Shown here: one piece after another, positions 1 to 46,206 of the stretch
Position numbering within the stretch: the stretch's first letter is position 1
How the letters are laid out: the number at the start of each line of letters is the position of its first letter
Assembly: GCA_026196615.1 (NCBI GenBank)
Contig: JAPHSW010000198.1
Coordinates: 1 to 46,206 of the forward strand
Reading direction: 5' to 3'
DNA length: 46,206 nt
Source of the DNA: Gammaproteobacteria bacterium
GTDB lineage: Bacteria; Pseudomonadota; Gammaproteobacteria; GRL18
The notes under the pieces: generated by a model
Seen by the model: the letters and a program-made list of their open reading frames with translations, nothing else
The model's database searches: none
Told to the model about the DNA's origin: nothing
Made by a program: the position numbers and the translations under genes

Positions 1-170
1 GTCACTAAAATAACATCACAGGAATCCCAGCCTAATGCCTCCATTTCTGACAATGAATGAGGTAGATAATCAGAAACACCATAACATTCTGCCCAGTACT
101 TTTCGTAAGAAAAGATATTCTGTAAGTTTGTATGTTTACGATTTCTAGAAGTATGTTTAACACTGGACAT
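1..170 (-). CDS. ygiQ: YgiQ-family radical SAM protein, N-terminal fragment
   Basis: Only the first 56 codons are in the window; the gene continues past the left edge. Reading leftward from the ATG at 170, the fragment has a YW-E-C-GV--YLP-S--EM-ALGWDSCDVILV pattern. From memory, this is the start of YgiQ (UPF0313), where the same 'WDSCDIILVTGDAY' block opens the B12-binding-like N-terminal region ahead of the radical SAM domain. The CxxxCxxC cluster lies outside the window, so catalysis cannot be checked. The family's role is poorly known. No strong ribosome-binding site is seen ahead of the ATG. Confidence 0.75.
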   Translation of the reverse strand, partial: MSSVKHTSRNRKHTNLQNIFSYEKYWAECYGVSDYLPHSLSEMEALGWDSCDVILV

Positions 171-432
171 AACGAAATGACTCAATACTTTGTATTAATA
201 GGTGATATCGACGCACTTTTATGATGATTTGTATCGATGCCATTAAGATAGGAGGAAACCTAATTATAAGCTTTTTTAGATTATAAAAAAACCTTAGTAA
301 TATCAAGTCATTAGTTTTTCTATATTCACAGGTGAGGCAGAGTACATCATTATTTAGAAATTCTTTAATTCAAGGATATGAGAAACTAAATTACTTATCC
401 AGTTCATCAAGATATTAGGCTTTTAATTGAAA
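171..432. other. Intergenic gap with no recognised gene
   Basis: This AT-rich stretch lies between the membrane protein gene ending at 433 and the ygiQ start at 170. It should hold the ygiQ promoter, but I could not pick a convincing -35/-10 pair. No hairpin followed by a T run, RNA gene or coding frame was recognised. Confidence 0.4.
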
Positions 433-1101
433 TTATTGAGAGCAATTTTCAGAGATAAAGGAGGATGCTTTAATTTCACGAGCAATTATTCCCACTTGAG
501 TCATGTAAAGTTGATATGACAGATTGTTTTTCATTGGTAAAAAAACAGATTGTCCATATTTTGCATCAAGCAAGGGTAACCATTGATATTCTTTTTTTAA
601 AGCCCAAAGATCATAATCTTGTAATGATTCCAGAGCAAAAACAGTTGGCAGGTTCATACGCTGTTGTTTTATATTTTGATAACGTCCAGAGACACGATCC
701 AATTGATAACTAGCATCTAAACCTAATAAGTTAGCCCAACCATGCCATTTGATAATTCTGGCATCCATCTGCCACTCATCACCTTGTAAAATATAAGAAC
801 TCTTGTGACAATTTTCTAACAGTAGTAAATTCATTTGAAAGCTTTGCTTATTTAAATGCTTAATGTGAATATAAGCAATGGGACGTTCATGAGTCAGACG
901 ATGGTAGGTTAAAATATTTGTTCCCACCAAAGAGATGGTAACCAGAAAGAATAAAACCAATAAAAGATAACTACTATTTCGACAACTGGCCCAAACTTTT
1001 TTCTTTTTTAGCATTTTTAACGTTCTAAAAAAGAAAAAAATTAATACCAGTAAGGTTGAGGCTAGAATAAGATAATAATAGAACTCAATTGATAAATTCA
1101 T
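433..1101 (-). CDS. Two-helix membrane protein, conserved hypothetical
   Basis: The 222-aa product has two hydrophobic segments, about residues 8-25 and 44-66, separated by a very basic loop (KMLKKKK). The remaining ~155 residues form one soluble domain. By the positive-inside rule this domain should be periplasmic, with both ends outside the cytoplasm. I do not recognise a catalytic motif. Similar proteins are sometimes labelled 'cation/multidrug efflux pump', but two helices cannot make a pump. Its ATG directly follows the stop codon of the flavin reductase gene (TAAATG on the minus strand), so translation is probably coupled to that gene and to hemF further upstream. A role linked to haem or redox metabolism is only an inference from position. 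Confidence 0.7.
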   Translation of the reverse strand: MNLSIEFYYYLILASTLLVLIFFFFRTLKMLKKKKVWASCRNSSYLLLVLFFLVTISLVGTNILTYHRLTHERPIAYIHIKHLNKQSFQMNLLLLENCHKSSYILQGDEWQMDARIIKWHGWANLLGLDASYQLDRVSGRYQNIKQQRMNLPTVFALESLQDYDLWALKKEYQWLPLLDAKYGQSVFLPMKNNLSYQLYMTQVGIIAREIKASSFISENCSQ

Positions 1102-1659
1102 TTATTTGTAGGGATCACCTGCAGGTTGGATATGTTCATCTTCTCCCTTAGCAGGATAATGATATTTACCGCCAAAAAACAAAAGTGGTTCAAGTTTTTC
1201 ATCTTTTTTATATAACTCCATAACCTCTCCAACAACTATCCAATGATCACCACCATCATATTGTTTGTTAATTTTACATGCAAAAGAAGCCAGGCAATCT
1301 TTTAGCCGAGGGGCATAGCTAGAATCAGAAAATAAATGTTCATAGTGAACCTGACTTTCATCCATATCAATTTTTGCTCCCGCAAAATAATTTGAAACAT
1401 CTTCTTGATGAATACCTAGAATATTTACTGTAAAGCTTGCTCCCTCTTTAAGGAGTCCAGAAAATGCTGCTTTTTTTGATGGACAAACCAGTAGTTGAAT
1501 AGGATCTAAAGATAAGGAACTCACAGCATTAGCCGTCATACAACGAACATCACCTTCATGTTCAATAATGAGTACTGTCACTCCAGTTGCAAAAAGACCT
1601 ATGTTATTTCGATAGTCTTGAATCAAATCGGATTTCTGTTGTTCAACATCTTTACTCAT
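1102..1659 (-). CDS. Flavin reductase-like FMN-binding protein
   Basis: The 185-aa protein matches the flavin reductase-like split-barrel family (HpaC/NtaB type), whose members bind FMN and use NAD(P)H to reduce flavin or a bound substrate. Visible family signs are the N-terminal barrel strand (GLFATGVTVLI), the 'MTANAVSSLSLDPIQLLVC' segment that normally contacts FMN, the 'FTVNILGIHQEDVSNYFA' block, and a C-terminal 'LLFFGGKYH' block. Length is normal for the family. It lies 55 nt downstream of hemF on the same strand and abuts the next gene. No partner monooxygenase lies nearby, so the physiological substrate is unknown. Confidence 0.85.
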   Translation of the reverse strand: MSKDVEQQKSDLIQDYRNNIGLFATGVTVLIIEHEGDVRCMTANAVSSLSLDPIQLLVCPSKKAAFSGLLKEGASFTVNILGIHQEDVSNYFAGAKIDMDESQVHYEHLFSDSSYAPRLKDCLASFACKINKQYDGGDHWIVVGEVMELYKKDEKLEPLLFFGGKYHYPAKGEDEHIQPAGDPYK

Positions 1660-1714
1660 ATATTTTTCTCATTTAATCTACTTTGTCGTTCTGGTACTTG
1701 ATAATAATTATTTA

Positions 1715-2683
<969 letters not shown>

Positions 2684-2783
2684 TTATTTGTAAATAGTTA
2701 TCTTTCCTATCTATAAGTATGGGTAGAACAGATATTTTTCAAATAAAAGAACACATTAAATGGAAACTAAGAAGCCAGACAAA

Positions 2784-2822
2784 AAAAATGCCAGTTCGGA
2801 ATTTCCGAAACTGGCATTTTTA
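2784..2822 (-). terminator. Rho-independent terminator of the sulfur-globule-like gene
   Basis: A long near-perfect hairpin has arms AAAAATGCCAGTT-CGGA and TCCGAAACTGGCATTTTT, with one bulged base and a tiny loop, flanked by A8 on the plus strand and T5 on the other side. It therefore has a U tract in both directions. It lies 87 nt past the stop of the leftward gene at 2909-3304. No rightward gene ends here. Confidence 0.9.
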
Positions 2823-2908
2823 AACAATAAGAACCTCTAGCATTTCTTAATTACAGGAGATGCCAAAAGCTATACTCAGAGCCTTATCGGCTCTTGAGCT
2901 TAAAGAAC

Positions 2909-3304
2909 TTATTGTTGAGGTGCTACTGGCGCAGGAGCTACTGGAGCTGCTGGCGCTGCATATGGGTTGTATGGCTGTTGGTAACCACCACCGTAGTATG
3001 GTTGCTGATAACCGCCACCATAGTATGGCTGTTGGTAACCACCACCATAGTATGGCTGTTGCTGGTAACCGTAACCGTATCCGCCACGACCATAACGGTA
3101 ATAATCATCGTCATCATCATCCATCATGTCTTCCATTTCTTCCATCCAGTATCTTGGATCCCACTCATCATATGGGTTACAGTTTGGAATCTTGCCATAA
3201 GGGCCATAACACTCATCGTCATCACCACCCCAAAAAGCCGAAGCGTTTGTAGCTGCCCCAAGCACAAATGCTGAAAAAACTGATATTGCAATTATCTTTT
3301 TCAT
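2909..3304 (-). CDS. Secreted sulfur globule-like protein
   Basis: The 131-aa product has a clear signal peptide, with cleavage likely after NASA (residue 23). The mature part starts FWGGDDDECYGPYG, followed by NPYDEWDPRYWMEEMEDMMDD, an Asp6 run (about residues 61-66), a Gly/Tyr segment, four near copies of GGYQQPYY and an Ala/Pro tail. Aromatic Gly/Tyr-rich composition, an early 'FWG' and the 'NPYD-WDPRYWMEEMEDM' block fit sulfur globule (Sgp/CV3-type) proteins, which coat intracellular sulfur globules in the periplasm of sulfur oxidisers. The start has AGGGAA about 8 nt upstream. The gene stands alone with its own terminator, as expected for an abundant structural protein. The acidic run and QQP repeats vary on the family theme. 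Function is inferred from composition and motif only. Confidence 0.72.
   Translation of the reverse strand: MKKIIAISVFSAFVLGAATNASAFWGGDDDECYGPYGKIPNCNPYDEWDPRYWMEEMEDMMDDDDDDYYRYGRGGYGYGYQQQPYYGGGYQQPYYGGGYQQPYYGGGYQQPYNPYAAPAAPVAPAPVAPQQ
2970..3061 (-). repeat. 27-bp tandem repeat inside the sulfur globule-like gene
   Basis: Three 27-bp units begin at 2970, 2997 and 3024, with a partial fourth at 3051. Each encodes a GGYQQPYYG-type nonapeptide. Units differ at a few bases, often silently. Such a tract can expand or contract by slippage, in frame because 27 is a multiple of three. Confidence 0.9.
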
Positions 3305-3357
3305 TTCTATTTCCCTACTCTTTTATTATTCATTCGAAAACAATAATGTGTTTTGTC

Positions 3358-3366
3358 ACTATAACA
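3358..3366 (-). promoter_or_regulatory. Possible extended -10 promoter of the sulfur globule-like gene
   Basis: Read leftward, TGTTATAGT matches an extended -10 element (TG-n-TATAAT) about 54 nt ahead of the ATG at 3304. No good -35 hexamer was found at the usual distance, which is tolerable with an extended -10. Confidence 0.4.
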
Positions 3367-3447
3367 TTAAATAAGCATACATTTCATGGCCTTTTTTTAA
3401 GAAAGTTTATGAAACATACTCAACCAAAAACAGTATATCACAATATA

Positions 3448-3855
3448 TCATTTTTCTAATACTTTATTTAACAAATTTTTAATTTTTTTCACATCAAGCT
3501 CATTATAGCCCTCTTTTTCAGTAGCTCCCCAAACAACAGCAGGCCAGTAAACATCTGATTTATAACGACCTACAATATGAATATGCATTTGTTCTACAAT
3601 ATTCCCAATAGCAGCAACATTTAATTTATCAGGTTTAAATTCATCCAAAACAAAGCGGGATATCTGTTGAGTCATACTAAAAACTTGGGCATGCATTGTT
3701 TCATCTAAGTCACAAAGTTCGGTTTTATCTGTTTTGGGCACTAAAATAAACCAGGGAACCAGAGAGTTGTTCATTAGTAATACAAAAAAAGAATCAGACT
3801 CCGATAAAATGAAACAGTCGTTTTGCAAACGTGTATCCAGTTTAAAATTTTTCAT
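3448..3855 (-). CDS. HIT (histidine triad) family protein
   Basis: The 135-aa protein belongs to the HIT superfamily of nucleotide hydrolases/transferases. The active-site strand reads QMHIHIVGR (H91 and H93), followed by YKSDVYWPAVVWG, typical of the proteobacterial HIT branch with a W-P-x-x-V-W-G ending. In the HxHxHxx pattern the third position is Val95 instead of His, while the catalytic central His is kept. Substrate is unknown. Only 16 nt separate its start from the stop of the RND pump gene, so it is the last cistron of the DUF523-adaptor-pump-HIT operon. Confidence 0.88.
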   Translation of the reverse strand: MKNFKLDTRLQNDCFILSESDSFFVLLMNNSLVPWFILVPKTDKTELCDLDETMHAQVFSMTQQISRFVLDEFKPDKLNVAAIGNIVEQMHIHIVGRYKSDVYWPAVVWGATEKEGYNELDVKKIKNLLNKVLEK

Positions 3856-3871
3856 GTCAGCAATTGACCTA

Positions 3872-6800
3872 TTAATGAGTTTCTAAAGCAACATCATGGT
3901 TAAAAAAACCACGAATTTTAAAGTGTATTGATTCATGAATTGACAAGAAAACCGGGATAATAATCAATACAAGTATCGTTGCAAAAGCTAAACCAAAAGC
4001 AATTGATACTGCCATTGGAATCAAAAATTGTGCTTGTAATGACGTTTCGAATAACAATGGAGTTAATCCAGCAATCGTAGTTAGTGACGTCAATAAAACA
4101 GCACGTAAACGCTGTACCGAAGCCTCAACCAGAGCATCATTGACCATCAGCCCTTTACTTCTTAAGCGTTTATAAAAACTAACAAGAATAATCGAGTCAT
4201 TAACCACAATACCCGAAAGACCAAAAATCCCAAAAATCGACAACAAGGTCACATCAATACCCTGAACCCAATGTCCCCATATAGCTCCGACTAAACCAAA
4301 AGGAATAATAGCCATAACAACCAATGGCCAGCCATAAGAAGCAAAGACCCAGGCAAGTATTATATAAATAAGAATCAGACCAAGGCTACCACCCCATTTC
4401 ATATCCTCGATCGTTTCTTTTTGATCTGCTGAGCGCCCCTCAAAACTATAATCAATCCAGTACTTTTGTTTTAATTCAGGCAGAACTTTTTCTTCTAAAG
4501 AGCTCATAATATCATTTGTATTATTAACCTCAGAATTCACTTCTCCTGATACCTCCAGGGCCAGCTCTCCTTCAGCATGACGTAATACTTCAAATCCTTG
4601 TTTAACTGACCAGTGTGCCACACTAGTTAAAGGAACAAATTCTCCAGCAGGTGTACGAATATTAATTCTTTGCAGAGTATTAATTTGATCTCTTTCCTGC
4701 TTAGGAAGTTGTACACGCACCTCAACTTCATCAGCACCATCTTGAAATATCTGTACTAAATTGCCATCAAAGGCTGTTCGTAGCTGTTGGCCAATATCAG
4801 TTACTGTTAAGCCCAGTATTTCACCCACAGGTTTGAGTTGATAGATCAGTTGTTCTTTACCATATGGCATGTCATCATCAATACCATAAACCCCATCAAT
4901 GCTTCTCAAGGCTTGTGATAATTCAGTTGCCGCTTTTTTTAACTGCTCATTATTTGAGCCATTAAGACGAATGGCTATATCACTACCCTGAGGACCCGTT
5001 TTACGGGACACAATGGTAAGATTATCCATACCTGCCACTTCTTTAAGCTTGTCTTTCCAATGTTTAATAAATTGAGTATTGCGAACACTGCGTTGGTCAG
5101 GCTCAACTAATTGCAAAAAAATTGCACCTAATTGATCTCCCTTCTTTCTGGAAGTACCGCCACTAAAAGAACTGCCACTAATAGTCACTGCCATATCAAT
5201 GATACCACCACCTAATTCTTCATTGGTTTCATTGAGTTTTTCTTCCATATGCTGAAGATAACTTTCCGTTTGCTCTCGTGATGTTCCTGAGACAAAACTG
5301 ACATTTGCATAAACAATTTGTGCTTCTGGAGAAGGGAAGAAAGTAAAATTAATTCGTCCCCCTGCAATGAGCCCAATTGTCATTATCAAGCTAGATAAAA
5401 CTAATGACACAGTAATGGCACGATGATTCAATGCCCAGGTTATCACTCTGCGAAATTTATTTTGACGGAATGAATCAAAGGCATCATCCAGTCGCATACG
5501 AAGAGTTGGCTTAACGACCTTATTGCTTTCAAGCTTTGAATTTTTTATCTTGCCTCTTTTTATATTAGAGAACGCATGTCGTAAATGTCCTGGCAAAACA
5601 AAAAAACTTTCTACCAATGAAGCCAGAATCACGCAAATAACAATGAGAGGAATATCAAACAGGATATTTCCCATAATACCGCCAATCATCATTAGTGGTA
5701 GAAAAGCAGCAATCGTCGTTAATGAAGAGGCAATTACAGGAACAAACATTCTTTTTGCTCCACCTTCAGCCGCCATCAAAGGGGCTTCACCCTCCTGATA
5801 ATGTGCCAATGCATCTTCACCAACTACAATGGCATCATCAACAATAATACCCAAAGCCATAATAAGACCAAATAAACTGATCATATTAATCGTACCACCA
5901 ACCAGATAAAGTATGGCAAGAGTCGCCATAAAAGAAACTGGAATTCCTACTGCAACCCAAAATGCCACACGAGCATTTAAAAATAGATAGAGAATGAGGA
6001 CCACTAGAATCAGCCCCCCACCACCATTTTTTAATAGTAGATAAATGCGATCACGGATCATCTGCCAGCTGGCATCAAAAACTTCAATCTTTATGTTAGG
6101 TGGCAAAATAGCTTGCTTTTCTTCAACCCAGCTTTGTAATATTTCAGCGGCTTTAAGTGCATTCCCATCCTCAGTTCTTTGTAACGCCAATTCAACAACT
6201 GGTTTTCCGTCCTTTAAACGTAAGACACCTTCATCATCAGGCTGACGTTTAATAGTGGCTACATCACCTAAACGAACAAAATTAGTACTATTGGCCACAA
6301 TAGGAATACGGGAAAATTCCATTTCATTTCGAGCTTGTTCAAGACTACGCAATTCTTTAGCATTATGTTTATTTCCAAAGGTACCGGCAGGCATATCCTG
6401 ACTAAAGGTATTAATGCGATTGCTGATTTCATCCAGAGTCAGTTCAAGATATTGCAGTTGCTCAATGGGTATTTCAATAGAAACTTCTTCATCCGGCAAG
6501 CCGTTAATATCAATTTTATCGATACCTCGCCGACTCAGCTCTCGTTCAAATTCATTGGCTAATATTCTGAGTTCACTTAAATCATCTACACCAGAAATGA
6601 GAAGTTTTGCTACACCTTCATAGCGGATAAGGTTTTCAACTTGAGGTTTTTCTGCATCTTTTGGTAAGTTCCGAAACTCATCCACTTTCTGTTTGACTTT
6701 GTCTAAAGCCAGAATCATGTCGGTGTCTTCATAAAACTCCAACTGAATGGATGAGACACCCTGTGCAGAAGTTGATGTCATGTTTTTCACATTATCCACA

Positions 6801-7018
6801 GTTTTAAGTGACTGTTCCAAAGGAATAGTGATGCCATCTTCTATATCTTCTGAACTTGCACCACTCCAGATAACTCGAACACTGACACGATCCAGCTCAA
6901 ATGTAGGAAAAAACTGTGTATTGAGACGAGACAAGGCAAATACACCAGCTAAAATCATCATCATCATTAACAGATTAGCGGCAACTTTATGATGAGCAAA
7001 AACAGATAAGATATTCAT
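3872..7018 (-). CDS. RND efflux transporter, inner-membrane permease
   Basis: This is a full-length 1048-aa proton-driven pump of the AcrB/MexB-like HAE group. It has an N-terminal helix after 'MNILSVFAHHKVAANLL', the first porter region ('FFPTFELDRVSVRVIWSGAS...DIEDGITIPLEQ'), a helix bundle containing the proton-relay pair D394-D395 in 'GIIVDDAIVVGED', a second helix near residue 540, the second periplasmic loop, and a C-terminal bundle with 'FGLSGIVVNDSIILVSFYKRLR'. Its ATG overlaps the adaptor's TGA (ATGA, 7015-7018). No TolC-like outer membrane channel gene is adjacent, so a channel encoded elsewhere is presumably used. Substrate is unknown. Residue spacing shows no frameshift. Confidence 0.95.
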   Translation of the reverse strand: MNILSVFAHHKVAANLLMMMMILAGVFALSRLNTQFFPTFELDRVSVRVIWSGASSEDIEDGITIPLEQSLKTVDNVKNMTSTSAQGVSSIQLEFYEDTDMILALDKVKQKVDEFRNLPKDAEKPQVENLIRYEGVAKLLISGVDDLSELRILANEFERELSRRGIDKIDINGLPDEEVSIEIPIEQLQYLELTLDEISNRINTFSQDMPAGTFGNKHNAKELRSLEQARNEMEFSRIPIVANSTNFVRLGDVATIKRQPDDEGVLRLKDGKPVVELALQRTEDGNALKAAEILQSWVEEKQAILPPNIKIEVFDASWQMIRDRIYLLLKNGGGGLILVVLILYLFLNARVAFWVAVGIPVSFMATLAILYLVGGTINMISLFGLIMALGIIVDDAIVVGEDALAHYQEGEAPLMAAEGGAKRMFVPVIASSLTTIAAFLPLMMIGGIMGNILFDIPLIVICVILASLVESFFVLPGHLRHAFSNIKRGKIKNSKLESNKVVKPTLRMRLDDAFDSFRQNKFRRVITWALNHRAITVSLVLSSLIMTIGLIAGGRINFTFFPSPEAQIVYANVSFVSGTSREQTESYLQHMEEKLNETNEELGGGIIDMAVTISGSSFSGGTSRKKGDQLGAIFLQLVEPDQRSVRNTQFIKHWKDKLKEVAGMDNLTIVSRKTGPQGSDIAIRLNGSNNEQLKKAATELSQALRSIDGVYGIDDDMPYGKEQLIYQLKPVGEILGLTVTDIGQQLRTAFDGNLVQIFQDGADEVEVRVQLPKQERDQINTLQRINIRTPAGEFVPLTSVAHWSVKQGFEVLRHAEGELALEVSGEVNSEVNNTNDIMSSLEEKVLPELKQKYWIDYSFEGRSADQKETIEDMKWGGSLGLILIYIILAWVFASYGWPLVVMAIIPFGLVGAIWGHWVQGIDVTLLSIFGIFGLSGIVVNDSIILVSFYKRLRSKGLMVNDALVEASVQRLRAVLLTSLTTIAGLTPLLFETSLQAQFLIPMAVSIAFGLAFATILVLIIIPVFLSIHESIHFKIRGFFNHDVALETH

Positions 7019-8322
7019 TGCTTAACACTTTCAGCAAGAGCCGACTTAGCAGAAGATTCAATCGTATCAACAGTCGTCACATTCACTTTTAAACCTGAAA
7101 AAGCATTGGGTAAATGTGTTGCAAGAATCATATCGCCTTGCTTTAAAGTGTCACTTTCAATTAATAATTCAGGTTCTTGTGCAAGTGCTTCAGAGTCTAT
7201 CAAAGCACCACTTAAATAATATTCTCCAATAGTTTTAACTTTGACCGATTGCAAACGGCTGTCTTTAATTTGATACAAACGATCACTACCATACATTGCT
7301 TGATAGGGCACTTTAATCATATTTTCACGAGCAGGTCTTTGCAGTCTGACAACCACAATAGCCCCAATGCGAAAAAAAACATTTTTAGCGCTTATGGAAA
7401 AAATAGCATCCACACCACTCGCTTGAGCTTCTCCTGAAATTCGCTCCAGTTTTATTGGAACTTGCTGGCTGCCATTACTCGCATCTCCCTTAAGGGAAAG
7501 ACCTTCACTAGCACTTTGTTGTATTTCTGATAACACACTTACAGGTAATTTTGCTCGAACCTCAAGGTGTTCCATTGAATAAAAGCTGAGTAATTTCTCA
7601 TTATTATTAACTCGGTCACCCTGTGCAACGTTAACTTTTGCGACGACGCCAGAAAAAGGGGCAATTATTTGACTACGTTCCATTGCAAGATTGCTTTTCT
7701 TTAAATCAGCTTCTGCCTGCATCAGTTGAGCAGCCAATTGATCCTGTCGATTTTGATGTTCATTAACAGAAAATTGAATATTATTAAGAGATAATCTCTG
7801 TTTCTCAACGAGTTGCATGGCCTGCTCAGTTTCTGAAACCGATCCCAAATTTTGTCGCTTTACTTTTTCAGCACGAGAAAGCGCTTTTTCACTCAGCTTA
7901 AGCAATTTTTTTTCATTTTTTAAAGATTCAAGGTTTATCTTATGACGTAATTGATCGCTTTGAATCATTGATTTGAGCTCATTTACTTTGGCTTGAGCCT
8001 GCATCAACAACGGTTCAAAGTCTGCTTTATCCAAGCTGAGCATTAATTGCCCCTGCTCAACATACTCTCCTTCTTTCACCAATACTTTGTCAACCTGGCT
8101 TGCTGCAGGTGCTGCTGCATTTAATAATTCTGAAGTTTCCACCCTGCCATACAAAGTGATCACAGGAGACAGTGTTTGTTTTTCAACTTGCTGTTGTTCT
8201 ACTCGCCAAACATGTTCATTAACTTCAATAGCAGGTGATTTATCTTTGCTTTCAAGCATTATTTTGAAAAAAATAATGGCCAGAATAAGGATAATAATAG
8301 GTAAAATTAATTTTTTTAACAT
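7015..8322 (-). CDS. RND efflux periplasmic adaptor (membrane fusion protein)
   Basis: The 435-aa adaptor joins the pump to an outer membrane channel. It has one N-terminal membrane anchor (residues about 4-22), a first half-lipoyl segment ('ASQVDKVLVKEGEYVEQGQLMLSLD'), a long coiled-coil hairpin (about 105-215), a second lipoyl half ('IIAPFSGVVAKVNVAQGDRVNNNEKLLSF'), and beta-barrel and membrane-proximal domains. This order is typical of HlyD/AcrA-type adaptors. There is no lipobox, so it is held by its helix, not by lipid. It overlaps the pump gene by 4 nt and follows the DUF523 gene by 51 nt. Confidence 0.93.
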   Translation of the reverse strand: MLKKLILPIIILILAIIFFKIMLESKDKSPAIEVNEHVWRVEQQQVEKQTLSPVITLYGRVETSELLNAAAPAASQVDKVLVKEGEYVEQGQLMLSLDKADFEPLLMQAQAKVNELKSMIQSDQLRHKINLESLKNEKKLLKLSEKALSRAEKVKRQNLGSVSETEQAMQLVEKQRLSLNNIQFSVNEHQNRQDQLAAQLMQAEADLKKSNLAMERSQIIAPFSGVVAKVNVAQGDRVNNNEKLLSFYSMEHLEVRAKLPVSVLSEIQQSASEGLSLKGDASNGSQQVPIKLERISGEAQASGVDAIFSISAKNVFFRIGAIVVVRLQRPARENMIKVPYQAMYGSDRLYQIKDSRLQSVKVKTIGEYYLSGALIDSEALAQEPELLIESDTLKQGDMILATHLPNAFSGLKVNVTTVDTIESSAKSALAESVKQ

Positions 8323-8373
8323 TTTTTAAATAATCTAAAGTTTTTTATCGTCTGTAAAGTATAAGTGAAATGA

Positions 8374-8907
8374 CTAAATGCTCTTTAAAAAGCTCAAACA
8401 GGCATATTCAGATGTCAGCTGAGATTCTTCAATAATTTGTAACTCAGGTTTTAGTTTCAATAAGCTTTGCACAAACATTCCTGAAGTAAAATCAATTTGT
8501 TTATAAGAGCCTTCTAAGCTTGCTTCAAACAAAGGTGTTGAGAGAAAGCCACAACTTGGTGATTTCGACTTTACAATAAATGCTTTTATGTCAGGGTGTT
8601 GTTGCAAAAATGTCTCAGCATAAGATATTAAAGGCTCTGTGACATCTAGTCTGTGATTTTCGACACCAAGAACTCGGATTTGTTCTTTATTATTTTTTTT
8701 TGTATCACTTTTCACAACCTGAATTTTAGGTCTTGGTATACCCAGTCCAATAGCAACTTCAGGACAAAAAGGAATAAATTCAACCTTATCAGAAAGTTGA
8801 TTCAAAAAAACTTCTACTATCAGTTTATGCTTCTTTTCCTTGCCATCATATCGTACACGCTGTCCTAATAAACAAGCGCTTACAGCAATTTTTGCTTTAT
8901 CTTTCAT
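8374..8907 (-). CDS. DUF523 family protein, possible thiouracil desulfurase-like
   Basis: The 177-aa protein is a clear DUF523 member: 'VSACLLGQRVRYDG' at the start, 'IPFCPEVAIGLGIPRP', and 'VKSKSPSCG'. The three conserved cysteines are C12, C48 and C119. In the one characterised branch (TudS, thiouracil desulfurase) three cysteines at matching positions hold a [4Fe-4S] cluster that removes sulfur from the substrate. A similar cluster is therefore likely here, but the substrate is not known. The gene opens the leftward operon with the RND adaptor, pump and HIT protein. Confidence 0.88.
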   Translation of the reverse strand: MKDKAKIAVSACLLGQRVRYDGKEKKHKLIVEVFLNQLSDKVEFIPFCPEVAIGLGIPRPKIQVVKSDTKKNNKEQIRVLGVENHRLDVTEPLISYAETFLQQHPDIKAFIVKSKSPSCGFLSTPLFEASLEGSYKQIDFTSGMFVQSLLKLKPELQIIEESQLTSEYACLSFLKSI

Positions 8908-9054
8908 TGAAGTAATTATGGCTACTCAATTAATCTTTTAAAATTATGAGAATAGAGATTGAAAAGTAATAATTAGAGCATGTTTTTAGAAAAGTTAACA
9001 CCCTGATTTTTTAGTGTATCAACTCAAGAAAAAAAACGTCCCTTAGAGTTTCAC

Positions 9055-9474
9055 TTACTCAAGGATCTTAAGACTTTCAAGAATTTTCATGCGCAGTTGA
9101 TTAATTTTATGATCAATATCAGCAACTCCAATATCAGAGTCAGTTCCTAAGAGGTTCCAGTGTTCACTCCAACTATCATACAGTTCATCGGAAGCTTTGA
9201 TCACATCTTCAGTCATAAGTTGAGTCAAATCTTTAATAACCAAAATTTCGACCCAACCGCTACGTGGATTTCCACGCAAAGTATCCTTATCATAATGCGC
9301 TAAATAAACAATACGTTGTATTTCACCAACATGGAGTAGTACCTCAAAACCAGCATATCTAATATTACGATTATATTCAGATTGTTCGTTTCTCCAGGTG
9401 TTATAAGATAATGCCGAAAGTGCGACAACAAGACTGATAAGAGAAAGTGAATTTTTTTTTATTTGATTAAGCAT
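9055..9474 (-). CDS. Membrane-anchored hypothetical protein
   Basis: The 139-aa product has one N-terminal hydrophobic helix (about residues 9-25, 'SLSLISLVVALSALSYNTW') followed by a mainly helical charged domain, e.g. 'NIRYAGFEVLLHVGEIQRIVYLAHYDKD' and a C-terminal 'DHKINQLRMKILESLKILE'. The short positive N-terminus suggests a signal anchor with the domain in the periplasm. I do not recognise a family. It stands alone, divergent from purT across a 399-nt gap. Confidence 0.65.
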   Translation of the reverse strand: MLNQIKKNSLSLISLVVALSALSYNTWRNEQSEYNRNIRYAGFEVLLHVGEIQRIVYLAHYDKDTLRGNPRSGWVEILVIKDLTQLMTEDVIKASDELYDSWSEHWNLLGTDSDIGVADIDHKINQLRMKILESLKILE

Positions 9475-9581
9475 TTTTTAAACCCAATTATCAAATTCAA
9501 AGAACACCTGTAACCTGATGACAAAAGAATTCTGAAATAAACCAGAAAGCATCCTATTTTTTGATATCAATTTATTATCTT

Positions 9582-9596
9582 ATCAGTGTCACTGAT
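9582..9596. promoter_or_regulatory. 15-bp perfect palindrome, possible operator
   Basis: ATCAGTG-T-CACTGAT has seven paired bases on each side of one central base. The size suits a dimeric helix-turn-helix regulator. It lies 108 bp upstream of the hypothetical gene at 9474 and 278 bp upstream of purT. The regulator is unknown. Confidence 0.35.
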
Positions 9597-9799
9597 TTCG
9601 ATGAGTTTTTCCAGATTTTCAGCAAATAAATTACTAAATTTTTATCAAAGTGACTAATAATATTTTTATTCAAACAAGTCGATAGACTACCTTGGTTCAT
9701 TTTTTCATTTGAGGTACTTTCATATAAGGCCGTTGATACAAGCCATATAAAAATTTTATAACTTCGAGGAAAAGCGACTTTTATCAGCTTTTACAAATA

Positions 9800-9829
9800 T
9801 TGAGATAAAAATGATTAGTGTGATAATAT
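9800..9829 (+). promoter_or_regulatory. Probable sigma-70-type promoter of purT
   Basis: TTGAGA (9800-9805) and TAATAT (9824-9829) are separated by 18 bp, and the -10 lies 44 bp upstream of the purT ATG. Both hexamers match consensus at four or more positions. A PurR box was looked for and not seen. Confidence 0.55.
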
Positions 9830-9873
9830 CTGAACTCTTTTATCGGTAAACTTCAACAAAATAGGATTTCAGC

Positions 9874-11052
9874 ATGAAAATTGGCACCCCTCTCTCTCCT
9901 ACAGGTACACGAGTCCTTTTTTGTGGCGGTGGAGAATTAGCTAAAGAAGTCGTTATTGAACTTCAGAGATTTGGTGCGGAAGTGATTGTTGTGGATCGAT
10001 ATGATAATGCTCCCGCAATGCAGGTGGCGCATCGCAGCCATATTATCAATATGCTCGATGGTGATGCCTTACGTCAGGTAATTGAGACAGAAAAACCACA
10101 CTACATTGTGCCTGAAATTGAGGCCATTGCGACAGAGATGCTACTGACACTCGAAGAAGAAGGTTTTAATGTTATTCCTTCTGCTCGCGCTGCCAACCTG
10201 ACCATGAACCGTGAAGGTATCAGGCGTCTGGCTGCAGAAGAATTAGGGTTCAAAACATCCCCCTTTAAATTTGCTCAAACAAAAGAAGAATACATTTCCG
10301 CTGTCAAAGAAATTGGTATCCCCTGTGTTGTCAAACCCATTATGAGCTCTTCTGGTAAAGGTCAAAGTACAATCAAGTCTGATTCAGATATTGAAAACAC
10401 CTGGAAATATGCTCAAGAAGGTGGCCGTTCAGGTGAAGGCAAAGTGATTGTTGAAGGTTTTGTTGATTTTGATTATGAAATTACCTTATTGACTGTTCGA
10501 CATGTCAATGGCAATTCTTTTTGTGAACCCATTGGTCACAAACAAATTGATGGCGATTATAGAGAGTCCTGGCAACCACAGGCAATGAGTCAAATTGCTA
10601 AAGAAAAATCCATCCAGATTGCACAGAAAGTAACCGATAATTTGGGTGGTTGGGGATTATTTGGTGTTGAGTTATTTATTAAAGGGGATGAAGTCTATTT
10701 TAGTGAAGTATCCCCTCGCCCACATGATACGGGATTAGTCACATTAATATCTCAGGACTTATCTGAATTTGCCCTTCATGCACGAGCTATTTTAGGCTTA
10801 CCAATCCCCTATATTCGTCAATACGGACCAAGTGCCTCTTCGGTCATTCTAGTTAATGGTGATTCATCACAGGTTGCATTTGGTCATCTGGAAAGTGTAC
10901 TAAAAGAGCCTGACACTCAATTGAGATTATTTGGTAAACCTAAGGTCAAAACTCAACGACGCATGGGGGTTGTTCTCGCATTGGATGAATCCATTGAGTT
11001 AGCGCGAGAAAAGGCACTTCGATCGTCTGAAGCCGTTCATATTGAGATGTAA
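9874..11052 (+). CDS. purT: Formate-dependent phosphoribosylglycinamide formyltransferase
   Basis: PurT makes formyl-GAR from GAR, formate and ATP in purine synthesis, without a folate cofactor. The 392-aa product has the usual length. Motifs include the N-terminal '[30 protein letters not shown]', '[13 protein letters not shown]', the ATP-grasp lid region '[15 protein letters not shown]', '[20 protein letters not shown]', and the metal-binding '[24 protein letters not shown]'. It is a single-gene unit that converges on the TVP38 gene with only 6 nt between the two stops. Use of this enzyme implies that formate is available in the cell. Confidence 0.97.
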
Positions 11053-11058
11053 TACTTT

Positions 11059-11736
11059 TTAGCGCCGATGAGTCCAACGATGAATAATCAACCAACTTAA
11101 CAAACCAATTAATAATAAGACAACCCACAAGCTCTGTGGGATTGTATTAATTTGGTCACCAATTATGACCATAATAATAGTCAAGGGAAGTATACCCAGC
11201 CCTGTCGTCCAAAGAAATGTCCACCATTTTACATTCGCCAGACCTGCAGCGTAATTTATTAAGTTGAAAGCTATAATTGGAATAAAGCGACTAAAAAGTA
11301 ATGACCCCGTTCCGTAGTGCTCTGTCCAGTCAGTCAACTTTTTTTGTTGCTGTTGGTTAAGAAGTTTATTGACAAAAGGTACTCCCAATTTTTTTGCTAA
11401 TGCAAAGGCAACACAAGCCCCCATCATAGCACCACACCAGGTAATGACAACGCCCCAAAATGGACCATAAATCAAACCATTAGCAATAGCAACAAATTCA
11501 GATGGGAAAGGAATAAAGGAATGAATGATCATCAGTCCAAGGGAAACTGCAACTCCCCATGGACCTGAATCTCTAATTATTTTTAGAATTTCATCTAAGG
11601 AGAAATGAGGCCAGTCAAAAAAAACTTCCGGCTTTTGCATAACTAAATCGACCAGTACTAAGCCAAGGATAATAGTTGAAATGGTGGCCAGGATAACAAG
11701 AAATATAAAGCTGATACGATTGAGTATTTTTTTCAC
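11059..11736 (-). CDS. TVP38/TMEM64 family membrane protein
   Basis: The 225-aa integral membrane protein has an N-terminal helix, then the VTT/SNARE-associated (DedA-superfamily) core: 'IHSFIPFPSEFVAIANGLIYGPFWGVVITWCGAMMGACVAFALAKKLG', 'FSRFIPIIAFNLINYAAGLANVKWWTFLWTTGLGILP', and a terminal helix. Family members are thought to act in lipid scrambling or envelope homeostasis. The start is GTG with no clear ribosome-binding site; coupling to the transglycosylase gene 33 nt upstream may help. It is last in a DUF350-transglycosylase-TVP38 group. Confidence 0.88.
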   Translation of the reverse strand: MKKILNRISFIFLVILATISTIILGLVLVDLVMQKPEVFFDWPHFSLDEILKIIRDSGPWGVAVSLGLMIIHSFIPFPSEFVAIANGLIYGPFWGVVITWCGAMMGACVAFALAKKLGVPFVNKLLNQQQQKKLTDWTEHYGTGSLLFSRFIPIIAFNLINYAAGLANVKWWTFLWTTGLGILPLTIIMVIIGDQINTIPQSLWVVLLLIGLLSWLIIHRWTHRR

Positions 11737-11769
11737 ATTATGACTTGTTTTATTAGATGTACCGAATGA

Positions 11770-12354
11770 TTACTCAGCCTTTACCTGCATTAGTTTATCA
11801 ATTCGACGTATATAATGACGAGTTTCAGGGGGTGTAAACGGAGACACTTTTTCCCAACTATTAACAGCATCTGGATGTTCTTCTTTTTTGTCTCTGAGTT
11901 TTTTACGAGCTTTTAACACTCGACCAAAGCCTGCATTATAACTGGCGAAAGTAAAATTCATGCGCTCATCCACAGAAATATTTTTTTTCTTCCAACGTTT
12001 GTATAATTGTCGATTGTAATAAATAGCCGCAGCAATATTCCATCGAGGTTCTTCAATTCGCCCCAAACTTGGCTTTTTTTCCAAAATTTCGTTATACGTT
12101 GTCGGCATTATTTGCATGATACCAATCGCACCTACTTTACTTTTTGCTTTTGGATTCAATCCTGACTCAGCAATGCCTTGAGCTTTAAACCAATGCCAGT
12201 CAACTCCGGGACCAAAATAGTGTTTCGTATTTTTTTTAAAATGACGATCGTATTTGTTTGACCAGTGTTTGTGTTTCACATGCTTATGTGAACCTGCTAA
12301 TGCAAATGCAGGTAACAGAATAAAAACAAGTAAAAACAAGTAATTTCGGTGCAT
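11770..12354 (-). CDS. Secreted lytic transglycosylase (SLT domain)
   Basis: The 194-aa protein cleaves peptidoglycan between MurNAc and GlcNAc with formation of 1,6-anhydroMurNAc. A signal peptide ends near Ala20 and is followed by a His/Lys-rich linker. The SLT fold then shows the catalytic Glu63 in 'AESGLNPKA', 'GAIGIMQIMPTTY' (about 75-87) and 'FASYNAGFGRV'. There is no LysM or substrate-binding domain, so it is a minimal enzyme. The ATG overlaps the upstream DUF350 stop (TAATG), showing tight coupling. The late 'TPPETRHYIRRI' block is usual for the family. Confidence 0.9.
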   Translation of the reverse strand: MHRNYLFLLVFILLPAFALAGSHKHVKHKHWSNKYDRHFKKNTKHYFGPGVDWHWFKAQGIAESGLNPKAKSKVGAIGIMQIMPTTYNEILEKKPSLGRIEEPRWNIAAAIYYNRQLYKRWKKKNISVDERMNFTFASYNAGFGRVLKARKKLRDKKEEHPDAVNSWEKVSPFTPPETRHYIRRIDKLMQVKAE

Positions 12355-12584
12355 TAATTTAGACCCAAACCAATCACCAGACCTAATGCGGTACCAATAC
12401 CAATAAACATCCCCATCAACATCAAACCAACTGCTATGTTTCCATCGGCGAGTTTTTCAGGGATACTAAAGCTGACAATATGGCTAAACAATTTACAACC
12501 AAACCACATAAAAAAAAGAGTTAACATTCCTCCCATACAAGCATATAGAACATTAAGAAACATAGGATCAATACTATCTGTCAT
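12354..12584 (-). CDS. DUF350 family small membrane protein
   Basis: The 76-aa product has two hydrophobic helices, about residues 8-30 and 48-74, joined by a short loop. The segment 'DGNIAVGLMLMGMFIGIGTALG' matches the DUF350 core ('GNxAVALxLGGxFIG'). Family function is unknown. I start at ATG 12584, which has GGAAA upstream; a GTG at 12590 would add two residues. It leads the group with the lytic transglycosylase, whose start overlaps its stop. Confidence 0.78.
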   Translation of the reverse strand: MTDSIDPMFLNVLYACMGGMLTLFFMWFGCKLFSHIVSFSIPEKLADGNIAVGLMLMGMFIGIGTALGLVIGLGLN

Positions 12585-12730
12585 TACCACTTTCCTATTT
12601 TATTTTTAAAACTTTATTTGTATCTAATTAAGATTAGTCAATAATATCAGTGATTTCAACATTGACTATTTGTTATAAGAACACATGCACACTCTAATGC
12701 TCAACACAGAGTACTCACAATTTGCTTATA

Positions 12731-13000
12731 TTATTCTTCGTTTAGAAATTTTAAACCAATACCATTTTGCGCAAGTCGAACAATAACCATATCAAGAACC
12801 GGTGCTTCAAATGGGGTATCAATCAGTTGTACTTTCACTTCACTACCCACAGGTGGCAACTCAGAATTACCAGAAAGGAGATAAATTCCACCATCAGATA
12901 TGTCCAGCGTTTTAACTTCAATCGTACCTGTATCCGGATGAATTAATTTTACACTAGAAGTTAGTTTGGTTCGTACATGTTGTCGTTGATCTTCACTCAT
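12731..13000 (-). CDS. PilZ domain protein (cyclic-di-GMP receptor type)
   Basis: This 89-aa single-domain protein carries the PilZ ligand motifs: the N-terminal R-xxx-R (RQHVR) and D-x-S-xx-G (DISDGG), with beta strands ending in 'QNGIGLKFLNEE'. Both motifs contact cyclic di-GMP in bona fide receptors, so binding is expected here. It has no output domain and must act through a partner, often in motility or polysaccharide export. It lies 66 nt downstream of tsaB on the same strand. It is one of several cyclic-di-GMP genes in the window. Confidence 0.88.
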   Translation of the reverse strand: MSEDQRQHVRTKLTSSVKLIHPDTGTIEVKTLDISDGGIYLLSGNSELPPVGSEVKVQLIDTPFEAPVLDMVIVRLAQNGIGLKFLNEE

Positions 13001-13066
13001 AATGTTGTATATTCTCTACTTGTTATAGTTATTAGGCATTTTATAAGAAGCTTTTTATAGGGAACT

Positions 13067-13801
13067 TCACAGATTTTTTTTAGGTTTTTTGGCCACATTA
13101 TCTCTTAAATAAACAGGTCTGACCTGTTCAGCACTCACCAGAGCATCATTATTAATTTCATTAAGTGCTAAATATGCAATATCCCTGGCATGAGGATAAG
13201 ACGATTCGTTACTAATATCATGACTATCCTGTGATTCTTTACAATAAGTTGCAACGGACTGAAGTGGTTCATTATAGACTGACCAACCATTACCGACCAT
13301 TGTCCAACTCTTATCCAGCATTATATCGCCATCATTATCAATTGACGAACTGAGCAACTCCGGTTTGAGCACTTGTTCACAACCACTAAGAGTCATAAAA
13401 CCATTATTCATTTCATATGCACCAAAGTAAATCTCATCCATTCTGGCATCATTTGCCACAAGTAACTTATTGTGTAATTGAGAATATCTCTGAGCAATAG
13501 CGGCTAATGAAGAAATGGGCGCGACTTGCAAATCGGCGCCATAGGCAACAGCCTGAACAACTCCAGTAGCCACTCGAACTCCTGTAAATGCACCGGGCCC
13601 ACGTCCAAAAGCTAAAGCATCAATTTGTTTAATATCATAGCCAGCCTCATCTAAAACTGAATCAATCATGGGTAAAATTAATTGAGTATGTTGTCTTGGT
13701 GCAACTTCAAAACGCTCAATACAGGAAAAATTTTGTTGGTTGCCTTCTAATAAAACGGCAGAACAAGCATTACTGGATGTATCAATAGCAAGTATTTTCA
13801 T
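13067..13801 (-). CDS. tsaB: tRNA threonylcarbamoyladenosine synthesis protein TsaB
   Basis: TsaB is the non-catalytic partner of TsaD in making t6A at position 37 of ANN-decoding tRNAs. The 244-aa product shows the ASKHA-fold start 'MKILAIDTSSNACSAVLLEG', the 'HTQLILPMIDSVLDEAG' helix and the diagnostic 'FGRGPGAFTGVRVATGVVQ' block. Its C-terminus is basic ('NVAKKPKKNL'). The gene lies downstream of the split kinase and upstream of PilZ; neither is a known functional partner. Confidence 0.93.
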   Translation of the reverse strand: MKILAIDTSSNACSAVLLEGNQQNFSCIERFEVAPRQHTQLILPMIDSVLDEAGYDIKQIDALAFGRGPGAFTGVRVATGVVQAVAYGADLQVAPISSLAAIAQRYSQLHNKLLVANDARMDEIYFGAYEMNNGFMTLSGCEQVLKPELLSSSIDNDGDIMLDKSWTMVGNGWSVYNEPLQSVATYCKESQDSHDISNESSYPHARDIAYLALNEINNDALVSAEQVRPVYLRDNVAKKPKKNL

Positions 13802-13937
13802 TCAATAGATTCGTGTATTTGAGATATATTATTTATTAATTCACATATTCTAACAGAAATAAGGAGAAGTCATAGACCAAAAACACTTGGAAATCCTGTA
13901 TTTTCAAATAGATGGGCATCGGTTTGAAATTGTGTAA

Positions 13938-14324
13938 TTAACGATTTAACCATTCACACAATTTAGCATATAGTCGGTCAGAGTGAATAGGCTTACTTAA
14001 ATAGTCACTCATTCCTGCTGTCAGGCATTTTTCTCTATCACCTTGCATTGCATTAGCAGTCATGGCAATAATCGGAATATTCTGATACCGCTCCCCCGCT
14101 ATACCTGAACGTATCTGAAGACTCGCTTCATAGCCATCCATTTCAGGCATCTGACAATCCATCAAAATCAAAGTATAAGGTTTATCTTCACAGGCCTGTT
14201 TTAAAGCCTCGATTGCTTTAACACCATTTTCAGCAATATCAGTAGTTAAACCAAATTTATTTAAAACCCCTTTGGCAACAAGCTGATTCACCTTATTGTC
14301 TTCAACGAGTAATACCTGTGTCAA
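13938..14324 (-). CDS. Receiver domain, detached C-terminal piece of a split hybrid kinase
   Basis: This 128-aa piece is one complete receiver domain: 'VLLVEDNKVNQ', phosphoacceptor Asp in 'LILMDCQMPEMDGYEA', 'PIIAMTANAM' and 'GMSDYLSKPI'. Its TTG start has no good ribosome-binding site. The frame stays open upstream to a TAG at 14394-14396, reading a natural linker (FIAEENKSGNIKK...). It is in the same frame as the kinase at 14397-16601. Together with the frame-slip segment between them, it is best read as the last domain of one ~887-codon hybrid kinase, and not as a free-standing regulator. If the indels are real, it might still be made from an internal start. Confidence 0.8.
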   Translation of the reverse strand: MTQVLLVEDNKVNQLVAKGVLNKFGLTTDIAENGVKAIEALKQACEDKPYTLILMDCQMPEMDGYEASLQIRSGIAGERYQNIPIIAMTANAMQGDREKCLTAGMSDYLSKPIHSDRLYAKLCEWLNR

Positions 14325-14384
14325 ATCAGGCCATTCATCACTAATGGTTTTCTTTATGTTACCAGATTTGTTTTCCTCAGCAAT

Positions 14385-14490
14385 AAAAGTCCTCTATCAC
14401 TGGTGCATCAATTTGCTGTAAGGCATCAAATAAATCAGAAGTGGTTGCTGGTTTAGAAAAAAAAGTGCAAAAACCCAACTCCGAAAAAAA
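14385..14490 (-). other. Out-of-frame segment between two compensating indels in the hybrid kinase
   Basis: Adding one T to the T7 run at 14484-14490 restores receiver-domain sequence: HFFSELGFCTFFSKPATTSD, then LFDALQQIDAPVIEDF. Removing one T from the T4 run at 14385-14388 returns to the original frame and enters the linker of the second receiver. As given, the segment is misread and hits TGA (14397-14399) and TAG (14394-14396). The two changes cancel, leaving the upstream and downstream parts in one frame. Confidence 0.85.
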
Positions 14491-16601
14491 TGTCTATCAT
14501 CATGATTATCAACGTGAGTCATCATAACCAATTTCATCTCACTGAAGCGTGAATCAGAGTTCAATAATTTACCCAACTCAATACCATCCATTTCAGGCAT
14601 TTGCATATCAATAAAAGCCATATCAAAAAAAGGTTTATCCGCTTGATTCATCCGTGAATTACAAGTTTTTAATGCTAATTCAGCACTCTCAGATTCCACC
14701 ACAGAAGCCCCCCAATACTCAAGTTGCTTTTTCAGAACCTGCCTATTGATTGAATTATCATCAACAATTAACAAGTTCAATTGAGAAATATCTGATTCTG
14801 GTTGAACAGATTGAGAATATTTGCTTTTTTCAAGCAATAAAGAAAATTCAAAACAACTACCTTGCCCTTCTTGACTACTCACATGAATTTGACCATTTTG
14901 TAATTCAATGAGTTTTTTTACAATCGCCAAGCCTAATCCAGAACCACCATATTTGCGAGTAGTAGAAGCATCCACTTGAGTGAAAGAATCAAACAATTGA
15001 TTGAGTTTATCTTTAGGAATACCAACCCCTGAATCAATGACTTTACAATTCAGTTGTAAATTATTACTTGATAATAATTTCTTCTGTGTTGAGCTGCTGG
15101 ATAACAGCTCTACAAAGACAGTAATTTCTCCCTGTTCAGTAAACTTAATCGCATTACCAACTAAATTAGTTAATATTTGACGTATTCGTCCTGGATCGCC
15201 TCTAACCATGGATTGTTCAATATTGATAATGTCCAGAATAATTTCGACATTTTTTTCATGCAGTTGATAAGCCATTGCTTCAACAAAATCACCTAACATA
15301 TCACGTAAGTTGAAATCTAAAATATCCAGTTCCAATTTACCTGCTTCTATTTTTGAAAAATCAAGAATATCATTAATCAACATGAGTAGAGCAGAAGCAC
15401 TACTTTGGGCTAAATCCACCTGATGCTGTTGTTCTTTATCCAGTTCAGTGCCTGTTAATAAATCAAGCATCCCCAACACGCCATTCATTGGTGTTCGAAT
15501 TTCATGACTCATACTAGCAAGAAACTCACTCTTTGCTTGAGTTGCTGCTTCTGCTTCTTCTTTGGCTTGCAGCAATTCAGTTTCTGCTCGTTTAATTTGA
15601 GTTAGATCTCTCCAGATACAGTGAACAATTGTTTTGCCATGAATCAAAATAGGTGTCATGGCTAGAGAAACTTCCAATAGAATACACTCACCATTTTTTT
15701 TAAGATGCATCCATTCGAAACGATTCACACCTTCTTTCAATGTAAGGGTCAACATCTCATCGAACTTGATAGTAGAATTTTGATTATCTGGCTGAGTTTC
15801 CGGAGAGAGTTTAGATAAATGAGTCTGAAGCATTTGTTTATGATCACTATAACCAAGCATTCGTGCTGCCGCTTGATTACAGTCAATAAATTTTTCTTCA
15901 TCAATTAATAACATGGCATCATATGATGAATGAAATAATTCTAGAAAACGACGTTCACTTTTTTGCTGTTCCTCTTCAAGTTTTTTACTTTCCTCACGCA
16001 ACCAAATATTTTGTCGATTCATTTGATATAGGCGTCTTGCACTACCTAAAACAATGCCTATAAAAACGATGATTGCAAACCAAATTAATAATTCCAAACG
16101 ATTACCAATAAGGAAAAAAGATAAATCTAATGGAAGTAATGTCAATAATAAAAAAGTACTCACATTTTTCCAGATAGCTGATAATGTGGATACTGCACCG
16201 GCAGAAATTCCAACAAGAATGATAGCTAAAAAGACCTGATGTGATAAGTTATCTGTAGGAAATAATAAAATGCCACTCGCACCCCAAACGATGCCAGCTG
16301 AAACCGTACCTAGAAAAAAACGGTTGGCCCATATTTCAATTTCATGAGATTGTGGTGATTTCAAATAAAAAGAATATGTCAAACCAATTCTCAGAACAGT
16401 AATAAAACCAAGGCAGGCCCCCCAGATAATAAGAATTGAATGATCAATAACAGGCCATAGACCTACTATAAGCAAACCGGCAGCTAATAGAGTCGCCAAA
16501 AAAGAAATTGGCATGCCTGCATATAGCATCCTGACTTGTTTAGTACGTACCTGTACTTCTATATTTTTTACCCAATCAGGATGAGAGCTTATATCAGCCA
16601 C
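14397..16601 (-). CDS. Hybrid sensor histidine kinase, truncated by a frameshift
   Basis: The 734-aa reading frame contains about six membrane helices (residues 28-190), a coiled coil (200-220), a PAS domain (215-340), a HisKA domain with phosphoacceptor H366 in 'MSHEIRTPMNG', an ATPase domain (N box near 489-497, DSGVGIP at 523-529, GGSGLGLAI at 552-560), and most of a receiver domain with Asp665 in 'FIDMQMPEMDG'. After about residue 706 the sequence turns to nonsense ('FFRSWVFALFFLNQQPLL'), because one T is missing from a homopolymer at 14484-14490. The receiver therefore lacks its last helices and conserved Lys in this reading. The start is GTG with GGA upstream. The last domain of the intact protein is at 13938-14324. 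Confidence 0.88.
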   Translation of the reverse strand: MADISSHPDWVKNIEVQVRTKQVRMLYAGMPISFLATLLAAGLLIVGLWPVIDHSILIIWGACLGFITVLRIGLTYSFYLKSPQSHEIEIWANRFFLGTVSAGIVWGASGILLFPTDNLSHQVFLAIILVGISAGAVSTLSAIWKNVSTFLLLTLLPLDLSFFLIGNRLELLIWFAIIVFIGIVLGSARRLYQMNRQNIWLREESKKLEEEQQKSERRFLELFHSSYDAMLLIDEEKFIDCNQAAARMLGYSDHKQMLQTHLSKLSPETQPDNQNSTIKFDEMLTLTLKEGVNRFEWMHLKKNGECILLEVSLAMTPILIHGKTIVHCIWRDLTQIKRAETELLQAKEEAEAATQAKSEFLASMSHEIRTPMNGVLGMLDLLTGTELDKEQQHQVDLAQSSASALLMLINDILDFSKIEAGKLELDILDFNLRDMLGDFVEAMAYQLHEKNVEIILDIINIEQSMVRGDPGRIRQILTNLVGNAIKFTEQGEITVFVELLSSSSTQKKLLSSNNLQLNCKVIDSGVGIPKDKLNQLFDSFTQVDASTTRKYGGSGLGLAIVKKLIELQNGQIHVSSQEGQGSCFEFSLLLEKSKYSQSVQPESDISQLNLLIVDDNSINRQVLKKQLEYWGASVVESESAELALKTCNSRMNQADKPFFDMAFIDMQMPEMDGIELGKLLNSDSRFSEMKLVMMTHVDNHDDRHFFRSWVFALFFLNQQPLLIYLMPYSKLMHQ

Positions 16602-16753
16602 AATTAATCCACCAAATAAGAAAAGAAGCTTATTTAAACTATATGTTTAAAATATAAGTTTTAAGTATATGTATTAATTGGCTATGATTCCAATGCAACT
16701 CATGCAAAAGTAAATGAGTATAAATATATGAACTTGAAGAGTAAAACCTATTG

Positions 16754-18778
16754 TTAGGATGAGGGGCCCAGCATCATTGCAGAAAACTTTTTTTGTAAGT
16801 TTTGAAGTTCTGTTTCTATAGGAATAGCGGGTAAGGTTTTACGTAAATAGTAACCATACGCTTTTGTAAAAAAACGAGGGTCTGCAATAACAAGAATACC
16901 ATAATCATTAATATCTCGAATTAAACGCCCTGCTCCTTGTTTAAGAGCCATACCAGCCTGTGGCAGTTGATATTGAGAAAAAGCGTCCATACCTTGCTGT
17001 TTCATAAAACGGATGCGTGTTTGCAATACAGGCTCATAAGGTGAGGCAAAAGGAAGCTTATCGATAACAACACAGGATAAAGCCTGTCCTTTAACATCAA
17101 CACCTTCCCAAAAACTACTGGTTCCTAGTAAAATAGCCTTATTCGATACTTTAAATTGCTCAACTAATTGTTGCTTGGGTGCATCACCTTGAACCAACAA
17201 CTGAAAGTCCATATTTTTCAGTATTTCCCTGGCTTCCTGCATCGCACGGTGAGAAGTAAACAAAAAAAATGTTTTGCCTTCTAACCATTCAATGACTGGA
17301 AGAATTTCTCTAATCAGAGATGATATATAATACTCATCATTAGGTAAGGGTAAATTTTTTGGAGCATAAAGTATTGCTTGCTGACTGTAATTAAACGGAC
17401 TTTCTAGTTTAATTACATCACAATCATGTAAAGCCAGTTGATTCGCAAAGTGAGCAAATAAAGATTTTTCATGCTTTTTATCTTCTTGTTCGAAGTCATA
17501 ATCATTTGCTGAATCATGACTATTAAAAGGTTCAAGACTCTGAGTTGCACCATGACAATTAACAGCCAAAGTTGCCGATGTAAAAACCCAGTTTGCTAAA
17601 GTTGAATCAAGATGCTGTTTAAATTCATCCCCAATTGATAATGGGGTCAGTTGAATAGTAAAATAATTGCTTTTACATTCAAACCAATGAATCATTCCTT
17701 CTGGCGTAATTCCTGTCAGCTCATCAAAACCAATTAATATTTGTTCACTACGTTTAAAGCAGCGTTCCAGTTCTGCATTACTCATCGCCAAAGGCTCTAA
17801 AAATGCTTTAAGTTTTCTTAAAGCATAAACAATTTCATCACATAAGGGTTTAATAGATAAGCTTATCTCAGACCAACTCCCTCTTTGTTTATAGCGGTTG
17901 ATGACCATAATAAGATCATTCAGCATACGTTTGATATCATCATTTAAGGCATAAAAACGATCAACCGAAGCAGAAGATTTTGAAACAAACCGTCGACTTT
18001 CTTTTAGAAGATCATTAATTTGTTTTGATGAAATTTCTCGTGATAAAAAACGAGAGGCAATATCAGGTAATTGATGTGCTTCATCAATAATATAGGTCTG
18101 AGCTGAAGGCAGCAGCTCTCCCAATGTATCTGTTTTTAATTTCAGATCAGCCATAAGAAGGTGATGATTGACGATGATCACATCAGCTTCAAAAGCTTGT
18201 TCTCTAGCTTTTAAGACATAGCAATCAGCATGATTAGGGCAAGCTCCCCCTAAGCAATTATCACTGGTAGATGTGACAATCGGCCAAACTAAAGACTGTT
18301 CTTTAAGTGTAGAAAATTCAGAAATATCAGCAAACTTTGTCTGCTTTAAGGTTTGTTTGATGACTTGAAGGTCAGCCTGTGTTTGTTCATCATACCAGGC
18401 TTCATCTAACGCTTTCTCAAAGCGATAGACACAAACATAATTACTACGACCTTTGAGGATACTATAATTGAGATCGCGCTGATTAATGGGTTCCAGTATT
18501 GCAGCTATTACAGGTAAATCTTTATGATACAGCTGATCTTGAAGATTTTTTGTCCCAGTACTAATGATTGTTTGTTTTAAAGAAAGAATCGAAGGAACAA
18601 GATAAGCATAAGTTTTACCCGTTCCAGTACCCGCTTCACAAAGTAAAACACCTTTCTTTTCTATGATTTGCTCAATTTTTTGAGCCATTTGAAACTGAGC
18701 ATCACGAGGAGAAAAACCAGGAAGGTGCCTGGAAAGTAAACCTTCATGCGAAAAAATACGGTTAAGAACGTCTGTCAT
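16754..18778 (-). CDS. DinG/YoaA-family ATP-dependent DNA helicase
   Basis: This 674-aa XPD-like superfamily 2 helicase probably unwinds DNA 5'-3'. It shows Walker A 'CEAGTGTGKT' (residues 47-56), four cysteines placed for a [4Fe-4S] cluster (C116, C175, C180, C186), 'VIIVNHHLL', the DEAH box at 232-235, and C-terminal motifs 'LLGTSSFWEGVDVKG' and 'GAGRLIRDINDYGILVIADPR'. The length and the short iron-sulfur domain fit the YoaA branch better than long DinG proteins, but I do not assign the symbol firmly. Such helicases act in repair or replication-fork restart. It is a separate leftward unit upstream of the hybrid kinase. Confidence 0.92.
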   Translation of the reverse strand: MTDVLNRIFSHEGLLSRHLPGFSPRDAQFQMAQKIEQIIEKKGVLLCEAGTGTGKTYAYLVPSILSLKQTIISTGTKNLQDQLYHKDLPVIAAILEPINQRDLNYSILKGRSNYVCVYRFEKALDEAWYDEQTQADLQVIKQTLKQTKFADISEFSTLKEQSLVWPIVTSTSDNCLGGACPNHADCYVLKAREQAFEADVIIVNHHLLMADLKLKTDTLGELLPSAQTYIIDEAHQLPDIASRFLSREISSKQINDLLKESRRFVSKSSASVDRFYALNDDIKRMLNDLIMVINRYKQRGSWSEISLSIKPLCDEIVYALRKLKAFLEPLAMSNAELERCFKRSEQILIGFDELTGITPEGMIHWFECKSNYFTIQLTPLSIGDEFKQHLDSTLANWVFTSATLAVNCHGATQSLEPFNSHDSANDYDFEQEDKKHEKSLFAHFANQLALHDCDVIKLESPFNYSQQAILYAPKNLPLPNDEYYISSLIREILPVIEWLEGKTFFLFTSHRAMQEAREILKNMDFQLLVQGDAPKQQLVEQFKVSNKAILLGTSSFWEGVDVKGQALSCVVIDKLPFASPYEPVLQTRIRFMKQQGMDAFSQYQLPQAGMALKQGAGRLIRDINDYGILVIADPRFFTKAYGYYLRKTLPAIPIETELQNLQKKFSAMMLGPSS

Positions 18779-18857
18779 TTAGTTAAAACTTAAGGTTTAG
18801 AAGAAATTAGGTAGAGAAGGTATTAGATTGAGTCATCGTTAGAATCCTCAAAACGCA

Positions 18858-19370
18858 CTAACTAGCCTCTTCTTCCTCGCTTACCCATTCACGACTCCAG
18901 GCTAAAGTCGCAATTTTTTTAAATCGAGCAACAGTCATTGCCCCCTTTTTTGCTTTCTTACTCTGTTGATCAATTATATTATCAGCCAGTGTTTCACGAT
19001 CAATTTCGAATATTTCAAAGGGTTCGTAATCATCATCCAGTAAAACCAGGACAACACTGTCCCAATTTTGCTCCATTTTGAGCTGACCAATACGATAGGT
19101 GCTTTTAGAGTTACTAAAAATTGTACGTCCTTTTATCTGGACTCTATCATTATGAAGATCACCCGATTCTTCAGTACCAATTGCTTCATAGCCTATTTGA
19201 TCCGGTGCAGGAGCAAGATTTAACAAACGAATTGCATCATAAGTAGAAAGTTCACCGCTGACACCCGCTAAAGTTTTACCTGTAGCACGGCGATAATTAG
19301 CAGCTAGCTGTCTGGCTTGCTGCATCAAAACATCTACCGAATAGGCATTATTTGTCTGCGGTTGAGTCAT
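18858..19370 (-). CDS. Conserved hypothetical, possible PD-(D/E)XK-like fold
   Basis: The 170-aa cytoplasmic protein begins with a helical part ('VLMQQARQLAANYRRATGKTLAGVSGELSTYDAIRLLNL'), then strands with 'DRVQIKGRTIF' and 'WDSVVLVLLDDDYEPFEIFEIDRETL', and ends basic-then-acidic. I have seen this general pattern in conserved hypotheticals but do not know a function. The spacing E(GELSTYDA)...D-x-Q-x-K-G-R is reminiscent of the PD-(D/E)XK nuclease active site with a Q-x-K variant; this is inference only. It lies upstream of the helicase gene on the same strand, which would fit a nucleic-acid role. Confidence 0.65.
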   Translation of the reverse strand: MTQPQTNNAYSVDVLMQQARQLAANYRRATGKTLAGVSGELSTYDAIRLLNLAPAPDQIGYEAIGTEESGDLHNDRVQIKGRTIFSNSKSTYRIGQLKMEQNWDSVVLVLLDDDYEPFEIFEIDRETLADNIIDQQSKKAKKGAMTVARFKKIATLAWSREWVSEEEEAS

Positions 19371-19484
19371 TATATGGTCATTTCTGTGTTAATGAGAGTT
19401 ATTACACTTAATTTAGCATATTTCCTACTTTTTTCCTGCCTAATTGCTGTTTATTTATTATAAAAACATGAATAATTCACAAAG

Positions 19485-19773
19485 TTAGTCGAAAAAAGTC
19501 GTAAAGTTCGTGTATTCTTCTCGAACCGTTCGATAGCTATTAACCAGCGCATCACCATCTTCATATCCCAAAGCCATACCGCAGATTAGGGATAATTTAT
19601 AATCATATCCTAGTTGTGTTTTTACAATTTTAGGGTATTCTGTCAGAGCTGAGTATTCACTCCTGAAGGTGAATGGCGAGCAAGTTCAAGAATTTGTCGA
19701 ATTTTTTCTGGTTCTACTGGTTTATCTAGAAAAGCACGAGTTGATTTTGTTTGAGTATCGTTTCACTGAACTG
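19485..19773 (-). pseudogene. Nitroreductase family pseudogene with internal deletion
   Basis: Reading leftward, the first block gives SETILK-Q-KSTRAFLDKPVEP, then EKIRQILELARHSPSGVNTQ: the N-terminus of an NfsB/PnbA-like FMN-dependent nitroreductase. It needs one added A in the A4 run near 19746-19749 and then stops at a TGA. A second block in another frame reads TEYPKIVKTQLGYDYKLSLI, then CGMALGYEDGDALVNSYRTV, and ends REEYTNFTTFFD-stop (19485): the usual family C-terminus. About 110 residues normally found between the blocks are missing. The gene is therefore dead: one frameshift plus one internal deletion, and no clear start. It fills most of the 427-nt gap between the hypothetical at 19370 and the GGDEF gene. 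Confidence 0.82.
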
Positions 19774-19797
19774 TATAGATGTGAGCTTTTATTAATC

Positions 19798-20994
19798 TTA
19801 ACACTGAGCTTTTTGTGAATTGCCATCAGTTTCAATCAAAGCTAATAAACCCGCATTAATTGCACGATTTCTGCCTTGTTTTTTAGCATCATATAATGCC
19901 TGATCTGCAGTTGATATTAGTTTCATTCCAAGTTCTTCAACATCTCTAAAAGAATCATCAACCGAATCTTCCGTCATTAACGTTGACACCCCCGCAGAAA
20001 TGGTAATCGTTAAGATAACATTTTTATCAATAACAATGCGGTTTTTATTTACTCCAAAAATAATTCTTTGTGCCACCATCATTGCTTCATCGTTATCTGT
20101 ATCAGGTAGTAAGACTGCAAATTCTTCACCACCATATCGAGCTAAAACATCATGTGTTCGTAATACCGTTTGAATTCTCTGGGCAACCTGGCACAAAACG
20201 TCATCCCCAACACCATGACCATAAGTATCATTAACAGACTTAAAATGATCAATATCCAGAAAAAGGCATGAAACTGCGTTTAATGAACGTTCACTCCTGG
20301 CCAGCTCTTCGGGCAACCTTTGATCAAAAAAGCGTCGGTTATGAACCTGAGTCAAAGCATCAGTCATCGTACTGAGTTTAAGTCGTTCCAGATTAAGTGC
20401 ATTTTCAATACATACGGCCATGATAAAAGAAAGTCTTTGTAAAAAATCACAGGCTGCATGTGATTGAAAACGCTCACGGTCATAACTACCACAACAAAAT
20501 ACACCTATTGTTTTTCCGCGACGAATTAAAGGCATAACAGCAATGGATTCAATACGAGAATTAGCCATTAACCACTGATGTTTTGCAATCTGGTATGCAC
20601 CTGTGGAAATTTGAGAGGGTAAGTACTTTAATTTTTCCAGTTCAACAGGAAAATTTAGTAAGGTTAAAAAGCGACCATCATCCGTGTGTTGTAATGATTT
20701 AGGAATTAAACGCCTTAAAGACAGGTCTTCATCTTCAAGAAGCAGTGTACAGTCATCCAACTTAAATAACGTGGTATATTCATCTCTAATGATACGTAAT
20801 AATTGCTCAATTGATTCAGCAGCCATTAATTTAAATTCAATTTCCTCAAAACGTTTTAATTTATGCTGATTTTCATGAGCATTATTTAAAAGACGATTGA
20901 ATTGTGCTTTTAATTGAATATTTTCTGATTGCAAAGACTGACTGTCTTGATTCTTTATCAATTGTGTTTTTATAGAACGATCTGAATGACTCAT
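19798..20994 (-). CDS. GAF-like/DUF484-like diguanylate cyclase (GGEEF)
   Basis: The 398-aa soluble protein has an N-terminal coiled coil (about residues 20-55), a GAF-like sensory domain resembling DUF484 (about 55-200), and a GGDEF domain. The active site is GGEEF at 288-292, preceded by an intact inhibitory site RTHD at 279-282 with the standard five-residue spacing, and 'DIDHFKSVNDTYGH'. It should make cyclic di-GMP from two GTP and be product-inhibited. No membrane helix is present. I start at ATG 20994, which has GGAG five bases upstream; the in-frame ATG at 21012 has none at a workable distance. The dead nitroreductase lies directly downstream. Confidence 0.92.
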   Translation of the reverse strand: MSHSDRSIKTQLIKNQDSQSLQSENIQLKAQFNRLLNNAHENQHKLKRFEEIEFKLMAAESIEQLLRIIRDEYTTLFKLDDCTLLLEDEDLSLRRLIPKSLQHTDDGRFLTLLNFPVELEKLKYLPSQISTGAYQIAKHQWLMANSRIESIAVMPLIRRGKTIGVFCCGSYDRERFQSHAACDFLQRLSFIMAVCIENALNLERLKLSTMTDALTQVHNRRFFDQRLPEELARSERSLNAVSCLFLDIDHFKSVNDTYGHGVGDDVLCQVAQRIQTVLRTHDVLARYGGEEFAVLLPDTDNDEAMMVAQRIIFGVNKNRIVIDKNVILTITISAGVSTLMTEDSVDDSFRDVEELGMKLISTADQALYDAKKQGRNRAINAGLLALIETDGNSQKAQC

Positions 20995-21247
20995 ATCAAC
21001 TCCAACACCCATCCCTAAACAAAAGATAGAATAATTTTAGACTATTTTTTAAAATTTTTTTGAGAAACACCTATCTTTTTTTTACAAAGAGATAAATATA
21101 AACATTTTGTCATCTTTTTCCTACAAGGCAAATCTTTTATTTCTGACATTTATTTAAATAATCACCTATGAAAAATTTTATGAAATCAATTTAAACTTTC
21201 TACATGGTTAAACATGGACAAAGAATTTAATTTAAAAGGAGTTTCAA

Positions 21248-21814
21248 TTGAATAAAGTAAAATTTAAAAACAACCGTTATAAAAATAACGATGGTTTCTC
21301 ATTAATAGAATTGATCATTGTTATATCAATCATCGGAATTTTGTTTTCGTCAGCATTACCTGCTTTTTCAAAAATGCTTGCTCGTAATCAACAGATGACA
21401 CAATTACACACTCTCTTTCATCATCACCAATTGGCTCGCTCCGAAGCAATAAAATCCAATCAAAGTGTTATTTTGTGTAAAAGTGATGATGGTCAACACT
21501 GCAAGTCTAAATCAAAATGGTCTGATGGTTGGATTATATTTTCCGATACTGATAATAATAAAAAAATTAACAATAATGAAATGGTCATACTTATACAACC
21601 TGCTGTATCAGGTCATTTATCATTAAAATATAGAGGCTTTGGCTCCCATAATTATGTTCGATATTTTCCAGATGGTCATAGTAGTACTAATGGTACATTC
21701 ACTTTATGTAATCAAATGGGTCATCAATATGCAAAAAGTATCATAATTTCACGCACTGGAAGAGCAAGATTAGATTCAAAAGCATCGGGTGGAAAATCAT
21801 TAAGTTGCAGCTAA
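21248..21814 (+). CDS. Type IV pseudopilin, FimT/GspH family
   Basis: The 188-aa product has a class III signal: a basic leader ending at Gly16, then F17-S-L-I-E21 and a hydrophobic helix ('LIIVISIIGILFSSALPAF'). Glu at +5 is required for pilin assembly and methylation. The globular part fits the FimT/GspH minor pseudopilin family ('HHHQLARSEAIKSNQSVILCKSDDG', 'WSDGWIIFSDTDNN', C-terminal 'ISRTGRAR'), and cysteines sit at expected late positions. The start is TTG, well supported by AAGGAG (21236-21241) six bases upstream. No other pilus genes are nearby, so it is an orphan that must join pili encoded elsewhere. Confidence 0.9.
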   Translation: MNKVKFKNNRYKNNDGFSLIELIIVISIIGILFSSALPAFSKMLARNQQMTQLHTLFHHHQLARSEAIKSNQSVILCKSDDGQHCKSKSKWSDGWIIFSDTDNNKKINNNEMVILIQPAVSGHLSLKYRGFGSHNYVRYFPDGHSSTNGTFTLCNQMGHQYAKSIIISRTGRARLDSKASGGKSLSCS

Positions 21815-21869
21815 CTTATTGATATTAAGCACCTGTTGTAAAAAATATGAATTTTATTCACAATGTTTC

Positions 21870-21897
21870 TTGACATTAAAATCAAAATGCATAGAAT
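21870..21897 (+). promoter_or_regulatory. Promoter of tRNA-Asn
   Basis: A consensus -35 TTGACA (21870-21875) and a -10 TAGAAT (21892-21897) are separated by 16 bp. Transcription should begin near 21904, about 25 nt before the mature tRNA. Confidence 0.75.
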
Positions 21898-21928
21898 AGC
21901 CTTCGTTGCTTCAACAGTAACAAGCAAT

Positions 21929-22003
21929 TCCCCAATAGCTCAGCGGTAGAGTAGGTGACTGTTAATCACTTGGTCGCATGTTCGAATCATGCTTGGGGAG
22001 CCA
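21929..22003 (+). tRNA. tRNA-Asn (anticodon GTT)
   Basis: The full cloverleaf is visible: acceptor arms TCCCCAA/TTGGGGA, D arm GCTC/GAGT, anticodon stem GGTGA/TCACT with loop CTGTTAA (GTT at 21961-21963), variable loop, and T arm GCATG-TTCGAAT-CATGC. The discriminator is G and CCA is encoded (22001-22003). It is a single tRNA with its own promoter and terminator, reading AAC and AAU. Its N6-threonylcarbamoyl modification at A37 would depend on the TsaB-containing pathway also present here. Confidence 0.97.
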
Positions 22004-22011
22004 AACACTAT

Positions 22012-22047
22012 AAGGCTTTGAGAGACTTTGTCCTCAGAGCCTTTTTT
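22012..22047 (+). terminator. Rho-independent terminator of tRNA-Asn
   Basis: AAGGCTTTGAG pairs with CTCAGAGCCTT (one G-T wobble) around a 10-nt loop and is followed by T4. It starts 9 nt after the tRNA CCA. Confidence 0.9.
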
Positions 22048-22089
22048 AATTATATTGATTTGCGTGCCATTTTGCATGCCACTTCTATA

Positions 22090-22118
22090 TTGACTGTAAA
22101 ATAATAAAAACATAATAA
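22090..22118 (+). promoter_or_regulatory. Promoter of the 34-codon membrane peptide gene
   Basis: TTGACT (22090-22095) and TAATAA (22113-22118) are separated by the ideal 17 bp. The ATG is 30 nt beyond the -10. Confidence 0.65.
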
Positions 22119-22147
22119 TTTAAATATATCCAGAAAGGATGCTTACC

Positions 22148-22252
22148 ATGACAACAGAAATAACTCTTAATATCATTAAAACAATATCCCTGGCAGGCGC
22201 TGCTTTGATTGGTCTCATGGCTTTTGCTTTGCTATTTAATATCACTATTTAA
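22148..22252 (+). CDS. Small single-helix membrane peptide, 34 aa, unrecognised
   Basis: A 34-codon frame encodes a peptide starting MTTEITLNIIKTI and ending LLFNITI. Residues about 9-31 form one continuous hydrophobic helix containing a small-residue patch (LAGAAL), with Glu4 and Lys11 as the only charged side chains. It is too short for usual gene callers. It nevertheless has a complete transcription unit: a 17-bp-spaced promoter (22090-22118), GAAAGGA about 10 nt before the ATG, and a strong terminator at 22291-22313. I do not recognise a family; regulators of larger membrane complexes or small oxidase subunits have this look, but no function is assigned. Confidence 0.65.
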   Translation: MTTEITLNIIKTISLAGAALIGLMAFALLFNITI

Positions 22253-22290
22253 TAATACATTTACCTCACCATTAGTGTAGGATATTTAGA

Positions 22291-22313
22291 AAGGCTCATT
22301 TATGAGCCTTTTT
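22291..22313 (+). terminator. Rho-independent terminator after the 34-codon gene
   Basis: AAGGCTCAT and ATGAGCCTT form a perfect 9-bp stem with a very short loop, followed by T3 and a G. It lies 38 nt past the stop codon at 22252. Confidence 0.85.
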
Positions 22314-22508
22314 GCATTCTACTATACATTCAAATCAATTCCTTTGGTCATAACCCCTATATCACAACCACAACCTACTTTTAAATAAACTTTTAAAACT
22401 CAACTCTCTCGAACTGCCTCTTAATTGATCTTTGATTCTATTTACTTAAAATGTATATAGAGATTAATATTCAAAAGTGACTTCTACTTTATTCTAAGGA
22501 ATGAAAAA

Positions 22509-22700
22509 ATGATAGATTTAAGACAGAATGCTTCTGAAGATACTTATGATCCATTTAACGATGGTTGGAATGAACGAATTGCTGGTAAGCATCAAACTGA
22601 TAACCCTTTCGGAATTAATAATTGGAAATTCTATGAATGGGAAAAAGGTTGGCTAGAAGCTAATACAGCTATTGATAAAGAAGAAAAAAAACCAGCTTAG
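22509..22700 (+). CDS. Ribosome modulation factor-like small protein
   Basis: The 63-aa protein has the pattern 'DPFNDGWNERIAGKHQTDNPF' then 'NNWKFYEWEKGWLEA'. This matches the core of the RMF family (G-W/Y-xx-G-xx-G...NP...W-x-x-G-W-x-x-A), in which the E. coli protein dimerises 70S ribosomes in stationary phase. Unlike true Rmf it is acidic and lacks the strongly basic N-terminus, so it may be one of the wider RMF-like proteins with another role. AAGGAA lies about 6 nt upstream of the ATG. It precedes the DUF2905 gene by 30 nt on the same strand. Confidence 0.72.
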   Translation: MIDLRQNASEDTYDPFNDGWNERIAGKHQTDNPFGINNWKFYEWEKGWLEANTAIDKEEKKPA

Positions 22701-22730
22701 GGATTGTGTTTCTTACACCAGGATTTTCTT

Positions 22731-22937
22731 ATGGGTAAATGGATAATGATAATTGGTGCAATTTTGTTTGCTTTAGGTGCAATCTTGCATTTCGCACCCT
22801 GGGCACTGAATTGGTTTGGCAAACTCCCAGGTGATATTCAGATAGAAAAAGAACGTAGCTCAATATTTTTTCCTATAAAATCGATGATCATTATCAGTAT
22901 TATAATTTCAATATTAATCAATCTTTTTAAACGATAA
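22731..22937 (+). CDS. DUF2905 family small membrane protein
   Basis: The 68-aa product has two hydrophobic helices around a short loop 'NWFGKLPGDIQIEKERSSIFFP'. The 'G-LPGDI-IE' plus 'I-FP' pattern is the DUF2905 signature. Function of the family is unknown. I place the start at ATG 22731 (MGKW), as in the family, with AGGA about 8 nt upstream; the frame is open further upstream but adds residues not normally present. It probably shares a transcript with the RMF-like gene. Confidence 0.88.
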   Translation: MGKWIMIIGAILFALGAILHFAPWALNWFGKLPGDIQIEKERSSIFFPIKSMIIISIIISILINLFKR

Positions 22938-22942
22938 AAATC

Positions 22943-23062
22943 TTATTTATCACCCTTTCCAGGTCCACGTTTAATTAAATGCAGGTTTATCTTCAACTGA
23001 TATTGATAAGCTACTAATAGATGGTCTTATTTTTAGAAAAGGCTGGTGTCACTGATACTCTT
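22943..23062 (-). pseudogene. Possible decayed coding remnant, perhaps a CydA C-terminus
   Basis: Two short blocks on the minus strand look protein-like: RVSVTPA (near 23041-23062) and, in a shifted frame, HLLVAYQYQLKINLHLIKRG then PGKGDK-stop (22943-23023). The order and the ending 'LLVAY...IKRGP' resemble the C-terminus of cytochrome bd oxidase subunit I (RT--SVS-LTA ... helix ... RLGP). The likeness is weak and from memory. No intact gene is present. Confidence 0.25.
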
Positions 23063-23105
23063 TATACATGCTCAAATATCAACACCTTGTAAAATTATTT
23101 CACTT

Positions 23106-23486
23106 TCAAATACAAGAAGAAATCCATTCTCTAGCCCCTTGTATATCAACAAACAATTTTACTTCCCATCCTGGATTAATTTTATTTGAAAGCTCAATAA
23201 AGTGACGACACAACATTATAATTTTTTCATCCTTTGCAACTAATGCCACTTTGATATCTCTTACATACGATGCTGCACCCGTCGTCATTGCAACAGGGTA
23301 TTCAACACTTTCTTCTCTAAGAAGGTCTCCATTTACCTCAGAATAATCCCCAATTATGTATTTGATACCGTCTATTCTTTGATCACCAAAAAGTTTATTC
23401 AGCCCTTCAATATGATCTTCAGGACGAAATACGCCACTATAACAAGAAAGAACGCCTTCTTTTTCCCAGATTATTTGATTTGGCAT
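23106..23486 (-). CDS. Conserved hypothetical protein, STAS-like layout
   Basis: The 126-aa cytoplasmic protein starts MPNQIIWEKEGVLSCYSGVF and alternates strands and helices: 'GIKYIIGDYSEVNG', 'IKVALVAKDEKIIMLCRHFIELS', 'WEVKLFVDIQGAREWI'. This alpha/beta order is like SpoIIAA/STAS-type proteins, but I do not recognise a named family. I start at ATG 23486, since similar proteins begin MPN--IW; a TTG at 23498 is possible. It is alone and divergent from mutS. No function is claimed. Confidence 0.65.
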   Translation of the reverse strand: MPNQIIWEKEGVLSCYSGVFRPEDHIEGLNKLFGDQRIDGIKYIIGDYSEVNGDLLREESVEYPVAMTTGAASYVRDIKVALVAKDEKIIMLCRHFIELSNKINPGWEVKLFVDIQGAREWISSCI

Positions 23487-23726
23487 AGTACAACCCAATA
23501 TATCAATTAATATAGTTATAAATTATACACATAAAAATTTTTCTCACTGCCAGTTATTTCCTACTTATTCTATTTTTAAGCGATAAATGAAAATAGTTAA
23601 TCCCATATTAGTCTAAGAAAAAATTTAATATTCTCCTAATACAGATGACTTGCTGGTGAGGGAAACTCAGTTAACATATAATGGAAGAAAACTATTATTC
23701 AGATCCATAGAGTTAACAATTAATTT

Positions 23727-26372
23727 ATGATTGCCCCAAATACTAAGACTCAAAACCTTCAGCAATACACCCCAATGATGCAGCAATATCTAAAAATAAA
23801 AGCTGAATTCCCAAATATGCTGGTATTTTATCGTATGGGTGATTTTTACGAACTCTTTTTTGATGATGCCAAGCAAGCTTCGCAACTATTGGATCTTTCT
23901 CTAACAGCACGAGGGCGCGCCAATGGTCAGCCAATTCCTATGGCTGGCTTGCCCTATCACGCGGTTGACAATTATTTAATCAAATTAGTGAAACTCAATC
24001 AGTCAGTTGCAATTTGCGAACAAATTGGTGACCCTGCTACTTCTAAAGGCCCTGTCGAAAGAAAAGTCGTCCGTATCATTACACCAGGAACGATTACAGA
24101 AGATAACTTGCTTGAAGACAGAAAAGATAACCTACTTGCCTCTATTTTCATTGATTCTTCAATTGAAAACTTTATTGAAGAAAAATATGAGCAAGATAAT
24201 AACAAAGCCTTTGGATTAGCCATTCTCGATTTAACCAGTGGACAGTTCACTGTTTCAGAACTCAACAGTTTGGAATCACTACAATCTGAATTAGAGCGAC
24301 ACAGACCTTCAGAGTTATTATTAGAAGAAGGCTCTGCTTTTAAAGAAGTGTTACAACGTCAATTAGGCAAACAAACAGCTTTTGCCGAACAACCTCCCTG
24401 GTGGTTTGAAGAACAGTCAGCGAGGCAGTGTCTGAACCAACAATTTGCAACTCAGGATCTCAAGGGTTTTGGCTGTGATGATTTTAACAATGCCTTGAGA
24501 GCTGCAGGTTGCCTACTGCAATATGTTCAAAACACACAACGTACCGCCCTACCCCACATTCATAATTTGAAACCAGAACAACACGACACCTCTGTCATTT
24601 TAGACACCATCAGCCGACGTAATCTGGAAATCGATTTCTCTCTAAGTGGGCATAAAGATCATACGCTGATGGCCATTATGGATAAAACATCAACGGCCAT
24701 GGGCAGCCGTCTGTTGGGACGCTGGCTTAATCGTCCTCTGCGAGATCAGGCTTTACTCAATAAACGCTATCAGTGTATTGAACACTTACAAATTAATAAC
24801 CAATACGAGGAAATACAACCTCTTTTAAAGCAAATTGGTGATGTTGAGCGCGTACTCACACGAGTTGCTTTGAAGACAGCTCGCCCAAGAGATTTTGAGC
24901 GACTTAAAAACTCTCTAGCCGTTTTACCCTTATTGCAAAGTGAACTCATTTCATTCACAAATCCACTCATTAAACAACTGGCACAAAAAATTGCTGTTTT
25001 TCCAGAACAACATGACTTATTAACACGAGCAATTATAGACAATCCTCCAATACTCATACGAGATGGAGGTGTTATTGCCTCTGGATACAACAAGGAGCTG
25101 GATGAACTGCGAAATATTCAAAAAAATGCCAATCAGTTTTTAATTGATCTTGAATTAAGGGAAAAAGAACGAAGTGGTATCCCAACTCTAAAAGTCAATT
25201 ATAACCGCGTCCATGGATATTTTATCGAAGTCAGCCGTGCCCAGGCTGAAAATGTTCCAGATAATTACCAACGCAAACAAACACTCAAAACCAATGAACG
25301 CTACATCACACCTGAATTAAAGGATTTTGAAGATAAAGTTCTTAGCGCAAATGAAAAAGCCCTGGCAAAAGAAAAAGCACTGTATGATGAATTGTTTGAA
25401 TTACTTGCACCCCAGCTTAAAGCACTGCAATCCAGTTCACAATCCTTATGTGAACTGGATGTATTAGCCAACTTTGCAGAACGAGCCTATACATTACAAT
25501 GGTGTCAGCCTCAATTGAACTCAGAGCCATGTCTTTCAATTAAACAAGGTCGTCACCCAGTAGTCGAACAAATCCAGGATGAACCATTCGTTGCCAATGA
25601 TATGCTGTTTAATGACAGTCGACGTATGCTGTTAATTACTGGTCCAAATATGGGAGGTAAATCTACCTATATGCGCCAGGCAGCCTTACTCACACTAATG
25701 GCTCATATTGGTAGTTATGTTCCGGCTAAATCTGCCACTTTTGGTCCAGTTGATCGCATCTTTACTCGTATTGGTGCTTCCGATGATCTAGCTGGTGGAC
25801 GTTCAACCTTTATGGTCGAAATGACCGAAACAGCCAATATTTTACACAATGCAACCAAAGAAAGTTTAGTACTAATGGATGAAATAGGTCGAGGTACAAG
25901 TACTTATGATGGACTGTCACTTGCTTATGCTTCAGCACATTATCTTGCCAGTGAAAGCCAGGCATTTACCCTCTTCGCTACCCATTATTTTGAGCTCACA
26001 CACTTGCCAGAATTATTTAATCAAATTGTTAACGTACATCTTAATGCAGTAGAGCATGGTGATAAAATTGTTTTTCTACATAAAGTAGAAGAAGGCTGCG
26101 CTTCACAAAGCTATGGTATTCAAGTGGCAGCTTTAGCCGGTGTTCCTAAAACAGTAATTGAAATGGCTAAAGCAAAGTTATTATCTCTAGAAGACACATC
26201 CTTAACAGAAAATAGCGATTTATATCATGAAACAAAGACTGAAACGTTGCCAATAGAAAATATTACCGAAAAACAAAAGAAACTGCTTGCTGAGCTTGAA
26301 CAAATTGACCCTGACAATTTATCACCAAGAGAAGCTTTAGATTTAATGTACCAATTAAAGAAAATTCATTAG
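23727..26372 (+). CDS. mutS: DNA mismatch repair protein MutS
   Basis: MutS binds mismatches and small loops and recruits MutL. The 881-aa product is full length. The mismatch-reading Phe-x-Glu motif is F40-x-E42 in '[12 protein letters not shown]'. Connector, lever and clamp regions follow, then the ABC-type ATPase with Walker A '[10 protein letters not shown]' (Gly639 onward), '[16 protein letters not shown]', Walker B '[16 protein letters not shown]', and '[11 protein letters not shown]'. The C-terminus includes the helix-turn-helix dimer region and the '[17 protein letters not shown]' tail seen in E. coli-like MutS. No recA or cinA neighbour is seen. The ribosome-binding site is weak. Confidence 0.98.
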
Positions 26373-26411
26373 AGGATATATTTTAATCCTTTAAGATACG
26401 TTATATCCTCT
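26371..26411 (+). terminator. Possible mutS terminator hairpin
   Basis: AGAGGATATA (26371-26380, overlapping the mutS stop) pairs with TATATCCTCT (26402-26411) over a 21-nt loop. Only three T residues follow, so it may be a weak terminator or a 3'-end stabilising hairpin. Confidence 0.45.
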
Positions 26412-26426
26412 TTACCATAATATAAT

Positions 26427-26442
26427 TGACATATTATTGTCA
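26427..26442. promoter_or_regulatory. Inverted repeat upstream of the acidic repeat protein gene
   Basis: TGACA-N6-TGTCA forms a 16-bp dyad 64 bp before the ATG at 26506. A -10-like TATAAT lies at about 26478-26483. It may be a regulator site, but five-base arms can occur by chance. Confidence 0.25.
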
Positions 26443-26505
26443 TTAGTACGTCACAGTTAGGCTCTAGAATATTCCCTTATATAATAAATTTAAGGGAAAT
26501 TAAGT

Positions 26506-27747
26506 ATGAAATATAAGCTATTAAAGTCTGCTGCTATCTCAGCATTAATTTGTTCATCCGCAAGTGCGGTTGCAATAGAAAAAGTATATGATGAATCCTC
26601 TTTACAAATTGCAATCAACAATGCAAATTATGATTCTAGTATCAATAAAATTGTTTTTGTTAAAAATGCAAAAATAATTCTGACGTCCCCCATTATTTAT
26701 AATGGAACTCAATCATTAAAATTACTCGGTAACAATGCAACCATTGACGGCTCATCAGCTGGAAGTTTTGAACTTGATGAAAATTTAACCGCAACAACAG
26801 ACGATGGCACACTGATATTTAATACTTCAGCTAACTTAAGCATCCATAAACTAAATATTGTCAATAGTGCTTCCCGAGGCATTGTTGTTAATATCCCTGC
26901 AAGCTCAGACAATGATGAAATAGACATCAATTTACATAGGGTTCATATTTCCGATTCAGCTTTATATGGCTTACATATTGATGACAATGCCAATGAATTT
27001 GATGATGGCTCAATTGGTTCAGATATGGGTATTGATTTAAATATCAGTCGCTCAAGTTTTACAGGTAATGGTACTGGTGCAATTGATTTTGATGGAATTC
27101 GTGTCGATGAAAGAGCTAATGGTAATATTGTCGCAGTCATCACCCACACTCATATCGATGGTAATGGCGGTGACGGAATTGAGTTAGATGAAGCAGGAGA
27201 AGGTGATGTTGAAGCCACAATGATTCATGTTAGTTTAAATGGAAACGGCTTCTATAATGAAGAAGATCTTGATGATGGGTTTGATATTGATGAAGCCGAT
27301 GAAGGAAATATCGAAGTAAGATTAGTGGATGTTGAAGTCAATAATAATAAAGATGAAGGCCTGGACTTTGATGAAGCAGGCGATGGTGATATTGAGATAA
27401 AATTAAAGCGCATAACTGCACACAATAATTCAGACGAAGGCATAAAACTTGACGAAGAAGACGCTGGAAACATAGAAGCTTCACTCAAAAAAATACAGGT
27501 TACAAATAGTGGTGATGATGGTATTCAATTTACAGAGCTGGGCGAAGGTCAAATAAAAGCTTATTTGAAAAAAGTTATTAGTGATAATAATAAAAAATAT
27601 GGCATAAAAATGGAACAATGGGTTGTTGAAGATGAAGTTATTGTTATAGAAGAGCCAGGTAAACTCATCACCAAAAAAGTTTCGTTGATGGATAATATCA
27701 ACGGTGATGATATTAAGTTGAATAACATTATACTTAAAGCAAAATAA
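26506..27747 (+). CDS. Secreted acidic repeat protein, probable right-handed beta-helix
   Basis: The 413-aa product has a signal peptide (cleavage likely near Ala23). The first part ('SLQIAINNANYDSSINKIVFV', 'LKLLGNNATIDGSS') looks like the N-terminal coils of a parallel beta-helix. Residues 223-364 hold five repeats: one of 34 residues, then four of exactly 27 (257, 284, 311, 338), with consensus [DE]G-[IL]-x-[LF]-DEA-x-x-G-[DN]-IE--L--[IV]---N-x--D. The protein is very acidic, suggesting calcium binding. A C-terminal cap ('DDIKLNNIILKAK') follows. No catalytic triad, anchor or sorting signal was seen. It is a single gene between mutS and the DUF938 gene. Adhesin, mineral- or polysaccharide-binding roles are guesses. 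Confidence 0.8.
   Translation: MKYKLLKSAAISALICSSASAVAIEKVYDESSLQIAINNANYDSSINKIVFVKNAKIILTSPIIYNGTQSLKLLGNNATIDGSSAGSFELDENLTATTDDGTLIFNTSANLSIHKLNIVNSASRGIVVNIPASSDNDEIDINLHRVHISDSALYGLHIDDNANEFDDGSIGSDMGIDLNISRSSFTGNGTGAIDFDGIRVDERANGNIVAVITHTHIDGNGGDGIELDEAGEGDVEATMIHVSLNGNGFYNEEDLDDGFDIDEADEGNIEVRLVDVEVNNNKDEGLDFDEAGDGDIEIKLKRITAHNNSDEGIKLDEEDAGNIEASLKKIQVTNSGDDGIQFTELGEGQIKAYLKKVISDNNKKYGIKMEQWVVEDEVIVIEEPGKLITKKVSLMDNINGDDIKLNNIILKAK
27172..27597 (+). repeat. Protein-level tandem repeat, 27-residue period
   Basis: This segment encodes residues 223-364 of the acidic protein: one 34-residue and four 27-residue units. The DNA copies have diverged, so the pattern is kept by selection on the protein and not by recent duplication. 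Confidence 0.8.
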
Positions 27748-27759
27748 GTATCTGTTATT

Positions 27760-27792
27760 ATTCCCTGGCTTTAATAGCTAAAGTTGGGGAAT
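27760..27792. terminator. Hairpin between convergent genes, weak bidirectional terminator
   Basis: ATTCCC-TGG-CTTTA pairs with TAAAG-TT-GGGGAAT around a 5-nt loop, with a three-base internal mismatch. It sits between the stop of the acidic repeat gene (27747) and that of the DUF938 gene (27817). It lacks a good T run in either direction. Confidence 0.35.
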
Positions 27793-27816
27793 ACCATAGA
27801 CTAAATTTACAGCCAA

Positions 27817-28431
27817 TTATTTTTTCTTCCAACATAGAATACGGTTATTCTCTGGCATTTCATAATCATCAAGAAACGTTAAACCACCTTCTGTAGCAAG
27901 TTTTTCTAATTCAGAAAAATCTCTAATACCACTTTCTGAATCACGTGATTTTAACCAGCTATCAAAGTGTTCATTACTTTTACTCGTATATTTTCCATCA
28001 TAATTAAAAGGTCCATAGATCAATAAAATACCATCATGATTAAGCAGTTTAGGAGCATGTTTAAAAAAAATCTGCACTTCATTCCAGTTCATAATATGTA
28101 AAGTATTAGCAGTAAATATAGCATCGACATTGAGAGCTGGCCAATTACTTTGAGCTACATCCAGAACGATAGGCGGATGGACATTAGATAAACGATCATC
28201 AGAACAGAATTCATCTAACCACATTTGAATACCACTTAATGCTTCATAACGATCACTGGTATGCCATTGAAGATGAGGCATAGCTTGAGAAAAATAAATC
28301 GCATGCTGCCCAGTGCCACTTCCTATTTCAAGTACATTGTGACGTGAGGATAATAATGGTTGAATAGTATTAAGAATAACCTCTTTATTTTGCTCACAAG
28401 ATTCTGAAAATGGTTTTATGATATTTTTCAT
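27817..28431 (-). CDS. DUF938 family SAM-dependent methyltransferase
   Basis: The 204-aa cytoplasmic protein has a class I methyltransferase fold: the SAM-binding 'VLEIGSGTGQHAIYF' (motif I), 'WHTSDRYEALSGI' (motif II acidic residue), 'AIFTANTLHIMNWNEV' and 'ILLIYGPFNYDGKYTSKSNEHFD', the last being typical of DUF938. Substrate is not established. It lies 20 nt downstream of the FemAB-like gene on the same strand and is probably co-transcribed with it. Confidence 0.9.
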   Translation of the reverse strand: MKNIIKPFSESCEQNKEVILNTIQPLLSSRHNVLEIGSGTGQHAIYFSQAMPHLQWHTSDRYEALSGIQMWLDEFCSDDRLSNVHPPIVLDVAQSNWPALNVDAIFTANTLHIMNWNEVQIFFKHAPKLLNHDGILLIYGPFNYDGKYTSKSNEHFDSWLKSRDSESGIRDFSELEKLATEGGLTFLDDYEMPENNRILCWKKK

Positions 28432-28451
28432 TTAATAGATCCATCTTATGT

Positions 28452-29597
28452 TTATGATGATTGCTTTTTATAAGGTAAGTGTTTATTCACATCATCAATA
28501 TAATTAAGTACATTTATTTTTTCATGCTCAATAAACTGGATGATAGATTGTTCAAAAGGATTTTGCATTAAATAATGTGCTGAGCGTGTCAAAGTTGGTA
28601 CAAATCCACGAGATATTTTATGTTCGCCCTGAGCTCCTGGTTCAAAAATTGCCAATTTATTTTCAATGCAATATTCAATTCCCTGATAATAGCACGCTTC
28701 AAAATGTAGTCCTTTAATTGTTTTGTCACAGCCCCAAAAACGTCCATATAAGCGATTGTCACTACAAAACATTAGAGCTCCTGCAATTACTTCATCTGCT
28801 TGTTCTGCTAGAACCAATACAATTTGTGAGGGTAGTTTGTTTGCAACTTCTTGAAAGAAATCATAGTTCAGCGTTGGGGTACCCCATTTTTCATTAAAAG
28901 TACGCGTATAAAAATGAGCCATTTTTTGCCAGTCCTGTTCACTCGCCTGATGGCCATTAAGTCTTTTTAAAGTAACTCCAGCCTTTTTTACTGTCTGACG
29001 TTCTTTAATAATGTTTTTTCTTTTTCGTGATGATAGCTGATTTAAAAAATCATCAAAACAAGTATAATTTTTATTATGCCAATGAAATTGACAATCATGG
29101 CGTATAAGCATTCCCTGCTCTTTAAGCCATTTTAATTCGACCTCCTGAGGGAAAAGTATATGAAAACCACTGGCGTTGAGTTGTGAAGTCACTTCTTTTA
29201 GCGCTTTGATAAGCAAAGGATATATTTCATCGGTAACAACATCTTTTGAAACCAATAGACGTTGTCCTAAAGCAGGAGTATAAGGAATTGCTGAAACAAG
29301 TTTAGGGTAGTAACGTAATCCATGCTGTTGCCAGGCATCAGCCCAGGATTGATCAAAGACAAATTCACCATAGGTATTGTATTTTTCATACAGAGGCATT
29401 GCAGCAATCAGTTCTTTATTCTGATAAACAGCAATATGCCTTGGAAACCAACCAAACTTTTCACCAACACAATCATGTGTTTCAAGAGCAGCTAGGAATT
29501 CATACCGTAAAAAAGGATTATTATCCTGTACAAGTGCATTCCATTGCGACGCTTCAATGTGTGTAATCTGATGAAAAACTTCAATCTGTAACGACAT
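28452..29597 (-). CDS. FemAB-like (PF04339-type) acyltransferase, GNAT fold
   Basis: The 381-aa protein matches the proteobacterial 'peptidogalycan biosynthesis/FemAB-like' family: 'NPFLRYEFLAALE', 'SQLSSRKRKNIIKERQTVKKAG', 'FYTRTFNEKWGTPTLNYDFF', 'LYGRFWGCDKTIKGLHFEACYYQGIEYCIE' and 'FEPGAQGEHKISRGFVPT'. The fold comprises two GNAT domains, and relatives transfer acyl or aminoacyl groups. The true substrate in gammaproteobacteria is not known, and the peptidoglycan label comes from distant similarity. No signal peptide is present. It is followed by the DUF938 methyltransferase. Confidence 0.87.
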   Translation of the reverse strand: MSLQIEVFHQITHIEASQWNALVQDNNPFLRYEFLAALETHDCVGEKFGWFPRHIAVYQNKELIAAMPLYEKYNTYGEFVFDQSWADAWQQHGLRYYPKLVSAIPYTPALGQRLLVSKDVVTDEIYPLLIKALKEVTSQLNASGFHILFPQEVELKWLKEQGMLIRHDCQFHWHNKNYTCFDDFLNQLSSRKRKNIIKERQTVKKAGVTLKRLNGHQASEQDWQKMAHFYTRTFNEKWGTPTLNYDFFQEVANKLPSQIVLVLAEQADEVIAGALMFCSDNRLYGRFWGCDKTIKGLHFEACYYQGIEYCIENKLAIFEPGAQGEHKISRGFVPTLTRSAHYLMQNPFEQSIIQFIEHEKINVLNYIDDVNKHLPYKKQSS

Positions 29598-29627
29598 GTT
29601 TCAGAAAATAGAACGAAAAAGTCTATT

Positions 29628-30434
29628 CTACATTTTACTGTAAAGATTAGTCGCCGTGTTCATGTATTTTAAAAGCTGGCGTACCGTTAGTGAGATAAGA
29701 AAAGCATTGTTTTTATCATCAAGAGAATGACTAAACAAACTGAAAGATTTTCCAGCCTTTGACAATAGAGCTTTCACTTCTTCTGTATTAGCTTCGTAAT
29801 TATTGAGATAATCAAGACCGGATGTGAAGGCTTTACGAGCTTTCGCCAATTCATCGAGATAATAGTCATCAGTAAAGCCCCAGTCTCGTAATAAATAAAA
29901 CAGTTCAATCCGTTGACTTAACATACGTTGTCGGCCTGAGATATTAACAACTTTTCCTAACTCTTTACCTGAGAGTTTTGTTAAATCTAAAACAATTTGA
30001 TGAGAAAGAGACAGAAGTTTTTCATTCATTTTTACTAACTCAGGCACATTAGCTTTATTCGCATCAGCAAGTATCAAAGCCTTATATTTTGGCCAAATAG
30101 TAGTAATACTATTAAGAGACTTCTTAACACCTTCAACTGATTCAAAGTCAATTAGAAAAGTTAGACCTTGCTCATACCGATTCAAAGCATCATTTAGCTT
30201 CTCATCAGGTTTGCTATAAAAATGATCTTGTCCAAGCTGACAATAGGATTTTAACATTCTCTGAGTTAACATCCGTTGTAAACCTGCTCGGTTTATCGCA
30301 TTATTTAACGTGAGTTCGTCAATCTCAGCAAAAACAGTACTGGGGATCAGAGTCACAGACAAAAATGCAATGAATACAAATAGCCCTGAATACAGCTTCG
30401 GCAAATAATTATTGAGTTGTTTTTTCATCATCAT
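29628..30434 (-). CDS. Periplasmic protein with duplicated PilJ_N-type sensor domain
   Basis: The 268-aa product has an N-terminal signal peptide or anchor (about residues 14-36). It carries two copies of the PilJ_N/NIT-like 'R-x-R/Q-ML-QR' motif: 'INRAGLQRMLTQRMLKSYC' and 'NISGRQRMLSQRIELFYLL'. Both sit in four-helix segments resembling the ligand domain of type IV pili methyl-accepting transducers. No HAMP, methyl-accepting, kinase or GGDEF output domain follows, so it cannot signal across the membrane alone. It may be a ligand-binding partner for a separate sensor. It is a single leftward gene; the orphan pseudopilin elsewhere in the window is the only pilus-related gene seen. Confidence 0.82.
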   Translation of the reverse strand: MMMKKQLNNYLPKLYSGLFVFIAFLSVTLIPSTVFAEIDELTLNNAINRAGLQRMLTQRMLKSYCQLGQDHFYSKPDEKLNDALNRYEQGLTFLIDFESVEGVKKSLNSITTIWPKYKALILADANKANVPELVKMNEKLLSLSHQIVLDLTKLSGKELGKVVNISGRQRMLSQRIELFYLLRDWGFTDDYYLDELAKARKAFTSGLDYLNNYEANTEEVKALLSKAGKSFSLFSHSLDDKNNAFLISLTVRQLLKYMNTATNLYSKM

Positions 30435-30515
30435 TGAAGACCAATTTATTAATTCAGGTTATCAAGTCAGCTAAATGTTCCTATTAACTATACCTGATTG
30501 TAAAAGTTCAGTAGT

Positions 30516-30530
30516 TGCTAATCATTAGCA
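30516..30530. promoter_or_regulatory. 15-bp perfect palindrome, possible operator
   Basis: TGCTAAT-C-ATTAGCA lies 82 bp upstream of the PilJ_N-type gene start, in a 263-nt gap that also contains two direct ACTGTAAA copies (30545, 30560). No known regulator site was recognised. Confidence 0.3.
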
Positions 30531-30697
30531 CTAAAATTTAATGGACTGTAAACTCTTAAACTGTAAAGATGAATTTGTCATTTCTTATTCTTGAGCAATG
30601 TTATCAGAAAATAAAAGAAATATCTTGAATCTCTCTATTTACTTAATAAAACCATTGATCAACATCAGGTAAAAAAATTCAACGACTGGAATATCCC

Positions 30698-31216
30698 CTA
30701 ATACTGCTGAGCTTTTTGTGGTTCACCTAACTCAATATAGCTTTGTTTAATGACTTTTGAGTTATTTTTTCTTAATTCAGTACTATTTTTTTCAAGATTA
30801 TTAGATTTTAGAGCTTGCTGTATCGCCTGATGATAGTCTTCCTGATAAAATTTCAGTACCGCCATATTATGCCAAAGCCACGCGTTTCCAGGTTCAATAC
30901 GTAATGCTCTTTTTAATAAACCTTCTGCTTCAGCATAATTATTTTGTTCCATAGCAGACTTTGACTGAGCCAATAAGTCAAGAACAGCCTGACGACTGGC
31001 TGGTGGTGATGTCTTTCTGGGTTTAACAGACAAATCCTGGTCTAATGCCGCAGTAGTGATGACTCGGGGTTGATTTAACTCTTCAGTTATAACTGCCCGT
31101 TCTTCTACTGGTGGTGTCTCATAAATAGAATCATTGCCTTTACGAGAATAATCAATGGACGTGCAACCGTTTACCAAACTAATGATAAACAGGACTAATA
31201 AATAGATTTTAATCAT
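30698..31216 (-). CDS. TPR-containing lipoprotein
   Basis: The 172-aa product has a lipoprotein signal with Cys18 in 'SLVNGC'. A proline- and charge-rich linker (about 20-75) follows, then two or three TPR-like helical pairs: 'ALDLLAQSKSAMEQNNYAEAEGLLKRALRIEPGNAWLWHNMAVLKFYQEDYHQAIQQ' in outline. A Ser at +2 favours sorting to the outer membrane. It sits 69 nt downstream of mrcB on the same strand. TPR lipoproteins next to class A penicillin-binding proteins suggest a scaffold or activator role in wall synthesis, but this is inference from position. Confidence 0.85.
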   Translation of the reverse strand: MIKIYLLVLFIISLVNGCTSIDYSRKGNDSIYETPPVEERAVITEELNQPRVITTAALDQDLSVKPRKTSPPASRQAVLDLLAQSKSAMEQNNYAEAEGLLKRALRIEPGNAWLWHNMAVLKFYQEDYHQAIQQALKSNNLEKNSTELRKNNSKVIKQSYIELGEPQKAQQY

Positions 31217-31285
31217 ATTTTCTTTTTCGTTAACTAATAATAATTATTTATTTACAAAAACGAAGCGCTGTATTTAAACAAAAGA

Positions 31286-33649
31286 CTAATTAAATAAACG
31301 TTTCAGCCAGTTTGTTTTATTTTTATCACGATATTGCCCTGAAGAGCAAGATTCTGTATTTTCAGGTTCAGTACCTTTGATAAAAGGTAAAAATTCAGCG
31401 TTAATACAACGCCCTGTTAATTTTAACTGATTCATCGAATCAATCCAGAACCACTTGATATTTTCTGGTTGATTTTGTTCTAAAGTGCCTACATCCAATT
31501 GTTTCATCATTTTACCCCAAACCTTCAAAGCACCAGATGAACCAGTCAAACCAGCAGGTTTATTATCATCCCGCCCTAACCACACGACACCAACCAAATT
31601 ATTACCAAAACCAGCAAACCAACTGTCTCGAAGCTCATTAGTTGTTCCTGTTTTACCCGCAATATTGTAATGAGAGGGGATATAGTGAGACAAGCCTTTA
31701 CCTGTACCCATACTAATTACTTCCTGTAAGTTCGCATTGATCAGGTAAACCAGGCTTTCATTAATTCGTCGCTCTACTCTAACGGGATATTGTTGTAAAG
31801 TTTGATTATTTTCATCTTGAACCGATAAAATCGTATGCAATGGTGAATAAAAGCCCTGATCAGCCATTGTTTGATACATTTGACTCACTTGCATGGGAGA
31901 TAAAGTTAATGACCCCAATAAAACAGCTGGATAAGGTAATGCATCGGTTTCAACACCTAAACTTCTGACAGTATTAAGCACTTTATCCACACCAATTTCC
32001 ATACCCAGTCTTGCAGTGGACAAGTTATACGATTTCGCAAGAGCAACATGTAATGGTACTAAACCATGTTCTTTTTTATCAAAATTCTTTGGTTTCCAAA
32101 GTTTTCCCTTCACACTTTTTGCTGAAAATGATTTATCATTCAATAAAGAAGACAAAGTATAGCCTTGTTCAAAAGCCGTCAGATAAATGGCAGGCTTTAT
32201 TAATGAGCCAATTGGGCGACGTGCATTAACCGCACGATTAAAGTCCCCTTCCTGACTGTTTTTCCCCCCAACAATCGCTAAAATTTCTGCAGAATCACGA
32301 TGGCTCACCACAATCGCACCTTGTAAATCTTTTGAACGTTTTTTACCAAGGCTTTTTATTTGACTTGCCAATGCATTTTCAGCAGCCCACTGAACCTGAG
32401 GGTTTAAAGTAGTGAATATTCTCAAGCCTTTATCTGTCAAATCGTCCTGATTATAGTTTTCTTGTAATTGATTTTTAACACTGTCTAAAAAAGCTGGAAA
32501 TGGTGAATTATTTCGTGACCAGCGGCGACTGATACCTAAATCCGTTTTAACCGCTTTTTCATAATCACCTTTTTGAATAACACCTTGATCCAACATTACT
32601 TTGAGAACAGTATTTCGTCGTTTAGTTGCTCTCTGCTTATTATTTCTTGGATTATAATATGAAGGTCCTTTAACCAGACCGACTAGCAATGCAATTTGTG
32701 GTTGACTGAGCTGAGTAATGGGTCGTTTAAAATAATACTCACTCGCAAGGGCAAAACCATGAATAGCTCGTCTGCCATCCTGTCCCAAATAGACCTCATT
32801 AATATAGGCCGTTAGAATTTCGTCTTTGGAATAATGATATTCCAATAGTAAGGACATGATTGCTTCATTAATCTTCCTTACAAGAGTTCGTTCCTTAGTC
32901 AAAAAATAATTTTTGATTAATTGCTGGGTCAGTGTACTGCCACCCTGCACTGTTGAACCCGCTTTAAGATTAGTCCAGATTGCTCTTGCAATCCCTTTGG
33001 GATCAATTCCATAGTGATGATAAAAATTACGATCTTCAACAGAGAGTAATGTATTTTTTAATTTTTTTGGTATTTCTTCCTGCGCTAACAGTAGTCTATC
33101 TTCATGTAACCTGGGATGGATACTACCAATAAGAATGGGATCAAGCCGAACCAATGATAAATTTCTGCGCTTCTCAAGATCATAAATAGAGGTTATTGAG
33201 GAGTTATTAAATTGAATACGTAATTTATGAGAAGCTTCATCTCCATCTGGAAACTTGAATTGACGTGAAACCAGCTCAATACGCTTCCCATTTTGAGAAA
33301 AGCTTCCCTGAGTTGAGGATTTTTTGTCTTTTCGATAACCAGCCAATCTCAATTCTTTTTCAAATTGTTTAACCGTTATTTTTAAACCTGGATAAACTTC
33401 TAATGCGCGAGCATAAACCTTAGCAGGTATAGACCAGCGACGACCTTCAAATTTATCTTGAATAAGGTTGTTCAGATATAAACTGTAAAAGCCCAAAACA
33501 ATCGTGCCTAAAATAATGCTCAACAGAATTATTTTTTTTATAAATCGCCAAATTCGTCCTTTAAGAGATTTTTGGGCTGATTTTTTCTTTGCTGCAGTTT
33601 TTTTGGATGCAGAACGTTTTTTAGTAGAGCTTTTTCTTTTTGTTGGCAT
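31286..33649 (-). CDS. mrcB: Bifunctional penicillin-binding protein 1B (class A)
   Basis: The protein polymerises and cross-links peptidoglycan. The 787-aa product has a very basic cytoplasmic tail (residues 1-35), one membrane helix (38-57), a UB2H-like domain (about 70-165), and a glycosyltransferase 51 domain with Glu205 in 'SVEDRNFYHHYGIDPKG' and 'QGGSTLTQQLIKN'. The transpeptidase domain has active-site Ser482 in 'RPIGSLIKP', a 'YNLSTARLG' SxN motif, and 'KTGTTN'. The presence of UB2H and the N-terminal layout favour PBP1B over PBP1A. PBP1B normally uses the outer membrane lipoprotein LpoB. The TPR lipoprotein directly downstream is not LpoB-like. Confidence 0.95.
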   Translation of the reverse strand: MPTKRKSSTKKRSASKKTAAKKKSAQKSLKGRIWRFIKKIILLSIILGTIVLGFYSLYLNNLIQDKFEGRRWSIPAKVYARALEVYPGLKITVKQFEKELRLAGYRKDKKSSTQGSFSQNGKRIELVSRQFKFPDGDEASHKLRIQFNNSSITSIYDLEKRRNLSLVRLDPILIGSIHPRLHEDRLLLAQEEIPKKLKNTLLSVEDRNFYHHYGIDPKGIARAIWTNLKAGSTVQGGSTLTQQLIKNYFLTKERTLVRKINEAIMSLLLEYHYSKDEILTAYINEVYLGQDGRRAIHGFALASEYYFKRPITQLSQPQIALLVGLVKGPSYYNPRNNKQRATKRRNTVLKVMLDQGVIQKGDYEKAVKTDLGISRRWSRNNSPFPAFLDSVKNQLQENYNQDDLTDKGLRIFTTLNPQVQWAAENALASQIKSLGKKRSKDLQGAIVVSHRDSAEILAIVGGKNSQEGDFNRAVNARRPIGSLIKPAIYLTAFEQGYTLSSLLNDKSFSAKSVKGKLWKPKNFDKKEHGLVPLHVALAKSYNLSTARLGMEIGVDKVLNTVRSLGVETDALPYPAVLLGSLTLSPMQVSQMYQTMADQGFYSPLHTILSVQDENNQTLQQYPVRVERRINESLVYLINANLQEVISMGTGKGLSHYIPSHYNIAGKTGTTNELRDSWFAGFGNNLVGVVWLGRDDNKPAGLTGSSGALKVWGKMMKQLDVGTLEQNQPENIKWFWIDSMNQLKLTGRCINAEFLPFIKGTEPENTESCSSGQYRDKNKTNWLKRLFN

Positions 33650-33876
33650 AAATTAGTAGTATATTACTTTTGAAAGTCCAAAGAATATTGTAAGTGCTTA
33701 TCTTGATAATTAAAAGCGATTCAACAGGAATCAACTTGATATCAAGCAGAATTGTTTTCTCTACATAATTTATCAAAATCCTGATAGCAAAAAGGCATAG
33801 CTTTTTCACAAATACCTGCTATTAATTAAGGTTATTAATTTAAATAATGAAGCCCCTATATGATTAAATAATATTG

Positions 33877-35373
33877 ATGAGTAGAATGAAAGAGAAACAA
33901 CATATCTGGTGGCTATCAAATCACGAAAGTATTGCAAGAGAACAAGCAAAAATATTATTTAACCATGCAATCACTGCAAATTATGGCACTATTCTCGTTG
34001 TTTTTCCTATCGCTCTTATTTTTCAACATGCCAATCAACTTGAATCTGTAGTAATTTGGGGAACTGCCATGATTATGGTTGCTTCTATAAGACTGTTTAT
34101 TAGCAAAAAAAGTAATGCTCAATCCGATCATCTTGAAAAAATAAACAGTCAAATGCATCAATATTTTATTTTAAGTTTGCTTATTGGTCTTATATGGTCT
34201 TTTTTACCACTTATTTATTTTAAAGATGTCCTTTCCGGTTACATGTTAATTATTACCACCTTTGTTGTAATAACCTCAAGTATTCTAGCTTTATCATCAG
34301 TGTTGCTTCTGACACCTACAATTATCATTCCACAATTATTGACTTTATCTTATATCCTATACAATCAGGGTACTTATGAGGGAGAAATCATTGGTTTAGC
34401 TCTGTTTTTTGTTTGTATTCCAGTATTTATTGCTTTTTCCATAAAATACAATGCTCATCTTATTTATGGTTTAAAAATGGCCGAAAAATTAAAAACCTCT
34501 CTCATATCAGAACAAAAGGTAAAATCAGAGCTTGAATTACACAGGTCTAAACTTGAACAAATAATACTTGAACGGACCAATGAGCTTGTAGTGGCAAAAG
34601 AAATGGCTGAAAAGGCCAATTACGCTAAATCCACCTTTTTGGCCAATATGTCACACGAATTACGCACACCAATGCATGGAATCCTGGCTTATGCCAATAT
34701 GGGCTTTAAAAAAATTGAAAAATCAACTCCTGAAAAAAATCAAATGTATTTTTCAAATATTCAACAAAGTGGCAAGCGTTTATTGATGCTTCTCAATGAC
34801 TTACTGGATATGGCAAAGCTTGAAGCAGGGAAAATGGAGACGAATTTTGTTAAAAGCTCACTACTTTCTATCTCTAAAAAATGTGTATCAGAACAGCAAG
34901 CACGTCTGAAAGAGCTTAGTCTAGAGCTGCTATTTAATCCTGACTGTACTCCCAGTGTGGCTGAATTCGATGAACGTCAAATAACTCAGGTCATTACCAA
35001 TCTATTGTCAAACGCAATAAAATTCACTCCCCATAATGGACAAATTGAAATAACCATCACTCATACAGATATTCATCAGAATCAAGGAAGTGACCCTGAT
35101 ACTCAGTCAATCAATCGACCCGCACTTAAATTTTCCATAAAGGATTCCGGTGTAGGCATTCTTTCAGATGAATTGGAGTTAATTTTTGATAAGTTTCAAC
35201 AAGGTTCACGTTTAGAAACGGGCACAACTAAAAGTACCGGCTTAGGCCTGCCCATCAGCAAGGAAGTTATTACATTACATCATGGTAAGATATGGGCTGA
35301 AAATCATTCTCAAGGCGGAGCTATCTTTAATTTTGTCATTCCTGAAAAACAACCTAACTCAATAGACTTGTAG
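33877..35373 (+). CDS. Membrane sensor histidine kinase
   Basis: The 498-aa kinase has five or six membrane helices (about residues 30-190), a coiled coil (205-245), a HisKA domain with phosphoacceptor H260 in 'MSHELRTPMHG', and an ATPase domain with 'QVITNLLSNAIKF', 'IKDSGVGI' and 'KSTGLGLPISKE'. There is no receiver, PAS or HAMP domain. Overall layout resembles the hybrid kinase at 14397-16601, but without PAS and receivers. Start choice is uncertain: ATG 33877 is used, while TTG 33874 and ATG 33889 are alternatives, none with a strong ribosome-binding site. The next gene starts 13 nt after its stop. No response regulator is adjacent, so the partner is encoded elsewhere. Confidence 0.88.
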   Translation: MSRMKEKQHIWWLSNHESIAREQAKILFNHAITANYGTILVVFPIALIFQHANQLESVVIWGTAMIMVASIRLFISKKSNAQSDHLEKINSQMHQYFILSLLIGLIWSFLPLIYFKDVLSGYMLIITTFVVITSSILALSSVLLLTPTIIIPQLLTLSYILYNQGTYEGEIIGLALFFVCIPVFIAFSIKYNAHLIYGLKMAEKLKTSLISEQKVKSELELHRSKLEQIILERTNELVVAKEMAEKANYAKSTFLANMSHELRTPMHGILAYANMGFKKIEKSTPEKNQMYFSNIQQSGKRLLMLLNDLLDMAKLEAGKMETNFVKSSLLSISKKCVSEQQARLKELSLELLFNPDCTPSVAEFDERQITQVITNLLSNAIKFTPHNGQIEITITHTDIHQNQGSDPDTQSINRPALKFSIKDSGVGILSDELELIFDKFQQGSRLETGTTKSTGLGLPISKEVITLHHGKIWAENHSQGGAIFNFVIPEKQPNSIDL

Positions 35374-35386
35374 TAAAAAAGTGACC

Positions 35387-36052
35387 ATGAATTACCTTGA
35401 TGTACTATTCCACCCAATACTAGTAATGGCAACCTTCTTTTATGGTGTAATGACTATTAGTTTTGAGTTATCTTATCAACATTTCTTGCATAAGATTTCA
35501 AACGTATCAAGTTCCTATTGGATAGCCAAACATGTAGGCACACCTTTTTTCCATATCCTATTATTAATTGCCTTTATTTATATGAGCTATCCCATTCTCT
35601 ATGGGCTAGAAAGTCATGGAATTGATGGAGAACGAACTTTACCCTCACTCACACAATTATTAAATGCGAAAAACGGGCAAACCATGAAAATGGTGAATAT
35701 CTTGTTTGTTATCAGCGTACTATTGCCTTTAATTCCAATCTTTAACCGTTTCCTTGCATTGATATTGCCCTTGCAGGCCATTGCAGGCAGTGCCATGTTA
35801 TATGGCTGGATGGCTCAGTTCACAGGCATTGAATATTCATTATTTCCAGATTATGAAATATTCGCATTAATTATTGTTTTTTCTTTCGTTGCAGAGAGGG
35901 TCGCAAAATCATTAGCTTCAATTCTTGGAGCTAATTTAAACACCCGATATCATACTCATGATATGGAAAAAGTGATATACAAGAGCAGCTTATTGGTTCT
36001 TCAGGTTCCAATTTTATTAATCTATACCCTGAATATTTCTATCCTGACTTAA
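35387..36052 (+). CDS. Multi-helix membrane protein, hypothetical
   Basis: The 221-aa protein has about six hydrophobic segments (near residues 8-25, 50-70, 100-120, 120-140, 155-175, 195-218), with few charged residues between them. No recognised motif was seen. It follows the histidine kinase gene by 13 nt on the same strand, so the two are likely co-transcribed; a sensor-associated role is possible but unsupported. ATG 35387 is preferred over GTG 35381. It converges with cysS, 20 nt apart. Confidence 0.7.
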   Translation: MNYLDVLFHPILVMATFFYGVMTISFELSYQHFLHKISNVSSSYWIAKHVGTPFFHILLLIAFIYMSYPILYGLESHGIDGERTLPSLTQLLNAKNGQTMKMVNILFVISVLLPLIPIFNRFLALILPLQAIAGSAMLYGWMAQFTGIEYSLFPDYEIFALIIVFSFVAERVAKSLASILGANLNTRYHTHDMEKVIYKSSLLVLQVPILLIYTLNISILT

Positions 36053-36072
36053 TTCATTTTCAGAAAATAGAA

Positions 36073-37473
36073 TTACTTTCTACGCCAACGCGTACCTTCA
36101 GGTGTATCTTCGAGCAAGATATCTTCAGCATCCAAAACATCACGAATACGATCACATTCTGACCAGTTTTTTTCTTGTTTGGCTGCAGCACGCTGCTCAA
36201 TCAAATCATTAATTTCATCATCTGATAAGCCACCTTCTGATGTACTGCCTTGTAGAAACTGTTGAGCGTCGTTTTCAAGTAGTCCAAGTAATTCAGCCAG
36301 TTTTTTCAACTGAAACCCCAAAGCCTTTGCCTGCTCATCATCTTTTTCTTTAAGACGATTAAGCTCATGACTCATATCAAATAAAACTGAAATAGCCATT
36401 GGTGTATTGAAATCATCATCCATTGCCTTAAAAAAGCGCTGAGCATAGTCACTATCCTCTATCAAAGAATCATTCATATCAGAAACATCAATATTGAGTA
36501 ACGATTGATATAGTGTCGTTAGAGAAGCCTTAGCCTTATCCAGATTTTCATCAGAATAATTTAAGGGACTCATATAATGGCTATTTAGAATAAAATAACG
36601 AATCACTTCAGGGGCATAGCTTTTAAGCACATCCCGAATAATAAAGAAATTACCCAGAGATTTTGACATTTTTTCATCATCTACACGAACAAAACCATTA
36701 TGAATCCAGTAGTTAACAAATTTATGCCCTGTGCATCCCTCAGATTGAGCAATTTCATTTTCATGATGAGGAAATTTTAAATCCAGACCACCGCCATGAA
36801 TATCAAAATGATCACCCAAACAACTGACAGACATCGCCGAACATTCAATATGCCAGCCTGGACGTCCCTCGCCCCAGGGTGAATCCCAACTGGGTTCATC
36901 AGGCTTAGCCATTTTCCACAAAACAAAATCCATAGGATCACGCTTTGACTGTTCAACTTCTACCCGACTGCCTGACTGCAAGTCATCCAGATTCTTTTTA
37001 GCCAATTGACCATACGTTTCAAATTTGCTGACCTGATAATAGACATCGCCATTATCTCCTTGATAGGCCATGCCTTTATCAATGAGCGTCTGAATCATTT
37101 TCAGAATTTCATCCATATGTTCTGTCGCACGAGGCTCAATATCTGGGCGTTTAACACCCAAAGCATCTGCATCTTCATGCATAGCTTCAATAAAACGGTT
37201 CGTCAGAGAATTAATGTCTTCACCATTTTCTATGGCACGAGCAATGATTTTGTCATCAATATCCGTAATATTACGCACATAAGTTACATTTTCAGAACCA
37301 TATATCTTACGTAGATAGCGAGTAATCACGTCAAACACGACTAAAACTCTTGCATGACCGATATGACAAAAGTCATAAACCGTCATACCACAAACATACA
37401 TATTCACTTTACCTGGATGAATGGGAGTAAAGAGTTCTTTTTTACCGCTTAATGTATTTTGTATGTGTAACAT
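36073..37473 (-). CDS. cysS: Cysteinyl-tRNA synthetase
   Basis: CysS charges tRNA-Cys. The 466-aa product is full length, with '[18 protein letters not shown]' containing the zinc ligand C28 and HIGH at 37-40, '[14 protein letters not shown]' and '[20 protein letters not shown]' (further zinc ligands), and KMSKS in '[13 protein letters not shown]'. A C-terminal anticodon-binding helix region follows. It starts 14 nt downstream of the glnS stop and is almost certainly co-transcribed with it. The two synthetases next to cyclophilin and lpxH genes are a common gammaproteobacterial grouping. Confidence 0.98.
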
Positions 37474-37487
37474 ATTTACTCTTTTCC

Positions 37488-39188
37488 TTATTTTGAATTC
37501 CCAGCCTTAGCCCAGGAATCTCTCAAACTAACCGTACGATTAAAGACCAATTTTTCACTCGTTGTATCAGGGTCAGCAGTAAAGTAACCTTCTCGTTCAA
37601 ACTGAAAGGAGTCACCAGATTGAGTATCTGCCAGTGACATTTCCGCTCGTGCATTACTCATTACAGTTAAAGAGTCAGGATTCAAAAAATCCAGGAAGTG
37701 GCTATCATCATCTTCATGATTTTTAGCCGCACTATCTGGGCTTTCTTCAGTAAACAGGCGGTCATAGAGCCGCACTTCAGCTGGCACACTGTGTTCTGCT
37801 GAAACCCAATGAATAACTCCTTTCACCTTTCGCCCTTCTGGTTTTTTACCTAAAGTATCCGCATCGTGACTACATTTAAGTTCTATGACTTCACCCTGCT
37901 CGTCTTTAATGACTTCATTACATTTAATAACATAGGAATTTCTTAAACGAACTTCTTTATCTACCGTCAAACGCTTGTATTTAGGTGGAGGCACTTCTTC
38001 AAAATCACTACGATCTATATAAATAACCCGAGTCATTTTAAAATTACGTCGCCCCATTGATTCATCTTTAGGGTGTCGAGGTGCTGACAGTTCTTCTTCA
38101 TGACCATCTGCCCAACTTTCAATCGTGACTTTCAATGGATTAATGACACACATGGCTCTTGGGGCTGAATGCTCCAAATCTTCACGAATACAGAATTCCA
38201 GTGTGCCCATATCGACCACGCCATCAACCTTAGTGACACCGATACGATCACTAAAATCTCGGATAGAAGCAGGAGTATAACCACGACGCCTTAAACCAGA
38301 AATCGTCGGCATTCTTGGATCATCCCAACCCAACACATGATTTTCATCAACCAGTTGTTTTAACTTACGTTTGCTGGTTATGGTGTAATTAAGATTTAGT
38401 CTTGCAAATTCAATCTGTTGGGGGTGAGTTGGTGTATCAAGCTGATCCAGAACCCAGTCATATAAAGGTCTATGGTCTTCAAATTCCAGGGTGCACAATG
38501 AATGAGTAATTCCTTCAATTGCATCCGAAATACAATGGGTATAATCATACATAGGGTAAATACACCATTCATTACCTGTTTGATGGTGTTCCACTTTACG
38601 AATACGATAAATAATGGGATCGCGCATATTGATGTTAGGCGACGCCATATCAATCCTGGCACGTAATACTTTCGCGCCTTCATCGAACTCCCCCTTTTTC
38701 ATGCGCTCAAATAAATCCAGATTTTCTTCAACGCTTTGATCACGGTAAGGACTATTTTTACCTGGCTCTTTCAATGAACCACGATATTCACGAGCTTCAT
38801 CAGGCGATAATGAACAGACATAGGCCTTGCCTGCTTTAATCAAATCAATGGCATATTGATGTAGTTGAGCAAAATAGTTAGAGGCATATTTAGGTTCGTC
38901 CGCCCATTCAAAGCCAAGCCAGCTTACATCTGCCTTAATTGAATCAATGTACTCCATATCTTCTTTTTCTGGATTCGTATCGTCAAAACGCAGGTTACAA
39001 ATTCCCTTATAATCCTGAGCCAAACCAAAATTCAGGCATATTGATTTAGCATGGCCAATATGTAAATAACCATTAGGTTCTGGAGGAAAGCGAGTGACCA
39101 CTTTACCCTCATTCTTATTATTACTAATATCTTCATCAATAATATGACGAATAAAATTGCTGGAAGGTTTTGTCTCAGTTTCGCTCAT
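37488..39188 (-). CDS. glnS: Glutaminyl-tRNA synthetase
   Basis: GlnS charges tRNA-Gln directly, so this organism need not use the Glu-tRNA amidotransferase route for Gln. The 566-aa class I enzyme shows '[18 protein letters not shown]' (HIGH at 43-46), '[19 protein letters not shown]', '[29 protein letters not shown]', and the KMSK-loop equivalent '[10 protein letters not shown]'. The C-terminal beta-barrel anticodon domains ('GYFTADPDT' and '[15 protein letters not shown]') follow. It is first in the glnS-cysS unit and divergent from the periplasmic cyclophilin gene. Confidence 0.98.
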
Positions 39189-39381
39189 TATGTTTATGGC
39201 TCGTCTTTATTAAGTCTTAGATTTCTTCAATGCGGTGATTTTAATGAATTAATAGACAAAAATAAATCATTACTCTTTAATCGAGCCATTAAAACCGTTA
39301 TATTGTCAAAAACCTTGAGTTCTGTGCCAATTTTGCCCAGAAACTCCTGACTTAGATATTAACAATTATTAAGGTTCAATA

Positions 39382-39969
39382 ATGATACGATTCAAATTTC
39401 TAGTTCTTAGTGCATTTCTACTTAGTTTCAGTTTATTCATTTTTTCTACAGCAAGTGTTGCTTCTGAGCCTGTGAAAGTAAAAATGGTGACCAATAAGGG
39501 AGACATCATTTTAGAACTCTATCCTGACAAAGCACCCGCTACCGTTAAAAACTTTGTTAATTATGCGGATAACAACTTCTATAACAAAACCATTTTTCAC
39601 CGCGTCATCAATGGTTTTATGATTCAAGGCGGTGGTTTTACCAATGCTCAGGATCGTAAAAAGACTCTAAGCCCAGTTAAAAATGAAGCCGATAATGGTT
39701 TGAAAAATGACCGTGGCACCATTGCAATGGCGAGAACTAGAGATCCTCATTCTGCAACAGCACAGTTCTTTATTAACTTGAAAAATAATGATTTCCTAAA
39801 CTTTACCCGTAAATCAATCAATGGGTGGGGCTATACCGTTTTTGGTAAGGTTGTTGAAGGCATGGATGTTGTTGACACAATTGCCAAAGTTAAAACAACT
39901 AAGACTGCAGGTCAACAAAACATTCCTGTTGATCCTATTTACATTGAAGATGTTGATGTGATCAAGTAA
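39382..39969 (+). CDS. Periplasmic cyclophilin-type peptidyl-prolyl isomerase
   Basis: The 195-aa protein has a signal peptide (cleavage near residue 28, 'SVASEPVKV'), followed by a compact cyclophilin domain: 'GDIILELYPDKAPATVKNFVNYADNNFYN', '[16 protein letters not shown]' (catalytic Arg), 'GTIAMARTRDPHSATAQFFINL' and 'GWGYTVFGKVVEGMDVVD'. It should speed proline isomerisation in secreted proteins, like E. coli PpiA. It is followed by a cytoplasmic paralogue, implying an old duplication. AAGG lies upstream of the ATG. Confidence 0.93.
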   Translation: MIRFKFLVLSAFLLSFSLFIFSTASVASEPVKVKMVTNKGDIILELYPDKAPATVKNFVNYADNNFYNKTIFHRVINGFMIQGGGFTNAQDRKKTLSPVKNEADNGLKNDRGTIAMARTRDPHSATAQFFINLKNNDFLNFTRKSINGWGYTVFGKVVEGMDVVDTIAKVKTTKTAGQQNIPVDPIYIEDVDVIK

Positions 39970-40113
39970 AACAATCCATTGACAATATAAGGATACCCTT
40001 GATTTTCTTGAGTTTCAGCCCTATTTAGTTTTTTATTAATAACATCAAGAATTCAACTCAACATTTATATTTCAACTATTTGAAATAATGCTTTAAAAAA
40101 GGTTTAAAACACA

Positions 40114-40605
40114 ATGATAACAATGCAAACAAATTATGGCACCATTTCCATCGAGCTTGATACTGAAAAAGCACCTGAGACCTGTGCAAATTTTGAACAA
40201 TATGTAAAAGATGGTTTTTATGATGGTACTATCTTCCACCGTGTTATTGACGGATTCATGATCCAGGGCGGTGGTATGGAGCCAGGCATGTCCGAAAAAG
40301 ACACACGTGCTAATATTAAAAATGAAGCAAACAATGGTCTGACAAATGATCGCGGTACACTTGCTATGGCTCGTACACCTGATCCTCATTCAGCCTCATC
40401 TCAATTCTTCATTAACGTTAAAGACAATGCATTTTTAAACTTCCGTGATGAGACTCAAGACGGCTGGGGATATTGTGTTTTTGCTAAGGTAGCGGATGGC
40501 ATGGATGTTGTTGATGCCATTAAAGCGGTTAAAACAGGCAATTCAGGATATCACTCTGATGTACCTGTTGAAGATGTTGTTATCGAGAAAGTAACTATCG
40601 ATTAA
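40114..40605 (+). CDS. ppiB: Cytoplasmic cyclophilin PpiB
   Basis: The 163-aa protein is a cyclophilin domain without a signal peptide: '[24 protein letters not shown]', '[17 protein letters not shown]', '[23 protein letters not shown]' and '[20 protein letters not shown]'. It matches PpiB in length and motif order. It lies 144 nt downstream of the periplasmic paralogue and 39 nt upstream of lpxH. A perfect inverted repeat ATTTCAA-CTAT-TTGAAAT lies about 40 nt upstream. Confidence 0.95.
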
Positions 40606-40644
40606 AATCATTTTAGTACAAGCTTTAGATGGAGTAAGAAATTT

Positions 40645-41400
40645 TTGAAAACACTCTTTATTTCCGATCTCCATCTTGATCCTAAACGGCCTGACATTCA
40701 GGCCTGTTTTGATCAATTCATAAATTCCTGTCTTAACTCTAATACTCCCTCATCTCCTAATGATGAAGCTTCTATTGATTCCCTTTATATTCTAGGTGAC
40801 TTATTTGAATTCTGGATTGGTGATGATGCTTCTATCCCTATTTATCAAAATCCTATTGCACAATTAAAACAATTAGCTGACATTGGCATTCCAATCTATA
40901 TCATGCATGGTAATCGTGATTTTTTAATGGGTAGCCAATTTGAACAGGTTACTGGTTGTCAATTAATACCCGATCTTTATCACCTGGAGATTAATAACAA
41001 CGAAGGCTCTCAGACAATTTTACTTTCACATGGTGATATTTTTTGCAGTGATGACCAGGAATATATGAAGTTTCGACAAATGGTTCGAGATCCTCTCTGG
41101 CAAAACGAATTTCTTTCAAAATCTATTGAAGAACGTTTTAATATTGCGCATCTCATGAGAGAAAAAAGTAAACAACGTGGTCAACAATTACATGCTCAAG
41201 AAAAAGTCTCAGAGATCATAGATGTCAATCAAAAAAGGGTTGAAGAAATCATATCAAAACATGGAGTCAGGACATTAATACATGGACACACTCATCGCCC
41301 TGCTACTCATGAATTTCAACTAAATGGACAAACCATTAAACGAATTGTTTTACCTGACTGGCAACCAGATGCTAAAGTGTTTGAAATAAATAATGTTTAA
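40645..41400 (+). CDS. lpxH: UDP-2,3-diacylglucosamine diphosphatase
   Basis: LpxH cleaves UDP-2,3-diacylglucosamine to lipid X and UMP in lipid A synthesis, at the inner membrane face. The 251-aa calcineurin-like phosphoesterase shows metal ligands in 'FISDLHLD' (D8, H10), 'LGDLFEFWIGDD', 'MHGNRDFLMG', 'LLSHGD' and 'IHGHTHRPATH'. The start is TTG; GGAG lies about 10 nt upstream and the family consistently begins MxTLFISDLHL, which fixes the start. It precedes the SixA-like gene by 9 nt and follows ppiB, a common arrangement. Confidence 0.95.
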   Translation: MKTLFISDLHLDPKRPDIQACFDQFINSCLNSNTPSSPNDEASIDSLYILGDLFEFWIGDDASIPIYQNPIAQLKQLADIGIPIYIMHGNRDFLMGSQFEQVTGCQLIPDLYHLEINNNEGSQTILLSHGDIFCSDDQEYMKFRQMVRDPLWQNEFLSKSIEERFNIAHLMREKSKQRGQQLHAQEKVSEIIDVNQKRVEEIISKHGVRTLIHGHTHRPATHEFQLNGQTIKRIVLPDWQPDAKVFEINNV

Positions 41401-41409
41401 ACTAAGTTG

Positions 41410-41943
41410 ATGAAGAAAACTACTGTTAAAGAATTATTACTTTTAAGACACGGAAAGTCTGATTGGCGTGTCAATGTGGCAGACTATTATCGACCGTTAA
41501 AAAAGCGAGGTCATCGTAATGCAAAACAAATGGGAAAGTGGTTAGTAAAACAGGAATTAATACCTGATCTATTAATTAGTTCTCCGGCATTGCGCGCACT
41601 AGATACTGCAAGAAACATCTGTAAAGCAATGCAGCTTCCTTTGGATAGTATTCAGATAGATAAACGCATATATGGTGCAGATTCATCCGCTCTACATCAA
41701 ATATTGTCGGAAACACCATATCCCATTCAAAAAATAATGCTCATAGGTCATAATCCTGCTTTAGAAGAGTTTCTTATCTCTCTAGTACCTGATATCCAAA
41801 TACCACCAGACGGTAAACTTATGCCTACAGCAACATTGGCTTATCTTCAATTAAACCAAAAATTTGATCTGAAGTGGGGTTCACTCAACAAAAACAATCT
41901 AATCTGTTATAAATTACAACGACCAAAAGATTTATCTCAATAA
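41410..41943 (+). CDS. SixA-like histidine phosphatase
   Basis: The 177-aa protein belongs to the histidine phosphatase (phosphoglycerate mutase-like) superfamily, SixA branch: 'LLLLRHGKSDW' with catalytic His14, 'DYYRPLKKRGHRNAKQMGKWL', 'PDLLISSPALRALDTARNIC' and 'IMLIGHNPALEEFL' (second active-site His). E. coli SixA removes phosphate from histidine-containing phosphocarriers such as ArcB HPt or PTSNtr NPr. The target here is unknown. It starts 9 nt after lpxH. Confidence 0.9.
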   Translation: MKKTTVKELLLLRHGKSDWRVNVADYYRPLKKRGHRNAKQMGKWLVKQELIPDLLISSPALRALDTARNICKAMQLPLDSIQIDKRIYGADSSALHQILSETPYPIQKIMLIGHNPALEEFLISLVPDIQIPPDGKLMPTATLAYLQLNQKFDLKWGSLNKNNLICYKLQRPKDLSQ

Positions 41944-41976
41944 ATAACCATGGTCTGCATAAATGAGGAGTTATAT

Positions 41977-42240
41977 ATGACTAATGAACAAGAAATTAAA
42001 AACAAGCTACAGCGTTTAGAAAAGTTTAATGATCCCGTTATGCTAATGATATTATTTCTTGCTTTCCCCGCCGTAATTTTAGCAACAATATTTTCGGCTT
42101 TTGGTGACGGAACATTGATAAAAATTTTTATAGCTTTATGTTTTCTTTTTTTTACCTGGCTGGCCTTTAAGATCAGCTCAGTGATAAAAAAGAATATAAA
42201 AACCTTAGAAGCTCAATTGAAAGAACTAAGTGGGAATTAG
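41977..42240 (+). CDS. Small two-helix membrane protein, hypothetical
   Basis: The 87-aa product has a charged N-terminal segment ('NEQEIKNKLQRLEKFND'), two helices (about residues 22-45 and 48-68), and a charged amphipathic end ('SSVIKKNIKTLEAQLKEL'). The start at ATG 41977 is fixed by GAGGAG (41965-41970) six bases upstream. I do not recognise a family. It is 33 nt downstream of the SixA-like gene and probably in the same transcript. It converges with the GGDEF gene 30 nt away. Confidence 0.7.
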   Translation: MTNEQEIKNKLQRLEKFNDPVMLMILFLAFPAVILATIFSAFGDGTLIKIFIALCFLFFTWLAFKISSVIKKNIKTLEAQLKELSGN

Positions 42241-42270
42241 AACATTCATACAACAATTGTGTCTTTTATA

Positions 42271-43845
42271 TTAAAGCACATTGCCTAAATAGCATAATTT
42301 ATTACGCCCTGTTTTTTTCGCAGTATAACAAGCCTCATCTGCTTTTTTCAGTGGCACATCAATATTATCACTGTCATCATCAATATTCGTCAGACCAAGA
42401 CTGGCGGTCACATTAAACTCTTGAGACTGCCACTCAAAAATCATTGCTTCCAGAGAAAATCTAATGCGTTCTGCTGTGTCCTTTGCTTCCTGTTCATTTG
42501 CATGACGCAATATTATAGCAAACTCATCACCACCTAAACGGGCAACATAATCTGTATTACGCACAGCACCTAACAAAATTTGTGCAACTTGCTTTAATAA
42601 TTGATCACCGGCAAGGTGTCCGGCCGTATCATTGATCGTCTTAAAGTTATCCAGATCGATATAGCATAACCATGCTTTAATTTCATCATAACGTTTTACT
42701 TCATTAATGGTATCTATCAGTTGTTTCTCAAAAATACGACGATTATACAATTGAGTTAATTCATCATGATTAACTTGATAATTCAACTGTTTATGTAACT
42801 TTTGTATTTCATTGATATCATGAAAAACAACTACAATACCATTTAATTCCTGATTTATTATTACAGGAGAAATACTATATTCTACTGCTAGTAATTCATC
42901 TTCATTTCTTTGCAGAAAGATCCAACCATTAGACTTTTTTACTTGATTGATGTGTGGATTACTTCTGAGTAATTCAATACGCTGTGATAAATTATGTTCA
43001 CTGTATAGGTGAACAACATCATCCAAATAGCAACCAACAATTTTTTCTGATTTTAGTCCCAATAGTGATTGAGCCACTCCATTTACTTGTTCAATACGAC
43101 CTTGAGCATTTGTTAAAAAAACACCATCGGCAATTGAATGCAGAGTAATCATCGCCCTCTTCTGTGCTTCCTTTAGATTATTCTCTGATTGATTTACTGT
43201 TTTATAAATTAAATAAGCAATATAAATACTGATCAGTGTTATCAATATCGATGCCAATAATACAATTCGTTTAGCATACCAATTGAGATGATTAGCACCT
43301 ATTAATGCCTGATTATTCTTATTTTCAACATTGCTTTCAATTTTTCTGAAAAATTGTAACATCTGAGTTTGTAGTGGATTAGCCTTTGTAAACAAGAGAT
43401 GTTTAGCCACATTATTCTCATCGTCAATAGCTAATTGCACAATTTGATGTTGAATTCTTCCTAGTGGTTGAGTTAACTGATCCTGTTCTTCTAGTAATTG
43501 TTTGATTTCATCACTAATTGGCATATTGTATAAATCATTACGACTTACAATAAATTCAGTGCCAAAGCTATTAAACTGCATCCATAATTCATCACGTATA
43601 AATGGATCATCCACAGATACAATCTTGAAAACAGTCAGAATGCGCTCACGAGCTGCTGTATGCATTTTATTTAACTGATAGAGATGATTACCATTAATTT
43701 CAATGACATCTCTCAGATTGGACACACTTTTTTCAATAGCTTTTATTGAAATCATGCTTAATATGATAAGTAGCATCATGACGATAATAAAGCCAATTAA
43801 CATCGTTTTTCTGCTAGTATGAATTTTATTATTTTTATTTTTCAT
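42271..43845 (-). CDS. Membrane PAS-GGDEF diguanylate cyclase under a cyclic-di-GMP riboswitch
   Basis: The 524-aa protein has a transmembrane helix (about residues 14-36), a periplasmic four-helix-bundle-like sensor (about 37-190), a second helix (about 193-217), a PAS domain (about 230-345) and a GGDEF domain with GGDEF at 438-442. The inhibitory RxxD site (RNTD) lies five residues earlier. It should sense a periplasmic signal and make cyclic di-GMP. I start at ATG 43845, which has AGGTG five bases upstream; a GTG at 43851 is possible. A GEMM-I riboswitch lies in its leader at 43988-44076, behind a clear promoter, so its own product probably controls its expression. Confidence 0.93.
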   Translation of the reverse strand: MKNKNNKIHTSRKTMLIGFIIVMMLLIILSMISIKAIEKSVSNLRDVIEINGNHLYQLNKMHTAARERILTVFKIVSVDDPFIRDELWMQFNSFGTEFIVSRNDLYNMPISDEIKQLLEEQDQLTQPLGRIQHQIVQLAIDDENNVAKHLLFTKANPLQTQMLQFFRKIESNVENKNNQALIGANHLNWYAKRIVLLASILITLISIYIAYLIYKTVNQSENNLKEAQKRAMITLHSIADGVFLTNAQGRIEQVNGVAQSLLGLKSEKIVGCYLDDVVHLYSEHNLSQRIELLRSNPHINQVKKSNGWIFLQRNEDELLAVEYSISPVIINQELNGIVVVFHDINEIQKLHKQLNYQVNHDELTQLYNRRIFEKQLIDTINEVKRYDEIKAWLCYIDLDNFKTINDTAGHLAGDQLLKQVAQILLGAVRNTDYVARLGGDEFAIILRHANEQEAKDTAERIRFSLEAMIFEWQSQEFNVTASLGLTNIDDDSDNIDVPLKKADEACYTAKKTGRNKLCYLGNVL

Positions 43846-43987
43846 TAACACACCTGATACAAACGTTCAAAGTATCATATTGAATAACAGGCTATAAACT
43901 ACAAGAGAAATTTTTAAGCAGACTAAAAAGAAAGGAAACCAAAAGCAGTAAATGCTCAATATAAAAAAGTACTGAAACATTAAAATT

Positions 43988-44076
43988 TCATCGGTAACCC
44001 CGCTATCATAGAATAAAAAAATCCCTTAGATCGGCAGCTTTGCGTCCCACACCTTTCGAATGAGGTAAGCCTTTAC
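43988..44076 (-). ncRNA. Cyclic-di-GMP-I (GEMM-I) riboswitch
   Basis: Read leftward from 44076, the sequence has the GEMM-I landmarks in order: GGCTTACC, CATTCGAAAGG (GNRA tetraloop arm), GTGGGACGCAAAGCTGCCG, CTAAGG, a short variable loop, then ATAGCGGGGTTACCGATG. These match the V. cholerae Vc2 aptamer blocks (UUCGAAA, GGGACGCAAAGCC, CUAA, UAGCGGGGUUACCGAUG). The aptamer ends about 140 nt before the GGDEF gene start. A promoter lies just upstream. I could not identify a convincing terminator or a sequestered ribosome-binding site, so whether ligand turns the gene on or off is unknown. Confidence 0.95.
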
Positions 44077-44089
44077 GAATTAACCGCTT

Positions 44090-44117
44090 ATTATATACAA
44101 ATTTCAACCCAAGTCAA
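44090..44117 (-). promoter_or_regulatory. Promoter of the riboswitch-GGDEF transcript
   Basis: Reading leftward, TTGACT (44112-44117) and consensus TATAAT (44090-44095) are 16 bp apart. Transcription should start near 44083, a few bases before the aptamer. Confidence 0.8.
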
Positions 44118-44401
44118 TTTTTTGTGACCCAGTTCTCACTTTACAGTTTATAAATTATAGATTAATTCCTAATGCAAAGATTTCATCTTATTTACACAAA
44201 TGAGTATAAAGCAATAAAAAAAACCATTGTGACAAAATTGTGATAAAAACTTAGATAGACATTCCACATTAAAAATCTAATGCCAAATAAAGTGAGCCTG
44301 TTCATTGAAAAAAGGATTGCTCTTTACTATTGTTAAGTTAATATTTGATTTATACAGATTGCTCCCGATGTAGATATACCTTCTGATTAAAGGGAAAAGC
44401 T
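44118..44401. other. Intergenic region between divergent GGDEF genes
   Basis: This AT-rich stretch lies between the riboswitch promoter and the PAS-GGDEF gene at 44402. It must carry the rightward promoter, but I could not choose one hexamer pair with confidence. No second riboswitch, hairpin or coding frame was recognised. Confidence 0.45.
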
Positions 44402-45754
44402 TTGATAAGTCCAGAAAAAATAATTTCAGACAAACTAAATCAACTTAAATCTGAAAATCTACAACTTCAAGAAAGTCTCACTTCCTGTGAGAATCGTTGC
44501 AACTACTTAGCAACAATTGAAAATATATTAAAAATAACACGTGAACATATTTCAATATTAGATAGTGATTATATTTATTGTGCCGTTAGCCACAGCTATC
44601 TTAATTGCCATAATAAATCCTCTGAACAAATTATTGGTCACACAGTAGACGAACTGCTTGGCAAACAAGTTTTTGAAGACTTAGTCAAACCCAATTTAGA
44701 ACGTTGTTTTGGTGGGCATACGGTAAATTACCAAGCCTGGTTTAACTTTAACAATTTGGGACAGCGTTATATGGATGTGACATACTATCCCATCCAGGAA
44801 ACCTGTTCTTCTGAAACCAGGCATATAGTCGTCAGCTCTCATGACTTAACAGAATTATATAATAATCAATCCGATCAACGATTGGCTAAAAGTTTATTTG
44901 ATAATACCAGTGAAGGCATAGTCATTACCGATTCAAAAGGCATTATTGTCAATGTTAACTCTGCATTTACACAAATCTCAGGTTATCAAAAACAAGAAGT
45001 TGTAGGTGTAAATGCTAATATTACCCGCTCTGATCGGCATGATCAGCTTTTCTATCAAAACATGTGGAAAAGTTTAAAAGAAACAGGTCAATGGCAAGGA
45101 GAAATATGGGACAAACATAAAAGTGGTCATATTTATCCTAAGTCTCTTTCTATTAATAAAATTACCGATGATAATGGCCGAGTCATTAATTATGTTGGTA
45201 TTTTTTCCGATATAACATTATTAAAGGAAAGCCAAAATCAATTAGAAAAGCTGGCCTATTTTGATATGCTCACACAATTGCCCAACCGTACCCACTTTTT
45301 TGAAACTTTAGAACATGAGCTATTAATAGCAGAACGTAATAATCAAAGTTTTGCTATTTTTTTTATCGATCTAGATGGTTTTAAAGCGGTTAATGATAAC
45401 TTAGGCCATAACTCTGGAGACTTACTATTAAAACAAGTAGCCACAAGACTAAAAAAATCTGTACGTTCAACTGATTTTATTGCTCGTCTGGGAGGTGATG
45501 AATTTACTACACTTCTGCTCAATACAAATGATATCCAACAAATTACCAAAATTGCTAAAAACATAATAGCAACATTATCAAATCAATTTTACATAAATCA
45601 GGAAAAGGTCAAAATTGGGGCAAGCATCGGAATATTTTGTTACCCAAAAGATGGTGACACTATTCACTCTATTCTTACTAAAGCAGATAAAGCCATGTAT
45701 AAAGCCAAAAAAAATGGAAAGGGATGTTATTGTTTTACTTCAAATCTAAATTAA
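44402..45754 (+). CDS. Soluble PAS-PAS-GGDEF diguanylate cyclase
   Basis: The 450-aa protein has an N-terminal coiled coil (about 5-40), two PAS domains (about 45-155 and 165-280, the second with 'GIIVNVNSAFTQISGYQKQEVVG'), and a GGDEF domain from 'LAYFDMLTQLPNRTHFF'. GGDEF is at 364-368, with inhibitory RSTD five residues before. It should be an active, product-inhibited diguanylate cyclase. No membrane helix is present. The start is TTG with AAGGGA about 8 nt upstream. It diverges from the riboswitch-controlled cyclase and precedes the REC-DUF3369 gene. Confidence 0.92.
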   Translation: MISPEKIISDKLNQLKSENLQLQESLTSCENRCNYLATIENILKITREHISILDSDYIYCAVSHSYLNCHNKSSEQIIGHTVDELLGKQVFEDLVKPNLERCFGGHTVNYQAWFNFNNLGQRYMDVTYYPIQETCSSETRHIVVSSHDLTELYNNQSDQRLAKSLFDNTSEGIVITDSKGIIVNVNSAFTQISGYQKQEVVGVNANITRSDRHDQLFYQNMWKSLKETGQWQGEIWDKHKSGHIYPKSLSINKITDDNGRVINYVGIFSDITLLKESQNQLEKLAYFDMLTQLPNRTHFFETLEHELLIAERNNQSFAIFFIDLDGFKAVNDNLGHNSGDLLLKQVATRLKKSVRSTDFIARLGGDEFTTLLLNTNDIQQITKIAKNIIATLSNQFYINQEKVKIGASIGIFCYPKDGDTIHSILTKADKAMYKAKKNGKGCYCFTSNLN

Positions 45755-45969
45755 TTATTTCTTGAATACATTCAAATAAACTATTATCACAATAATATTG
45801 TATAAAAAAACAAAATAAGAACATCAATAGATTATCTCCTTTAATACCATTTTCTGTTTTATTAACTAGTATAATTCTTGGATAAAATGGCTAAGTTAGT
45901 CTATATATTTAATTAGTATTTGTTTAAAACTATAATTATTTAACATATTAAAATGTTGGAATATACTGT

Positions 45970-46206
45970 ATGCCCAGTTCTGATGATAATGAGCTTATAT
46001 TTGCAGCTGAAGACTCAAGCATGGAGCAAGAAAATTCCACTCATAAAAATAAATCCTGGAAAATTCTAATTGTTGATGATGAACCAAGTATTCATGAAAT
46101 CACTCAACTCAGTCTGAAAGATTTTGATTTTACAGGTCGCCCTCTGACATTTTTTAATGCTTACTCAAAAAAAGAAGCCATAGAAATTCTTAATAAAGAA
46201 TCTGAC
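45970..46206 (+). CDS. REC-DUF3369 response regulator, probable HD-GYP phosphodiesterase, partial
   Basis: Only the first 79 codons are present; the gene runs off the right edge. The start 'MPSSDDNELIFAAED' then 'KSWKILIVDDEPSIHEITQL' and 'GRPLTFFNAYSKKEAIEIL' is the receiver opening typical of REC-DUF3369-HD-GYP proteins, which hydrolyse cyclic di-GMP. The acidic pocket residues (DDE) are present; the phosphoacceptor Asp and the catalytic domain lie outside. If the assignment holds, it would oppose the two cyclases next to it. Confidence 0.7.
   Translation, partial: MPSSDDNELIFAAEDSSMEQENSTHKNKSWKILIVDDEPSIHEITQLSLKDFDFTGRPLTFFNAYSKKEAIEILNKESD

Follow-up and report, generated by a model that had tools for sequence, protein, structure and literature searches.

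A conserved 34-codon gene behind tRNA-Asn in sulfur-oxidising marine bacteria encodes a predicted single-span membrane peptide

The window analysed here, a stretch of 46,206 nucleotides from a gammaproteobacterial contig (JAPHSW010000198.1), carries near its middle a tRNA-Asn gene with its own terminator, followed on the same strand by a short gene for a hydrophobic peptide (Table 1). A sequence-only reading of this stretch had proposed a complete transcription unit directly after the tRNA terminator, composed of a promoter with 17-bp spacing, a ribosome-binding site, 34 codons forming one helix and a strong terminator, and had taken it for a real small-protein gene or else a small RNA with a decoy frame. 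The position behind the tRNA terminator was borne out, as was the ribosome-binding site, which is conserved within the genus. An upstream in-frame ATG is present at 22139 and was ruled out as the conserved start: in two orthologs, single-base insertions fall between the two ATGs, which shows that 22148 is the conserved start. Within the conserved leader, a small ATCC/GGAT inverted repeat surrounds the Shine-Dalgarno sequence. After the tandem-stop stretch TAATAATA (22250-22264, +) comes a TTTA that is conserved in nearly all orthologs.

Table 1. Features of the tRNA-Asn and peptide locus in the window, and the probable paralogs in related genomes.
Feature	Position	Strand	Remarks
tRNA-Asn (GTT)	21929-22003	+	ARAGORN and Rfam; constant upstream neighbour of the peptide gene
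tRNA-Asn terminator	~22012-22046	+	Hairpin and T tract; separates tRNA-Asn from the peptide unit
Claimed promoter TTGACT-18-AATAAT	22090-22119	+	Weak, not conserved
Leader, 26 nt	22122-22147	+	Conserved within the genus; contains the Shine-Dalgarno sequence
Shine-Dalgarno AAAGGA	22134-22139	+	8 nt before ATG 22148
Peptide gene MTTEITLNIIKTISLAGAALIGLMAFALLFNITI	22148-22252	+	34 codons; ATG 22148, TAA 22250-22252
Tandem-stop stretch TAATAATACATTTAC	22250-22264	+	Conserved within the genus (84% mean pairwise identity)
Intrinsic terminator of the peptide unit	~22289-22313	+	10-pair stem, T tail
Probable paralogs	L057 9938-10051; L058 9926-10024	-	Behind Fur-like boxes

Of the proposed unit, the ribosome-binding site, the 34-codon frame and the terminator stood, and the promoter did not. 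The best partner for TTGACT at 22090 is AATAAT, at a spacing of 18 bp instead of 17 (10/12 matches), the –35 box changes among orthologs, and promoter-like sites are three times as frequent in the AT-rich region as in shuffles of it (12, with 4.1 expected); we do not find this promoter convincing. A strong-looking candidate for the tRNA promoter, TTGACA-16-TAGAAT, lies at 21870, and the peptide gene may be transcribed by readthrough from it. The hairpin of the tRNA terminator is retained in orthologs, with stems of differing sequence. The terminator of the peptide unit, described earlier as strong, is genuine across most of the genus, its stem covarying among orthologs through compensatory changes such as GGCTC/GAGCC, GGCCC/GGGCT and CCGCTG/CAGCGG. 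A hairpin scan returned no clear hairpin in genomes G004, G012, G013, G014 and G021, one being visible by eye in G014.

Whole-genome searches recovered the same frame, at 32–34 codons, in 15 genomes (11/16 of the window's own genus and 4/6 of the sister genus), always downstream of tRNA-Asn and in the same orientation. Across the 30 alignable codons shared by the orthologs, overall pS is 0.54 and pN 0.14, giving a pN/pS of 0.25, and the six nearest relatives show pN of 0.03–0.09 with pS of 0.38–0.58. The corresponding ratios are 1.3 and 3.4 in the other forward frames and range from 0.44 to 2.6 in the antisense frames. Protein identity is 0.77 versus 0.51 +/- 0.04 in column-shuffled alignments; 0/1000 shuffles reach the observed value and all 1000 contain stops. 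The codon-level comparison with relatives that the sequence-only reading had recommended thus finds frame, start, stop and protein kept and synonymous sites variable.

Conservation outside the frame is narrow. Among members of the genus, the 26-nt leader averages 85% pairwise identity, compared with 45% further upstream, and beyond the leader and the 15 nt from the stop onwards flank identity drops to 41–45%; the sister genus does not retain the leader. Since frame, start, stop and protein are conserved, synonymous sites free and flanks mostly unconserved, a protein is favoured over a decoy frame. By this signature of selection, the frame at 22148-22249 (+) qualifies as a genuine protein-coding gene under purifying selection, from which we infer its translation. 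A small RNA or dual-function RNA, in which the frame would be decoy or secondary, is very unlikely: the strong terminator and the conservation of leader and 15-nt post-stop stretch, as high as that of the frame, would suit it, whereas the overall RNA fold is barely better than that of shuffles (z –1.5) and selection acts on codons. The pN/pS values and the column shuffles all but rule out a pure decoy frame, though not a dual-function RNA.

The gene is missing from nine family genomes. Five of these (G002, G005, G010, G017, G023) also have no detectable tRNA-Asn locus, which makes the absence there uninformative, and G001, G006, G016 and G018 have the tRNA-Asn without the peptide gene; because these four keep the tRNA alone, the gene is dispensable. 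It occurs once in the host genome. No partner gene was linked to it or shown to be co-inherited with it, and its link to tRNA-Asn looks like plain synteny. In G006 and G018 the tRNA-Asn has the look of a hot spot for integration, its 3' halves being duplicated (G006 C8 9810-18531, L068; G018 C11 and C35, L069 and L072); in G006, two such copies flank ~8.6 kb, with a serine-resolvase-domain protein close to the tRNA copy. This appearance would be expected if the peptide gene were a remnant or cargo of an element integrated at tRNA-Asn, a reading we regard as scarcely credible, as the orthologs are syntenic, lie on contigs with a single tRNA-Asn copy (ARAGORN, BLAST) and are under purifying selection, and phage, plasmid and viral collections hold no copies of the peptide. 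Separately, the nearly closed genome G013 carries the segment with tRNA-Asn and peptide twice in one chromosome (L044, L045), each copy with repeat-rich stretches and IS-like transposase frames close by.

Searches of Pfam, NCBIfam and PDB at E up to 10 returned no match or non-significant ones only, and a PHROGs search at E up to 1 gave no significant match, in keeping with the earlier remark that no matching family was known. Among 369 genomes of the class and 397 of the phylum, no convincing match fell outside the window's own family, the two weak ones lying within long unrelated frames, and a literature search on tRNA-linked small proteins found nothing relevant. Judged from these searches, the peptide does not extend beyond a single taxonomic family of marine sulfur oxidisers. 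Among the relatives are symbionts of two deep-sea lucinid clams, Lucinoma myriamae and Bathyaustriella thionipta; ten such lucinid-symbiont MAGs are sulfur oxidisers of the Thiohalomonadales, family SZUA-152 (PMC9938160). Because B. thionipta yielded two MAGs (PMC9938160), we only infer that SZUA-152 is the taxon of the window and of the exact B. thionipta MAG. The result is a firmly conserved new protein family from chemosynthetic marine bacteria, deep-sea clam symbionts among them, of a length that often escapes annotation pipelines, and it illustrates that reading raw sequence can uncover genuine tiny genes.

AlphaFold2 models the peptide as a single helix of residues 2–33 (mean pLDDT 91.8), and its highest 19-residue hydropathy is 2.2, both consistent with the one helix assigned to the 34 codons by the sequence-only reading. 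Having fewer than ~50 codons under protein-level selection and a predicted hydrophobic helix of membrane length, this lineage-restricted peptide belongs with the small single-span membrane proteins, its family being new and its membrane location a prediction. The residues invariant across all 16 sequences are M1 together with L7, K11, A18, A25, L28, F30 and N31, and the tRNA-linked copies additionally share an invariant LNI and a C-terminal FNITI-stop. The single lysine in the N-terminal third suggests, by the positive-inside rule, a cytoplasmic N-terminus (N-in).

The reading we prefer, at a probability of roughly 0.6, is that of a monocistronic, vertically inherited gene whose product acts as a single-span accessory subunit or modulator in the inner membrane. 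By analogy with proteins of this kind, the helix would cross the inner membrane, its Lys11-side N-terminus facing the cytoplasm and its conserved FNITI C-terminus lying at the edge of the periplasm. The small residues at positions 14, 17, 18, 22 and 25 could pack against a larger membrane complex, which the peptide would stabilise or tune as AcrZ, CydX and KdpF do for their partners. A helical-wheel analysis of conservation yielded no significantly conserved face (p = 0.31) and hence does not establish a defined packing interface.

AcrZ, the small partner of AcrB, is a single helix of the inner membrane encoded by a stand-alone gene. A structure paper deals with AcrZ and AcrB together (PMC7267776). 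The peptide likewise has a stand-alone gene and a single predicted helix; it differs in being shorter, and neither Pfam nor PDB gave an AcrZ match up to an E of 10. The small cytochrome bd subunits CydX and CydH are single-span peptides of ~30 residues, as is the KdpF subunit, and the peptide resembles all three in length and predicted topology. It differs from CydX and CydH in having no Pfam, NCBIfam or PDB match, and cytochrome bd was rejected as a partner, CydA not being found in the host genome (G000). KdpFABC was likewise rejected, with KdpA in 0/24 genomes of the order, host included.

Type I toxins such as TisB, Ldr, Ibs and Hok are short and hydrophobic, and the peptide is so too. The main rival to an accessory subunit is accordingly a stress peptide, or one like type I toxins, that depolarises the membrane and is curbed by an antisense RNA or by its leader. 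Its size and hydrophobicity would fit, the gene can be lost, and the Shine-Dalgarno sequence sits inside the small inverted repeat conserved within the genus; for lowering the proton motive force, the small membrane protein YohP provides a recent precedent (PMC12719787). We nevertheless consider this unlikely. No promoter-like sites were found on the minus strand over gene or leader, and the unconstrained synonymous sites make a conserved antisense RNA within the frame improbable. In contrast to those toxins, moreover, the peptide shows long vertical inheritance at one site, with one copy in the host and no multi-copy or mobile spread to phages or plasmids, and it is devoid of a charged C-terminal tail.

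Two additional peptides, one in G007 (contig C172) and one in G012 (C110), are matched by a profile from which they were excluded (genome-scale E of 7e-4 and 1e-4, respectively) and are probable paralogs of the tRNA-linked peptide by sequence. Leu7, Lys11, Ala18, Ala25, Leu28, Phe30 and Asn31 are unchanged in them too, and the G012 paralog shares 69% identity with the G013 peptide. Both are preceded by Fur-like boxes (TGATAATNATTATCA, 1–2 mismatches), in regions that hold 14–18 Fur-like sites versus 3–4 expected; a Fur box was also looked for upstream of the window copy, and none was found. By gene names assigned by eye, the G012 paralog is divergent from a feoA/feoB-like pair and the G007 paralog lies near genes resembling aprM, aprB and aprA. 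The Fur-like boxes in front of these two paralogs hint that relatives of the peptide are produced when iron is scarce, and it is therefore reasonable to guess at a transporter or an iron-containing respiratory complex as the partner. That the tRNA-Asn-linked and Fur-controlled forms replace one another on a shared membrane complex as iron supply changes, as a lineage-specific family, is a distinctly improbable extension. Should its partner be identified, the peptide could reveal how a transporter or respiratory complex is tuned in sulfur oxidisers.

A more specific form of the accessory-subunit reading would make the peptide a subunit of a heme-copper oxidase, like the tiny single-span subunits of such enzymes. 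One ortholog weakly resembles bacterial aa3 oxidase subunit IV, at a Pfam E of 0.18, which is below the cut-off and non-significant, and a COX1-type oxidase is encoded by the host genome and 22/24 genomes of the order. The two do not always occur together, however, as G006 has the oxidase without the peptide and G012 the peptide without a detected COX1. The heme-copper oxidase is thus an available but unproven partner, and to this specific proposal we give little credence.

Two other places in the window drew attention. Downstream of the peptide unit, a gene at 22509-22700 (+), adjoined by a DUF2905 gene, encodes a 63-residue protein that resembles ribosome modulation factor weakly, at a score below the cut-off (NF011162, E 0.016). 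Further along, a c-di-GMP-I riboswitch at 43990-44081 (-) lies ~140 nt upstream of a gene at 42271-43851 (-) whose product, by sequence, looks like a GGDEF diguanylate cyclase, an arrangement in which feedback control would be possible.
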